Shown here: in pieces, positions 1 through 64,000 of the stretch
Layout: the number at the start of each line of letters is the position of its first letter
Position numbering within the stretch: position 1 is the stretch's first letter
Program-made: the position numbers and the translations under genes
Notes under the pieces: generated by a model
What the model was told of the DNA's origin: nothing
Seen by the model: only the letters and a program-made list of their open reading frames with translations
Databases searched by the model: none
Assembly (NCBI GenBank): GCA_019114445.1
Contig: DXFL01000011.1
Location: forward strand, 1 to 64,000
DNA length: 64,000 nucleotides
Source of the DNA: Candidatus Barnesiella excrementigallinarum
Lineage (GTDB): Bacteria > Bacteroidota > Bacteroidia > Bacteroidales > Barnesiellaceae
Direction of reading: 5' to 3'

Positions 1-224
1 CTTCCTGGGAAAGAGGACTGAATGAAAACACGAACGGGTTAATCCGACAATATATCCCCAAAGGATGTTCGTTTGACCGCTTCGACAAGACATATATCCG
101 ACAAGTTCAGTACAAAATTAATAGAAGACCCGATTCTCGAAAAGAAAATTTTGCACACCTCCCGCTTTCCTCTATCTTTGTTATTCCAAATTTTTACCAC
201 TTATGCACACAGCACAAAATATAG
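1..224 (+). pseudogene. IS30-family transposase C-terminal fragment (truncated by window edge, degenerate tail)
   Basis: Frame 3 reads SWERGLNENTNGLIRQYIPKGCSFDRFDKTYIRQVQYKINRRPDSRKENF..., open to TAG at 222-224. WERG-NENTNGLIRQY-PKG and NRRP are IS30-family DDE transposase C-terminal motifs. Confidence 0.75.
173..180 (+). promoter_or_regulatory. Bacteroidetes-type -7 box TATCTTTG upstream of the alkD-like gene, with TTTG at 150-153 as a possible -33
   Basis: TTTG, 19-nt spacer, TATCTTTG, then ATG at 203; matches the TTTG / TAnnTTTG Bacteroidetes promoter consensus. Confidence 0.6.
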
Positions 225-904
225 AAGATGCCATTCGTGCAGTAGCCAATCCCGAAAAAATAAAAATTCTATCCAGTTTCTTCAAAACCGAAAAAGGGGA
301 ATATGGCGAAGGTGATCTATTTATAGGTGTACCGGTACCGATAACCCGAAGTATTGTCAAACAATACCTCGATACGCCTCTCGAACAACTTGAACAATTA
401 CTACACAATCCCATTCACGAATTACGCATGGCTGCACTATTGTGTATGGTCGAGCAATTCAAGAAAGCCGACGACGAACAGCGTACCGCCATATACAAAA
501 CCTACCTGCACAATACAACCTACATCAACAACTGGGACTTGGTCGATTTATCGGCAGCACAAATCGTAGGGGCTTACCTCGAAGAGCGCGACCACACGCC
601 TTTATACCAACTGGCAAAAAGTTCCCTGCTATGGGAACAACGCATCTCTATCGTTGCCACTTGGCAATGGATTCGTAAAGGAAAATTCGACGATACACTC
701 GTCATTGCCGACATATTGCTGAACCACCCTCACGACCTCATACAAAAAGCCGTCGGCTGGATGTTACGCGAAGTAGGGAAAAAAGATAAACAACGGCTCC
801 ACAAATTTCTCGACTCCCGATACAAAAATATGCCCCGTACCATGTTACGCTATGCCATCGAGAAATTTCCCCCCGAAGAGCGCGCCTTTTACATGAAAAA
901 ATAA
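203..904 (+). CDS. DNA alkylation repair protein (AlkD-like HEAT-repeat glycosylase)
   Basis: 233 aa ORF with the INNWDLVDLSA motif and HEAT-like helices typical of AlkD family proteins. Confidence 0.85.
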   Translation: MHTAQNIEDAIRAVANPEKIKILSSFFKTEKGEYGEGDLFIGVPVPITRSIVKQYLDTPLEQLEQLLHNPIHELRMAALLCMVEQFKKADDEQRTAIYKTYLHNTTYINNWDLVDLSAAQIVGAYLEERDHTPLYQLAKSSLLWEQRISIVATWQWIRKGKFDDTLVIADILLNHPHDLIQKAVGWMLREVGKKDKQRLHKFLDSRYKNMPRTMLRYAIEKFPPEERAFYMKK

Positions 905-917
905 TACGCAAACAGAC

Positions 918-950
918 AAAAAAAATATGTTGTCCTTTTGAGAACAACAT
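918..950 (-). terminator. Rho-independent terminator for the minus-strand glycosyltransferase
   Basis: ATGTTGT / ACAACAT stem, followed on the minus strand by a T-run. Confidence 0.6.
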
Positions 951-1003
951 ATACAAACACTCAGAAAGACGGCGAACCGTCAATCCGGCACTCCCTCCTC
1001 TGC

Positions 1004-2215
1004 TTATAAGAAAGGAATGTATCGCGATATTTTTGTTCGCATATTCTGCGAAGTCTGTACGAAACGATCCCCGACAAAAGAATTATCATCGAAACATTTC
1101 AAATAGACGGCATTCATCTCATCAGCCAAAACTTTGGGATCAAACCGTTTTACATAAAGTTTCCCTTCGGCTATCATTTCCCGCCGTAATGTTTCATCGG
1201 AGAATACCCGTTTTATGGCATTTGCCATTCCCTCCACATCATCGGGACCTACATAGATCGAGTGCTGACCTCCGGCCTCTTCCAAACACGACCCGGTGGC
1301 AGCTACCACGGGAAGACCGGCCGAAAGAGCTTCGATAATAGGAATACCGAATCCCTCGAAACGAGAAGGATACACAAACAACGAGGCCAAATGATACAAT
1401 ACAGGCAAATCGCCGAATTTGAGATTATGGAGAATATGTACTCTATTTTCAAGACCGTGAGCTTCGACATAAGCCTTTATGGTCTCGGTATACACCGTAC
1501 TTTTTCCAACCGCTACCAAATGAATATCGTTGTCGAGTTGCTCGATAGCTTTCACCGCCAACAGCAAATTCTTCCGCTCCTCGATCGTACCCACACTCAA
1601 AACAAAACGTTCGGGCAAACAATACGCCGCACGTACACGCCTTTTATCCTCGTCCGCAACCGGCTGGGCAAATACAGGATTACAGCCTTGATATACCACG
1701 TCTATTTTATCGGGCGAAATACCATAAAACTTTACAATATCGCGTTTGGTACATTCGCTTACCGCCACGATACGATCGGCTTTACGGCAGGCGTAATTAA
1801 ATTTCAAATTATAAATCGTCCGGTCGATCCAATGATAATATTGAGGATAACGAAGAAATATCAAATCGTGAATCGTCACCACGCTGCGGATTCCCGTACG
1901 ATGAATCCCAACCGGCAACTCGTTGCTTAATCCATGATACAACTGCACACCGTCCTGCAACAAACCACGTTTGATAAAAAATGTGCGCCACAACGATTTG
2001 CATAGTTTCATCAACGAGGAACGAGGCTGTATCGACGCTACATTCTTATGCTTCAACAAAGAGTCGTACAAAGCATTTTTGCACTTCTTGGGGATATACA
2101 TATGGTACTTATGCTCATTGCCGTATGTAGCCATCGTATCTACCATGAATCGGCTGTAATTACCGAGCCCGGTAAAATTGGCATTTGCCCTTTTTGCATC
2201 GAAACCAATAATCAT
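1004..2215 (-). CDS. Glycosyltransferase family 1/4 (mannosyltransferase-like)
   Basis: 403 aa ORF with SVGTIEERKNL and PSRFEGFGIPIIEALSAGLPVVA, the GT4 nucleotide-sugar binding motifs. Confidence 0.9.
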   Translation of the reverse strand: MIIGFDAKRANANFTGLGNYSRFMVDTMATYGNEHKYHMYIPKKCKNALYDSLLKHKNVASIQPRSSLMKLCKSLWRTFFIKRGLLQDGVQLYHGLSNELPVGIHRTGIRSVVTIHDLIFLRYPQYYHWIDRTIYNLKFNYACRKADRIVAVSECTKRDIVKFYGISPDKIDVVYQGCNPVFAQPVADEDKRRVRAAYCLPERFVLSVGTIEERKNLLLAVKAIEQLDNDIHLVAVGKSTVYTETIKAYVEAHGLENRVHILHNLKFGDLPVLYHLASLFVYPSRFEGFGIPIIEALSAGLPVVAATGSCLEEAGGQHSIYVGPDDVEGMANAIKRVFSDETLRREMIAEGKLYVKRFDPKVLADEMNAVYLKCFDDNSFVGDRFVQTSQNMRTKISRYIPFL

Positions 2216-2538
2216 TCCTTCAAATTCTACTTTGCAGTTATATTACAATAGATGTATAAGCCCACCTTTTTGCTGCATGGTATTTATATTTTTTTTTGCA
2301 ATATCGCATCCCTTGCCATAAAAAGGAGAACAAACTATTCATTTATAAAACGTTATAAATAGATTTTTTCCCTATCCCATCTTATATTTTTTTCAAATTC
2401 CGCAAAACACGAATTGTCTAAACATCTATTCTGCATAGATTCCGGCTGCAAAGGTACATTTTGTCGCAATTATTTTTACCTTTGTGCAAGGAAAAATAGA
2501 AGATAACCCCCTATTTTTCAAAAAAAACAGGAATAGAG

Positions 2539-4122
2539 ATGATACAAAAATTCGACTTTTTAATCATCGGCTCCGGAATAGCCGGAATGAGTTTTGCCCT
2601 CAAAGTCGCCCATAAAGGAAGAGTGGCATTAATTTGCAAAACCGAATTGGAAGAGGCTAATACCTATTTCGCACAAGGAGGTGTAGCCTCGGTAACCAAC
2701 ACATTGGTAGACAATTTCGAAAAACACATCGAAGACACCATGATTGCCGGCGACTGGCTTAGCGACCGGGCTGCGGTCGAAAAAGTGGTCAAAGAGGCAC
2801 CTTCACAAATCAAAGAACTGATCAACTGGGGTGTCGATTTCGACAAAAACGAAAAAGGAGAATTTGACCTGCACCGCGAAGGCGGACACTCCGAATTCCG
2901 TATTCTCCACCACAAAGACAATACCGGCGCCGAAATTCAAGACAGCCTCATTAAGGCCGTCAAAAAACACCCCAATATCACGATTTTCGAGAAGCACTTC
3001 GCTATCGAAATCATTACCCAGCACCACCTCGGTATAACCGTTACTCGGCAAACACCCGACATCGAGTGCTACGGAGCTTACGTCCTCGACCTGAAAACCG
3101 GCAAAGTAGATACCTTCCTCTCTAAAATCACCCTCATGGCCACCGGAGGCGTAGGTGCTATCTACCAAACCACAACCAATCCTCTCGTGGCTACCGGCGA
3201 CGGCATTGCCATGGTATATCGGGCCAAAGGTACCGTAAAGGATATGGAGTTTATCCAATTCCACCCCACAGCTCTTTACCACCCCGGCGATCGGCCTTCG
3301 TTCTTGATTACCGAAGCCATGCGAGGATATGGAGCCGTATTACGCACCCTCGACGGAAAAGAGTTTATGCAGAAATACGACCCGCGCCTGTCACTGGCCC
3401 CCCGCGACATTGTTGCCCGCGCCATCGATAACGAAATGAAAAACCGGGGCGACGATCATGTTTACCTCGACGTAACCCATAAAGATCCCGAAGAGACCAA
3501 AAAACACTTCCCAAATATCTACGAAAAATGCCTTAGCTTGGGTATCGACATCACCCGCGACTACATTCCGGTAGCTCCGGCAGCCCACTACCTGTGCGGA
3601 GGCATTAAGGTCGATTTGGATGCCCGCTCATCCATCAACCGGCTCTATGCCGTAGGCGAATGCTCCTGCACGGGATTGCATGGGGGTAACCGGCTTGCCT
3701 CCAATTCGCTTATCGAAGCGGTGGTTTATGCCGATGCGGCAGCCAAACATAGCCTTAAAGTAATCGACAATTACTCCTATCAGGAGAATATCCCCGAATG
3801 GAACGACGAAGGCACCCAATCGCCCGAAGAGATGGTACTCATCACCCAAAGCGTCAAAGAGGTGGGACAAATTATGAGTACCTATGTAGGTATTGTCCGC
3901 TCCAACCTCCGGCTCAAACGGGCATGGGACCGGCTCGATATCCTCTACGAAGAGACGGAAAGCCTGTTCAAACGGAGCAAAGCATCGAAAGAGATTTGCG
4001 AATTGCGCAACATGATCAATACCGGATATTTGGTTATGCGGCAAGCTATGGACCGTAAAGAGAGCCGCGGGCTGCACTATACCATCGACTATCCGCATAT
4101 CGACAATTCGCCGCACAAGTGA
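2539..4122 (+). CDS. nadB: L-aspartate oxidase
   Basis: FAD motif DFLIIGSGIAGMSFAL; FAQGGVASV; HPTALYHPG; HGGNRLASNSLIEAVVYA. Confidence 0.93.
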   Translation: MIQKFDFLIIGSGIAGMSFALKVAHKGRVALICKTELEEANTYFAQGGVASVTNTLVDNFEKHIEDTMIAGDWLSDRAAVEKVVKEAPSQIKELINWGVDFDKNEKGEFDLHREGGHSEFRILHHKDNTGAEIQDSLIKAVKKHPNITIFEKHFAIEIITQHHLGITVTRQTPDIECYGAYVLDLKTGKVDTFLSKITLMATGGVGAIYQTTTNPLVATGDGIAMVYRAKGTVKDMEFIQFHPTALYHPGDRPSFLITEAMRGYGAVLRTLDGKEFMQKYDPRLSLAPRDIVARAIDNEMKNRGDDHVYLDVTHKDPEETKKHFPNIYEKCLSLGIDITRDYIPVAPAAHYLCGGIKVDLDARSSINRLYAVGECSCTGLHGGNRLASNSLIEAVVYADAAAKHSLKVIDNYSYQENIPEWNDEGTQSPEEMVLITQSVKEVGQIMSTYVGIVRSNLRLKRAWDRLDILYEETESLFKRSKASKEICELRNMINTGYLVMRQAMDRKESRGLHYTIDYPHIDNSPHK

Positions 4123-4175
4123 CAACACCATTTCGCACCGGCACCGATGTCGAAATGGTCGGGTCTCCTATTTCT

Positions 4176-4226
4176 AAGATAAACTGCACCTCAAAAGTTT
4201 CGTATCTAACTTTTGAGGTACAATTC
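4176..4226. repeat. Inverted repeat, 15-bp stem (TGCACCTCAAAAGTT / AACTTTTGAGGTACA)
   Basis: Near-perfect inverted repeat between nadB and the S9 peptidase gene; no adjacent T-tract. Resembles IS3-family-like termini by eye. Confidence 0.6.
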
Positions 4227-4320
4227 AAATAAGTCGAAAGCAACACCGATTCTGAATCCCTGCGAAATATTCAACAACCCATACCTTTCCCCGAAGGAAT
4301 AAAACTAAAATACATATCAC

Positions 4321-6456
4321 ATGAAGCATCAACACATACCGGTCGCCATAGCAACAATAGCCATGACGGCACTTTCAAGTTGCGACAACGTTATGAAAAT
4401 AAAACATTTACCTTATCCCGAAACCGAACGTGGAAACGTTACGGACAACTATTTCGGAACCGAAGTTGCCGACCCGTACCGCTGGCTCGAAGATGATAAT
4501 TCCGAGGCCACAGCCGCATGGGTGAAAGCCGAAAACGAGGTTACATTCGACTACCTGTCGAAGATACCGTTCCGCGAGGCAATCAAAGAACGCTTGACCG
4601 AGTTGTGGGACTACCCCAAAGAAAGTGCCCCCTCCAAAAAGGGCGACTGGCTCTACTTTTCGCGCAACGACGGCTTGCAAAACCAAGCCGTAATTTACCG
4701 ACGCGCAACCCCCGACGCCGAAGCCGAAGTCTTCCTCGACCCCAACCAATTATCGGACGACGGAACGGTAGCACTGGCTGCAACTTCGTTCTCGAAAGAT
4801 GGCAAATATTTCGCATTTGCCACAGCGGCATCGGGTTCGGACTGGGTCGAAATACACGTCATGGATACCGAAAGCAAACGCCAACTCGATGATTGTATCA
4901 AATGGGTAAAAATATCGGGGGCCACATGGGCTCCCGATGGCAAAGGTTTCTATTATAGCGGATACGATGCCCCTGAAAAGGGCGTATATTCGTCTAAAAA
5001 CGAATTTCAAAAAGTATATTACCACAAAATAGGAACACCCCAAAGCGCCGACCGTTTGATATACTCCGACCCCAAACACCCGCTACGTTATTTCTATGCG
5101 TGGCAAAGCGACGACAGCCGTTGGATATTCGTATCGTCATCGGAAGGAACATCGGGCAGCGAAATACTTTACAAGCGCAGCAACGCCGCGAAATTCGACG
5201 TTCTACTCAAAGGTTTCGACTACGATTACAGCATAGTCGAGTGTGTGGACGATCAACTCTATGTCATGTCCAACGAAGGCGCCGAGAATTATAACCTCAT
5301 CAAAATAGACCTTAACAATCCGTCGAAACGCGAAGTCGTAATCGCCGAAAAGGAGAACCTGCTTGAAAACGTAAACTCGGCAGGAGGCTGCTTGACGGCC
5401 ATCTATCTCGAAGACGCTCAAAATAAAGTCTACCAATACGAAATGGACGGTACACCCATCCGCGAAGTAACATTGCCGGGAATCGGTACAGTCAGCGGCT
5501 TCAATGGCGAGAAAGAAGATACCGAACTTTACTATTCGATTACCACCTTTACAGCCCCCACGACCGTCTATTCGTTCGACGTCAAAAGCGGCGAATCGAA
5601 ACTCTACCTACGCCCCGAAGTAGCTTTCAACCCCGACGACTTCACCACCGAACAGATATTCTTCACCAGCAAAGACGGCACACGCGTACCCATGTTCGTA
5701 TCGTATAAAAAGGGATTGAAACGCAATGGGAAGAATCCCTGCTACCTCTATGGTTACGGAGGTTTCCAAATAAACCTCACCCCATCGTTCAGCCCCTCCT
5801 CGATCATGTTTATGGAACAAGGTGGAGTTTATGTGTTCGTTACATTGCGCGGAGGACTTGAATACGGCGAGAAATGGCATAAAGCCGGTATGCTCGAAAA
5901 CAAACAAAACGTATTCGACGATTTCATCGCTGCCGCCGAATACCTCATCGAAAACAAATACACTTCGTCGAAAAAACTGGCTATTGCCGGCGGCTCGAAT
6001 GGCGGTCTGCTGGTAGGTGCGTGCGAAGTGCAGCGTCCCGATCTTTACGCCGTGTGTCTGCCCAGTGTAGGCGTCATGGATATGCTCCGTTACCACAAAT
6101 TCACCATTGGCTGGGGCTGGGTTGTAGAATACGGATCGAGCGACAACCAAGAGCAATTCGAATACATATATAAATACTCGCCGTTGCACAACATCAAAAA
6201 GGGCGAAAAGTATCCCGCCACACTCATTACCACGGCCGACCACGACGACCGTGTAGTCCCGGCACACTCGTTTAAATTCGCGGCACAAATGCAGTATGCC
6301 CAAGCCGGCGACGCCCCGATACTTATTCGTATCGAAACCAAAGCCGGTCACGGAGCCGGTAAACCTACCTCGAAACGTATCGAAGAGGCTGCCGATTCCT
6401 ATGCATTCCTTTTCCAAAACACAAATACACCCTATGTTCCTGTAACCAAACGGTAA
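4321..6456 (+). CDS. Prolyl oligopeptidase family serine peptidase (S9A), lipoprotein-like N-terminus
   Basis: 711 aa; PYRWLEDDNS; catalytic GGSNGGLLVGA; DHDDRVVPAHSFKFAA; N-terminal ALSSC lipobox-like motif. Confidence 0.92.
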   Translation: MKHQHIPVAIATIAMTALSSCDNVMKIKHLPYPETERGNVTDNYFGTEVADPYRWLEDDNSEATAAWVKAENEVTFDYLSKIPFREAIKERLTELWDYPKESAPSKKGDWLYFSRNDGLQNQAVIYRRATPDAEAEVFLDPNQLSDDGTVALAATSFSKDGKYFAFATAASGSDWVEIHVMDTESKRQLDDCIKWVKISGATWAPDGKGFYYSGYDAPEKGVYSSKNEFQKVYYHKIGTPQSADRLIYSDPKHPLRYFYAWQSDDSRWIFVSSSEGTSGSEILYKRSNAAKFDVLLKGFDYDYSIVECVDDQLYVMSNEGAENYNLIKIDLNNPSKREVVIAEKENLLENVNSAGGCLTAIYLEDAQNKVYQYEMDGTPIREVTLPGIGTVSGFNGEKEDTELYYSITTFTAPTTVYSFDVKSGESKLYLRPEVAFNPDDFTTEQIFFTSKDGTRVPMFVSYKKGLKRNGKNPCYLYGYGGFQINLTPSFSPSSIMFMEQGGVYVFVTLRGGLEYGEKWHKAGMLENKQNVFDDFIAAAEYLIENKYTSSKKLAIAGGSNGGLLVGACEVQRPDLYAVCLPSVGVMDMLRYHKFTIGWGWVVEYGSSDNQEQFEYIYKYSPLHNIKKGEKYPATLITTADHDDRVVPAHSFKFAAQMQYAQAGDAPILIRIETKAGHGAGKPTSKRIEEAADSYAFLFQNTNTPYVPVTKR

Positions 6457-6493
6457 GGAGCTACATAGACAGACGGCAAAGTTTAGGCTATCC

Positions 6494-6528
6494 AAAAAGA
6501 GTTCGGGATAATCCCGGGCTCTTTTTTT
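6494..6528 (+). terminator. Rho-independent terminator
   Basis: AAAAAGAGTTCGGGATAATCCCGGGCTCTTTTTTT hairpin with T-run. Confidence 0.85.
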
Positions 6529-6622
6529 ATTTTCGATAGCCCATAACCGCTCAAATGCCGCTCCCGTTTTTGAACAATCCGCCTCCTCGAATGTTTTAGC
6601 TACATAAAAACAACATGAGATT

Positions 6623-7198
6623 ATGAAATCTATTCAAGGTACAAAAACCCAACAAAACCTGCTGAAAGCCTTCGCCGGAGAATCGCAGGCCCGCAATCGT
6701 TATACCCTATTCGCCCAAACGGCCAAAGAGGAAGGTTATCAACAAATCATGAGCGTATTTGCCGAAACCGCCGAACAAGAGTTGGCTCACGCCACCCGCT
6801 TTTTCAAATTTCTGCCCGGAGGAATGGTTACCATTACTGCCGAATATCCCGCCGGACGGATAGGTGACACGGCCGAAAATCTGCTCGAAGCCGCCGAAGG
6901 TGAGAAACTCGAATGGACTGCCTTATACAACGATTTCGAACTCGTAGCCATAGACGAAGGATTCAAAGATGTAGCAACTGCATTCAAAATGATTGCCGAG
7001 GTAGAAGCCTTCCATGAATGGCGCTATCGCAAACTGCTGGAACGGCTCGAAAACGAAACAATGTTCAAACGCGAAATTCCCATTCGCTGGCAATGCCGCA
7101 ATTGCGGATATATTTACGAAGGTAATGTGGCTCCCGCCCGCTGCCCTGCCTGCCTCGAACCCCGTGCCTTCTTCGAACCGGCAAGAGACAACTATTAA
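6623..7198 (+). CDS. Rubrerythrin
   Basis: Ferritin-like domain plus C-terminal rubredoxin motif CRNCGYIYEG...CPACLEPRAFFE. Confidence 0.93.
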   Translation: MKSIQGTKTQQNLLKAFAGESQARNRYTLFAQTAKEEGYQQIMSVFAETAEQELAHATRFFKFLPGGMVTITAEYPAGRIGDTAENLLEAAEGEKLEWTALYNDFELVAIDEGFKDVATAFKMIAEVEAFHEWRYRKLLERLENETMFKREIPIRWQCRNCGYIYEGNVAPARCPACLEPRAFFEPARDNY

Positions 7199-7225
7199 AC
7201 AAAACTATCTATCTTTTCATACGAC

Positions 7226-7268
7226 CATACCCGTAGCGAGCACTCCGTTCGTTGCGGGTATTTTTTGC
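7226..7268 (+). terminator. Rho-independent terminator
   Basis: ACCCGTAGCGA / TCGTTGCGGGT stem (G-U wobbles allowed) followed by ATTTTTTG. Confidence 0.7.
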
Positions 7269-7274
7269 TCCCGC

Positions 7275-8618
7275 CTATTTCATGGCAGCTCGCGAAAGCA
7301 ACTTATGCCCTATCCGGCAATACAAGCATTTGTGAGGTTGGCAATACTCGTTGTACAACTGTATCACAGCTTGGCTTTCCAGCGCATTCGACACGTGTAT
7401 TCCCATTTCGGAAAAACGACGTACAATCGAATTTTTCTCCGCTCGTAACGATTCGAGTAAAGTCATGGCACGATCGGTCATTGCTTCGTTTCCCACATAC
7501 AGGCCATAGGTATACAGCAAAGGCGCTACGGCATTGATGAGCACGATGTCGATAGCCGACTCGCCCAATACCACTCTCGACTCGGTCGATACGTGACCAA
7601 ACAGATAATGGGTAGTCCAATAGCCCGACAATTCGACTTTGAATATCGCCCGGAGTTCGTCGTCGCTCCCGGCCTCGCAAATACGCGAAAACAGATCGAA
7701 ACCCCGATGGATATATTGCGCCAACATGGCTAACCGGCGATGTGGGAAATTGGCCGGACGTAATCGGAAAAGTCGCCAACTTTCGGGATTGATGGGCGTA
7801 AGCCCGAATTTATTTCTCAAAAAGGCATATTCGTTGACCAATCTCGCGTAGTAATCGTCGCCCCTACACTCTCCCTCGACCAATAAACCGGCCTGCCCGA
7901 AAAGAAAAGCCTCGACCTGTGTCGGCGAATCGGCGTGCTTCTGCATGAACAGCAACGGCAAACTGCGGGCCAACCGTTCAAAAGCGTCACCGTTGATTCC
8001 AAAACCCAAACTACGGGCAACGACAATATAGCAAACCTCCTCCCAATTACCCTTGTAAAGTTCCAACCAATCGCGTAAACGTTGCGATTTGGATTGCAAA
8101 CGTTCTACGGCCAACGACGAAATCCAATCGGACAAAACAACCGGACTCAGGCTTTCCAAATCGCGGGCACAAGGCTGCGAAACCGAATGCGATACCAATG
8201 CCTCGTAATCGGCGCGAAACGTTTGCGAGCAATGCATTTCAAGGGTAGGAATCTCCTCGCCATTCGTTCGGGAAACCCGAGTATCGGCAACCTCGACAAT
8301 ATGTAAAATCACCGAATCGTAAGCCGGATCGAGATGGTGATTGTGTCGCTTCCAGTCCGAAGCCCGCCTGTGTATTTCTACATTCCCCGCCCACACATAG
8401 TTGTCGATCGAAATTTTCGCATTGAAAAAATCGGGCCCCGAATCGGTATTCAACCGACCCGTATCGATCACCCTCACCCGCCGGCCATCGACTGTCGTCA
8501 ACTTCGAGGGATCGAACAACCGATGCTGCCATATATATTGCATGAGTTTTTCCATAAAAAACGTTTCAATCCGAAGAATTTCTCGATTTTCACTATCTTT
8601 GTATCTGCATACGTGCAA
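7275..8618 (-). CDS. DUF2851 family protein
   Basis: 447 aa; MQYIWQHRLFDPSKLTTVDGRRVRVIDTGRLNTDSGPDFFNAKISID is characteristic of DUF2851. True start is probably the internal Met at MEKLMQYIWQH. Confidence 0.8.
   Translation of the reverse strand: MHVCRYKDSENREILRIETFFMEKLMQYIWQHRLFDPSKLTTVDGRRVRVIDTGRLNTDSGPDFFNAKISIDNYVWAGNVEIHRRASDWKRHNHHLDPAYDSVILHIVEVADTRVSRTNGEEIPTLEMHCSQTFRADYEALVSHSVSQPCARDLESLSPVVLSDWISSLAVERLQSKSQRLRDWLELYKGNWEEVCYIVVARSLGFGINGDAFERLARSLPLLFMQKHADSPTQVEAFLFGQAGLLVEGECRGDDYYARLVNEYAFLRNKFGLTPINPESWRLFRLRPANFPHRRLAMLAQYIHRGFDLFSRICEAGSDDELRAIFKVELSGYWTTHYLFGHVSTESRVVLGESAIDIVLINAVAPLLYTYGLYVGNEAMTDRAMTLLESLRAEKNSIVRRFSEMGIHVSNALESQAVIQLYNEYCQPHKCLYCRIGHKLLSRAAMK
8594..8601 (+). 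promoter_or_regulatory. -7 box TATCTTTG, promoter of the dapB operon
   Basis: TATCTTTG 80 nt upstream of dapB ATG. Confidence 0.55.
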
Positions 8619-8680
8619 ATTAAACTAACCTTATTGAATAAATCGGTATAAACCGAGATGTTTTGTAACAGAAAATTGAT

Positions 8681-9400
8681 ATGAAAATAGCGCTTATCGG
8701 ATACGGAAAAATGGGACATGCTATCGAAGAGGCCGCCTTGTCGAGGGGGCATGAGATTGTTTGTCGCATAGATAAAGACAATCAGGAAGATTTCGACTCG
8801 CCGCAATTCAAAAATGCCGACGTAGCTATCGAATTTACCGCCCCGGCCGTCGCCATCGGTAATTACCGCCGGGCTTTTGCTGCGGGCATCCCCGTAGTTT
8901 CGGGAACTACCGGCTGGCTCGAACATTTGCCCGAAGTAAAGGAAGCCTGCGAGAAAGGACAAACCTTTTTCTACGCCTCCAATTTCAGCCTCGGTGTAAA
9001 CATTTTCTTCGCTGTCAACAAGTATTTGGCCGGAATCATGAACCACTTCCCCCAATACACCGTGGATTTGGAAGAAATTCACCACGTTCATAAACTCGAC
9101 CACCCCAGTGGCACCGCCATTACATTGGCCGAAGATATTATCGCCCAACTCGACTCGAAAAATGCGTGGACCGAAAACCTCCCCGCCCCCGACGATGCCA
9201 TACCCGTGGTAGCCCGTCGCGAAGGCGAAGTTCCCGGTACACACATTGTCACTTACGACAGTCCTGTCGATTCGATACGTATTACCCACGAAGCCAAAAG
9301 CCGGAAAGGATTTGCCCTCGGAGCCGTCGTTGCTGCCGAATTTACGGTAGGGAAAAAAGGGTTCCTCACCATGCAAGATCTCTTTTCGTTCCTCAAATAA
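8681..9400 (+). CDS. dapB: 4-hydroxy-tetrahydrodipicolinate reductase
   Basis: MKIALIGYGKMGHAIE; EFTAPA; EIHHVHKLDHPSGTAITLAE. Confidence 0.95.
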   Translation: MKIALIGYGKMGHAIEEAALSRGHEIVCRIDKDNQEDFDSPQFKNADVAIEFTAPAVAIGNYRRAFAAGIPVVSGTTGWLEHLPEVKEACEKGQTFFYASNFSLGVNIFFAVNKYLAGIMNHFPQYTVDLEEIHHVHKLDHPSGTAITLAEDIIAQLDSKNAWTENLPAPDDAIPVVARREGEVPGTHIVTYDSPVDSIRITHEAKSRKGFALGAVVAAEFTVGKKGFLTMQDLFSFLK

Positions 9401-9412
9401 ACCCTCACCACT

Positions 9413-10861
9413 ATGAACCAAACGACCACATCGAAATACAGTTTGACCGAACGCCTCAAACGAGTAAAAAAAACACGCTGGATACGCTTTTCCATCGTTG
9501 CCTTGTTATACATAGGTTGGACCATTTGGCTCAACAACTATTACGTACTTTTCGGGCTACTCCTCCTCGTCGACATTTACCTCACCCAGTATATCCCCTG
9601 GAACTGGTGGAAGAAGAGTAAAAATAAAGCTGTAAGAGTTGTGATGGAGTGGGTCGATGCCATTGTCTATGCGCTGATACTGGTCTATTTTATCTTCGCC
9701 TTTGTATTCCAAAACTACCAAATACCCTCCTCGTCGCTCGAAAAATCGATGTTGGTAGGCGACTTTCTACTGGTAAGCAAAATGAGTTACGGACCGCGGG
9801 TTCCCAACACTCCGTTACACTTCCCGTTGGCTCAACACACTTTGCCCATTATCAATACAAAATCGTACCTCGACTGGCCGCAATGGGATTACCACCGGCT
9901 GAAAGGATTCGGCTCGGTGCAGCGCAACGACATTGTCGTATTCAATTTCCCCGCCGGCGATACCGTAGCCGTGAAACAACCCAATCCCGATTATTATACC
10001 CTCTGCTTTATCGAAGGGCGTGAAGCCGTAAACCGCAACAAAGAGATATATGGCGATATTATTTACCGTCCGGTCGACCGTCGCGAGAACTATGTGAAAC
10101 GTTGTGTGGGACTTCCCGGCGACACATTCAGCATTATCAATAACGACATCTATATCGATGGCGTGAAACAACCCCGCCCCAAGAATATGCAACTCAACTA
10201 TTTGGTTAAAACCAACGGTCGAGTCCTTGCCAACAGCGATTTCGAAAAGTGGGGCATCAGCGTCGACGACCGTGTTCCTATCGACGTAAGCAGCTACAAT
10301 GTCCGCATGAACCTCGAAAGCTGGGGACTTACCGCAAACTCGAACGGCAGCATGAACCCGGTCTACGAACTGCCCTTAACCCAAGCCATGATCGACATGA
10401 TGAAGCAAGACCCGTCGATCGAACAAATCGTCGAAGAACCGGGATTCCTCGGGGGACAAACCTATCCGCTGGTACAGTCGAACACTTGGACCCGCTCCAA
10501 CTACGGCCCCGTGTGGATTCCTAAAAAAGGAGCTACCCTCAAACTTACGCTCGAAAATCTGCCTATCTACGAACGCCCCATACGGAACTACGAAGGCAAC
10601 GACCTGCAAGTCAGGGACGGCAAAATCTACATCAACGGAAAAGAAACCGACTCGTATACTTTCAAAATGGACTATTACATGATGTTGGGCGACAACCGCG
10701 ATAAATCGGCCGACTCCCGCTACTGGGGATTCGTTCCCGAAGACCACATCGTGGGCAAACCGTTGTTTGTATTCCTTTCGCTCGACAAAGACAAAGGTAT
10801 CTTCGACGGGAAAATCCGCTTCAACCGATTGTTCCGGTCGGTAAACAGTCTCGTAAACTAA
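9413..10861 (+). CDS. lepB: Signal peptidase I (long Bacteroidales form)
   Basis: YQIPSSSLEKSMLVGDFLLVSK (Ser box) and YVKRCVGLPGDTF (Lys box) intact; GDNRDKSADSRYWGFVP. Confidence 0.92.
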   Translation: MNQTTTSKYSLTERLKRVKKTRWIRFSIVALLYIGWTIWLNNYYVLFGLLLLVDIYLTQYIPWNWWKKSKNKAVRVVMEWVDAIVYALILVYFIFAFVFQNYQIPSSSLEKSMLVGDFLLVSKMSYGPRVPNTPLHFPLAQHTLPIINTKSYLDWPQWDYHRLKGFGSVQRNDIVVFNFPAGDTVAVKQPNPDYYTLCFIEGREAVNRNKEIYGDIIYRPVDRRENYVKRCVGLPGDTFSIINNDIYIDGVKQPRPKNMQLNYLVKTNGRVLANSDFEKWGISVDDRVPIDVSSYNVRMNLESWGLTANSNGSMNPVYELPLTQAMIDMMKQDPSIEQIVEEPGFLGGQTYPLVQSNTWTRSNYGPVWIPKKGATLKLTLENLPIYERPIRNYEGNDLQVRDGKIYINGKETDSYTFKMDYYMMLGDNRDKSADSRYWGFVPEDHIVGKPLFVFLSLDKDKGIFDGKIRFNRLFRSVNSLVN

Positions 10862-10865
10862 GGTT

Positions 10866-11759
10866 ATGAAAAAAGAGACCATACGCACAATTTTTATCAC
10901 GGTAATTGCCATTATCGCGAGCGTATGTCTCATTCGCTTTTTCATCGCCGAACCCTACACCGTTACCCCCGGACAAATGGAAAACAGCCTGCTGCCCGGC
11001 GACCAACTGTGGGTCGACAAATGGTCGTTCCGATGGGGAAACAGAATGCCCGACCGTCGCGACATCGTCGTATTCAAGCTCCCGCAAGACCATCAACCCC
11101 AATCGTATAACGACCAAATAGCCGTAGCCCGTTGCTCTGGAATCCCCGGCGATACCATCAAAAGCGACGGCAAACGCCTGTTTGTAAACAACAAACCGGT
11201 AGCACAGCCTCCTCTTATCCTCGAAGCCTACCTCTCGCCCGACTCGGTAAAAAATTCGGTAAACCATATCTTACGACAAAACAGGGCTCACTTTGTCGAA
11301 CAGGGAAAAGTACACGACAACCGGTTGCTATTCCTCTCGCGTTACGACTACGAAAAAGTGCGGAAAGAGTTGTCGGCCGACTCGTTGCTCTATCCGGTTT
11401 TCCTAAACCGGGACAGCTACGAAATAACGCTTCCCCGGAAAGGCGAAACCATAAAAATCACCCCCGAAAATGCCCAAACCCTCTATCGCCTACTCTCCTG
11501 CTTCGAAAACCGGAAAGTAGAATACAAGGCCGGCAAAATCTATGAAAACGGGAAACCGCTATCGACTTGCCGCCTCTCCCAAAACTACTATTGGGTTATC
11601 GGCGACAACCGGGCCGGTATGGCCGACTCGCGTACCTTCGGAATCCTGCCCCACTCGCTTCTCATCGGGAAAGGTGCATTCATAGGCTATTCGAGGGATC
11701 CCCAAAAAAGTTTTTGGAAATCCTTCCGAACCGACCGTTTCTTCAAAACCCAATTATGA
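10866..11759 (+). CDS. S26 family signal peptidase-like protein, predicted catalytically inactive
   Basis: Conserved fold motifs TPGQMENSLLPGDQLWVDK, ARCSGIPGDTI and GDNRAGMADSRTFGILP, but Ser and Lys positions read Q and A. Confidence 0.85.
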   Translation: MKKETIRTIFITVIAIIASVCLIRFFIAEPYTVTPGQMENSLLPGDQLWVDKWSFRWGNRMPDRRDIVVFKLPQDHQPQSYNDQIAVARCSGIPGDTIKSDGKRLFVNNKPVAQPPLILEAYLSPDSVKNSVNHILRQNRAHFVEQGKVHDNRLLFLSRYDYEKVRKELSADSLLYPVFLNRDSYEITLPRKGETIKITPENAQTLYRLLSCFENRKVEYKAGKIYENGKPLSTCRLSQNYYWVIGDNRAGMADSRTFGILPHSLLIGKGAFIGYSRDPQKSFWKSFRTDRFFKTQL

Positions 11760-12382
11760 ATACCGTCTATCTCTCGACTGCCTATTTCGCTCCGGTATCC
11801 TACTACGCCATCATGCTCCGGTACAACCGCATCGTTATCGAACAATGGTGCAACTACACCAAACAGACTTACCGAAACCGCTGCCATATAGCCGCCGCAA
11901 ACGGGGTACTGCCCCTCTCGGTCCCCATTGTGAAACCCGATACGCTCAAATACCCTACCCGCGACATTCGCATATCCGACCACGGGGAGTGGCGACACCT
12001 GCATTGGAACGCCATTGCTTCGGCCTACGGTTCATCGCCCTTCTTTGAGTACTATCAAGACGACCTACGTCCCTTTTTCGAAAAGCGATATACCTTTCTG
12101 TTCGATTTCAACGAAGCCATTCGCCAAACCATGTGCATCCTCATCGGCATCGAACCTCAGGTCGAGTTCACCGAATCGTATGCCAGCCCCGCCCCCGATG
12201 AAACCGATTTGAGAGAAGCCATACACCCCAAAAGAAAAACGGCCGAAACCATACCCTCGCTGCACCTGAAACCCTATTATCAAGTTTTTACCGAAAAATA
12301 TGGGTTTCAACCCGATCTAAGTATTATCGATTTGCTCATGAACATGGGACCCGAATCTATTCTTATCCTCAAAGATTCATAA
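11756..12382 (+). CDS. WbqC family protein
   Basis: Starts at ATG 11756 overlapping the previous stop (ATGA). STAYFAPVSYYAIMLRYNRIVIEQWCNYTKQTYRNRCHIAAANG. Confidence 0.85.
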   Translation: MNTVYLSTAYFAPVSYYAIMLRYNRIVIEQWCNYTKQTYRNRCHIAAANGVLPLSVPIVKPDTLKYPTRDIRISDHGEWRHLHWNAIASAYGSSPFFEYYQDDLRPFFEKRYTFLFDFNEAIRQTMCILIGIEPQVEFTESYASPAPDETDLREAIHPKRKTAETIPSLHLKPYYQVFTEKYGFQPDLSIIDLLMNMGPESILILKDS

Positions 12383-12450
12383 GAAATGGCTCACAACCTC
12401 TTCATTATCGGCTATCTTTGTTATCTTTGCAAAAAATGAACCTCCCAGCC

Positions 12451-13353
12451 ATGAGCAGCTATAAATATGCCGAAGAACTGAAAGAGACGGTAAAGAAGCT
12501 TTCCGATTTTCTTTCCCTCGAAGAGTTACATCGCCAACGATACAAAGGCGAATCGCTCCCTTCCGAAAAACAGTTGAGCGAATTTATCACCCTGTGCCGT
12601 TCGCTCATCTTTCCCGGTTTTTACGGCTCTCCCGATGTGTGCGACGAGAACCTACTCTACCACACAGGAATCAACACCGAAAAACTTTTCGAACTCTCTG
12701 CCAAACAAATTCTTGCCGGATTATTGTTCGGACGTGATACCTGCGACAAAGACTTCGACCTGAGAAGCCTTTACGAACTGGCCGAACAGAAGGCTATCGA
12801 CTTCGTCTCCTATCTGCCCGAAATGCGCCGTATACTCTCTACCGACGTCACTGCCATGTATAACGGCGATCCCGCAGCCCAAAGCAAGGCCGAAGTAATC
12901 CTGTGCTACCCTGCAATACGGGCTATCAGCAATTACCGAATCGCCCATAAACTGCTCTCGTTAGGAGTGCCTCTCATTCCGCGAATCATCACCGAAATGG
13001 CTCACTCCGAAACCGGTATAGACATACACCCCGGTGCCACCATCGGCGAATACTTCGCCATCGACCACGGTACGGGTGTCGTAATCGGCGCCACCTCGAT
13101 CATAGGCAACCGCGTGAAGCTCTACCAGGGTGTAACGCTGGGAGCCCGCAGTTTCCCGCTGGACGAAAACAACAATCCCATCAAGGGAATTGCCCGGCAC
13201 CCCATTATCGAAGACGATGTAATCATCTACTCCAACGCCACCATACTGGGACGAATAACCATTGGAAAAGGGGCGGTAATAGGCGGTAACATCTGGGTAA
13301 CCGAGAATGTACAACCCGGCGAAAGACTTGTACAAGCCAAAGCAAAACCATAA
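12451..13353 (+). CDS. Serine O-acetyltransferase (CysE/EpsC-type)
   Basis: GIDIHPGATIGEYFAIDHGTGVVIGATSIIGNRVKLYQGVTLGARSFP left-handed beta-helix hexapeptides. Alternative ATG at 12436. Confidence 0.9.
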   Translation: MSSYKYAEELKETVKKLSDFLSLEELHRQRYKGESLPSEKQLSEFITLCRSLIFPGFYGSPDVCDENLLYHTGINTEKLFELSAKQILAGLLFGRDTCDKDFDLRSLYELAEQKAIDFVSYLPEMRRILSTDVTAMYNGDPAAQSKAEVILCYPAIRAISNYRIAHKLLSLGVPLIPRIITEMAHSETGIDIHPGATIGEYFAIDHGTGVVIGATSIIGNRVKLYQGVTLGARSFPLDENNNPIKGIARHPIIEDDVIIYSNATILGRITIGKGAVIGGNIWVTENVQPGERLVQAKAKP

Positions 13354-13377
13354 AAACAATCGCAATTATATACTGCC

Positions 13378-14877
13378 GTGAACACCGGAAAATTTGAAAT
13401 CGTAGCAAAAACCTTTCAAGGACTCGAAGATGTCCTTGCCGAGGAGATAAAACAACTCGGTGGAGAAAATGTCGAAATGGGCCGGCGAATGGTCTCTTTC
13501 GTAGGAGACAAAGCGCTCCTTTACAAAACCAATTTAGCCTGTCGTACAGCCCTGAGAATACTCAAACCCATTTACAAGTTCGACGCATCGAACCCCGACG
13601 AAGTATACGAAAAAATGAAAGCCTTCGAGTGGGAAAAACTCCTTACTCCCGAAACCACTTTTTCGATCGACTCCGTCACCTACTCCGACAGTTTCAAACA
13701 CTCCAAATTCGTCACCTACCGGGCCAAAGATGCCATTGCCGACTATTTCATGGAAAAAGTAGGCAAACGCCCGTCGGTAAGGCTGAACGGTGCCGAAATC
13801 GTACTCAATCTGCACATCTCGCACATGAGTTGTACCCTATCGCTCGACAGTTCGGGCGAATCGTTGTATAAACGTGGATACCGGGTAGGACAAACCGAAG
13901 CTCCCATCAACGAAGTTTTGGCTGCCGGCATGATACTGAAAACCGGTTGGCACGGCGAAAAAGACTTCATCGACCCCATGTGCGGTTCGGGTACCATTCT
14001 CATCGAAGCCGCCTTAATCGCCACCAATACATACCCCGGTATCTTCCGAAAAAATTTCGCCTTCGAACGCTGGCAAGATTTCGACGAAGAGTTGTTCGAA
14101 TCGCTCTACAACGACGATAGCCACGAGCGGGAATTTACCCATCGCATATACGGTTCCGACATCTCTCCGAGAGCTGTCGATATTGCCACCCAAAACATCA
14201 AAAGCGCAGGTGTAGCCAAATATATCGACCTCAAAATAATGCCTATCCAGCGATACGAAGAGGCTCCTTCGCAAACAGGTATTCTCATTACCAATCCCCC
14301 GTACGGCGAACGTATCTCGTCGAACGATTTGCTGGGGCTGTACGAGACCATCGGGAACCGCCTGAAACACGTGTTCAAAGGTTACGATGCTTGGATTATC
14401 AGTTATCACAAAGAGTGTTTCGACAAAATAGGGTTAAAACCCTCGGTAAAAATAGAACTGATGAACGGCGCTTTGGAGTGTGAATATCGCAAGTACGAAA
14501 TTTTCGACGGCCGGTACAAGGAATTCAAAGGCGAAGGTAAAAAACTCGACAAACACCGAAGTACGAGCGATACCCCCCGACGCCTCTTCCAACACGACAA
14601 ATCGCCATACCACCGGAAACAAAGTTTCAGAGACGACCGAGACGAAAAACCCTCCCGGTTCGGAAAATCGGGAAAACCAACCTTCCACCCCGGCAGCAAA
14701 CCGGAAAAACCGAAACCCTTCGAACGAAAAGAACGATTCAAACCCGAAGGCGAAAAACCCGAAAGGTTACATGGCGAAGAGGCCTTCCAACGGTTCGTCA
14801 CGTTTAAACAACCCTCTTTGAAACCTTCAGACGAAACCTTGAACAACCATAAGACAAATACCGATAACCAAGAATAA
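13378..14877 (+). CDS. THUMP-domain class I SAM-dependent RNA methyltransferase (RlmL-like)
   Basis: GTG start; FIDPMCGSGTILIEAALIA and LITNPPYGERI methylase motifs; THUMP N-terminus; low-complexity basic C-terminal tail. Confidence 0.9.
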   Translation: MNTGKFEIVAKTFQGLEDVLAEEIKQLGGENVEMGRRMVSFVGDKALLYKTNLACRTALRILKPIYKFDASNPDEVYEKMKAFEWEKLLTPETTFSIDSVTYSDSFKHSKFVTYRAKDAIADYFMEKVGKRPSVRLNGAEIVLNLHISHMSCTLSLDSSGESLYKRGYRVGQTEAPINEVLAAGMILKTGWHGEKDFIDPMCGSGTILIEAALIATNTYPGIFRKNFAFERWQDFDEELFESLYNDDSHEREFTHRIYGSDISPRAVDIATQNIKSAGVAKYIDLKIMPIQRYEEAPSQTGILITNPPYGERISSNDLLGLYETIGNRLKHVFKGYDAWIISYHKECFDKIGLKPSVKIELMNGALECEYRKYEIFDGRYKEFKGEGKKLDKHRSTSDTPRRLFQHDKSPYHRKQSFRDDRDEKPSRFGKSGKPTFHPGSKPEKPKPFERKERFKPEGEKPERLHGEEAFQRFVTFKQPSLKPSDETLNNHKTNTDNQE

Positions 14878-14895
14878 CTCTAAAACCTGCTTAAA

Positions 14896-16164
14896 ATGAA
14901 TATTTTACTATTAGGATCGGGCGGGCGCGAATGCGCTTTGGCGTGGAAAATAAAACAAAGTCCCAAGACAGAAAACCTCTACATCGCCCCGGGTAATGCC
15001 GGTACGGCTGCTATCGGCACCAATGTAGAGATTCAAGCAACCGATTTCGATACATTGGGAAAATTTGCTCTGGAAAAAAATATCGATATGGTGGTTGTCG
15101 GCCCCGAAGATCCTTTGGTAAAAGGTATATACGACTATTTCAAGCAACACGAAGAGTTAAAACGAATCCCCGTTATCGGGCCCTCGAAAGAGGGCGCCCG
15201 GCTGGAAGGAAGCAAAGAGTTTGCCAAAGGGTTTATGATGCGTCATCATATCCCTACCGCCCGGTACGAAAGTTTCACTCGCGACCGGCTCGAAGCGGGA
15301 TACGCATTCCTCGATACTCTCAACCCTCCATACGTACTTAAAGCCGATGGGTTGGCTGCCGGAAAAGGAGTGCTCATTATCGACAACCTGCAAGAAGCCA
15401 AAGACGAATTGAAACAAATGCTCGACGGTATGTTTGGAACGGCCAGTCAAACCGTGGTTATCGAAGAGTACCTATCGGGTATAGAGTGTTCGGTATTCGT
15501 CCTTACCGATGGTAAGGATTACCGTATACTGCCTGTTGCCAAAGATTACAAACGAATCGGCGAAGGCGATACCGGGCTCAATACCGGCGGTATGGGTGCC
15601 GTATCGCCCGTGCCCTTTGCCGATACCGTCTTTATGAAAAAGGTAGAAGAACGCATTGTAAAACCCACGGTCGAAGGGCTGAAAAAAGAGAATATCGAAT
15701 ACAAAGGTTTTATCTTTTTGGGGCTTATCAACGTACAAGGCGACCCGATGGTGATCGAATATAATGTACGAATGGGAGACCCCGAAACCGAAGTCGTCAT
15801 GCTTCGTATCCAATCCGATTTGGTCGATCTGCTCGAAGGGGTTGCACAAGGAAACCTCCGTGAAAAAGAGCTCGTCGAAGACCCCCGTTGTGCCGTAACC
15901 GTCATGTTGGTATCGGGCGGATATCCCGGTCACTACGAGAAAGGAAAAGAAATATCGGGATTGGACTCCGTAACCGACAGCATTCCGTTCCACGCCGGAA
16001 CAGCATTCAAAAACGGGAAAATTGTCACCTCCGGCGGGCGTGTGATCGCTCTCAGTTCGTATGGTGCCACCAAAGAAGAGGCTTTGGCCCGCTCATTCAA
16101 AAGCGCCCAAACAGTTTCGTTCGAAGGTAAATATTTTCGATCCGATATAGGAGCCGACCTATAA
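14896..16164 (+). CDS. purD: Phosphoribosylamine-glycine ligase
   Basis: [44 protein letters not shown]. Confidence 0.96.
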
Positions 16165-16168
16165 CCCC

Positions 16169-17140
16169 ATGAATCTGAATCTGTTCATAAAAGGAAAATA
16201 TACATCGGCGGTAGCGATTATTCTCTACCTCGCCGGTGTATATGTTACCAGTTTATCCATAGCGAATCCTGTTTACGAAATGGGGGAGGGCCTTCTTTTT
16301 CCCAATGCCGACCGGTGGTTCTCCTCTGCCCTATTTAACCACCTCATCGCGGCTCTCCTTTCTTTCGGTGGCGCCATTTTGTTATTGCGTATCAACGACC
16401 GGTTTTCGCTTATTCAAAAACATACGCTGCTCCCATTTATATTTTTCCTGCTGTTTCAGGTAACCAGCCCGGCACTCTCGTTCCTATGCAATGGAAACTT
16501 CGTAGCAGTCTTGTTATTACTTCTGCTCTTTATCTTTTTCGGCTCCTATCAGCAGGAAAAGGCACAACCCGCATTTCTCATTGCGATAATCATTTCGACA
16601 TCAACGATATTCGCTCCGCGTTTTTTCTACTATATACCCCTGTTTATTATTGGATTCTTCCAGATAAGATATGCCTCGCTTAAATCGCTAATGGGTTGTT
16701 TGGTAGGCATTATCACCCCTTTTTGGATAGGAATAGGACTCGATATCATAAAGATCGACCAAACGGTTTTATTACTCCCCGATTTTTCATTACAACGCCT
16801 ATTGTCCATTCCCTACGATAATCCTCAACTTTGGACAGTGATTTTAACGCTCCTCTTAGGCTTTTTCTCTGGTACTTCGAACCTCTATGCCACATTCAAC
16901 GAGAAACGCCAAATACGGGCTTATAATGGCTTTATAAACCTATTGTCGGTCTATACCGCCATACTGCTGCTCTTGGACTATCAAAACTACACCTTTTACC
17001 TGCCTATACTCAATGCGGCAGTAGCCATACAATCGTCATTTCTTTTTACAAACAATGATAAAAAGGCAATCGTCGTTTTGTTTTATCTTGTATTAACTCT
17101 TTATATCGCATTATTCACATGGAATTTGTTGCCAATCTAA
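16169..17140 (+). CDS. Polytopic membrane protein, Bacteroidales conserved hypothetical (DUF6427-like)
   Basis: 323 aa highly hydrophobic ORF overlapping the start of the next gene. Confidence 0.6.
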   Translation: MNLNLFIKGKYTSAVAIILYLAGVYVTSLSIANPVYEMGEGLLFPNADRWFSSALFNHLIAALLSFGGAILLLRINDRFSLIQKHTLLPFIFFLLFQVTSPALSFLCNGNFVAVLLLLLLFIFFGSYQQEKAQPAFLIAIIISTSTIFAPRFFYYIPLFIIGFFQIRYASLKSLMGCLVGIITPFWIGIGLDIIKIDQTVLLLPDFSLQRLLSIPYDNPQLWTVILTLLLGFFSGTSNLYATFNEKRQIRAYNGFINLLSVYTAILLLLDYQNYTFYLPILNAAVAIQSSFLFTNNDKKAIVVLFYLVLTLYIALFTWNLLPI

Positions 17141-17589
17141 GCGAATGGGGATACTTTGGCCTTTTCGTAGCTGCCTTTTTAGCGGGAAGTATTATTCCGT
17201 TCAGTTCGGAAGTGGTACTCGGGTTGCTCTTGGTTGCCGGATATGACCCGTGGGGATGCGTGCTCTCGGCCACTTTGGGAAACTGGCTGGGAGGAGTTAC
17301 CTGTTATTACATAGGTTATTTAGGAAAAACCGAATGGATACATACCTATTTGAAAATACCCGAAGAAAAACTCTCAAAAATGCAACGTTTCCTAAAAGGA
17401 AAAGGCTCTTTGTTCGGCTTCTTCGTTTTTATACCAGTCATTGGCGACGTGATGATCGTAGCCCTCGGACTGCTCAGAGCAAACCCCATAGGAACACTCC
17501 TCTCTATGATGGCCGGGAAATTCTCGCGATATTACTTAGTGATTATAGGTGTCAATTATTTGAAAGAGTGGTTCCCCGGACTTTTCTAA
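17119..17589 (+). CDS. YqaA family membrane protein (VTT/SNARE-associated superfamily)
   Basis: EWGYFGLFVAAFLAGSIIPFSSEVVLGLLLVAGYDPWGCVLSATLGNWLGGVTCYYIGYLG. Confidence 0.88.
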   Translation: MEFVANLSEWGYFGLFVAAFLAGSIIPFSSEVVLGLLLVAGYDPWGCVLSATLGNWLGGVTCYYIGYLGKTEWIHTYLKIPEEKLSKMQRFLKGKGSLFGFFVFIPVIGDVMIVALGLLRANPIGTLLSMMAGKFSRYYLVIIGVNYLKEWFPGLF

Positions 17590-18125
17590 CCGACAGTCCA
17601 ATACTCATCTGCTCCCAATAATCGCTTAACGGCTTGACGGATAGAGGCGAATGCAAAATCATCGGGGCAAATTTCCTCCCGCGGCAGCCAAAAACAAGAC
17701 TCCACATCGTCGTGTGCCTTCAACGTTTCAACGTCATCACCCACCCGACACCAGAAAAATAGATCCATCGTGTGTACGTCGAATCCCGAATAACGATAAA
17801 TATTCGGATAGGAATACAAATATTTCATTTCTTGCGGTGCCCAACCAATCTCTTCCGATAATTCGCGAGCCACAGCCTCCTCGACAGTTTCGCCGCATTC
17901 GGTGAAACCACCCGGTAAATCCAACATTCCCCGAGAGGGTTCGAATGCCCGGCGACAAACCAAAAGTCGCGACTGCCCATCCATTACAAACGCAGCCACC
18001 GACGCTTTGGGATTAAGGTAATAAACGAAGCCACAATCCTCACAGCGTTTCGATGAGCTGTCATTCTCTACAAAACGCCGAGAACCACACCGTGGACAAT
18101 AGGCAAACACATGAAGCGGGTGCAT
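17586..18125 (-). CDS. NUDIX hydrolase with N-terminal zinc ribbon
   Basis: Nudix box GGFTECGETVEEAVARELSEEIGW; CPRCGSRRF...CEDCG zinc ribbon. Confidence 0.92.
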   Translation of the reverse strand: MHPLHVFAYCPRCGSRRFVENDSSSKRCEDCGFVYYLNPKASVAAFVMDGQSRLLVCRRAFEPSRGMLDLPGGFTECGETVEEAVARELSEEIGWAPQEMKYLYSYPNIYRYSGFDVHTMDLFFWCRVGDDVETLKAHDDVESCFWLPREEICPDDFAFASIRQAVKRLLGADEYWTVG

Positions 18126-18141
18126 ACCAATACCCCCTCGT

Positions 18142-20526
18142 TTAATTTACCACCATAATCTTAGTAACCACTCCCGACTGGGATCCCGATTGCGGATTCG
18201 ACGAAGCAAAAACAAGATAAACTCCGGTCTTTACTCTTTTTCCATTACGATCCCGACCGTCCCACGAAATCTGTCCTCCATTGGAATATCCCTGGAAAAA
18301 CAGGTTTCCGGCAGTATCGGTAATCTTTACCAAACTATTGTCCATTAGCCCTGTTACCGAAATCCAACCTTCATAATCGGGGCGTACCGGATTAGGAAAA
18401 GCATACACATTACTGTAATCGGACGAAGCCTGTACAGCGTCTGATCGATATGCTGCCAATCCGCTCGATGTACCTACATAAGCGATTCCAGTAACCGGGT
18501 CGACAACCACTTCGGTTACAAAATTAGACGGTATCTTACTATTATCTACCGTAAAATGGTTGAGTATCTCTGTACCGTCGGCACTCACTACATACAATCC
18601 CGATTCCCGAGTACCTATCCACTTGCGGTTGGCTCCATCGACAAAAATATCGGTTATGTTTATATTTTGCAATAAATAATCGGCATTGTCGGTTCCGTCG
18701 TTACGAGCTATCTTTATACGGGTGCAACGGAAAGAATCGTTAAATACATTATCGGGATTTGTAATTACGATAGGTCCCGATGAAGTTCCTATCCATATAT
18801 TTCCATCATTATCCTCCTCTATACAGCTATAATAGTTGGGTGTAAATGTTTTATTATCCTGATCTGTAAATGAAACTATATTCCGTGTTTTGTCGTCGGC
18901 TGTCGTATTGTATGTGCCTTTGTCATCAAAAACAAAGACCGAACCGGGCCAGTCGCCGTAAATGACCCATTTGGGTGTAGAGTGTTTAGGCAAAAGCAAC
19001 TTGGCATATTTATTATTCGCAATATCGGGATATTTGAATTGATACCAATCGCTTATGCTCAACTCATCGGTACTTATTGACAATTTGGATTTAGGCAGCA
19101 TACACACAGCCGATTCCCCAGTATGAGCCGCCCAAAGGTTACCCTCTTCATCGAAAGTTACAACAGGCACGCATATTGCCCAATTCATTACTTTTGTAAA
19201 CGGCGAATTCGACGGCGTATAGTGACCCACACACTTGCCATTGGTTATTTTATATATACCCTCAAACCAAGTTCCTACATAAAAAGTATTTGCATCGTCG
19301 GGATCGAAAGCCAAATTGTATGTCGAATACAATACAGCCGTATGTTTATTGTTTACTAACGGCACATTCCCGACATCGATTACAGACCATTCGTTTTGAT
19401 CCAATACACTTATTCGTGTTTTTACATACTGATCTTCTGTTCCCCTACGGGGTCCCGAATTGCTCACATATAGTTTATTATCGTTAATTACAAGATTCCA
19501 GGGATCAGGTACATTCAGCAAATTTGGGAAAAAAGGTTCTTTCAAAATAATGAGATCATTCCCTTCCAATTTAAACTGGCCAAGTCCATATTCACTCAAC
19601 CCCCAAAACGACATATCTTTTTCGTAAGAAGAGGTCAATACATTCACTAAATAATCCGATTTGCCTTCAAAATTAGAAATCGTATTAAACTGTATTGAAC
19701 CATTTACAATTTCAGGTTTGCAAAAAGCTACATATACATTCCCTCTAAGTACAAAACTATCATAATATTTATCCACATGTTGTACACCCAAAACCAACGT
19801 ACCCAACGAAGTAATGTTTTCACCCGTTATATCATAATAGTGGAGGATACCTTGTATGGAATAAAACAGATATTTATCATTAAAAGACAAAAATGCCACA
19901 ATTGACGAACCGCTTGCTTCATCTAATAAAAGCCAAGAAGCCAAATCGTATTTTACACTATTGCTATCTATGTAGAAAACTCCATTATCCGATACCAAAA
20001 ACCAATATTTGGAAGAAGCTCCTACAAAATAAATTTTCTTCCCGTAATTATACGATTCACTTACTTCGTTTTTCTCATCGTTCAATACAACGATACCAAA
20101 ATCGGTTGCCAAATAGATTCTATCCCCGTAAAAACTGACATCGTTAATGCCTTTGGCTGTCGTCAATATGGCATTTTTAATATCCGGTATGTTATATAGT
20201 TTTCCATTATCGTGCAAAATATCCACATTCGAATTACTATATACGATTACCAAATATCTTTTATCATAATTGTAATAAATATCAGAAACCTCTATATCGC
20301 TCAACTTATTATTCTTGTTATATGATACAAATTCTTCGGTTTCTTTGTCGAAACAGAAAAGCGATATACCCGACACATAATAAACAAAATCGGGAGTATC
20401 CACCACCTTTACAGGATCCCCTATCGAAGAATAAATTTGCCAGTCTCTCACGGCCAACTGAGCTCGTGTAGCAAACGTAAATGATAGTATAATAAAGCAA
20501 ATTAAAATAGATAATCTCCTTAACAT
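18142..20526 (-). CDS. PorZ-like two-component-regulator-propeller protein (type IX secretion system associated)
   Basis: About 795 aa beta-propeller repeats with C-terminal sorting-like domain (FPNPVRPDYEGWISVTGL...GVYLVFASSNPQSGSQSGVVTKIMVV). Confidence 0.75.
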   Translation of the reverse strand: MLRRLSILICFIILSFTFATRAQLAVRDWQIYSSIGDPVKVVDTPDFVYYVSGISLFCFDKETEEFVSYNKNNKLSDIEVSDIYYNYDKRYLVIVYSNSNVDILHDNGKLYNIPDIKNAILTTAKGINDVSFYGDRIYLATDFGIVVLNDEKNEVSESYNYGKKIYFVGASSKYWFLVSDNGVFYIDSNSVKYDLASWLLLDEASGSSIVAFLSFNDKYLFYSIQGILHYYDITGENITSLGTLVLGVQHVDKYYDSFVLRGNVYVAFCKPEIVNGSIQFNTISNFEGKSDYLVNVLTSSYEKDMSFWGLSEYGLGQFKLEGNDLIILKEPFFPNLLNVPDPWNLVINDNKLYVSNSGPRRGTEDQYVKTRISVLDQNEWSVIDVGNVPLVNNKHTAVLYSTYNLAFDPDDANTFYVGTWFEGIYKITNGKCVGHYTPSNSPFTKVMNWAICVPVVTFDEEGNLWAAHTGESAVCMLPKSKLSISTDELSISDWYQFKYPDIANNKYAKLLLPKHSTPKWVIYGDWPGSVFVFDDKGTYNTTADDKTRNIVSFTDQDNKTFTPNYYSCIEEDNDGNIWIGTSSGPIVITNPDNVFNDSFRCTRIKIARNDGTDNADYLLQNINITDIFVDGANRKWIGTRESGLYVVSADGTEILNHFTVDNSKIPSNFVTEVVVDPVTGIAYVGTSSGLAAYRSDAVQASSDYSNVYAFPNPVRPDYEGWISVTGLMDNSLVKITDTAGNLFFQGYSNGGQISWDGRDRNGKRVKTGVYLVFASSNPQSGSQSGVVTKIMVVN

Positions 20527-20535
20527 ATCTAACAA

Positions 20536-21111
20536 TTATAAGGTATTAAAAAAATCCGACAACTTCTTTACCGCCTTTGCCCGGTGGCTTATCTTGTTCT
20601 TTTCGTTTTCGCCCATTTGAGCAAATGTTTCGTCGTAACCCTCAGGAACAAATACCGAATCATATCCAAATCCTGCGGTACCCCGCCGTTCCTCTATTAT
20701 CTTCCCGACTATCTCTCCATAAAAAACATACTCTTTATTGTCTTTTACCAAAGCTATACAGGTAACAAAACTGGCTTTTCTATTTTCTATTCCTTCGAGA
20801 TTGGCAAGCAACTTGTTTATATTCCGCTCGGAGTCGGCCGGTTCTCCCGCATAGCGTGCCGAATATACACCCGGCTCTCCATTCAAGGCCTCTACTTGAA
20901 GACCCGTATCGTCGGCAAAGCAATCGTAGCCATACTTCTCTTTTACAAACCGGGCTTTTAATAATGCATTGCCTTCGAAAGTATCGGCGGTCTCGGGTAT
21001 ATCGTCAAAACAGCCTATATCTCTCAAACTGAGTATCTCTATTTTATTCCCAATAATAGCCGATATTTCTTCAAGCTTATGCCTATTATTCGTAGCAAAG
21101 ACCAATTTCAT
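20536..21111 (-). CDS. rdgB: RdgB/HAM1 family non-canonical purine NTP pyrophosphatase
   Basis: [61 protein letters not shown]. Confidence 0.95.
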
Positions 21112-21149
21112 AACGAAAAATAATTATTTTTGTAAAAAATACAAACAAT

Positions 21150-22265
21150 ATGAATTCTTATACAAAAGTCCAATATTATCTATCCTTATTCATGTTTATA
21201 ACGATAAATATCTTATTTTATTTTAAATACTTATCGAAGATATCTATCGCTTGTGGAACAATAGCAAGCATTCTTTACTTGCTTTTTATTTTCCTTTTTC
21301 TTAAATATAAACCTACTTTCAAACGTAAGCTCATCAATAGCGGTATCGCAGTATTTATAGTTGTTGCTTCAATACTGCTTTTCTTCATACCCAAAGAACT
21401 CTTTACAGCCGACCGTTGGCTTATTATCGATTTATATTGGGACTCTGTTTTTAACGGACTTTATCCCTATGACCAACGAACGGCCATCGGCAATGCCCCA
21501 GGAGCCATGCCTTTTTATTTTCTCCTTTGTTTTCCGTTCTATTATATCAACGAAATAGGTTTTATGACCATTATATCCATCATTTTGCTATCGATCTATT
21601 TCTATCGGAAATCACTCCAAAGATATAGTTTATTTTTCATACTTTTGGTAACCTCGGCTTGTATCTACTGGGAAATTTTTTCGAGAAGTACTTTACTAAT
21701 CAATGCCACGCTATTTACCTTTTTTCTTTTCTACCTCTACTCGTTTCGCTCTTTTTCTACCCGAAAATTAATATGGAGCGCCATTATAGGTGGTTTTTTA
21801 TTCTCCATGCGTAATGTATTCGTATTGCCTCTTGTCGTATGGGGTTTGTATCAACTCTTCCAAGAGAAGGTATCGCCTCGTAAAGTATTCCTTTGGGGAA
21901 CTGTCTTTTTACTGTCTTTCGCCCTTACTTTTCTACCCTTCATTACTATATATTTCGACCAATTTTGGGAAGTTAATCCATTTATCACTCAGTCTACACT
22001 GGTTCCCTCCATATTCATATTCATTTTTATTATTTTGGCTATTATAGGTAGTTTCTTTTGCCGAAATTATAACGATGTCACATTTTTCAGTCTTCTCCTA
22101 TTATTTGGTATTGTTACCGTTCATGTGATAAACTCGGCTTGCCAATACGGGCTCGAAGCTGTTATTTTCGAGTCGAAAGCCGATATATCCTATTATCTGT
22201 TTTGTATTCCTTATTTGTTACAAATTCTCACAACTCAATACAAATCAAAGGAATTGGTACAATAA
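21150..22265 (+). CDS. Polytopic membrane protein, possible GT-C type glycosyltransferase
   Basis: 371 aa, many TM segments; no confident family motif. Confidence 0.5.
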   Translation: MNSYTKVQYYLSLFMFITINILFYFKYLSKISIACGTIASILYLLFIFLFLKYKPTFKRKLINSGIAVFIVVASILLFFIPKELFTADRWLIIDLYWDSVFNGLYPYDQRTAIGNAPGAMPFYFLLCFPFYYINEIGFMTIISIILLSIYFYRKSLQRYSLFFILLVTSACIYWEIFSRSTLLINATLFTFFLFYLYSFRSFSTRKLIWSAIIGGFLFSMRNVFVLPLVVWGLYQLFQEKVSPRKVFLWGTVFLLSFALTFLPFITIYFDQFWEVNPFITQSTLVPSIFIFIFIILAIIGSFFCRNYNDVTFFSLLLLFGIVTVHVINSACQYGLEAVIFESKADISYYLFCIPYLLQILTTQYKSKELVQ

Positions 22266-22282
22266 AATTGTGTTTTTCTTAT

Positions 22283-23311
22283 ATGAAGGAAAAAGAAAGA
22301 ATATTGTGGATAGATTATACCAAATCGATATGTATCTATTTGGTATTACTGGGTCATACCTTTATACCTCAACCGATGACCTATTTTATCTACACTTTCC
22401 ATATGCCTCTTTTCTTTTTCCTATCGGGGTGCCTCTTTTCGTTCGAAAAAAATCCCACCTTCAAAGAATTCATAGCAAAACGGTTCAAAAGGCTTATGAT
22501 ACCTTATTTATGGATCAATCTCATTACCTATCTGTTTTGGCTTTTTGTAGGCCGTAAATTCGGTATAGACACCTCGGACAATATGTCGTGGTATGCCCCT
22601 TTAAAAGGTATTTTCTTAGGTTATGGAAAAATATACAGCAATCCACCCATGTGGTTTTTCTTCTGCTTGTTCTCTCTCGAAATTATCTATTATTTTATAT
22701 TTAAACCTCTGAAAAACAATACTAGAAAAATTATAATAGTCCTATTAACCATAGCCATCGCAGGTTATATAAACTATCGATTCAATCCATCGACTTTACC
22801 CTTTTATTTAGGTCCGGCCATCGTAGGCATAATATTTTACGGAACAGGAAATTTGATCGTAAAAAAAATAGAAATAAAAAAAATAAGACCGCTGCATGGA
22901 ATCCTTATTCTTATAACTTTCCTTACCGTTCTTTTTATCTCCCCAAAAAACGGATATGTAACTATGAGTGAAAACGATTATAAAAATTACGGTTTGTTTC
23001 TCATAGGCAGTTTAGCAGGTATATACTTAGTTTGTATCATAGGCAATTTATTATCTTTGAAACCCGTTTTCAAAAATACGATTGTCTACATATCGAAAAA
23101 CACATTACTTATCAACGGCTTTCATATTCTTATGTTCTCCGGTCTAAAAGGAATTATGGTTTTTGTGCTGCACATACCGCTCGATACGCTTTATGGTACG
23201 GTAATGCCCAATATTCTGTTTTCTATTGTAGCACTATTCCTATGCCTGCCTTTGGCATACATCATAAATCGTTATTTTCCTTTTATCGTAGGAATGAAAA
23301 AAACGAGATGA
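22283..23311 (+). CDS. Acyltransferase family 3 (fucose 4-O-acetylase-like) membrane protein
   Basis: ATG at 22283; MKEKERILWIDYTKSICIYLVLLGHTFIPQPMTYFIYTFHMPLFFFLSGCLF. Confidence 0.85.
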   Translation: MKEKERILWIDYTKSICIYLVLLGHTFIPQPMTYFIYTFHMPLFFFLSGCLFSFEKNPTFKEFIAKRFKRLMIPYLWINLITYLFWLFVGRKFGIDTSDNMSWYAPLKGIFLGYGKIYSNPPMWFFFCLFSLEIIYYFIFKPLKNNTRKIIIVLLTIAIAGYINYRFNPSTLPFYLGPAIVGIIFYGTGNLIVKKIEIKKIRPLHGILILITFLTVLFISPKNGYVTMSENDYKNYGLFLIGSLAGIYLVCIIGNLLSLKPVFKNTIVYISKNTLLINGFHILMFSGLKGIMVFVLHIPLDTLYGTVMPNILFSIVALFLCLPLAYIINRYFPFIVGMKKTR

Positions 23312-23320
23312 TAAACAATA

Positions 23321-24190
23321 TTATGTCTTTATCTTGTCGAAACCTTCACCATAAACGCCTACTACATTCGATTGCGAAATAAAGGCTTTGGGATCGATGG
23401 ACTTAATTAAACGGAATATTCTTACCGATTCGTTACGTTTAGCCAAAATCATCAACACTTTTTTTGGTTGTTTGGAGTACCAGCCCATACCATCGAGAAC
23501 CGTTACACCTCGACGTATATCTTGGTTGACGTGTGTAGCTATTTCTTCATATTTATCGGACAAAACCAATATTTGTATCGACTGACGTTTTCCGTTGATG
23601 AGCATATCCATCGTATAACTCATCACACCCATTACCACATAACCGAATATCATTTTCTCGATACTGTGGAACAATATATATGAACAAGCTATGATCAAAA
23701 AATCGATATACATCATCATTTTGGCAAACGATATATTTTTATATTTGTTTACCATAGCCGCTATAATATCGGTTCCTCCCGTACTACCGTTCGACACAAA
23801 TACAAGTCCTATACCTACACCACACAATATACCGCCTATGATTGCCGACATGAAAGGTTGTTCTTCGACCAAAGCATCGTGTATAAACAACGGCAATATC
23901 GACAAGAAAGCCGAACAAACAATTACACTGAATATGGTACGTATACAAAATTGAAGCCCCAATACCTTAACGGCTGCTAACAACAACAGTACATTAATGG
24001 TAAAATAAGAAACCGATATAGGTATTTTCGTACCGTAATATATCAATGCCGATATACCGGTTACACCTCCAGTCGTTATTTCATTAGGCAATAAGAAACC
24101 TACCCACCCTATTGCATATAATAACAACCCGAAAATGATTACACAGTAATCTTTTATCGCATACCATATACTGTTAAAAGGCAAATGCAT
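23321..24190 (-). CDS. YitT family membrane protein (DUF161/DUF2179)
   Basis: GLLLYAIGWVGFLLPNEITTGGVTGISALIYY; FVSNGSTGGTDIIAAMVNKY; C-terminal DUF2179. Confidence 0.92.
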   Translation of the reverse strand: MHLPFNSIWYAIKDYCVIIFGLLLYAIGWVGFLLPNEITTGGVTGISALIYYGTKIPISVSYFTINVLLLLAAVKVLGLQFCIRTIFSVIVCSAFLSILPLFIHDALVEEQPFMSAIIGGILCGVGIGLVFVSNGSTGGTDIIAAMVNKYKNISFAKMMMYIDFLIIACSYILFHSIEKMIFGYVVMGVMSYTMDMLINGKRQSIQILVLSDKYEEIATHVNQDIRRGVTVLDGMGWYSKQPKKVLMILAKRNESVRIFRLIKSIDPKAFISQSNVVGVYGEGFDKIKT

Positions 24191-24206
24191 AATTATATTT
24201 TTATAT

Positions 24207-24240
24207 TTAATGCCTGCACATGATTATGTACAGGCATTAA
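24207..24240. terminator. Stem-loop between leuS and yitT-like gene
   Basis: TTAATGCCTG ... CAGGCATTAA, 10-bp stem. Confidence 0.5.
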
Positions 24241-24245
24241 AATCA

Positions 24246-27017
24246 TTAAACAACTACATTTACTATTTTATTGGGTACTACTATTATCTTTTTAGGAGTT
24301 TTTCCATCGAGCCAACGTTGTGAAGATTCGTGATTCAATACGATTTTCTCTATTTCTTCACGCGATGTCTCTGCCGGAATTTCGAGATTGTAACGTGCTT
24401 TTCCATTGAAAGAAATAGCATAAGTCACTACATCTTCTTTTAAATACTCCTCGTTCCATGCAGGCCATTGTGCATCGCACACAGTAGTATGGTTACCCAA
24501 TTCGTGCCATAACTCTTCACTGATGTGAGGTGCAAACGGTGCCAATAATATAACTATCTTTTCGAGTATCTGTTTATTACGCGATTTCAGTGTTGTCAAC
24601 TCATTTACACAAATCATAAAAGCACTTATCGAAGTATTATACGAGAAATTCTCGATGTCCCACGATATTTTCTTGATGAGTTTATGCAACGATTTTAACT
24701 CTTCTTTTGTAGGATCACTATCTATTACAGCCAAATTATCGCCTTGATAGAACAAATTCCACAATTTTTTCAAGAAACGGTGTACCCCGTCTATACCGTT
24801 GGTATCCCACGGTTTACTTTGCTCGATAGGACCGAGGAACATCTCGTATAAACGCAACGTATCGGCTCCGTATTTTTCAACTATATCGTCGGGATTTACC
24901 ACATTGTACATCGATTTCGACATCTTCTCTACCGCCCAACCGCACACATAGCGTCCATCATCTTCAAAGATAAATTCTGCCGAAGCAAATTCGGGCCGCC
25001 ATTTCTTGAATGCTTCTATATCGAGTACATCGTTGCTTACTATATTCACATCGACATGAATAGGCGTAGTATCGTACTCTTTTTTCTTGTTGAGCGATAC
25101 AAAAGTATTGGTGTCTTTAATACGATATACAAAATTGGAACGTCCTTGTATCATACCCTGATTGATAAGTTTCTTGAAAGGTTCGTCCTCACAAACCACT
25201 CCTTTATCGAACAGGAATTTGTTCCAAAAACGACTGTAAATAAGGTGACCCGTAGCGTGTTCGGTTCCTCCTACATAAAGATCCACATTACGCCAATATT
25301 CATCGCTCTCTTTCGAAACCAATGCCTTATCGTTATGAGGGTCCATATAGCGCAAATAATAGGCCGATGAGCCTGCAAATCCCGGCATTGTACACAATTC
25401 CAACGGATAGTGTTCGGCTGTCTCCCAATTTTTTGCACGACCCAGAGGAGGTTCACCTGTTTCGGTTGGCAGGAATTTGTCTACTTCGGGAAGTTCGAGC
25501 GGCAATTTGCTTTCGTCGAGCATATAGGGCATCCCCTCTTTGTAATACACAGGGAATGGTTCACCCCAATAACGTTGACGACTGAATATGGCATCACGCA
25601 AACGATAATTTACCTTTACCCGTCCTATACCTTTTTCTTTGATAAATTTCTTGGTAGCGGCAATAGCTTCCTTTACCTCCATACCATTCAAGTCAAGGCC
25701 GTTTCCACAAGAATTTATCATCTTGCCCTCTTTGGCATCGAAGCTCTCTTCCGATACATCACAACCTTCAATCAGAGGTATAATGGGTAAATCGAAATGT
25801 TTGGCAAAAGCATAGTCACGACTATCGTGGGCAGGTACCGCCATAATAGCACCCGTACCATATCCGGCCAATACATAATCACTTATGTAAATGGGAATAT
25901 GCTTGTTGTTCAACGGATTTATGGCGTATGCTCCTGTAAATACACCGGTAACACTACGATCCATAAGGCGTTCACGCTCAGTACGGTGTTTAATGCTTTC
26001 CAAATATTCATTTACAGCAGCCTCTTGGTCGGGAGTAACCACCTGTTTTACATATTCGCTTTCGGGAGCCAAAACCATGAAAGTAACTCCAAAAACCGTA
26101 TCGGCACGAGTAGTAAAGATAGTGAATTCAACATTCGAATCGACTACTTTAAATTGCATTTCAGCTCCTTCCGAACGTCCTATCCAGTTCTTTTGAGTCT
26201 CTTTCAAAGAATCGGTCCAATCTATTTTATCAAGACCATCTAACAAACGTTGTGCATAAGCCGATACTCTGAGGCACCATTGACGCATTACTTTTTGTTC
26301 TACCGGATATCCACCACGTATCGAAACACCTTCGCTTACTTCGTCATTGGCCAAAACCGTACCCAACTGAGGACACCAGTTTACCATCGTATCGCCCAAA
26401 TAAGCAATACGATAATTCATCAATATCTCTTGTTGTTCTTTTTCAGTTTTGTTTTTCCAATCCTCGGCTGTAAACGAAAGTTCTTCACCACAAGCTACAT
26501 TCAAACCGTCGGTACCCGTCGTTTCAAAAATTTTTACCAACTCTTCGATAGGACGTGCCTGTTGTTTATCGTTGCTATAATAGCTGTTGAACATTTGAAT
26601 AAAAGCCCATTGTGTCCACTTGTAATATTCGGGATCACACGTGCGTATTTCGCGACTCCAATCGTAACAAAAACCTATTTTGTCCAACTGTTCGCGATAA
26701 CGATTTATATTTTTCTCGGTTGTTATAGCCGGATGTTGTCCGGTTTGTATGGCATATTGTTCGGCCGGAAGTCCGTATGCATCGTATCCCATAGGGTGGA
26801 GTACGTTGAATCCTTTCAGACGTTTATATCGAGAATAAATATCGGAAGCTATATATCCAAGCGGGTGACCTACGTGCAAACCGGCCCCCGAAGGGTAGGG
26901 GAACATATCCAATACATAGTATTTGGGTTTCTCCTTATTCTCTGTTACTTTGTATATATTATTGTCTTTCCAATATTTTTGCCACTTTTTCTCTATCTCT
27001 TTGAAATTATATTCCAT
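24246..27017 (-). CDS. leuS: Leucine-tRNA ligase
   Basis: [32 protein letters not shown] (KMSKS); editing domain. Start at [12 protein letters not shown]. Confidence 0.96.
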
Positions 27018-27055
27018 GATGAACAATATGATAAATAATATTTAATACTTTTTTT

Positions 27056-28045
27056 TCAAATTCCTAACGAAGCCGATATATCAAGCATTCGTTGTATGGG
27101 TTTAATAGCTTTTTCGGCTATCTTTTCATCTACCTCTATTTCGGGTAATTCATATTTAAGCGTATTATACAATTTTTCCATCGTATTCAAACGCATAAAA
27201 TTACATTCATTACAAGCACAAGTGCTGTCGCTGGGTGGTGCCGGTATAAATTCTTTATCGGGATTACTTTTTTTCATTTCATGCAATATACCCGATTCGG
27301 TAGCTACAATGAAACGTTTGCAATCCGACTGTGTGGCAAACTTCAACAAAGCTGCCGTAGAACCTACTTTATCAGCTATCAACAATATATCTCTTTTACA
27401 TTCGGGATGTGCCAATATCAATGCATCGGGATATTGTTTTTTCAACTCTACGATCTTCTCCAATGAAAATTGTGAATGTACATGACAAGCTCCGTCCCAA
27501 AGCAACATATTACGTCCGGTAATACTATTGATGTAGTTACCCAAATTTTTATCAGGACCAAAGATTATTTTTTCATCTGCCGGAAAACTCTCTACTATCT
27601 GCCGAGCATTCGACGATGTTACTACTACATCGGTATGAGCTTTTACGGCTGCCGACGTATTTACATACGATATGACTTTATAATCGGAGTGTTGTTTTAC
27701 AAATTCAGCAAAAGCATCGGCTTGACAACTGTCTGCCAAAGAACAACCGGCATTCAAATCGGGTATCAACACCTTTTTATCGGGACAGATGATTTTTGCA
27801 GTTTCGCCCATGAAATGAACACCGCAAAGAACCAGTATAGAAGCATCGGTTTTGGCAGCCCATTGAGCCAAAGCCAACGAATCGCCTACATAATCGGCTA
27901 TATCTTGAATATCTCCCGATTGGTAGTAATGAGCGAGGATAACAGCATTCTTTTCCCGTTTCATTTTCTCTATTTCCGAGATTAGATCTATTCCTGTGGG
28001 AATAGGAATATCCACATAACCCTTAGAGATATTTACATCAAACAT
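27056..28045 (-). CDS. nadA: Quinolinate synthase
   Basis: AHYYQSGDIQDIADYVGDSLAL; VLCGVHFMGETAKI; HPECKRDI. Confidence 0.95.
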   Translation of the reverse strand: MFDVNISKGYVDIPIPTGIDLISEIEKMKREKNAVILAHYYQSGDIQDIADYVGDSLALAQWAAKTDASILVLCGVHFMGETAKIICPDKKVLIPDLNAGCSLADSCQADAFAEFVKQHSDYKVISYVNTSAAVKAHTDVVVTSSNARQIVESFPADEKIIFGPDKNLGNYINSITGRNMLLWDGACHVHSQFSLEKIVELKKQYPDALILAHPECKRDILLIADKVGSTAALLKFATQSDCKRFIVATESGILHEMKKSNPDKEFIPAPPSDSTCACNECNFMRLNTMEKLYNTLKYELPEIEVDEKIAEKAIKPIQRMLDISASLGI

Positions 28046-28483
28046 ATATATTTCTTTTTATTTTTAATTTTAAAAATCTTTATTGTTGATGATAATAGCC
28101 TGTTGAAAGCAGGGATAACTTGTTATTAAAACTCTTGCTTTTTTGGTTATCAAACTTTTGTTCGAGTTTATGAATATATAGTCAACTACTTTCTCTTTTT
28201 ATAATGAGCTTTTTATCTTTTTTATCAACGCCTTGTTTACAAGGTGCAAAGTTAATAACTTTATTCTATTTGTGTGATTGATAAATAGATATTTTAGGTT
28301 GATATATAGACTAAAAACTTAATGTATTATTATTTGCTTTTTTTGTACGAAGCAGTGTATAAAGATAAATTTCAAAAATCAAAGAATAGAATAAATTTTT
28401 TACATCACTATTTTGCAACGTTTTATAAACACTTAATAACAGCTTATGCACATATCGCATAATAGTAAAATTATTCATTTTAT
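28046..28483. other. AT-rich intergenic region, candidate part of a replication-origin region
   Basis: 438 bp AT-rich gap with TTATGCACA (28444-28452) and weaker DnaA-box-like TTATCAACG (28222-28230). Confidence 0.35.
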
Positions 28484-28561
28484 TTGAATAGCTTTTATAT
28501 CTGTTTGGTGTTGGCGTTCTTTACATTATCTTTGTTTCTGCTTATGGTAATAAACATAGTT

Positions 28562-29092
28562 ATGAAGAAAAAAAGCATACTGGATTTGAAAAGAATTTCA
28601 CAGGAAGAATTCAAGCACGCAGATAAAATACCTTTGGTAGTGATTTTGGATAATATACGAAGCCTTAATAATATAGGTTCGGTATTTCGTACTTCCGACG
28701 CTTTCAGAGTTGCTTGTATATATTTGTGTGGAATAACGGCTACACCGCCTCATGCCGATATTCATAAAACGGCTTTGGGTGCCGAGGATAGTGTGGACTG
28801 GATTTATGAGCAAGATACTTGTATGGTTGTTGATAAATTATTATCGGCAAATTATGAGGTCTATGCTATTGAGCAAGTAGAAAATAGTATAAGCCTGACA
28901 GATATTAAGTTAGATAAAAATAAAAAATATGCTGTTATTTTGGGTAACGAGGTAAAGGGTGTACAGCAATCGGTTGTGGATAAATGTACAGGCAGCATAG
29001 AAATACCGCAATTCGGTACTAAACACTCGTTGAATGTTTCGGTAACGGCCGGATTGGTAATTTGGGATTTTTTCAAACAGTTGGGATTATAG
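28562..29092 (+). CDS. TrmH/SpoU family RNA methyltransferase
   Basis: LDNIRSLNNIGSVFRTSDAF; AVILGNEVKGVQQSVVDKC; IPQFGTKHSLNVSVTAGLVIWDF. TATCTTTG -7 box at 28527-28534. Confidence 0.92.
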   Translation: MKKKSILDLKRISQEEFKHADKIPLVVILDNIRSLNNIGSVFRTSDAFRVACIYLCGITATPPHADIHKTALGAEDSVDWIYEQDTCMVVDKLLSANYEVYAIEQVENSISLTDIKLDKNKKYAVILGNEVKGVQQSVVDKCTGSIEIPQFGTKHSLNVSVTAGLVIWDFFKQLGL

Positions 29093-29689
29093 TGACCCTT
29101 GTTCTACCAATATGCAAATTCTTTCGATGGTTTTGTCTTCGCCTTCGGGATCCCAGTCGGTTTTTAGCGATGCACCGAACAGTTGACCGAAAAATTGCCA
29201 AAAATTGGCTCTGAAACTACCCAAGAAAGCTTTTATCAAATCGTATGACGATTGATTACATTCGCGATTGATAAGTTTAATAAGCATTTTCCCTTGTGAG
29301 AGGGTAAATTTTTTCAGTACGGGTTTATATTGTTGAAAAACCTCTTTTTCCATTTTTTTCATGTGATCGGCCCGAGCCTCATCGTCGGGTAGAGTTTCCA
29401 AATATTCGTACGTTTCTATGAAAATAGCATAGATCAATTTGGCGTATGGCAATGTTTTTTTTACATCGCGTACAGTTTTCCAATAGAATTTTTCTTGTTT
29501 TTTATTTTTGAATTTTTCGGGAGGAAATACATAAAAAGTACGAAGTTCTATTAGGGGTACCGTGTCGTTATCGACGATGGTCCAATAAAAACGTTTGTAT
29601 GCAGGGTGACTTTCCTGTATAATCTGCGACTTTATAGAAGGATTGTACAGGATAAGAAAAAGAAATAATATGGACAATAATTTCTTCAT
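29087..29689 (-). CDS. DUF4294 family secreted protein
   Basis: Signal peptide; FYWTIVDNDTVPLIELRTFYVFPPEKFKNKKQEKFYWKTVRDVKKTLPYAKL. Confidence 0.7.
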   Translation of the reverse strand: MKKLLSILFLFLILYNPSIKSQIIQESHPAYKRFYWTIVDNDTVPLIELRTFYVFPPEKFKNKKQEKFYWKTVRDVKKTLPYAKLIYAIFIETYEYLETLPDDEARADHMKKMEKEVFQQYKPVLKKFTLSQGKMLIKLINRECNQSSYDLIKAFLGSFRANFWQFFGQLFGASLKTDWDPEGEDKTIERICILVEQGSL

Positions 29690-29698
29690 TGGGTACAA

Positions 29699-30110
29699 AT
29701 GTAAACCTTTCGGTCATCATAACGACTAATTTTTGCAATAATTATATAATTCACACCGGTTTATAACGTATGTCGATTATTTGTAAATATGCTGTGAATA
29801 ATGTAGTTTATTACTTGTTAATTTATTGAATGATAGAATTTTATAAATTGTTGATAAGTATATGTTCAATAATGTTCCGATGGTTGAAATCTCGTGGATA
29901 AACTGTTGGTATTATCTTTTGTATTCTTTTTATATGAAGTGAGTTTATAAATTGTTGACAGAGTTGTGAATTATAAATATATATAATTGATAAACAATAA
30001 ATTAAAAAATATAAATAGGGTGTTTATAAATGTACTTATAAAATAATAGGTTGAAATACATAGATTGCTTGTCAACCTTATGGGTATACTATTATTGCAT
30101 ATTGTTAGTT
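29699..30110. other. Candidate chromosomal replication origin (DnaA-box-like cluster plus AT-rich unwinding-like block)
   Basis: TGTGAATAA (29793-29801), TGTTGATAA (29849-29857), CGTGGATAA (29893-29901), TGTGAATTA (29965-29973), then A/T-only runs about 29967-30017; 15-nt direct repeat TTTATAAATTGTTGA at 29840 and 29944. Confidence 0.5.
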
Positions 30111-30149
30111 AAAAAATCTGCCATTGATAATTGACATCAATGGCAGACT
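30111..30149 (-). terminator. Rho-independent terminator of the minus-strand T9SS cargo gene
   Basis: TCTGCCATTGATAATTGACATCAATGGCAGA hairpin with T-run on the minus strand. Confidence 0.8.
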
Positions 30150-30228
30150 ACTTTTTCTGTTAAATATTGGTTTTATCCTTTGGATTCTTTTCTTTGTTGT
30201 ACTTTTGCAGTAAGATTGTAATAATAGA

Positions 30229-33200
30229 CTATTTTATAATCAGTTTATTAGTACATATTTCTTTACCGTTTTCCATAACGAGAAGATAGAATCCTCCTGA
30301 TAAATTGGCTGTTGGAATAAGAATTTCTCCTGTTTCAGGATATATTTTCGATTGATAAGTAGTTACACCTGTTCCCGACACCAATTTCATATTCCATACT
30401 TCGGTAACATCGTTTACAGGTTTTATATGTATAGATTTATCTTGCGAAGAGAAATAGACGATAAAGTTTGTGTTTTTATCTTCATTGATGTTTTCCTCTA
30501 TGGAAGAATTGTTATTTATAGAATATATCACTGTTACCATTCCTTCATTTGCTGTTTCCGATGAAACTTGAACAGTCCCTGAAATAGGTTTGTATCCTTC
30601 CAGTTCAATTGTATAATGATGTTCTCCGGGTGCGACATTTCCAACCGTTACATTGCCTTCTTCGGCTATTAGTGCAGTGAGTGTTCCATCTAAAGTGAGT
30701 GTTCCGGCAGATATTATTATATCGGTTTTGGGATACATACATAGCGTATAGCTGTTAGATGTTGATTTCGATAAAATTATGTCGAAAATCTGATTATCCT
30801 CACTTCCTATGGTAATCTCTTTGATAATAGGACAATAGCCCCAAAAAGAAGCATAAATTTGGTAGGTTTCGCCTTCTTGTAGATATCTCCTATAATAACC
30901 ATAGCCATATGTAGTATCGAAATGCGTATTGTTATGATATATGGTATAATAAGAATAATCATTATTCAAATATATAAATTCGCCATTTTCATTTTTGAAG
31001 TAGATATAACTTTCGTGCAAAGTTGATACATCTACGTTAATAGACGAATCGTTATGAATGGATAATTCATTTTCTATATTATAAGGGCTTATGTTGTAGC
31101 TATAATTGTCACCTTCCTGTAAGGTTATATCTCCTTGTGCTTTACCGTTATTATCTGCTGTCAAAACAATACTCTTTCCATAACCAAATGGAGAATTAGA
31201 ATATATATAAACATCTAATATTGTTTCAGGAAGTGCACCTTCGATATTAAAAGAGAGAGTAAATTCCTTAGGTGTTTTATATATAATTTTTATAGAACTA
31301 TTGTTTTCTATTTCGAAAGGGGTAATTTGCCAATCGGCATCACCACTTTTTATGATACCGGCTTTATATTTTCCTTTTTTCAGATAGAAATATTCTGATA
31401 AAGTATAATTAGAATTTAAATATGTATATCCGTTCTCAGTCTCTATCTTAAATTCATAATCAAAATAATTGTTAGGATTATAAAGAGGAAGTCCATTTTC
31501 ATCGACAATATCAAAAATAACTTTTTTGAATATGTCGGAAGAGAAGTTCAAATCGATAGAAACATCATCTTTTACGGATAAATTAGTGCTTTCCATGATA
31601 AGAGTACCTTCAGTTGCACCTCCGTCACCACAAGAATATGTATATTCCCCAACAGGAACATAACAAGAATCGGTATAGTTATTTCTATCATAGAGAGACA
31701 AATAAGAATCTAAATTAATTTCTAAGTTTACTAAGTTTATAATTATTGTGTTGATGTCGGGTAATAAATCACCAGTAGCACATACTTTTACCTTTTTGTA
31801 CCCTTCATAAGACAAGGTAATTTCTATATCTTCTTCTTCAATTATAAACTCTTCTCTATTAGATGGATATAGAGTATTGTTAGATAAATTGTAATAATAT
31901 CTACCTTTTGGTAATTTTAAAGTTGTCATACCTGTCTCATCAGTTGGATTGGAGTAAATGGAATTACCACTAGATGCAGGGTGAATAGTTAGTTGACATC
32001 CTTGCATAGGAGCTCCATCGTGAGCAATAAGTTTGAAAGTTACATTGCGGAACTTCGAATCATCGAACGTATATAATACATCTTTATCTTCTCCATCGAC
32101 TGTAAATTCAAAAGTTTCATTATTATAATTTATCTGTGCTATCTTATCATACACATCTACTGTGGCAACATAGTTGTTGTCAATCAAGAAAATAGGTTCG
32201 GTGGTAGCATATATTGTAGAAGATGAGCCTTCCATTTCAACGCGAATATTGTCCAATCGGTATTTAGATGCATCTTCTGGAGATATGGTTATTTTTCGAT
32301 ACTCTTCGTAAGAAAAGGTTACCGGTGTTTCTGTAACGGTATCAATATTTATATACTTACTAAATGTTCCCGGATAATGGAAACTACATTGTACATTTTT
32401 CTTTTCAGATATAATGCTATATAGATTTGTTATATTGTCATAAGACATACTATTGCCATTCAATCTTACATCGAGTAAATTTCGTTGCATATCGGGGCGT
32501 AATTTAACATCTACATAGAGAGTCGTAAATACATCGGAAAAATGTATCGATTTTTCAATATCTGCATCAACTACGTCTAATAGTAAATCTTTATAATTCA
32601 TAAAAAAGGGTTCCCAAACACGTACTTCATAGGCATATTTACCGGGCATGGCAAACAATGTGGAGCGCCCTTGATCATCGGTTTTTATAGATTGGGAAGC
32701 ATCGATCATATATAGTGTAGCTTCTGGTATGGGGTTGCCTTCTATGTCGTAAACTGTTATTACTACTTGATAGGATTTTGTGTAATCAAATATGGTTTCA
32801 ATTTCCTCTTCTCCAACAGATATTGTTTTCGATGTGATAGGAAGGATATATTTCGAAGGACAGTCGGTGAGGCTTACTGTATATTCATCCTTTGGAATAT
32901 AATATTGGTATAAACCATCGGAGGAAGTTTGGGAGATAAGAATGTTTTCGTATATTCCAACTGCTTGTGATTTATTTATATGAATGTTTCCGGTGATGCC
33001 GGTTCCGTCCTTACCAATAATTCCAACCGATATTTTTTGCATTTCTGATAATGGGTTATCGATGACAATTTCTCTATTTTTAGGGTCGGAAATATTATAG
33101 ACTTGGTTTTGCGGAGCAAACAATATTTTACCACTTAATGACCATTTCAACTCTTGTGTGATTGTATCGACAGCTATCCATGCAGTATCTATTCCATTGT

Positions 33201-33618
33201 CATTCCATTCGATAGGTAGATTTTTATTGTTTACTTTGATAGATATTTTGTCATAATCCAATGCGTTTACTCCTGAAAGTTTGAATATGAATCGGCAAAA
33301 GCCTTCCATCTTAACAATAACGGGATTATCGCTTCCGTTCCACACGACTTCATAAAATGCCGGTAAATTCCAATCATAATAATCATCAATATACATATTC
33401 ATGAAATTCATATTGGTGCGTTCCACGGTAAATTCTCCGTTGCTGTCTGTTGTGAAACTAGCTTGATCGATATTCCAAGAAGAGTTCGATTCTGTGATAT
33501 AACCCGTTATCCCGACTATCGGATCTCCAAAAGTGTCGACAACTCGTACGGTCATCTCTTTGGAGTGTAGAGTTAAAACGAAAAGAGATAAAAATCCTAA
33601 TAAAATAAATTTTTTCAT
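30229..33618 (-). CDS. Large secreted protein with repeated carboxypeptidase-regulatory-like beta domains and T9SS C-terminal sorting domain
   Basis: 1129 aa; signal peptide; repeated 'G.P..G....I......TD..G..T' blocks; C-terminus SGGFYLLVMENGKEICTNKLIIK. Confidence 0.75.
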   Translation of the reverse strand: MKKFILLGFLSLFVLTLHSKEMTVRVVDTFGDPIVGITGYITESNSSWNIDQASFTTDSNGEFTVERTNMNFMNMYIDDYYDWNLPAFYEVVWNGSDNPVIVKMEGFCRFIFKLSGVNALDYDKISIKVNNKNLPIEWNDNGIDTAWIAVDTITQELKWSLSGKILFAPQNQVYNISDPKNREIVIDNPLSEMQKISVGIIGKDGTGITGNIHINKSQAVGIYENILISQTSSDGLYQYYIPKDEYTVSLTDCPSKYILPITSKTISVGEEEIETIFDYTKSYQVVITVYDIEGNPIPEATLYMIDASQSIKTDDQGRSTLFAMPGKYAYEVRVWEPFFMNYKDLLLDVVDADIEKSIHFSDVFTTLYVDVKLRPDMQRNLLDVRLNGNSMSYDNITNLYSIISEKKNVQCSFHYPGTFSKYINIDTVTETPVTFSYEEYRKITISPEDASKYRLDNIRVEMEGSSSTIYATTEPIFLIDNNYVATVDVYDKIAQINYNNETFEFTVDGEDKDVLYTFDDSKFRNVTFKLIAHDGAPMQGCQLTIHPASSGNSIYSNPTDETGMTTLKLPKGRYYYNLSNNTLYPSNREEFIIEEEDIEITLSYEGYKKVKVCATGDLLPDINTIIINLVNLEINLDSYLSLYDRNNYTDSCYVPVGEYTYSCGDGGATEGTLIMESTNLSVKDDVSIDLNFSSDIFKKVIFDIVDENGLPLYNPNNYFDYEFKIETENGYTYLNSNYTLSEYFYLKKGKYKAGIIKSGDADWQITPFEIENNSSIKIIYKTPKEFTLSFNIEGALPETILDVYIYSNSPFGYGKSIVLTADNNGKAQGDITLQEGDNYSYNISPYNIENELSIHNDSSINVDVSTLHESYIYFKNENGEFIYLNNDYSYYTIYHNNTHFDTTYGYGYYRRYLQEGETYQIYASFWGYCPIIKEITIGSEDNQIFDIILSKSTSNSYTLCMYPKTDIIISAGTLTLDGTLTALIAEEGNVTVGNVAPGEHHYTIELEGYKPISGTVQVSSETANEGMVTVIYSINNNSSIEENINEDKNTNFIVYFSSQDKSIHIKPVNDVTEVWNMKLVSGTGVTTYQSKIYPETGEILIPTANLSGGFYLLVMENGKEICTNKLIIK

Positions 33619-33905
33619 ATTCGCATTTATTTACCTATTGTCCCCGCTTAGGTATTAATATTAGATTAGGAAATGTGAGGACTTATAAACACTTCCTTTT
33701 GTTTATATTATATTGTTTAGTAAGTATTTGTGTTATAATCATACATTATTGGAACTCATCTCGGCTTTTTGAATAATCTTATAATTGCTGGAAAGTATAG
33801 CAATGAAAATTTATATAAAATATTAAATTAATAACAAAGGTCGGTATTGTGTGGGGTATAGAGATGAAATATATGTCTAAATAATAGACATCGAGTGTCG
33901 ATTAT

Positions 33906-34226
33906 TTAGTCGTTGGAATCTATTTTATAGATAAACAAATAGGGCTCTTCTGTGGGAAGATTCTTTTTTTCTACGACTTTGAGTACGAGATAGAGTTCGT
34001 CGTCGAACTTTTTTATGGAATTTTTTTGGGTATACAGTTTTATGAAATCGTAATTCAGGGCACGAGAAATCTCTTCGAGCATTTTTATATCTATGGACTC
34101 CCGTTCAAAAATATTATAAACAACGGTACGGCTTCGATTTATTCGTTGTGCAAATTCATTTACAGTTAATCCACTTTCGTTGAATTTTTTCTTGATTAAT
34201 TTTCCTAAGTGAATGCTCTTTTTCAT
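33906..34226 (-). CDS. XRE-family helix-turn-helix transcriptional regulator
   Basis: LTVNEFAQRINRSRTVVYNIFERESIDIKMLEEISRALNYDF. Confidence 0.85.
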   Translation of the reverse strand: MKKSIHLGKLIKKKFNESGLTVNEFAQRINRSRTVVYNIFERESIDIKMLEEISRALNYDFIKLYTQKNSIKKFDDELYLVLKVVEKKNLPTEEPYLFIYKIDSND

Positions 34227-34658
34227 GACATTTTCTCGGGTAAGATACCGTTCCCCCCTGACGGTATCTTTTGTAAAGCAGTCGTTTTTTCAAGACTGTT
34301 TTTCCTATACAAAAAGCGTGGGGAAATATTTCTTCATCAATATCAAGGCATCGCCAAACGCCGTTCTGCAATGAATACAATATACTCACCCACGCCCTGA
34401 TTTATAGGTATTTAATTACCTACAAAACAAAGCGAAGAGCATATGCGTTCTATCCTGCAGAAAAAATTTTGGCGAATTTTTGATATTCGGATAAAGCACT
34501 TACGCTTTCTTCTTTTAATTGTCGCTATGGAATTTTACTTCCCCTCGACAGAGACAAAGTTAGTAAAATTTTGGACAAATGATTTTATAATAATCTTTTA
34601 GATAAGGTAAGGTGTAAAACATTTTGTTTCAAAAGATAGAAGTAATGTTTATAAACTC

Positions 34659-34666
34659 TACCTTTG
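34659..34666 (+). promoter_or_regulatory. -7 box TACCTTTG upstream of radical SAM gene
   Basis: TACCTTTG about 22 nt before the ATG. Confidence 0.55.
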
Positions 34667-34687
34667 TAAGGTAAAAAGAATAAGTTT

Positions 34688-35467
34688 ATGCAGACGATAC
34701 TATTTCACGAGATTATATTCGGTCCCATACACAGCCGCCGTTTGGGAATATCGTTGGGAGTAAACCTGCTTCCGGTAGATGGTAAATTATGTTCGTTCGA
34801 TTGTATTTATTGCGAATGTGGATATAATGCGCAAGGGGTAGGGAAGAGCGGTTTGCCTTCGGCCGATCGGGTAGAGGAGGAGTTGAAAGCTCGACTACAA
34901 GCCATGCACGGGGCGGGTGAAAAACTCGATGTAATTACTTTTGCCGGGAATGGAGAACCTACGTTGCACCCCGAATTTGAAAAGATTATAGATACTACGC
35001 TTTATCTTCGGGATCATTATTACCCCGAAGCCAAGATAAGTGTTTTGTCCAATGCGACGCGTATCCACGATGAATCGGTATTCAGGGCATTGAATAGAGT
35101 AGATAATAATATTCTTAAACTCGATTCGCTTCGTCCCGAAACGGTAGCGTTGATCGATAATCCCAACGATCCCCATTTCGATATAAACCGGGTGGTGGAG
35201 GATTTGAAACGTTTTTCGGGCAATGTAATTGTGCAAACCCTGTTTTTGCGGGGGTGGCACAACGGTAAGCGGATAGACAATACGGTAGAAGAGGAGTTGA
35301 ACCCGTGGTTGGAGGCTTTACAGCGTATTTCTCCCCGCTCGGTAATGGTTTATACGATCGACAGGAAAACGCCCGAAGAATCGCTCGAAAAGGTCTCCCG
35401 CGAAGAGTTGGAGCAAATAGCCGAAAGAGTGAAAACGTTGGGTATAGAGGTTTCTGTTTCGGCTTGA
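34688..35467 (+). CDS. Radical SAM protein
   Basis: GPIHSRRLGISLGVNLLPVDGKLCSFDCIYCECGYN (CxxxCxxC with CSFDCIYC) and FAGNGEPTLHPEF. Confidence 0.9.
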   Translation: MQTILFHEIIFGPIHSRRLGISLGVNLLPVDGKLCSFDCIYCECGYNAQGVGKSGLPSADRVEEELKARLQAMHGAGEKLDVITFAGNGEPTLHPEFEKIIDTTLYLRDHYYPEAKISVLSNATRIHDESVFRALNRVDNNILKLDSLRPETVALIDNPNDPHFDINRVVEDLKRFSGNVIVQTLFLRGWHNGKRIDNTVEEELNPWLEALQRISPRSVMVYTIDRKTPEESLEKVSREELEQIAERVKTLGIEVSVSA

Positions 35468-35491
35468 TGTAAGAATTTATTTCATAGGTAT

Positions 35492-35531
35492 AAAAAACAC
35501 CCGCTGCAAAAATCGCAGCGGGTGTTTTTTT
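35492..35531. terminator. Bidirectional terminator
   Basis: AAAAAACACCCGCTGCAAAAATCGCAGCGGGTGTTTTTTT. Confidence 0.9.
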
Positions 35532-35551
35532 GAATAAGAACGGAGTGTTTT

Positions 35552-38497
35552 TTATTCCACAACCACTTTTTGACAGATAGTCGATTTTGCGTTATGGACT
35601 TTCACTATATAAATACCTTTGTTAAGGTTTAGGTTTCTTTCGTTGTATATTTTCCCTTCCCATACCAAGCTTCCGCTTGTGGAATAGATTTGAGCCGAAG
35701 CGTTTTCGGCAACGATATTGAGATAACCCGGTGTACTCCATATTTTCATTTCGGCATTTTCCACTTCGTTGATAGCCGAACCCTCGTCGAAGAGTGCAGT
35801 AACTACCGAAGCCATTTTTACGACAAACTCACCGTTGGTTACACTTACACCGTTTACCCATATGTTTTTCAGATAGAAACCTTCGTCGGGATTACCTTTT
35901 ACGGTTACGGTGGTGTTTTTGGTTACTTTGTCGCCCGAGTTTACCACTTGGTTATCGGCGTTGCGCAATTCCAAAGTTCCGTTTTCGGTGGGTTCGATGG
36001 TGATGTAAGCTACATCGCAGCCACTACCGTCACCGGTATCCGATACTTTCCACCCTTTTTTCGTAGCGATGGAGGTTTCGCTGGTTGCAGCCTCATTGGC
36101 ATTGTTGGTACCGACAATAAAGAGGTTGATATTTGTGGGTGTGGTAGCGCATACAGGCAGGTGATAGAACAGGTCGTTGAGTTCGCAAGCCGTCAGGCTA
36201 TTTCCGGCACACTCGATATAATTGAGCTTCGTGTTGTTCGAGAGGTCGATGGGATCGAGTTGGTTGCCGTCGCAGAAGAGGCGTTCGAGTTCGGTATTGG
36301 CCGAGAGATCGAGCGTTGTGAGGCTATTGTTCGAGCAAGTAAGTCGTACCAAATTTGTATTGTGGCTTACGTCGAGGGTGGTCAATCCTATATTGGAGCA
36401 TTGCAACTCTTGCAGATTGGTGAGCATACTTACATCGATAGAACCCAGTTGCGAATTGTTTTGTACATCGAGCAACATAAGTTTGGTATTGTTTGTGAGC
36501 TTTATCGTTGCGAGCGAATTGTTTCTAACAACAGCCTCTTCGAGCTCGGTGTTGGCCGAGAGTTCGAGCGAAGTCAATTCGCAATTGTAGCAGGAGAGCG
36601 AGAAGAGTTTGGGATTGTTCGACAGGTCGAGTGAACCGAGACTGTTGTACGAACAGTCGAGTTTACCCAATTCGGTATTTTTCGAGAGATCGAGCGCCGT
36701 AATACCGGTCCAGTAACAATCGAGGGTAGCCAGTGTGACGTTGTGAGTCACATCGAGCGAAATCAGTTCGTTTTCGGCACAATCGAAATAGTCGATTAAA
36801 CCGTTGATACGGACTGTCGTACCTTTGGAGTTGCCGTCGATTCTTTTAATCGATACATTGTCGATGGTCATCGTTTGCCATTCGCCGTTACCCCAGTCGA
36901 TTTCCACTTCGGTTTCGGGGTCGATGCCGCTTATGCCAAACGAGAGGGGCGTATTGCTCTCTACTTCCATAGCAATGTAGTTATTGGCAGCGATGGGAGA
37001 GAATGTGGCCGATACCGTTACATCTTCGGTAGCGACAAAAATATTGCCGTTTATGCGGTTGCCGTTTATTTCGTAGTAACGTACTTGATATCCTTCTACC
37101 GGAGAAGCCGTAATGTAGGTGGGGACGCCGCTTTCCAACGAGTTGTTTTCGATGGGGTGCAAATCGTGAGTAACGAGGTCGGGTTGCGAAAGTGTAAGAG
37201 TTCCTTTATCGGAAGTTACGATCGTAGCCGTTACCGTACCACAAGAGGCACTGCCGTCACCCGTTACATCGACAGTCCATTTCAGTTCGGTAGCGATAGA
37301 GGTATCGCTGGTCTGGGCGTTGCTGCCTTCGAGTAAAAGGTTGGGGTAGCTACTGGTTTTTTCCAAACCCGAGAGCGTTTGGTACATGAAGTTAAGACTG
37401 CAAGGTGTCATTCCCGCATTGTCGCGAATATCGATGTATTTGATGCCTTGATTATAGTAGAAATCGAGGAAGGTGAAACTATTGTTTTGTCCCCAAAATC
37501 TTTCGAGGTAGCTGTTTTGGCTCAGATCGATTTCTGTGAGTTGGTTATTGCCGCATTTAAGCGATTGCAAGCGAGGCATATTCGATACGTTCAGTTTGGT
37601 CAACTGGTTGCCGTCGCACGACAAATTGGTAATGTTGCTGTTGTTCGAGAGGTCGAGGCTGCTGATTTGGTTGTTGGAACATACCAAGTCCAACAAAGAG
37701 GCATTGGCAAAAACATTCAATTCTGTTAGATAGTTGTTGTTGCAGTAGAGTTTCTCGAGTTTTTCGTTTTTCGTCAAGTCGAGCGATTGAATGTAGTTGG
37801 AGCGTACGTCGAGTTGTTGCAATTCGGTCAATTTGCTCACATCGATATCCATCAGCGAGTTACCCTCCAAATTGATGAAATATAGATTGGGACAACCCGA
37901 GAAATCGATGGCGCTCAAATCGTTGTTATAGGCTGTAATCGTTTCCAAAGCACTGCCTTCGCTGGGCAATATGATGGTAGTGATGGCACCTCGCTCGTCG
38001 GGATCGGTATTGTCGCTTTTGTCATACCGGCAGTCGAGACTTATAAGTTTCTTATGCTCCAAGAGGTTGAGGAACATCAATTGGGGGTTGTTTTGGCAGT
38101 TGAGATATTCGAGATTCAAGGCTCCCGAAACATCGAGGTTGGTACGCTCTATTTCGTTGCTGTAACAGTCGAGGGTAGTTAGTTCGGGTTCGTTTACAAT
38201 CGAAATAGAAGTTACATGAGCCTCCGAGCAGTCGAACAGGCGCATGGGGGAGAGTATTCGAATTGTGTCGCCTACTTGTGTTCCGCTTACGTTTTTTTGC
38301 CAAAAACTTAGGGTATATTCTTTTTGAACTCCATCGCCCCAGTCGACAATCACTTTGTTGTCCGAAGCCGCAGGCGTGGGATAGAATGTAAATTCGCTAC
38401 CCAAATCCAACGAGGTGGTGATTTTTATTTCACCTTGCATGGTGAAGAATCCGAGAGCTACACACAAAGAAATTAGAAAACTTGTAACTTTTTTCAT
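35552..38497 (-). CDS. Leucine-rich-repeat secreted protein with T9SS C-terminal sorting domain
   Basis: 981 aa; two LRR blocks (LTTLDLSANTELERLFCDGNQL etc.), Bacteroidales InlB-like linker, C-terminus NLNKGIYIVKVHNAKSTICQKVVVE. Confidence 0.85.
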   Translation of the reverse strand: MKKVTSFLISLCVALGFFTMQGEIKITTSLDLGSEFTFYPTPAASDNKVIVDWGDGVQKEYTLSFWQKNVSGTQVGDTIRILSPMRLFDCSEAHVTSISIVNEPELTTLDCYSNEIERTNLDVSGALNLEYLNCQNNPQLMFLNLLEHKKLISLDCRYDKSDNTDPDERGAITTIILPSEGSALETITAYNNDLSAIDFSGCPNLYFINLEGNSLMDIDVSKLTELQQLDVRSNYIQSLDLTKNEKLEKLYCNNNYLTELNVFANASLLDLVCSNNQISSLDLSNNSNITNLSCDGNQLTKLNVSNMPRLQSLKCGNNQLTEIDLSQNSYLERFWGQNNSFTFLDFYYNQGIKYIDIRDNAGMTPCSLNFMYQTLSGLEKTSSYPNLLLEGSNAQTSDTSIATELKWTVDVTGDGSASCGTVTATIVTSDKGTLTLSQPDLVTHDLHPIENNSLESGVPTYITASPVEGYQVRYYEINGNRINGNIFVATEDVTVSATFSPIAANNYIAMEVESNTPLSFGISGIDPETEVEIDWGNGEWQTMTIDNVSIKRIDGNSKGTTVRINGLIDYFDCAENELISLDVTHNVTLATLDCYWTGITALDLSKNTELGKLDCSYNSLGSLDLSNNPKLFSLSCYNCELTSLELSANTELEEAVVRNNSLATIKLTNNTKLMLLDVQNNSQLGSIDVSMLTNLQELQCSNIGLTTLDVSHNTNLVRLTCSNNSLTTLDLSANTELERLFCDGNQLDPIDLSNNTKLNYIECAGNSLTACELNDLFYHLPVCATTPTNINLFIVGTNNANEAATSETSIATKKGWKVSDTGDGSGCDVAYITIEPTENGTLELRNADNQVVNSGDKVTKNTTVTVKGNPDEGFYLKNIWVNGVSVTNGEFVVKMASVVTALFDEGSAINEVENAEMKIWSTPGYLNIVAENASAQIYSTSGSLVWEGKIYNERNLNLNKGIYIVKVHNAKSTICQKVVVE

Positions 38498-38663
38498 ACG
38501 TTTTGTTTGGTTTTTATGTTTTGTGTTGATATTTCTACCGAATATAGATATTTAATGATACAAAAATGAGAAAAAAATAGCTATTTGTCAATATGCAACA
38601 CGTTGCTATTTGATTAAAAATAAGCATTGATAATCAGGGTTTTATAAAATATAGCGTTGCAAA

Positions 38664-40061
38664 TTAACGTTTTGAAAGATTTTCGTCACCCAAAATTACG
38701 ACTGCCAGTCCCCGGTCTAAAAAGTTTTGAGGGATTTTTTTCTTGATACGGGTTCGTTGCGAACGTATGGTTTCGCTGCTTATTCCCCGGCAGGCTGCAC
38801 ACTCTTTGGTTGAAAATCCTAATTGAAGGAGGGCACATAAAAATGCGTCGTTATCGGTCAGCGGTATAATGCTCGAAAGTTGTTGCAAGTATGTGTCGAA
38901 CTCTTTGAGAATAATTGTTTGGAATTTTTTTTGTTCTTCGTAGCTGAGCGATTCTTTGTCGGAGTTTATTTTTTTGTGTAAAAGGGGATATTCGTTGCTG
39001 TTTTTGAAATTTTTACTGCATAGCTCTCCTGCCTTACGAATAATCTCTATGATGTGTAATTCGCGATTTTCGTTTTCTTGAGCCCGGGCTTCCTGCCGTT
39101 CCCATTTATGGGCGAAGATTTGTTCGTGGCGGCGTTTCAGATATTTGCGGTAAACAACGAATATCACAACTGAAATTAACAATACGACAATAATACTGAT
39201 GATTATCGATAGGATAAGGCGTGTATGATTTTCTTCTTTTAGGGTTGATGTTATTCGTATATGTTCCTGTCGGTCTATTTGGTGCGATACGGCCTTGTTT
39301 TCTATCGAATCGGACAGTTGGTATGCCTCTTGCAGGTAGTGGTACCTCAAAGAATCGTTTATGCCCGATTCTTTGGGCAATTCGGCCAGTTTAAAGTAGG
39401 CTGAGGCTTTTACCGACATTTCTTGGCTGTGGCTGGCTTCTTTGAGATAAAAGAGGGCCGAGTCGTATTGCATTTGTTGGGCGAATAACTGTCCTCGAAC
39501 GGCGTAATTTCGCTGACGTTTTACCAAGTTGTCGGTTAAAACTAAGGCTTTGGCGTTATATTTCAATGCTGTTTGAATGTCGTTCTTTTGTTTATAGGCA
39601 CTGGCAAGGTTGTTGTATACCGACGATTGTTCTTCTCGGTTGTGTATGTTATTGAAAAAGCGGAGTGGTTTCTCGAAATAAAATAGGGCACTGTCGCGGT
39701 CTTTATATAGGAAATGGTATTTCCCTATACCGCGGTAAGCGTGCGAAAGGTTGCTTTTGTCGTTGAGATTTTTCGATACATTTTGGGCTTGGCAATAGGA
39801 TTCCCATGCCGTTTCGTAAATATTGTGTTTTAGAAGGAGATCGCCGATTTGATTGTATATGCGGCCTTTCAGTTCATTATTGCTTGAGTTTCCGAGTTGT
39901 TTTAAGGCTTCGTGGTAAAGCATGATGGCCGAGTCGGGCATCTCCTGTCGCTCTTTTTCTAAGCCATTGTTGTAGAGGATTTCGGCTTTTTCGAAGTGAT
40001 AATGGTTGCACGATACCAGCAATATCGACAATAATACCGTAAATACAACACTCCGTTTCAT
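38664..40061 (-). CDS. Membrane-anchored TPR regulator with C-terminal LuxR-like HTH
   Basis: Lipobox LLVSC; TPR repeats; TM LILSIIISIIVVLLISVVIFVVY; HTH LLQLGFSTKECAACRGISSETIRSQRTRIKKK. Confidence 0.8.
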   Translation of the reverse strand: MKRSVVFTVLLSILLVSCNHYHFEKAEILYNNGLEKERQEMPDSAIMLYHEALKQLGNSSNNELKGRIYNQIGDLLLKHNIYETAWESYCQAQNVSKNLNDKSNLSHAYRGIGKYHFLYKDRDSALFYFEKPLRFFNNIHNREEQSSVYNNLASAYKQKNDIQTALKYNAKALVLTDNLVKRQRNYAVRGQLFAQQMQYDSALFYLKEASHSQEMSVKASAYFKLAELPKESGINDSLRYHYLQEAYQLSDSIENKAVSHQIDRQEHIRITSTLKEENHTRLILSIIISIIVVLLISVVIFVVYRKYLKRRHEQIFAHKWERQEARAQENENRELHIIEIIRKAGELCSKNFKNSNEYPLLHKKINSDKESLSYEEQKKFQTIILKEFDTYLQQLSSIIPLTDNDAFLCALLQLGFSTKECAACRGISSETIRSQRTRIKKKIPQNFLDRGLAVVILGDENLSKR

Positions 40062-40182
40062 AACCTAAGAAAAATAGTGCGGCTTCAAAGATAGGAATTA
40101 ATTCACGATTTTGAAATATAAACCGGAGCTTCTTGGCGGGGGGAAAATGTCAAAAAATCTTTTTTCAAAGAGTGTTTAATAT

Positions 40183-40217
40183 AAAAAACAAGGGTGTACC
40201 GTGAATCGGTACACCCT
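40183..40217 (-). terminator. Terminator of the frdCAB operon
   Basis: AGGGTGTACCG ... CGGTACACCCT hairpin with T-run on the minus strand. Confidence 0.8.
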
Positions 40218-40246
40218 GTTGGTGTTATGAACAGATAAGATTTTGT

Positions 40247-41002
40247 TTAATCTTTCAGTTTCGCGCAAATAAACTCGCGGTTCAGGCGGGCGATGTTGGT
40301 CAACGAAATATTTTTGGGACATTCGGCGGCGCAGGCACCGGTGTTGGTGCAGTTACCGAATCCCAGTTCGTCCATTTTGGCAACCATGGCGCGGGCACGT
40401 GCGGCAGCTTCTACGCGGCCTTGCGGCAGTAAGGCGAATTGGCTGACTTTGGCCGAAACGAACAGCATGGCCGAACCGTTTTTACAAGCTGCTACGCAAG
40501 CACCGCAACCGATACAGGTTGCCGAGTCCATAGCCTCGTCGGCGGCTTCTTTGGAGATGGGTATGGCATTGGCATCTTGTGCTCCGCCGGCATTGATCGA
40601 GATGTAACCGCCGGCTTGTTGTATTTTGTCGAAAGCACGACGGTCGACCATCAAGTCGCGAATTACGGGGAATCCGGCCGAACGCCAGGGTTCTATTGTA
40701 ATTACATCACCATCTTTGAATTTACGCATATGCAGCTGGCAGGTAGTGACACTGGTGTCGGGTCCGTGGGGGTGTCCGTTGATATAGAGCGAACACATAC
40801 CGCAGATACCCTCGCGGCAGTCGTGGTCAAACACTACGGGCTCTTTGCCTTCGTTAATGAGTTGCTCGTTGAGCAAGTCGAGCATTTCGAGGAAAGAGCT
40901 GTCGGTAGATACACCGTTAAGTTTATATTCCTCAAATTTACCTTTTTCTTTGGGCCCTTTTTGGCGCCAAACTTTGAGTGTTATATTTATTGTTTTTTCC
41001 AT
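40247..41002 (-). CDS. frdB: Succinate dehydrogenase/fumarate reductase iron-sulfur subunit
   Basis: [55 protein letters not shown]. Confidence 0.94.
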
Positions 41003-41045
41003 AACTTTATCGTGTTATACCGGAATTAAACGGCGATTAAACAAA

Positions 41046-43067
41046 TTATTTCTTGTAGTTACGTTGTTGAACTTTGATAGCTTCGTATTTCAGTTCTTCT
41101 TTCAATAATTCGGGCTTTTTGTTTTCGCCTTGATATTTCCAGCAGCTTACATACATAAAGTGTTCGTCGTCGCGTTTAGCTTCACCTTCTTCTGTTTGAT
41201 ACTCTTCACGGAAGTGGCCGCCGCAAGACTCTTCGCGGTTGAGGGCGTCGAGAGCCATCAACTTGCCTATTTCAAGGAAGTCTTCCACACGCAGGGCTTT
41301 TTCGAGCTCTACGTTCAACGTATTGGCTTCGCCGGGGATACGTACATTGGAATAGAACTCTTTCTTCACCTCTTCGATCTTTTCGAGAGCGGTTTCCAAT
41401 CCGGCTTTGTTACGGCCCATACCTACATAGTCGACCATGATACGTCCCAGTTCTTTGTGGATGGAGTCTACCGAACGTTTACCCTTGATATTCATCAAGC
41501 GGGCAATACGGGCTTTGACAGCTTTTTCGGCCTCTTCGAATTCGGGAAGGTCGGTCGAGAAGCGAGGAACTTGAATTTGGTCGGAGAGATAGTTTTGAAT
41601 GGTGTAGGGGAGTACGAAGTAACCGTCGGCCAATCCTTGCATCAGAGCCGATGCACCCAAACGGTTGGCACCGTGATCCGAGAAGTTGGCTTCGCCGATA
41701 GCGAACAAACCGGGAATCGATGTCATCAATTCGTAGTCTACCCAAATACCGCCCATTGTGTAGTGCGATGCGGGATAGATCATCATAGGTGTTTCGTATG
41801 GATTTTCGTCGACGATTTTTTCATACATTTGGAACAAGTTTCCGTAACGACTGGCCACAGCTTCTTTTCCTTTGATTTGGATAGCAGCAGCTTCGCCGCC
41901 CATGCCTTCGATGACGTGGTGGTCGAGACCTTGAATAGCTTGTTTACCCAAGCGTTCGATACTTTCTTTGAAGTCGAGGTAAACGGCATAACCCGTTGCT
42001 CCTACACCGTAACCTGCGTCGCAACGCTCTTTGGCAGCACGCGAAGCTACGTCGCGGGGTACCAAGTTACCGAATGCGGGATAACGACGTTCCAAATAGT
42101 AGTCGCGATCTTCTTCCTTGATGTCGGTCGGTTTCAGTTTGCCGGCACGAATGGCTTCGGCATCCTCTTTTTTCTTCGGTACCCAAATGCGGCCATCGTT
42201 ACGCAACGATTCCGACATCAAGGTCAATTTCGATTGGAATTCGCCGTGAGCCGGGATACAAGTGGGGTGAATTTGTGCGTAAGCGGGGTTGGCAAAGTAG
42301 GCTCCCTTGTGGTAGCATTGAACAGCCACCGAACCGTTCGATGCCATGGCGTTGGTCGAGAGGAAATATACGTTTCCGTATCCGCCGGTAGCGATGACTA
42401 CGGCGTGAGCGGCAAAACGTTCTATTTCGCCGGTTACCAAGTTACGGGCAATAATACCGCGAGCACGGCCGTCGATAATCACGAGGTCGAGCATTTCGTA
42501 GCGGGTATATTGTTTTACCGTACCTTTTTTTACTTGGCGGTTGAGCGATGCGTATGCACCCAGCAGCAACTGTTGTCCGGTTTGACCTTTGGCGTAGAAC
42601 GTACGCGATACTTGAGCACCACCGAACGAGCGGTTGGCCAACTGGCCTCCATATTCACGGGCGAAGGGAACACCTTGTGCCACACATTGGTCGATGATGT
42701 TGTTCGATACTTCGGCCAAGCGATATACGTTGGCTTCGCGGGCACGGTAGTCGCCACCCTTGATGGTGTCGTAGAAGAGGCGGTATACCGAGTCACCGTC
42801 GTTTTGGTAATTCTTGGCAGCATTGATACCACCTTGTGCGGCGATAGAGTGTGCGCGGCGGGGCGAATCTTGAATACAGAAATTCAACACGTTGAATCCC
42901 AGTTCGCCCAACGTAGCGGCAGCCGAACCTCCGGCAAGACCCGTACCTACAACAATAATGTCGAGACGGCGTTTATTGGCCGGGTTCACCAGTTTTTGGT
43001 GAGCTTTATAATTGGTCCACTTTTCAGCCAACGGACCTTCGGGTATTTTAGAATCTATGGTAGACAT
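41046..43067 (-). CDS. frdA: Succinate dehydrogenase/fumarate reductase flavoprotein subunit
   Basis: [69 protein letters not shown]. Confidence 0.95.
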
Positions 43068-43103
43068 AATAATTATTTTTCTGTGAATAAATAGGTTGGT
43101 TTA

Positions 43104-43793
43104 TTAAAGAAGGCAAGATGCGCAACCAGTGAGGCTCATTACATAGAACGAGATGGCTACGGCAGCAAAGCCCAAGCACACGATGGTAGTGAAGATGTTG
43201 GAGATGCATTTCCAACGGTTGAACCATACGTGGTTGTTAATACCGAGGGTTTGCATGGCGCTCCAAAATCCGTGTGTGAGGTGGAACCACAATGCTACAA
43301 ACCAAATGAGATAAATTACCACATAAACAGGATTGCTGAATGTTTCGCGAATCAAAGCGATACCATCGTGAGGATTTACTTCGGGCAAATGTCCGATTAC
43401 TTCGTTGAGCTGCATTTTGTACCAAAAATTAAAGAGGTGCAAAGCCAAACCCAATACTACGATAATACCCAATACAAGCATATTCTGCGAAGCCCACTCT
43501 ACGGTTTGCGGACGAGTGTTGACCAAATAGCGGTCGTTTCCGCGAGCTTTCCGGTTTTGCAAGGTCAACCAGAAGGCGTAGATAATGTGAATAACGGCTC
43601 CGGCAGCAATAATTACGGTTCCTACCAAAGCATACCAGTTAGCTCCTAAGAATTCGCAAACAGCATTGTAGCCGGTAGGGCTGATTAACGCCACTAAGTT
43701 CATACACATGTGAAACGTTAAAAATAGGACGAGAAAGAGTCCGGTAATACTCATGACTACTTTTCGTCCTATGGACGAGTTACTTAACCACAT
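43104..43793 (-). CDS. frdC: Succinate dehydrogenase/fumarate reductase cytochrome b subunit
   Basis: SSIGRKVVMSITGLFLVLFLTFHMCMNL; HLTHGFWSAMQTLG; five TM segments; operon position. Confidence 0.93.
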   Translation of the reverse strand: MWLSNSSIGRKVVMSITGLFLVLFLTFHMCMNLVALISPTGYNAVCEFLGANWYALVGTVIIAAGAVIHIIYAFWLTLQNRKARGNDRYLVNTRPQTVEWASQNMLVLGIIVVLGLALHLFNFWYKMQLNEVIGHLPEVNPHDGIALIRETFSNPVYVVIYLIWFVALWFHLTHGFWSAMQTLGINNHVWFNRWKCISNIFTTIVCLGFAAVAISFYVMSLTGCASCLL

Positions 43794-43979
43794 AGGATTT
43801 GAATTTAAGTTATTATTTGTTGTAATAAAAAATTATGCAACCTTGCATGATGCAAAAGTAAATGAAGTAAGCGGAATATACAAGATAATAAGGAAATATT
43901 TCTTTAATGTATAGTCGTTTGGCTCCATTGTCTCAAATGATAAAGAACGTAAAACTTCATGTTTTTATTAAAATATCTC

Positions 43980-43987
43980 TATCTTTG
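43980..43987 (+). promoter_or_regulatory. -7 box TATCTTTG upstream of the TlpA-like gene
   Basis: TATCTTTG 25 nt before ATG 44012. Confidence 0.6.
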
Positions 43988-44011
43988 CCTCGCTATCAAT
44001 TTATAACGAAT

Positions 44012-45082
44012 ATGAAAAATAGAAATTTTTTCCTGCTGGTGGCCGCTGTAACGCTTGCCTCTTGTAACTCACATTCGTCGTATACAATCGACGGTACCGT
44101 GTCTGACTCTACATTGAACGGTAATACAATTTATCTTGCCGATATGGCATCGAGAAATACACTCGACAGTGCTGTAATTACCAATAATAAGTTCAAATTC
44201 ACAGGTAAAGCCGATACGGCTTTCGTGGGTATGTTGCAGGCTCGTCCTTATCACATGAATTTGATTGTCGAGAATGGCAATATCTCGGTCGAGATGGGCG
44301 AAACCGATAAACTGTCGGGTACACCTTTGAACGACGAGATGGCATCGTTTGTGAGTGCTGTCGATTCTTTGAACAATCTCTTCATGGCCAAACAACAAGA
44401 AATTGTAGCAAAAGGGCTATCCGACGAGGAGGCCTCGGCCGAATGGGATAAAGCGATGCTCTCTTTAATGCCCGAGGTAAATAAAGTCTTTTCGCAATAT
44501 TTCGACCGCAATAACAATAATGCCGTAGGGGCATGGGTATTGGCCAATTGGGGATTGGAGCCGGAGCAACTCGACTCAATCGCCAACCTGTCGGGCGATG
44601 TACTTAAAGCCAATCCTTTGGTCAAGGGTATGTTGAAACAAGCGGAGATGTTGAAAAAAACAGCCGAGGGCGCCATGTTTACCGATTTTACCATCGAACA
44701 ACCCGATGGTACCAAAGCCTCCCTTTCGGATTATGTAGGGAAAGGTAACTATGTATTGGTCGACTTTTGGGCATCGTGGTGCGGTCCCTGCCGGGGCGAG
44801 ATTCCCAACATCAAGGAACTCTATGACAAATATCACGACAAGGGTCTCGACGTGTTGGGTGTAGCCGTATGGGATAAACCCGAAGATACTCAGAAAACCA
44901 TCGACGAGTTGGGTATCGTATGGCCGCAAATCATCAATGCGCAACAGATACCCACCGAACTCTACGGCATTCAGGGTATTCCCCACATCATCTTGTTTGC
45001 CCCCGACGGAACAATCGTTGCCCGTGACTTGCGCGACGAAGCCATGAAAGAGAAAGTGGCCGAGGTGATGGACAAAAAGTAA
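44012..45082 (+). CDS. TlpA-family thioredoxin lipoprotein with DUF4369 N-terminus
   Basis: MKNRNFFLLVAAVTLASC lipobox; VDFWASWCGPCRGEIPNIKELY. Confidence 0.92.
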   Translation: MKNRNFFLLVAAVTLASCNSHSSYTIDGTVSDSTLNGNTIYLADMASRNTLDSAVITNNKFKFTGKADTAFVGMLQARPYHMNLIVENGNISVEMGETDKLSGTPLNDEMASFVSAVDSLNNLFMAKQQEIVAKGLSDEEASAEWDKAMLSLMPEVNKVFSQYFDRNNNNAVGAWVLANWGLEPEQLDSIANLSGDVLKANPLVKGMLKQAEMLKKTAEGAMFTDFTIEQPDGTKASLSDYVGKGNYVLVDFWASWCGPCRGEIPNIKELYDKYHDKGLDVLGVAVWDKPEDTQKTIDELGIVWPQIINAQQIPTELYGIQGIPHIILFAPDGTIVARDLRDEAMKEKVAEVMDKK

Positions 45083-45146
45083 AGTACATTGTAGCAACAA
45101 AATTTTTTGTTTCCTGTAAAAGAGCAAATAACTTTTTTCGAAATAT

Positions 45147-45178
45147 AAAAGGAGTGGCCTGCGGGTGACTCCTTTTTT
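45147..45178 (+). terminator. Rho-independent terminator
   Basis: AAAAGGAGT ... ACTCCTTTTTT. Confidence 0.85.
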
Positions 45179-45208
45179 ATATCTTTGTAAAATAAGTCTT
45201 AGAGTACC

Positions 45209-45956
45209 ATGAAACAGTATGAAGCTGTCATACAGACATTGGAAAACCTCGGCGGTGTAGCTACTTTGGGGCAACTCAATACGGAGGTTTTTAAAATCAA
45301 AGATTGCGAGTGGAAAACAAAAACTCCCTTTGCCAGCATTCGGCGGATTGTTCAACAAACCGCGGGTATTTATAAAATCAGACCCGGATTATATGGTCTT
45401 GAAAAGATGAAATCGGCAATCGAATCGCGGGGGATAGTAGTCGAATCGGCTAAAAATAGAGATTCCGAAGAGGTGAAGTTGTTCAACCACAGCTATTATC
45501 AAGGGTTGTTGCTTATGGTAGGCAATCTTCATCATTTGGAAACTTTTGTCCCTAAGCAAGATAAGAACAAGAAATTTTACGATGGTCGGGCTTTGGGCGA
45601 AATCTCGTCCATAGACGATTTACCCCCGTTTTCCTATCGGCATATTTTAAAGAGATGTTCGACGATAGATTCGGTATGGTTAAACGAAAGGGGTATGCCA
45701 CACTCTTTTTTTCGAAGTGGAACATAGCACCGATATTCAAAATTCGTTGCTTAAATTCAACGATTTGCAAGATTTTTACGCGCGCATGGTTATTGTTGCC
45801 GATGGCAAACGGAAAGAGGAGTTTCAAGAGAAAATGAAGTATCGTTCGTTTGACGAATTGCGGAAAAACAGGAGGGTTACCTTCCTGAGCTACGATGCTT
45901 TGATTAAACAATATGAACAAGAAATAGAACGGCAGGCGTTTGATTTGATCTTGTAA
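45209..45956 (+). pseudogene. HARE-HTH domain protein with restriction-endonuclease-like C-terminus, interrupted by a frameshift
   Basis: Frame 2 ORF 45209-45727 and frame 3 ORF 45717-45956 join as ...RGMPHSFFEVEHSTDIQNSLLKFNDLQDFYARMVIVAD... if one T is removed from the T7 run at 45706-45712. Confidence 0.8.
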
Positions 45957-45991
45957 AAATTTTGTCCACCTTTTTTGGGGGATAGTGACAT

Positions 45992-46035
45992 AACACAAGA
46001 GGAGCAACGGAAATTTCCGTTGCTCCTCTTGTGTT
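45992..46035. terminator. 44-nt perfect palindrome between HARE gene and tRNA-Gln 3' end
   Basis: AACACAAGAGGAGCAACGGAAATTTCCGTTGCTCCTCTTGTGTT; each arm 22 bp. Confidence 0.75.
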
Positions 46036-46104
46036 GGCTTACCAGGATTCGAACCTAGACAAACAGAACCAAAACCTGTTGTGCTGCCATTACACCATAA
46101 GCCA
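46035..46104 (-). tRNA. tRNA-Gln (anticodon TTG)
   Basis: Reverse complement TGGCTTATGGTGTAATGGCAGCACAACAGGTTTTGGTTCTGTTTGTCTAGGTTCGAATCCTGGTAAGCCA folds as a cloverleaf (acceptor TGGCTTA/TAAGCCA; T arm CTAGG-TTCGAAT-CCTGG). Confidence 0.95.
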
Positions 46105-46142
46105 AACTTTATACTTTGAGGTCTTAATCCTCAAAAGCGAGG

Positions 46143-46150
46143 CAAAGATA
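46143..46150 (-). promoter_or_regulatory. -7 box TATCTTTG (minus strand) of tRNA-Gln
   Basis: Plus-strand CAAAGATA about 40 nt upstream of the tRNA 5' end. Confidence 0.5.
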
Positions 46151-46185
46151 ATGGGTTTTTGTTTCTCTGCCAAATTTTATGCGAA

Positions 46186-47478
46186 TTATTTTGCAATGAG
46201 TAGGTAATAATTCTTTTTACCGCGCTGTACGATGATGTATTTGCCGTTCAGCAGGAAGTTCCCGTCGATAATAGTATCGGGGGCTGTGAGCTTTTCTTTG
46301 TTGATGGAAACACCGCCGCCTTGGGTCAGTTTCCGCATTTCGCCTTTCGAGGAGAATACGGCAGCTCCTTCGGTGGTGAGTTCGATGGCGGGTATGCCGG
46401 CAACGATTTTATCCCTCGATATTTCGAATTGGGGTACACCTTCGAATACGGCGAGCAGGGTATCTTCGTCGAGTTTGTGGAGTTGTTCCGAGGTAGAGTT
46501 CCCGAAGAGTATGTTCGATGCTTCGACTGCGGCGTTGTAGTCGGCTTCGGAGTGTACCATGATGGTAACCTCTTTGGCCAGTCGTTTTTGCAGGACACGC
46601 AAATGGGGCGCTTGGTCGTGCTCGGCGATGAGGGCTTCGATCTCTTCGCGAGAGATGGAGGTAAAGATTTTGATATAGCGTTTGGCATCCTCGTCGCTCA
46701 CGTTCAGCCAAAATTGGTAGAATTTGTAGGGCGAAGTGTAACGGGCATCGAGCCACACGTTACCCGATTCGGTTTTCCCGAATTTGGTACCGTCGGCTTT
46801 GGTTACCAGCGGGCAAGTTAAGGCAAATACTTCGCCGCCATTGGTGCGACGGATAAGTTCGGCACCGGTGGTGATATTGCCCCATTGGTCCGACCCTCCC
46901 AGTTGCAGTTTGCAATTTTTGGTCTCGTAGAGGTGAAGGAAGTCGTAACCTTGCAGCAACTGGTAGGTAAATTCGGTAAAAGATAGTCCGTCGCGGGCTT
47001 CGCCGTTGAGCCGTTTTTGAACCGAGTCTTTGGCCATCATGTAGTTGACGGTGATGTGTTTGCCTACGGTACGGGCAAAATCGAGGAACGAGAAATCCTT
47101 CATCCAGTCGTAGTTGTTTACCAATTCGGCATGGTTGGGAGCGTCCGATTCAAAGTCGAGGAATTTGCTCAGTTGCTTTTTGATGCATTCCTGATTGTGA
47201 CGCAAAGTCTCTTCGTCCAGCAAGTTGCGTTCTTGCGATTTTCCCGAGGGGTCGCCTATCATGCCGGTTGCACCGCCTACGAGAGCCAACGGTTTGTGAC
47301 CGCAGCGTTGGAAGTGGCGCAACATCATTACTCCACACAAGTGGCCGATGTGGAGCGAATCGGCGGTGGGGTCGAACCCCAAATATGCTGTAACCATTTC
47401 TTTTTCGAGGAGCTCTTCTGTGCCCGGCATCATGGTATGTACCATTCCGCGCCATTTTAATTCTTCTACAAAATTCAT
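46186..47478 (-). CDS. tyrS: Tyrosine-tRNA ligase
   Basis: [37 protein letters not shown] (KFGKS-type); C-terminal S4-like domain. Confidence 0.95.
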
Positions 47479-47654
47479 CGAATGAGATTTATTTTAGTGT
47501 TGATTTTTTCTGCTGCAAAATTACGACTCTTTATCGAAAAAAACAATCTTTGAAATAATAAGATGTGGCTCTTTTTTTTCGATAAATGAGCTCTTTGGGG
47601 TGATTATGGAATGTTTTTTGTTATTTTTGTACGCAATGAATATCTATATGGGTT

Positions 47655-48194
47655 ATGGAAAAGAATGAGCCGGAGGCTATACATTGGTTCGCTATTCGGG
47701 TGACATATAGTCGTGAGATGGTGTTAAAGGCGTATTTAGATGAATGTGGCATAGAATCTTTTATTCCTATGGCATATAAGGAGGTTATGAAGGGGGAGCG
47801 TAAGGTTCGGAAATTGCTTCCGGTCATTCATAATCTTGTTTTTGTCCGGTCTACCCGTAAAAAATTAGATGAGATGAAGCAGGAGGTTTCTTTGAAGATA
47901 CCTATGCGTTATATCATGAATAGGGAAAAGCGCGAACCGTTGATTGTTCCCGACCGCCAAATGTGCAGTTTTATTGCCGTGGCTGGTGCCTATGATGAGC
48001 AAATTGTCTATTTGGACTCGAATGTCGTCTCTTTGCGGCCGGGCGATCGGGTACGTATTACGGGCGGAATTTTTGCAGGAGTCGAGGGTAATTTTATCCG
48101 TGTGAAGGGCGACCGGCGGGTCGTTGTTTCGATCGAAGGTGTCATGGCGGTGGCTACGGCATTTGTACACCCGTCGTTGATCGAACGGATTTAA
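47655..48194 (+). CDS. UpxY-family transcription antiterminator (NusG paralog)
   Basis: HWFAIRVTYSREMVLKAYLDECGIESFIPMAYKE NGN domain; KOW-like RPGDRVRITGGIFAGVEGNFIRVKGDRRVVVSI. Confidence 0.85.
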   Translation: MEKNEPEAIHWFAIRVTYSREMVLKAYLDECGIESFIPMAYKEVMKGERKVRKLLPVIHNLVFVRSTRKKLDEMKQEVSLKIPMRYIMNREKREPLIVPDRQMCSFIAVAGAYDEQIVYLDSNVVSLRPGDRVRITGGIFAGVEGNFIRVKGDRRVVVSIEGVMAVATAFVHPSLIERI

Positions 48195-48268
48195 AATGTT
48201 GTAGAAAGAATGTAGGCATATTATAATTTTTGTATTTTTGTGGGTGTAAAACATAAATACATTTTTAT

Positions 48269-49462
48269 ATGAAATTTTTAGTAAAAAGAAGCTTTGCCGT
48301 AGTCTTAGCAGTTATTTTATTATCGGCTTGCGGAGAGGGGGACAAAAAGGATTTGGGCAGTACGTTGACACCCGAAGAAAATAAGGTCAAACTCGAACAA
48401 TGTGCCATGAATGTTTTGGGGAAAATAAATCCTCAGGTTCATCAAGAGTTAATAACAACCATAGAGGCTTTTGCCTATAAGGCCGATTATGGTTTGTCGT
48501 TAGATTTAAAAGGTAAAATGTCGGTAGTCGATGTTGTACGCAAAACTGTAACCACGTGTAATCCGGTTTTGTTGAGCGAGATGGCTACAAATAGCAATTA
48601 TATGACAATACCTTCGGGGGTCTATGTATTTAACGAAAGTAAAGAAGCGTGGGAGATGACGCCGTCGGCAGATATTCTCCAATTTGTTTTCGATGTCAAT
48701 GGCAATAAATCGTCTATTTCTGTGAAGTGGAGCGGTGAGGAGTTGCCGGTACAAGTCGATGGTTCTTCGGAGGGCGTTTTAGTACCTGAACATGTAGAAT
48801 TATTGATTGATAAGGGAACTTCCAATTTGGCTACATTAACAATTAATACGACTACCGTAGATATCGAAACTCTTACACTCGATTGCGATGTTTCGTTGAA
48901 GACAAGTGGCGATTATAGTTGGTTGGTTGATGTCGCAGTTTCGCCTGCCGGGATTTCTACTGCTGCCACAATGAATATAGCCTCGTCTAATATTGTAGGT
49001 ACTTATCTGAACCTTCAATTAAATGCGAATGACGTAAATTTGGGCATGGACGACGAAGATTTTGCCAATGCTATTTTGTCGGCTTCAACAACGACGATTA
49101 TAAATTCCGAGGTAATGTTGACCGGTAATATTTCTAAGGTTAAGGAGATGGTTTCTAAGATCCATCAAATCAATGCAGCTACCGAGAAGGAACATTACAC
49201 CGAGGAGGCTTCCATCATTAATCAATATATGGATGCCGGTTTGTTTTATGTAGGCGACAAAGAGCCATTTGCTTCGATCGAGACACAAGCTTATAATTAT
49301 GGCAATACTCATGTAGAGTATTATGATGTAGAGCCTGTTTTGGTATTTGCATCGGACGAGTCGAGATACAGTTTCGACGAGTTTTTCAATGAATATGATT
49401 TTGCAAATGTCGTTCGGAACTTCCAAATATTATTGGGCCAATACGTTTCGATGGTTCGATAA
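48269..49462 (+). CDS. Hypothetical lipoprotein
   Basis: 397 aa; lipobox LLSAC; no recognised domain. Confidence 0.65.
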   Translation: MKFLVKRSFAVVLAVILLSACGEGDKKDLGSTLTPEENKVKLEQCAMNVLGKINPQVHQELITTIEAFAYKADYGLSLDLKGKMSVVDVVRKTVTTCNPVLLSEMATNSNYMTIPSGVYVFNESKEAWEMTPSADILQFVFDVNGNKSSISVKWSGEELPVQVDGSSEGVLVPEHVELLIDKGTSNLATLTINTTTVDIETLTLDCDVSLKTSGDYSWLVDVAVSPAGISTAATMNIASSNIVGTYLNLQLNANDVNLGMDDEDFANAILSASTTTIINSEVMLTGNISKVKEMVSKIHQINAATEKEHYTEEASIINQYMDAGLFYVGDKEPFASIETQAYNYGNTHVEYYDVEPVLVFASDESRYSFDEFFNEYDFANVVRNFQILLGQYVSMVR

Positions 49463-49489
49463 TTAGAGAATTAGAATAGAACCGATTGA

Positions 49490-49530
49490 GACAGGTCCTA
49501 AATAACCGTAACGGTTGTTTAGGACCTGTC
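49490..49530. terminator. Bidirectional stem-loop terminator (20-bp stem)
   Basis: GACAGGTCCTAAATAACCGT A ACGGTTGTTTAGGACCTGTC, between convergent genes. Confidence 0.8.
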
Positions 49531-49534
49531 AGTT

Positions 49535-50401
49535 TTATTGGAGGTCTCGTTTGATGACCAATTCGTATAAAGTGACACCATAACCACACCAAATCCCCAA
49601 TCCTCCGGTGATATTCGACTTTAAGTTGGTGTTGCTGGGGAATAGCGGATTCTGTCCATTGGTTATCTCGTTTTCATATCCATTCCAAAATTCAAATCCA
49701 TGTTGAGGAATTTGGGTGAATTTTACTAATACGGTATCTTCGATATGGAAAAAAGGGATATACTTATTGGGGGTATTGGTGAGGTGCATGCTTTTGTAAA
49801 TGGGTATGGCCGATTGAGAGTCTTTGACAACGGCGTCGTCTATGGTCCCAAGAAAAGAGGCATAAAACCTGTTCTCATTATTTGTCACCCGGGTAAAGAA
49901 TTTGTAGAAATTTTTTTCAGAAGGATTGTCGTCGATATAGGCATTTATTTGAAACAGGGTATCGCTGTCGGCGCAGCGCGATACCTGTATGTCCGATAAA
50001 GGAACCGGTTGGGGAATTGTTGTAACGGCTGTGACGGTTTTCCCCGAATATTCGACTGTAAGGGTATAGGTTTTCCCGGGTTCTCCGACCATCAAGTTCC
50101 CCCGGTAGATGAACGACGGGGTGTAGTTCTTATCGATACGTCCGGTAAGGACCTCTTCCGTTTCGCCGTCGCTCACAGTAACTTTTGCCCACCGAATGGG
50201 TATTTCGGCAATCGTCATGCTGTCGACATTTGAATTGAGCGAACGGGTTTGCGACAGGCATACGATGGCTACATTCCCCGATTCGATCCACCCGTCTACA
50301 ACGATTTTCGGCTCGAAATTGTCAATCTCGAAATCCCACTTTGTTTTACAACTGGTATGCAAAACGAGAAATAGTAGAGGAATGAGGATATATTTGTTCA
50401 T
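49535..50401 (-). CDS. DUF4249 family lipoprotein
   Basis: Signal/lipobox; FEPKIVVDGWIESGNVAIVCLSQT; adjacent TonB receptor, the usual DUF4249 context. Confidence 0.8.
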   Translation of the reverse strand: MNKYILIPLLFLVLHTSCKTKWDFEIDNFEPKIVVDGWIESGNVAIVCLSQTRSLNSNVDSMTIAEIPIRWAKVTVSDGETEEVLTGRIDKNYTPSFIYRGNLMVGEPGKTYTLTVEYSGKTVTAVTTIPQPVPLSDIQVSRCADSDTLFQINAYIDDNPSEKNFYKFFTRVTNNENRFYASFLGTIDDAVVKDSQSAIPIYKSMHLTNTPNKYIPFFHIEDTVLVKFTQIPQHGFEFWNGYENEITNGQNPLFPSNTNLKSNITGGLGIWCGYGVTLYELVIKRDLQ

Positions 50402-50412
50402 AACGGTTGTAT

Positions 50413-52566
50413 TCAGAATTTAAAAGAATAACTGATGGAAGGGATAATCCCATAAATTGATTTCCCTCTTTTTCGGATTATAAATGAACTTTGTTTCCTG
50501 TTCTCATTATCTTTCTGAGGTTGAATTTCAACATCTAAATAGATGGGATTTTTGCGGTTGTAGGCATTGTATAATGAGAAGTTTATTACTTGTTCGGTAT
50601 TTCTTTTTTTCGAAATCCAGTAGTTTACCGATAGATCAATCCTGTGGTAAGGGGGCATACGTCCTCCATTGTATGGGCCATATTCGCATATGGCATTTTC
50701 ACCGATGAGGTACAATCCTTCCGGCATGGTAAGGGCGTTACCGGTAGCATAGACAAATGCAGCTGAACAGTCCCAACGCCGGTTGATTTGGAAATTGGCT
50801 ACGACCGATAAGTCGTGTCGTCGGTCCTGTTTTGCTGGATAGGGTTTGCCTTCGTTTATTTCGGGTGTTTGACGATAAGCCCAGCCTAATGCGTAGCTTA
50901 TCCAGCCCGTTAGCCGGCCTCTGTTTTTTCGAAATATGAATTCCATGCCGTAATTGTATCCATTCCCCAAATATATTTTGTCTTCAATGACATATTGTTG
51001 GCTTATCATGTCGATTAATGCTCCGGCCGATTCCATTTGGTTATATAGTCGTTTGTAATAAAGTTCGGCCGATGCTTCATAATTCCTTTGATCGAGGGCT
51101 ATGTGATATCCGGCAGAGAATGAATGGGCTCGTTGAGGGGGTATGTCGCGGGAAACCGGCATCCAAAAATCGGTGGGGAATCCTATGCTCGATGAGGATA
51201 CTTGTCCGATGTATTGCCGGGTGAGGTTGTAGCTAAGGGAGAGTTGTTGTGCCGATTTAATGCGGTAAAGGAGGGATATCCGAGGTTCCCAGCCTCCGTA
51301 AAATTTAATGAGTTCTCCTTTCCCATATTGCTGTGTGTCGACAATTTCTCCTTGTTGATAGGTGTGGTAATTGAATCTTCCTAATTGAGCTGCCCCGCTG
51401 TATCGTAGTCCTAACTGGGCCGAGAACCGGGGCGAGAATGTATATTCTCCATTTAGGAATAAAGCCCCTTCGTGTATGTGGTACAGGTGGCTGCTGGGGT
51501 CGCTTTGTATGGTATATGCACCCTGGGCTTCGATTCTCTGTGGGTACATATGGTGGTAGATATATTCCATACCACATTTCCCTGTGAACTTGTCGGTTTT
51601 TAAGGTGAAAAGGTTTTTGTACCCGTAGTCGGTAATCTCCGATGGGAGGCGGACACTAATTTGATTTTGCAGAATTTTCAGTTGGTTCTTATATTGGGCC
51701 CAATAAACGATGTGGCTCATTTTTTTTGTTTCGCTAAAATTTTTGTTCCATTGGGCCGAGGCGGCCATATTGCTCCATTTGATTTCTCCATTCAGCAGAT
51801 ATTTACCGGCCTCGATGTCGAAATAGTCTTTTCCATAGTAAAAGTTGGCCGTTATTCGGTCTTTTTCTGAGGGTTTGAAAACAAGGGTGGCATTATAATC
51901 TTCGAAGTCGTAATCGGCCGGGGTATCGGTTGTTTTTGTGGTAATGGGTTTAACAATGAAGGCTAAATAGGTTTTTCTGCCCGATAGGTATATCGATGCT
52001 TTTTCCCCGAGAGGTAACGCGGCGGTCAGTTGTGATGAGATAATGCCTATGTTCCCGGAAATAGAGGGTTTGGATACAAGGGTATCGCGGGTTTCCATTT
52101 CGACCGATGCCGATAGCCGACCGCCTTTGGAAGCGTCGAGGTGCGATTTGTAAAGCGTGAATGTATTCATGTGCCCGCTATTGAATACCGAGAAGAACCC
52201 CAGCATATGCATGGCGTTGTATAAAGGAACTCCGTTGAGGCGTATTTGGTTGTGGGCCGATTCGCACCCCCTGACATAAAAGCCCGAATTTAATTCTCCG
52301 GTAGTCAATACTCCCGGGAGTAGTTTCATGGTCCTCAGGGCATCTGTTTCGCCTAAAAAACGGGGGAGGGCGTTTAATTCCGAAACATTTAGTTCTATTT
52401 TACCGGAGGATAGTCCTGATAATATTTTTCGCTGTTGCCAGGCTGTTACTTCAATCTCGTTCAATAGATGGTCTTTTTCTATCGAGTCGTTTCCCGCAGT
52501 GTTGGTTTGCGAAAAACCATAGGAGAAACAGCATATCATTAAAAATGTTATCGTCTTTTGAAGCAC
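50413..52566 (-). CDS. TonB-dependent receptor
   Basis: Plug domain RTMKLLPGVLTTGELNSGFYVRGCESAHNQIRLNGVPLYNAMHMLGFFSVFN; beta-barrel; RKNPIYLDVE. Confidence 0.9.
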   Translation of the reverse strand: MLQKTITFLMICCFSYGFSQTNTAGNDSIEKDHLLNEIEVTAWQQRKILSGLSSGKIELNVSELNALPRFLGETDALRTMKLLPGVLTTGELNSGFYVRGCESAHNQIRLNGVPLYNAMHMLGFFSVFNSGHMNTFTLYKSHLDASKGGRLSASVEMETRDTLVSKPSISGNIGIISSQLTAALPLGEKASIYLSGRKTYLAFIVKPITTKTTDTPADYDFEDYNATLVFKPSEKDRITANFYYGKDYFDIEAGKYLLNGEIKWSNMAASAQWNKNFSETKKMSHIVYWAQYKNQLKILQNQISVRLPSEITDYGYKNLFTLKTDKFTGKCGMEYIYHHMYPQRIEAQGAYTIQSDPSSHLYHIHEGALFLNGEYTFSPRFSAQLGLRYSGAAQLGRFNYHTYQQGEIVDTQQYGKGELIKFYGGWEPRISLLYRIKSAQQLSLSYNLTRQYIGQVSSSSIGFPTDFWMPVSRDIPPQRAHSFSAGYHIALDQRNYEASAELYYKRLYNQMESAGALIDMISQQYVIEDKIYLGNGYNYGMEFIFRKNRGRLTGWISYALGWAYRQTPEINEGKPYPAKQDRRHDLSVVANFQINRRWDCSAAFVYATGNALTMPEGLYLIGENAICEYGPYNGGRMPPYHRIDLSVNYWISKKRNTEQVINFSLYNAYNRKNPIYLDVEIQPQKDNENRKQSSFIIRKRGKSIYGIIPSISYSFKF

Positions 52567-52718
52567 GGTGTATACCCTTTATCGAGGTGACAAAATAAGC
52601 AGCGAAATGCCCTATGTCCCTATTGTCCCTTTGTTTTGAGAGACAAAGATAGTGTAAGTATATAGTAAATACAAATCGATGAATTGCGGCTGTTCGTTTC
52701 TTGATTAAACGAATTTGT

Positions 52719-53585
52719 TTAGGATTGTTTGGGCGATGTTGTCAAGGGGAACACGCGGGCAATGTTCCGGGCTGTTTCTTTACGCAGAGAGCGAGTGGAT
52801 ATGCTGCGTATGCGGGAGGCTTTCCGGTATAACTTGTCGATAGATATGTTTCCTTCGTCTGTTTCGAGGAACAGGCGCTCGATAGGAATGGATTTTAGTG
52901 ATTCGTGGTTGTAATATTCGCCGAACGAGAGGTATAGCCCCTCGCGAACCAGTTGCCGGGCGGTTTCGGGTTTCCCTCGGAACCCGTGTATTATCCACGG
53001 CTGAGTGGGCTTGATTTCCTTATGGATTCGAATAATGTCGTCGTACGCTTTGACGGCGTGTATAACTAACGGTTTTTGTAGTTTTTCCGAAAGGCCTATG
53101 TGTGTTTCGAAATAGTTTATTTGTTCGCCATAGGCCACACCGCTTTTCAATTTGTCGAGACCGGTTTCTCCAATGGCTACCACTTGTTCGTGTTGGACGA
53201 TGGTTTCCAGTAAAGGGAGTATCTTTTGCGAATCGCCCGACAGGTCCCAGGGGTGCATTCCCACAGAGTAGAATTTTCCTACTTCGGGGTAGAACTCTTC
53301 GGGAGTGGTGCTGATAATGGCTCCATATCGGTTGTGGTGGGAGTGTATATCGGTGGGGATTTTGGCGGGTACGGGATCGTATCCGCTGCCGCCCCACGGG
53401 TGACAACTCAGAATCCGTCGGGTAGCGAGCCACAATCCTTTTAGGGGTCCGTGTATTTGTATGGCGTCGATGGCATATTGCGAGCAGGTGGGTACATACC
53501 GGCACGACGGCGGTAACATGGGCGAAATGCAGGCCTTGTAAAACCGTATGGGAAGCAAGAGTATGGCCGATAACACATTTTTCAT
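52719..53585 (-). CDS. YidD - TatD-family hydrolase fusion protein
   Basis: N-term [61 protein letters not shown] (YidD) continues in frame into TDIHSHHNR...AIGETGLDK...[11 protein letters not shown]...IIHGFRG...LETDEG (TatD). Confidence 0.9.
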
Positions 53586-53989
53586 GATTCAGGCGTATCG
53601 GGTTGCTGCGGTTCTATTCTTTTTGCCAAGCGTTCCAGCGCTTCGATCATTTTTTTCTCGATGAAGTGGTAGTCGTTGAGGTTTTTGTCGAGGTATAGAA
53701 ATGCCAGACGTGCGCTTTTACCCTGTTGGGCCAACGGTTCGGTGAGGATATGTTTGTGGAGCCGATAGGCTTCTCGTACTCGGCGGCGGAGGTATACCCG
53801 TTTGACGGCGCGTTTGAAGTGGCGTTTGGGTATATTGATGAAAAATTGCGGTGGAGTTGCTTCGCCGTCGGTTATAAGGTAGACGATTCGGAGGGGATAA
53901 ACAATAAATGCACTCCCATCGGCAAACAGCTGGTTGATAGCCGTTCGGCTGCACAGTTTTTCATTTTTGGGGAGTGTAAGGTTGTTCAT
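53582..53989 (-). CDS. rnpA: Ribonuclease P protein component
   Basis: [45 protein letters not shown] overlap with the YidD-TatD start. Upstream ATG 54013 lies inside a hairpin stem. Confidence 0.9.
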
Positions 53990-54004
53990 CGGTTTTGAAA
54001 GTGA

Positions 54005-54041
54005 AAACCTCATAAGCGCCTGAAAGACGATTATGAGGTTT
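54005..54041 (-). terminator. Stem-loop between hemD-like gene and rnpA
   Basis: AAACCTCATA ... TATGAGGTTT, 10-bp stem. Confidence 0.5.
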
Positions 54042-54062
54042 GGGAGTTTCTTCTGTAAAATA

Positions 54063-54812
54063 TTATTTCTTTTTGTTTTGTTCTTTCAAAAAGAGATCCA
54101 AAGCGGCAGTCATCGACGGGGCTCCGGGCGATGGGGCTTCGATGTCGAGTCTGAATCCGGCATCCCGTACGGCTTGGGCGGTCGTGGGGCCGAATGTCCC
54201 TATCTTTATTTCGTCTTGTTTGAAGTCGGGGAAATTCTTTATCAGCGATTTGATTCCAGAGGGGCTGAAAAAGAGAAGCATATCGTAGTCGAACGGCTCG
54301 CCTTCTTCGAAGTCGTTGCTTACCGTACGGTACATGATGGCTTTCGTATAGTTGATTTTATGTTTTTCCAGCACAGTGGTTTGCTCTTTATGTACGTCGG
54401 AAACGGGGAAGAGGAATTTTTCGCCCGAATGTTTCAACAACGAAGGTACAAGGTCGTCGAGTTTCCCGGAATTTCCGAAAAATATTTTACGTTTGCGATA
54501 GATGATGTACTTCTGCAAATAGAGGGCGATGGCTTCTGTCGTGCAGAAATATTTCATCGTTTCGGGTATGTTGACGCGCAATTCCTCGCACAGACGGAAG
54601 AAATGGTCTATGGCTGTACGGGCGGTGAAAATGACCGCCGTATATTCGGGAATCGAGATTTTTTGTTGCCGGAACTCTTTGGATGTAAGACCCTCCACCT
54701 TGATGAAAGGACGAAAGACGATATTTACTCCATATTTTTCGGCAATATCGTAGTAGGGTGATTTTTCGGAACTCGGCTTGGGCTGAGAAACAAGAATCTT
54801 CTTAATTTTCAA
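54063..54812 (-). CDS. Uroporphyrinogen-III synthase (HemD)
   Basis: KILVSQPKPSSEKSPYYDIAEKYGVNIVFRPFIKVEGL; FFSPSGIKSL; IGTFGPTTAQAVRDAGF. Probable TTG start just after the DUF4271 stop; ATG-only ORF starts at 54899. Confidence 0.82.
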   Translation of the reverse strand: MKIKKILVSQPKPSSEKSPYYDIAEKYGVNIVFRPFIKVEGLTSKEFRQQKISIPEYTAVIFTARTAIDHFFRLCEELRVNIPETMKYFCTTEAIALYLQKYIIYRKRKIFFGNSGKLDDLVPSLLKHSGEKFLFPVSDVHKEQTTVLEKHKINYTKAIMYRTVSNDFEEGEPFDYDMLLFFSPSGIKSLIKNFPDFKQDEIKIGTFGPTTAQAVRDAGFRLDIEAPSPGAPSMTAALDLFLKEQNKKK

Positions 54813-54817
54813 AGCGG

Positions 54818-55687
54818 CTATATTTTTAGTGCGACAAAATTGTATATCAATACACTTAATTTGTAAACCCAAAATAGGGGTGTTATTTCGAGGGCACAAA
54901 GGTACACAATAAAATAGAATAAATCTAATATATTGCGGTAAAAAATCTTAAACCCTTTGTACATAAATAAGATGCGTGAGATGAGGTAAATAGCACCAGC
55001 AACAAAAATCGTAGCCCGTCCGGTTGGAGGCATGAAAATTGTTGTGAGAACCAATAGGGCAAAGGGGATACTGATGAGGGTATTTATCGCAATGAAACTC
55101 TCGATCCACTTGCGGGTGTGGGAGGGGTCGGAGAATAGCAATCCCACGCCGGTGTAAATCCATTTTTGCAGTAAATAGAAGATGAGTGCGACAACTCCGC
55201 CGCAACAAACACCTATACCGATGAAGTTCGAAAGGGCAGGGGTGTAGAGGGTGACGAACCGGAAGAGGAAGAATCCCTCGGAGATGAACGTCATGCACAG
55301 CAATATGGCCCTTAGTTGAGTCTCTCTCACGGTACTGTCGTCGAAAATACTTTGTCGTTCTTTTACGTTGAACAGGCTGCGAAGCATTTGCCCCAAAGTT
55401 TTAATGCCTTTTTTGAAGGTGAATGCAAAGAGCAGGAATATTACCAGTACAATGACCGTAATGGTTGTATTGTTAGCCGGGGTTTGGGGAATTTTTTCGG
55501 CGGGGAATCCTTTGGGAATTTCGATAAATGTTTCTTGCAGGTCTTTGAGCGGGTCGGTCTCTTTCAGGGGAGTGCTCCGGTCGAAGCCATGTATATACTG
55601 CGGCACAAAAGGTTCGGGCGTACCGGCCGATGGTGTAGTTTGGACGGTATCGGTAACGACTGTGGTATGTGCAGCAGTTTTCGGCAT
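54818..55687 (-). CDS. DUF4271 domain-containing membrane protein
   Basis: 289 aa, C-terminal TM cluster, position upstream of hemD typical of Bacteroidales. Confidence 0.75.
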   Translation of the reverse strand: MPKTAAHTTVVTDTVQTTPSAGTPEPFVPQYIHGFDRSTPLKETDPLKDLQETFIEIPKGFPAEKIPQTPANNTTITVIVLVIFLLFAFTFKKGIKTLGQMLRSLFNVKERQSIFDDSTVRETQLRAILLCMTFISEGFFLFRFVTLYTPALSNFIGIGVCCGGVVALIFYLLQKWIYTGVGLLFSDPSHTRKWIESFIAINTLISIPFALLVLTTIFMPPTGRATIFVAGAIYLISRILFMYKGFKIFYRNILDLFYFIVYLCALEITPLFWVYKLSVLIYNFVALKI

Positions 55688-55689
55688 GG

Positions 55690-56283
55690 TTATATGGCGG
55701 CGATTTTACGAATGTTCTTGTCCCATACAGGGGCGGTTTGAATGGCCTCGATAGCCTCTTGGGGCGATTGAACTACCTGCCACATACCGGCGTGTTCGTG
55801 TCGCATGAAGTTCTCGTCGATGGCCTGTTGGAGCATTTCGATCAAGGGATTGTAATATCCGTCGATATTAAGTATGACAATGGGGTTGAGAAAAAGTCCC
55901 AACTGTTTCCATGTAATTATTTCGAAAAGCTCTTCCATTGTCCCGCAACCTCCGGGCAAGGCGATAATGGCGTCGGCCTCTTGCGCCATACGCTCTTTCC
56001 GCTCATGCATATCGGCCGTTACGACAACTTGGGTAAGACCTTTGTGGCACCACCCTTCGTTGATCATAAACTGGGGAATGACACCCAACACTTCGCCTCC
56101 ATTTTCGAGGACGTTGTCGGCGAGGGTACCCATCAACCCTTGATTACCGGCTCCGCACACGCAGCGCATTCCGTTTTGAGCGAGCAGTTTGCCCAACTCA
56201 CGGGCGGCTTCGAAATAGCTGGGTTTTATTTTGGAACTGGATGCGCAATAGACGCATACCGATTTTATCTTTTTCATTGGCAC
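55690..56283 (-). CDS. LOG family protein (TIGR00730, Rossmann fold)
   Basis: VCVYCASSSKI; ADAIIALPGGCGTMEELFEIITWKQLG (PGGxGTxxE). Confidence 0.93.
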   Translation of the reverse strand: MPMKKIKSVCVYCASSSKIKPSYFEAARELGKLLAQNGMRCVCGAGNQGLMGTLADNVLENGGEVLGVIPQFMINEGWCHKGLTQVVVTADMHERKERMAQEADAIIALPGGCGTMEELFEIITWKQLGLFLNPIVILNIDGYYNPLIEMLQQAIDENFMRHEHAGMWQVVQSPQEAIEAIQTAPVWDKNIRKIAAI

Positions 56284-56350
56284 CTACTTGAATTGCCTGC
56301 AAAATTAATGCTTTTTTTTGAATGGAATACTCGTTTCGCGAAAACCTCCC

Positions 56351-57361
56351 TTACAGCCAGTGGTTTTCGCGATACCATTTTACGCATTCGTTCACGCCGC
56401 GTTCGAGGCTGTATTGCGGGACGAATCCCAACTCGGTTTGGGCGTTGGAGATGTCGCATATCCAGTTGCGCTGTTTCATAATTCGGAATTTGTCCCGGTT
56501 CAGCGTGCTGGTTTTCCCCAAGAGGGCTGCCGCTTTTTCGGCGACTACCGATACCAGCCAAAGCCCGGCGATGGGTATTTTTACCGGGATAACCCACCGT
56601 TTGCCTAAGGCTGTCGCTACGTATCGGCGGAATTGCGAAGAGGTGTAGGCTGCCCCCTCGGAGAGGAAATAGCCTCGGCGTGTGACCCCTCGGTCGATGG
56701 CCTTGAAAATGGCTTGTACCAAATCTTTCACATAGATGAAGGTGATGAGTTGGGGCTTGAATCCTACAATAAAGTCGAATCCGTATTTGATACTTTTCAT
56801 CATCAGGTAATAGTCTTTTTCGTAGGGGCCGTACACGCCGGTGGGGCGCATGACTACGTATGGGAAATCGGGCAGCGATTGCAAGTGTCGCTCGGCTTTC
56901 AGTTTGCTCATGCCGTATCGGGTGTTGGGGTGGGGCGGATCGGTGGGGCGTATGGGAGTGAAATTTTTTTCGTCGCCCAATCCCCATGCACCCAAACTGC
57001 TCATGAGGATAAATTGCCGGGGAACCATATCGGTTTCGACGAGGGCCTCGGTAAAGTTTTTAACGAATCCGTAATTGATTCGGTCGAAGTCGTCGGGATT
57101 TTTGCATTTCGTCACTCCTAAGTTGTGGACGATATAATCCCATTTCCCGTGTTGCTCTTTGTGCTGACGCAGTTGTTCTATGAGCTTTGCTTTATTGCCG
57201 TAGTGGAAATCGATGAATCGGATCCGTGGGTCCGACAGATGCTCGCGCGAGGTGGTTTGGCGAACTCCCGCCCATGTTTCGTATTGGCGCGCCAATGCCT
57301 CCTCGACGATAAATCCGCCGATGAATCCTCCGGCTCCCGTAACCAAAATTTTAGCAGTCAT
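56351..57361 (-). CDS. NAD-dependent epimerase/dehydratase
   Basis: KILVTGAGGFIGGFIVEEAL; YGMSKLKAE (YxxxK). Confidence 0.92.
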   Translation of the reverse strand: MTAKILVTGAGGFIGGFIVEEALARQYETWAGVRQTTSREHLSDPRIRFIDFHYGNKAKLIEQLRQHKEQHGKWDYIVHNLGVTKCKNPDDFDRINYGFVKNFTEALVETDMVPRQFILMSSLGAWGLGDEKNFTPIRPTDPPHPNTRYGMSKLKAERHLQSLPDFPYVVMRPTGVYGPYEKDYYLMMKSIKYGFDFIVGFKPQLITFIYVKDLVQAIFKAIDRGVTRRGYFLSEGAAYTSSQFRRYVATALGKRWVIPVKIPIAGLWLVSVVAEKAAALLGKTSTLNRDKFRIMKQRNWICDISNAQTELGFVPQYSLERGVNECVKWYRENHWL

Positions 57362-57495
57362 AAATGTGTTTGTTTGGGGTGTAAAATTAATAAGAAACCG
57401 GTTAAAACGGCTTTGAATATGCCTCTATTTTGTGAAATGTGGGGGATAAATTATTATAAAAAGTTTATAATGAGGGGAGATTAGCAATCTTTCAT

Positions 57496-57503
57496 TATCT
57501 TTG
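57496..57503 (+). promoter_or_regulatory. -7 box TATCTTTG upstream of the DUF2723 gene
   Basis: Single match to TAnnTTTG in the divergent intergenic region. Confidence 0.45.
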
Positions 57504-57637
57504 TCGAGCATTTGAAAAACGGGTCGTGTACCCGGCTTTTTTGGGACCGGGAATTTTTTTGTATTTGTACAGCCCTTTTTCATACGTGGGAGCAAGTGTT
57601 TCCTCTTTTTCGGAAATAGAAGAAAAATTACACATAA

Positions 57638-60600
57638 ATGAAACAGTACAAATTACTGAACAATGTTTTGGGGTGGGTTGTATTCGTCGTAGCTGCGATA
57701 ACCTATATCCTCACGTTGGAGTCGACCGCCAGTTTTTGGGACTGCGGTGAGTTTATCGCTTCGGGATACAAATTGGAAGTGGGTCACCCGCCGGGAAACC
57801 CCATATTTATGTTGACGGCACGCTTCTTTGCCAATTTCGCTTCGTCGCCTTCGGAGGTTGCCTATATGGTAAACCTCATGTCGGGATTGCTTAGTGCCGC
57901 TACCATATTGCTTTTGTTTTGGACGATAACCCGGTTGGCACAGAAGATTGTCTTGCGGGAAGGCGAAACCGAAGAGACAATGTCGCTGGGACAGATGATT
58001 GCTGTTTTGGGCTGCGGCTTGGTAGGTTCGTTGGCCTATGCGTGGTCCGATACTTTTTGGTTCTCGGCCGTCGAAGGTGAGGTTTATGCCTACTCCTCGT
58101 TCTGTACGGCTTTGGTCTTTTGGCTTATTCTTAAATGGGAGAGTGTGGCCGACGAGCCTCATTCCAACCGTTATATCATATTGATCGCCTATATCATAGG
58201 TGTTTCTATTGCGGTACACTTGCTCAACCTGTTGTGTATCCCTGCCATCGTGCTGGTATACTATTATCGCAAGTATGAAAATACCGATTTGAAAGGCTCT
58301 ATTATCGCACTGTTGCTTTCGTTTGTTCTCATCGTGCTGTTGCTTTACGGTCTGGTTCCCGGATTCGTCGAAGTGGCCAGTTGGGTGGAACTGCTCTTTG
58401 TCAATGTATTCCATTTGCCTTTCAATAGCGGAGTGGTATTCTATTTCTTCCTTATCATCGGCGTTATTGCTTGGGCCATTTATGAGACGTATGCGCAACG
58501 GAGCGACAAACTGATGAAGATTTCGTTCTTTATTAGTATTGTGTTGGTGGGTATTCCGTTTATCGGCGATGGTTACATCATCGGTATTATTCTCTCCGCG
58601 GCATTGGCCTACTATCTTTTCACGCGCAAGAAACTTGCCGTAGTAGCCATGAATACGACATTGCTCTCGCTGTTTGTGATTTTTATCGGTTACTCGTCGT
58701 ATGCTTTGATTATGATTCGTTCGACAGCCAATACTCCTATGGACCAAAACTCGCCTGAGGATATTTTCAGTTTGGGAAGCTATTTGAATCGCGAGCAGTA
58801 TGGCGACCGCCCTCTTTTCTATGGACAGACTTTCCCCGCCGAAATTTCACGGGATGCCAACGGTACGGCTATCTCTACCAAAGGGAAAGCCCTTTGGAAA
58901 AAGAAACTGAAAACTACCGAGGACGAAGCCGACCGCTACATCATTACCGGTTATGACGAAACCTACAAGTATCAACCCGAGTTGTGTATGCTCTTCCCCC
59001 GTATGTATAGCGACAAGGCGGAACATATATCGGTTTATAAGGAGTGGACCAACTTTAAGGGACGTCCCGTACAGGTACAAACTGCCGAGGGACCCAAGAC
59101 GGTGATGAAACCTACCTTTGGCGAGAATCTCGCATTCTTCCTCGATTACCAGTTGAATTATATGTATTGGCGTTATTTCATGTGGAATTTTGCCGGACGC
59201 CAAAACGATATACAGGGACACGGCGAGGTGCAGAACGGAAACTGGATAAGCGGGTTCAATTTTATCGACAAGCATATTGCCGGCGACCAAACCAACCTGC
59301 CCGACGATTTGAAGAATAACCCGGGACACAATGTCTTCTATATGTTGCCGTTGTTGTTGGGACTTATCGGTCTTTTCTATCAAGCCTTTTCGGGCAAAAA
59401 GGGAATCGAGAGTTTTTGGGTTACCTTCTTCCTCTTCTTCATGACCGGTATCGCCATTGTCATTTATCTGAACCAAACGCCCATTCAGCCGCGTGAGCGC
59501 GATTATGCCTACGCCGGCTCATTCTATGCCTTTGCCATTTGGATTGGCTTGGGTGTCGCTGCCGTATGGCGCGGATTGAATCGCTTGGCAAAGACGAGCG
59601 ACGAGAAGCCGGCGGGTACGGTTACGGCTGCGGTCGCTTCGTTGCTTTGCTTGTGCGTACCGTTGCAGATGGTAAGTCAAACGTGGGACGACCACGACCG
59701 TTCCGGGCGTTACGTGTGTCGCGATTTCGGTATGAACTACCTGTCGAGCGTCGACGAAAATGCCATTCTCTTTACCAATGGCGATAACGATACCTTCCCC
59801 TTGTGGTATGCGCAAGAGGTTGAGGGCTATCGCACCGACGTGAGGGTGTGCAACCTCTCTTATCTGCAAACCGACTGGTATATCGACCAAATGAAACGGC
59901 CGGCATACGAGTCGACGCCGTTGCCTATTTCGGCCGACGAATCGAAATATGCCTACGATGTGCGTTCGTATAATTTCGTGATAAATAGGGTGACCGATTC
60001 CATTACGGTAAGCGACGGTTTGGAATACCTTTATAGCGACGAGGCGTGGACGAAAGATGTACCGGGATACGGTGCCTTGAATCACTTGCCTACCAATAAG
60101 ATGTATATACCCGTCGATGCCGAGGCTGCCGTGGCTTCGGGTACCGTGCCGGCCGAATTGAAAGACAGTATCGTTTCGCGTATCGAACCCAACTTCTCGA
60201 ATAAGCGCGGATTTACGATGAGCGAAATCGCTTCGCTCGATATTATCAATTCGATTGCCAAGCAAGGTTGGAATCGTCCGGTCTATTTTGCCGTAACGGT
60301 GGGCAGCAGCTATTATTTGGGGCTCGACAATTATTTCTCCCGTACGGGTCTTGCCTATCAGGTTGTGCCGTTGCACGGTGTCAATGCAAATATCAATACC
60401 GAAAAGATGTATGACAATATGGTCAATAAATTCCGTTGGGGCGGTATCGACAAGGCTACTCCCGATAAACCGCTTTATCTCGACGAGAATGTGCGGCGTA
60501 TGTGCAATACCATTCGTATGATGTTTGCCGATTTGGTTGAGCAACTCCTGATGGAAGGGAAGGACGAGAAGGCCTTGACGGCGTTGAACCTCATTGTAGA

Positions 60601-60892
60601 GAAGATACCGGGTTGGCAGGTAACTCACGATCTCACCTCCATCTCGTTGGGCCATTCTTACCTCAATTTGGGAGAAAAAGAGAAGGGCGAAGCCTTGCTG
60701 ACCGAGATCTTCAACACCTCGGCCGATTACCTGAACTGGTATAAGGACCTCACCCCCGGACAGCTCCGTTCGGTAAGCAACGATTATCAAAAACATTTGT
60801 ATATCGTTCATACTATCTATGAGTTGAGTGCGGCATACGGGCTTACCGATTTGCAAAAAAGAATCGACGAGAAGTTTGCCATTCAAGAGTAA
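57638..60892 (+). CDS. DUF2723 family membrane protein (GT-C/protein O-mannosyltransferase-like)
   Basis: 1084 aa; TLESTASFWDCGEFIASGYKLEVGHPPGNPIFMLTARFFA; FTNGDNDTFPLWYAQEVEGYRTDVRVCNLSYL. Confidence 0.9.
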   Translation: MKQYKLLNNVLGWVVFVVAAITYILTLESTASFWDCGEFIASGYKLEVGHPPGNPIFMLTARFFANFASSPSEVAYMVNLMSGLLSAATILLLFWTITRLAQKIVLREGETEETMSLGQMIAVLGCGLVGSLAYAWSDTFWFSAVEGEVYAYSSFCTALVFWLILKWESVADEPHSNRYIILIAYIIGVSIAVHLLNLLCIPAIVLVYYYRKYENTDLKGSIIALLLSFVLIVLLLYGLVPGFVEVASWVELLFVNVFHLPFNSGVVFYFFLIIGVIAWAIYETYAQRSDKLMKISFFISIVLVGIPFIGDGYIIGIILSAALAYYLFTRKKLAVVAMNTTLLSLFVIFIGYSSYALIMIRSTANTPMDQNSPEDIFSLGSYLNREQYGDRPLFYGQTFPAEISRDANGTAISTKGKALWKKKLKTTEDEADRYIITGYDETYKYQPELCMLFPRMYSDKAEHISVYKEWTNFKGRPVQVQTAEGPKTVMKPTFGENLAFFLDYQLNYMYWRYFMWNFAGRQNDIQGHGEVQNGNWISGFNFIDKHIAGDQTNLPDDLKNNPGHNVFYMLPLLLGLIGLFYQAFSGKKGIESFWVTFFLFFMTGIAIVIYLNQTPIQPRERDYAYAGSFYAFAIWIGLGVAAVWRGLNRLAKTSDEKPAGTVTAAVASLLCLCVPLQMVSQTWDDHDRSGRYVCRDFGMNYLSSVDENAILFTNGDNDTFPLWYAQEVEGYRTDVRVCNLSYLQTDWYIDQMKRPAYESTPLPISADESKYAYDVRSYNFVINRVTDSITVSDGLEYLYSDEAWTKDVPGYGALNHLPTNKMYIPVDAEAAVASGTVPAELKDSIVSRIEPNFSNKRGFTMSEIASLDIINSIAKQGWNRPVYFAVTVGSSYYLGLDNYFSRTGLAYQVVPLHGVNANINTEKMYDNMVNKFRWGGIDKATPDKPLYLDENVRRMCNTIRMMFADLVEQLLMEGKDEKALTALNLIVEKIPGWQVTHDLTSISLGHSYLNLGEKEKGEALLTEIFNTSADYLNWYKDLTPGQLRSVSNDYQKHLYIVHTIYELSAAYGLTDLQKRIDEKFAIQE

Positions 60893-60971
60893 ATAAATAA
60901 ATAAACCTTTTCGGGAGAGAAACACGGAGCATACGTTTTCCGGTTCTCTCCCGATTTTTAGTTTTACGACC

Positions 60972-61580
60972 ATGTTTATAGAGCAACCCCCGTTTTTTTA
61001 TCGTATGTGGTTCCCCGAAGCTATTTGGCGAATTCCGGGCGATAAGAAAACCGTATATCTCACTTTCGACGACGGTCCTATTCCGCAGGTTACGCCGTGG
61101 GTTCTCGATGTCCTCGACTATTACGAGGTGAAGGCTACATTCTTTTGTGTAGGAGATAATGTGGCCCGCAATCCCAATCTGTTCAAAACGATTCGGGAGC
61201 GGGGACATCAAGTGGGAAACCACACCATGAACCACGTACAGGGTATGTCTATGACGCCCGAAAAATATGTGCGCAATGTACAGAATGCGCATGACTTGAT
61301 TCAAAGCCGCTTGTTCAGGCCGCCGCATGGACATATGTTGCCCGGTCAGGCCAAGTTGCTGAAAAAGGATTACAGCATTATCATGTGGGACGTGGTGACG
61401 CGCGATTACAGTAACAAGTTGTCGGGCGAACAGGTGTTTGGCAATGTGAAACGCTATGCCCGAAACGGCTCGATTATCGTATTCCACGACTCTATCAAAG
61501 CCGAGCGTAACTTACATTACGCTTTACCGAGAACCATCAACTGGCTCAGGGAAAATGGATTCCTCTTCAAAACCCTTTGA
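60972..61580 (+). CDS. Polysaccharide deacetylase (NodB homology)
   Basis: VYLTFDDGPIPQVTPWVLDVL; VGNHTMNH; RPPHGHM; WDVVTRDY. Confidence 0.93.
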   Translation: MFIEQPPFFYRMWFPEAIWRIPGDKKTVYLTFDDGPIPQVTPWVLDVLDYYEVKATFFCVGDNVARNPNLFKTIRERGHQVGNHTMNHVQGMSMTPEKYVRNVQNAHDLIQSRLFRPPHGHMLPGQAKLLKKDYSIIMWDVVTRDYSNKLSGEQVFGNVKRYARNGSIIVFHDSIKAERNLHYALPRTINWLRENGFLFKTL

Positions 61581-62508
61581 CTTGCGCGAAACGATTCGCC
61601 AAGCGGCTTTCGAAATAGGTTTCGATGCCTGCGGATTTGCCCGGGCGGAGGAGGTCGATGCCGATGTGCGCGAGAGGTTTCGGCGGTGGCTTGGCGAGGG
61701 AAAGCAGGCACAGATGGAGTATTTGTCGAACCACCTCGATTTAAGGGACAATCCGGGGTTGCTTCACCCCGGAGCCCGCACGATAATTTGTGTCGCGCTC
61801 AATTACTATCCGGGCCGTGTTCAACCGGCAGGGAATCCTCAATTTGCCTATTACGCTTACGGCCGCGACTATCACGAAGTCATGCGTGACAAATTGCACC
61901 GGTTGGCCCATCGGGTTGCCTGCTTTTCGGGCGAACCGGGTCGGGTATGTTGCGATACGGCACCTCTTCGCGAACGCTATTGGGCCGAGCGTGCAGGAGT
62001 TGGATTTATCGGGAAAAACGGGCAGTTGATTATTCCCGGCAAAGGGTCGTTTTTCTTTTTGGGTGAGTTGGTAACGGCATTGGAACTTCCGCCCGACAGT
62101 CGGGTGGCGTCGCGTTGCGGCGATTGTACACGTTGTATGGAAAGTTGTCCTACGGGAGCGTTGTCTACTCCGGGGCAGGTCGATGCCCGGTTGTGTATTT
62201 CGTGCCAGACGATTGAGAACCGGGGCGAAATTCCCACATTGGTCGCCGAAAAGATGGGTAATAGGGTATATGGGTGCGACACCTGTCAGTTGTGTTGCCC
62301 GTGGAATAAATCGGCTACACCTTCGTCGCACCTCGAATTTACTCCTTCCGAAGAACTCCTGTCGCTCAATACCGAGCAGTTCGAGGCGATGACTCTCGAC
62401 GATTTTAACCGCTTGTTCCGCCATTCGGCTGTGAAGCGGGCGAAGTATGCCGGGTTGAAACGGAATTTCGAAATTTGGAAGAAAAACCAAAACGTTGAAA
62501 AGAAGTAA
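61555..62508 (+). CDS. queG: Epoxyqueuosine reductase
   Basis: RYWAERAGVGFIGKNGQLIIPGKGSFFFLGEL; CGDCTRCMESCPTGAL; CDTCQLCCPWN; overlaps the deacetylase 3' end. Confidence 0.93.
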   Translation: MDSSSKPFDLRETIRQAAFEIGFDACGFARAEEVDADVRERFRRWLGEGKQAQMEYLSNHLDLRDNPGLLHPGARTIICVALNYYPGRVQPAGNPQFAYYAYGRDYHEVMRDKLHRLAHRVACFSGEPGRVCCDTAPLRERYWAERAGVGFIGKNGQLIIPGKGSFFFLGELVTALELPPDSRVASRCGDCTRCMESCPTGALSTPGQVDARLCISCQTIENRGEIPTLVAEKMGNRVYGCDTCQLCCPWNKSATPSSHLEFTPSEELLSLNTEQFEAMTLDDFNRLFRHSAVKRAKYAGLKRNFEIWKKNQNVEKK

Positions 62509-62529
62509 CAAGGTATTGTATTGTGAATG

Positions 62530-62567
62530 AAAATAGGGGGATTCGCGATTGCGAATCCCCCTATTTT
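62530..62567. terminator. Bidirectional terminator
   Basis: AAAATAGGGGGATTCGC-GATT-GCGAATCCCCCTATTTT, perfect 17-bp stem. Confidence 0.9.
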
Positions 62568-62588
62568 ATAATTTAAGAGCCTATATTC

Positions 62589-63401
62589 TTATTTCAGTAA
62601 GCTGTCGGGATCGAGGTTGTTTTGCTCGATGTCGAGGAAATATTTGTAAGTTCCTACTTTCAATTCGGCCGTAGCAGCGTCGTCGCAAACGATAATGCTT
62701 TTGGGGTGCATCTGCAAGGCTGTGATCGTCCACATTTGAGAAACTCCGCCCTCTACACCTTGTTGCAAGGCTCTGGCTTTGTTGTGTCCGTTAACGATGA
62801 TAAGGACGTTGCGAGCCGACATAACAGTACCTACGCCAACCGTGAGAGCGGTTTTGGGCACGAGGTTGGTATCGCCGCCGAAGAAACGGGAGTTGGCGAT
62901 GATGGTATCCTGTGTCAGCGTTTTTACACGGGTGCGCGAGGTGAGCGACGAACCCGGTTCGTTGAATGCGATGTGGCCGTCGGGGCCCACGCCTCCGAGG
63001 AACAACTCAATACCGCCGTAAGAAGCGATTTTAGCTTCGTAGCGGGCACATTCCTCTTCGGGGTTGGCTGCATTGCCATTGAGGATATTTACATTTTCGG
63101 GACGGATGTCGATGTGCGAGAAGAAGTTGCTCCACATGAACGTGTGATAGCTTTGTTCGTGATCTTCGGGCAGATTGCAATATTCGTCCATATTGAAAGT
63201 TACTACATTGCGGAACGACACTACACCTTTGTGGTTCAATTCAATCAAGTGTTTGTACATACCCAGAGGAGAGGATCCGGTGGGCAGGCCCAATACGAAA
63301 GGTTTTTCCTCGGTGGGTTTGAACTTATTGATGCACGATGCCACATAGTTTGCGGCCCAACGCGATACTGCATCATAGGTTGGTTCGATAATCAGTCTCA
63401 T
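62589..63401 (-). CDS. nagB: Glucosamine-6-phosphate deaminase
   Basis: [56 protein letters not shown]. Confidence 0.95.
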
Positions 63402-63579
63402 GATATGTATATATTTAGCTTTTCCCAAAAGTAATCATTTTTTGGCAAGTATCGTTGGGTGGACGAAGTTTTTGTGTATTTTTCTAAAAAAATGATTGAG
63501 TTACATGATTTTTTACCTTTTTTAGGTGGAAAAAATGTAAATAAATCATTAAGTTTGTAATTCACAAAAAACTATCGCG

Positions 63580-64000
63580 ATGAAAACAAATCTAAGTTCT
63601 CAAATTAAACTGGACCGGATTCCTAAACGGTACTATGCCCCCGACGGAGAGTTGGAGTTAGCCGCTCTTACGCGGGAGGAGAAGGTCTATACCAAAATTT
63701 TTGAAGGCTCCGAAGAGGGGTCGAAGTATATCGCTAATGATGTAGCAGAGTTAATTCACAAATGCAAGGCCGAGCATCGTCATTGCGTACTTGCCTTAGG
63801 CTCGGGAACGGGAACCCACTCCGTTTATGCCGAATTGGTTCGTATGTATCAAGCCGGAGAGGTAAGTTTCTCGAATGTTATTGTTTTCAATATCGGTGAA
63901 TATTATCCTCTTTCCGAAGGTGCTCCCGGTACAATGAGCCTCTTGAAAGAGTTGTTGCTCGACAAGGTAAATATCGATCCCGAAAATATTCATACTCCCG
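63580..64000 (+). CDS. Glucosamine-6-phosphate deaminase-like protein (N-terminal part, runs off window)
   Basis: MKTNLSSQIKLDRIPKRYYAPDGELELAALTREEKVYTKIFEGSEEGSKYIANDVAELI...LALGSGTGTHSVYAELVRMYQAGEVSFSNVIVFNIGEYYPL; open through the window end. Confidence 0.85.
   Translation, partial: MKTNLSSQIKLDRIPKRYYAPDGELELAALTREEKVYTKIFEGSEEGSKYIANDVAELIHKCKAEHRHCVLALGSGTGTHSVYAELVRMYQAGEVSFSNVIVFNIGEYYPLSEGAPGTMSLLKELLLDKVNIDPENIHTP

Follow-up and report, generated by a model that had tools for sequence, protein, structure and literature searches.

Described replication origins and the Barnesiella locus

In Escherichia coli, oriC is a continuous site in which an A/T block is faced by a TGTGGATAA-type box and accompanied by weaker, helically spaced sites. 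The Barnesiella locus considered here shares the A/T block, the facing box and the weaker helically spaced sites, but it is split, and its weaker sites read TGTnnATA.

A second point of comparison is offered by the bipartite origins of Bacillus subtilis, Helicobacter pylori, the Epsilonproteobacteria and Clostridioides difficile, in which, as here, two box clusters lie across a coding sequence and are accompanied by A/T-rich candidate unwinding DNA (PMC5043019, PMC7561715). Published bipartite origins are thought to act by DnaA looping and are usually split by dnaA (PMC7561715, PMC5043019). In these systems dnaA parts the halves and a DnaA-trio has been reported, whereas in Barnesiella trmH and DUF4294 occupy that place, dnaA is remote and a canonical trio is missing from the scanned sequence.

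Within the phylum, the predicted oriC of Prevotella intermedia OMA14 chromosome 1 and the Bacteroidetes entries of DoriC likewise combine multiple DnaA boxes at the skew transition with a distant dnaA (PMC4755523). Unlike the present locus, the P. intermedia oriC is a single 476-bp predicted region, and the available part of that account does not describe a two-part layout, a phased array or a nadA/trmH context. The novelty concerns the split architecture; the distance between origin and dnaA has already been reported for Bacteroidetes. Neither the two-part trmH-DUF4294 layout with its phased array nor an experimentally mapped Bacteroidales origin was found in the open-access papers searched.

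Organization of the nadA-DUF4294 locus

The window, meaning the whole 64-kb stretch of DNA analyzed, is assigned by protein matches to the genus Barnesiella (order Bacteroidales) and carries the gene order rdgB, yitT, leuS, nadA (minus strand), IGR-A, trmH/SpoU (plus strand), DUF4294 (minus strand) and IGR-B, followed on the right by an inserted cargo gene, an HTH gene and a radical-SAM gene. IGR-A and IGR-B are separated by 1.1 kb across trmH and DUF4294. The main elements are as follows.

28,046-28,561: IGR-A, the nadA-trmH intergenic region, candidate ancestral oriC half
28562-29092, plus strand: trmH/SpoU-family RNA methyltransferase gene (Pfam PF00588), between IGR-A and IGR-B
29087-29689, minus strand: DUF4294 protein gene (Pfam PF14127), between IGR-A and IGR-B
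29,690-30,228: IGR-B, the whole gap containing the region originally flagged
29690-30055: portion of IGR-B taken as candidate second oriC half (array and A/T block), from congener alignment and box statistics
30117-30147, minus strand: hairpin followed by a T-run, resembling a terminator for the inserted cargo gene and oriented toward IGR-B

The start codon of DUF4294 is the ATG at 29,689, and position 29,698 is a TTG. The Barnesiella comparison comprised this genome and eight congeners, and their alignment of IGR-B ends at about 30,056, where the cargo gene has been inserted. The initial annotation had given a T9SS cargo gene as the flank of the flagged region; the gene is present here as a lineage-specific insertion, and radical-SAM genes are the neighbors in 7/8 congeners. 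In this species the segment 30056-34650, which separates IGR-B from the radical-SAM promoter, is an insertion carrying the T9SS-type cargo gene and the HTH gene. G008 carries an insertion at the equivalent place, with the HTH gene alone in common (67%). An Rfam search of 26-36 kb of the window gave no match, and the 64-kb window is free of TGTTTCACGTGAAACA parS matches at up to three mismatches, a consensus that may not be that of this phylum.

Strand composition and distance from dnaA

Cumulative GC skew across the window reaches its minimum at 28,078. A skew switch close to the flagged site had been proposed; the switch is real, and its minimum lies about 1.7 kb to the left, at a resolution of 1-2 kb that is blurred by codon bias. 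The sign of the skew is independent of gene direction, with genes on the left running plus and then minus and those on the right mostly minus. Fourfold-site skew of trmH and DUF4294, meant to separate IGR-A from IGR-B, was also blurred by codon bias.

At chromosome scale, skew was taken from sampled stretches of the sole complete congener (G001, 3.08 Mb). Between 308 and 1,800 kb the samples give negative or near-zero values, between 1,880 and 2,640 kb mostly positive ones, and fine mapping places the minimum at 1,836,657, the nadA edge of IGR-A. The reverse switch falls at about 260-300 kb and the antipode at about 300 kb; the locus shows a strand switch opposite the terminus, as is expected of an oriC. 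On the right arm, the samples at 2,464 and 2,850 kb have negative or near-zero values, which count against the origin reading.

Among the congeners, the minimum is inside or adjoining IGR-A in 7/8; in G003 it lies about 1.3 kb beyond IGR-A, within leuS. Four genomes from other families (G029, G033, G061 and G069) have it at the start of nadA or just upstream, and G010 about 4 kb from nadA. G036 is ambiguous, being box-densest at IGR-A, yet with a skew minimum over 60 kb that is 15 kb off.

The description of the site as far from dnaA holds: the gene is on a different contig in this genome, and in G001 it sits at 0.7 kb, about 1.2 Mb from the nadA-DUF4294 locus. Whole-chromosome skew in G001 points to the locus and not to dnaA. 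Origins remote from dnaA are stated to be common in Bacteroidetes (PMC4755523), and the remoteness observed here is therefore ordinary. A dnaA-linked origin was rejected because no box cluster flanks dnaA in any of the nine genomes.

The nadA-trmH intergenic region

IGR-A measures about 500-590 bp in 8/8 congeners, with a mean pairwise identity of 74%, part of which may perhaps be due to the nadA promoter. It contains the following features.

28046-28085: nadA-proximal A/T-rich stretch, candidate unwinding element by predicted stability
28084-28121: conserved block TTGTTGATGATAATAG..TGTTGA.AGC...GATAACTT, from alignment, recognizable in two further families
28222-28230, plus strand: DnaA-box-like TTATCAACG, its position kept in most congeners
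28423-28431, plus strand: TTATAAACA, aligned with a perfect TTATCCACA of G001, G003, G004, G005 and G008
28444-28452, plus strand: DnaA box TTATGCACA, one mismatch

In 9/9 Barnesiella species the 50-mer of lowest predicted stability in IGR-A occupies equal alignment columns. Its boxes (TTATCCACA, TTATCAACG) are oriented opposite to those of IGR-B and are degraded in AT-rich species; in the present AT-rich species IGR-A holds one box (p = 0.12, not significant), a count that speaks against the two-part reading. A scan for the canonical DnaA-trio (box, GC-rich spacer, 3'-[G/A]A[T/A] triplets) returned none that was convincing, which likewise speaks against it. The nearest approach is the A-rich TAAAAATAAAAA on the minus strand of IGR-A, and GATGATAAT, also in IGR-A, has the wrong polarity.

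Two further elements were observed in this neighborhood. A strongly conserved near-palindrome at 28247-28300 (AAAGTTAATAACTTT; TCTATTT..AAATAGA) carries a TAnnTTTG-type promoter motif toward nadA, and may be a nadA operator instead of a part of the origin. Within trmH, a perfect DnaA box TTATCCACA lies on the minus strand at 28975-28983; the congeners showed no exact box within this gene.

The phased array and A/T block of IGR-B

The words on which the flagged region had been proposed (TGTGAATAA at 29793, TGTTGATAA at 29849, CGTGGATAA at 29893 and TGTGAATTA at 29965) are in place, as is the 15-nt direct repeat at 29840 and 29944. A second cluster (28,046-28,561) and a further box-like site (30021) are additions to that list. 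The features of IGR-B are given below, with boxes and array members in plus-strand reading where so marked.

29782-29790, minus strand: array member TGTAAATAT (plus reading)
29793-29801, minus strand: box TGTGAATAA (plus reading), 11 bp from the preceding array member TGTAAATAT
29849-29857, minus strand: box TGTTGATAA (plus reading)
29882-29913: conserved block with box CGTGGATAA (29893-29901), from alignment
29969-30018: A/T block of low predicted stability, candidate unwinding element
30021-30029, minus strand: box-like TGTTTATAA, right of the A/T block

The site aligned to TGTTTATAA reads TATTCACA..TGTGnATAA in several congeners. In this genome IGR-B has three boxes that differ from TTATCCACA by at most one base, where 0.34 would be expected (p = 0.004 by shuffling), and no AT-matched 400-bp window of the 64 kb (GC below 0.32) reaches three, so the cluster exceeds the AT-matched background. 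The looser TGTnnATA count is weaker and speaks against the two-part reading, with four sites against 1.5 expected (p = 0.06). Each of the eight congeners has 3-5 boxes in IGR-B (p at most 0.006 throughout), together with 5-9 plus-strand TGTnnATA sites against 0.5-0.8 expected. Many TGTnnATA spacings are of 11, 13, 23, 33, 44 or 55 bp. The paired 11-bp motif TGTNNATANNNTGTNNATA has 11 matches in the nine genomes (about 26 Mb), 8 of them in IGR-B, compared with 8 matches overall for the reversed pattern used as control.

Nearest-neighbor energies rank 29,969-30,018 as the 50-mer of lowest stability in the 64 kb, in agreement with the unwinding-element resemblance noted initially. The least stable 50-mer of IGR-B falls at equal alignment columns in 6/9 Barnesiella species.

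These counts leave little room for the suggestion that the array serves another repeat-recognizing regulator, or arose by chance in A/T-rich DNA with the origin elsewhere nearby: TGTnnATA is a less stringent motif than the classical box and the DnaA sites are predicted from sequence, but the TGTnnATA sites are interspersed with near-perfect DnaA boxes in shared orientation, the array motif is rare genome-wide and the AT-matched background is negative, which makes this explanation very improbable.

Conservation across Barnesiella and other families

The flagged region is kept among the congeners by alignment and box counts. When 500-bp windows within 20 kb are ranked by DnaA-box density, IGR-B and IGR-A take the first two places in 7/8 of them; in G007 there is a tie with a third window. 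The locus displays the predicted features of an oriC, namely a box cluster above chance (IGR-B), a weak A/T block and a position kept in relatives.

In other Bacteroidales families that retain nadA-trmH, the densest TGTnnATA windows include the nadA-trmH gap, and the same nadA-side box cluster appears in two Prevotellaceae contigs (L098, L099). The densest cluster observed lies just upstream of nadA at L099:8660-9160, where a 500-bp span contains eight DnaA boxes of one mismatch each. G029, from another family, also has an IGR-B array past DUF4294, and two box clusters parted by coding sequence are found in the congeners and in G029, with trmH and DUF4294 in the position usually taken by dnaA. 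DUF4294 itself was discarded as an origin marker; in distant families, where it lies away from nadA/trmH, it is usually without origin signal.

One origin site or two

An oriC at the nadA-DUF4294 locus is very probable. The features shown are the strand-composition switch, the box clusters and their spacing, the predicted weak spots, conservation and the remoteness of dnaA. That this oriC has two parts, IGR-A and IGR-B, flanking trmH and DUF4294 rather than dnaA, is the reading we favor, and we regard it as reasonably probable. The identification of the flagged region as oriC withstood the conditions initially set for its refutation and is upheld for one half of a probable bipartite site, with IGR-A indicated as the ancestral core. 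IGR-A is probably the older origin because the skew minimum lies in it or next to it in 7/8 congeners and in genomes of four other families, and the sequence comparison suggests that the IGR-B half was probably added in some lineages.

The main competing explanation takes IGR-A alone as the origin and IGR-B as a DnaA-titrating or reloading site, comparable to E. coli datA or DARS, or as a promoter region under DnaA control that serves DUF4294 and the adjacent gene. The skew minima at IGR-A are consistent with it, as are the promoter-like TAnnTTTG motifs at both ends of IGR-B. Moreover, the nadA-upstream cluster is densest in other families without a visible IGR-B cluster, and in four other-family genomes it alone is clear, so that IGR-B need not belong to the origin. 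However, most Barnesiella species have a higher box count in IGR-B than in IGR-A, and in most species IGR-B also combines a same-strand phased array with the least stable DNA of the neighborhood; on balance we think this explanation unlikely.

The reverse assignment, in line with the initial annotation, would make IGR-B the sole origin and reduce IGR-A to a Barnesiella relic combined with a nadA/trmH promoter. Box counts and the melting minimum do favor IGR-B in this genome, and IGR-A boxes are degraded in AT-rich species. Skew minimum and deeper conservation nevertheless favor IGR-A, where five congeners keep perfect TTATCCACA boxes, and such an assignment appears quite improbable.

Proposed mechanism and the DnaA protein

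For the two-part oriC, DnaA binding, looping, melting and initiation at the locus are predicted from these patterns. DnaA would occupy the better boxes in IGR-A and IGR-B and next fill the weaker, same-facing and helically spaced TGTnnATA sites of IGR-B. The complexes of both halves could then join, looping out the intervening 1.1 kb (trmH-DUF4294), after which an adjacent A/T block would melt, the helicase would load and two forks would depart outward.

Residues 423 and 432-435 of E. coli DnaA touch box bases (PMC5043019). In an alignment to 1j1v, with E. coli numbering from PMC5043019, Barnesiella DnaA has Ala at the positions of Thr435 and Pro423. In the product of this genome (L001; dnaA, G000:C30), the box-reading helix is KKDHATVLHA, with Ala at the Thr435 position, and SLAGIGD has Ala at the Pro423 position. 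We offer as a suggestion only that these substitutions could be related to the relaxed box center.

A broader evolutionary account, possible yet doubtful, is that the origin is in transition. In Barnesiella and in the lineage of G029, an ancestral nadA-side Bacteroidales origin may have acquired a second, phased array of DnaA sites on the far side of trmH-DUF4294. The resulting bipartite origin, lacking dnaA, would be read by a DnaA with DHATV instead of DHTTV and with any two center bases tolerated.

Significance

Estimates of replication rate in gut microbes rely on a known replication start, and the nadA-trmH-DUF4294 landmark provides a testable origin position for several families. If the two-part reading is true, Barnesiella would possess a bipartite origin that is not built on dnaA, and the split design would be independent of a central dnaA.
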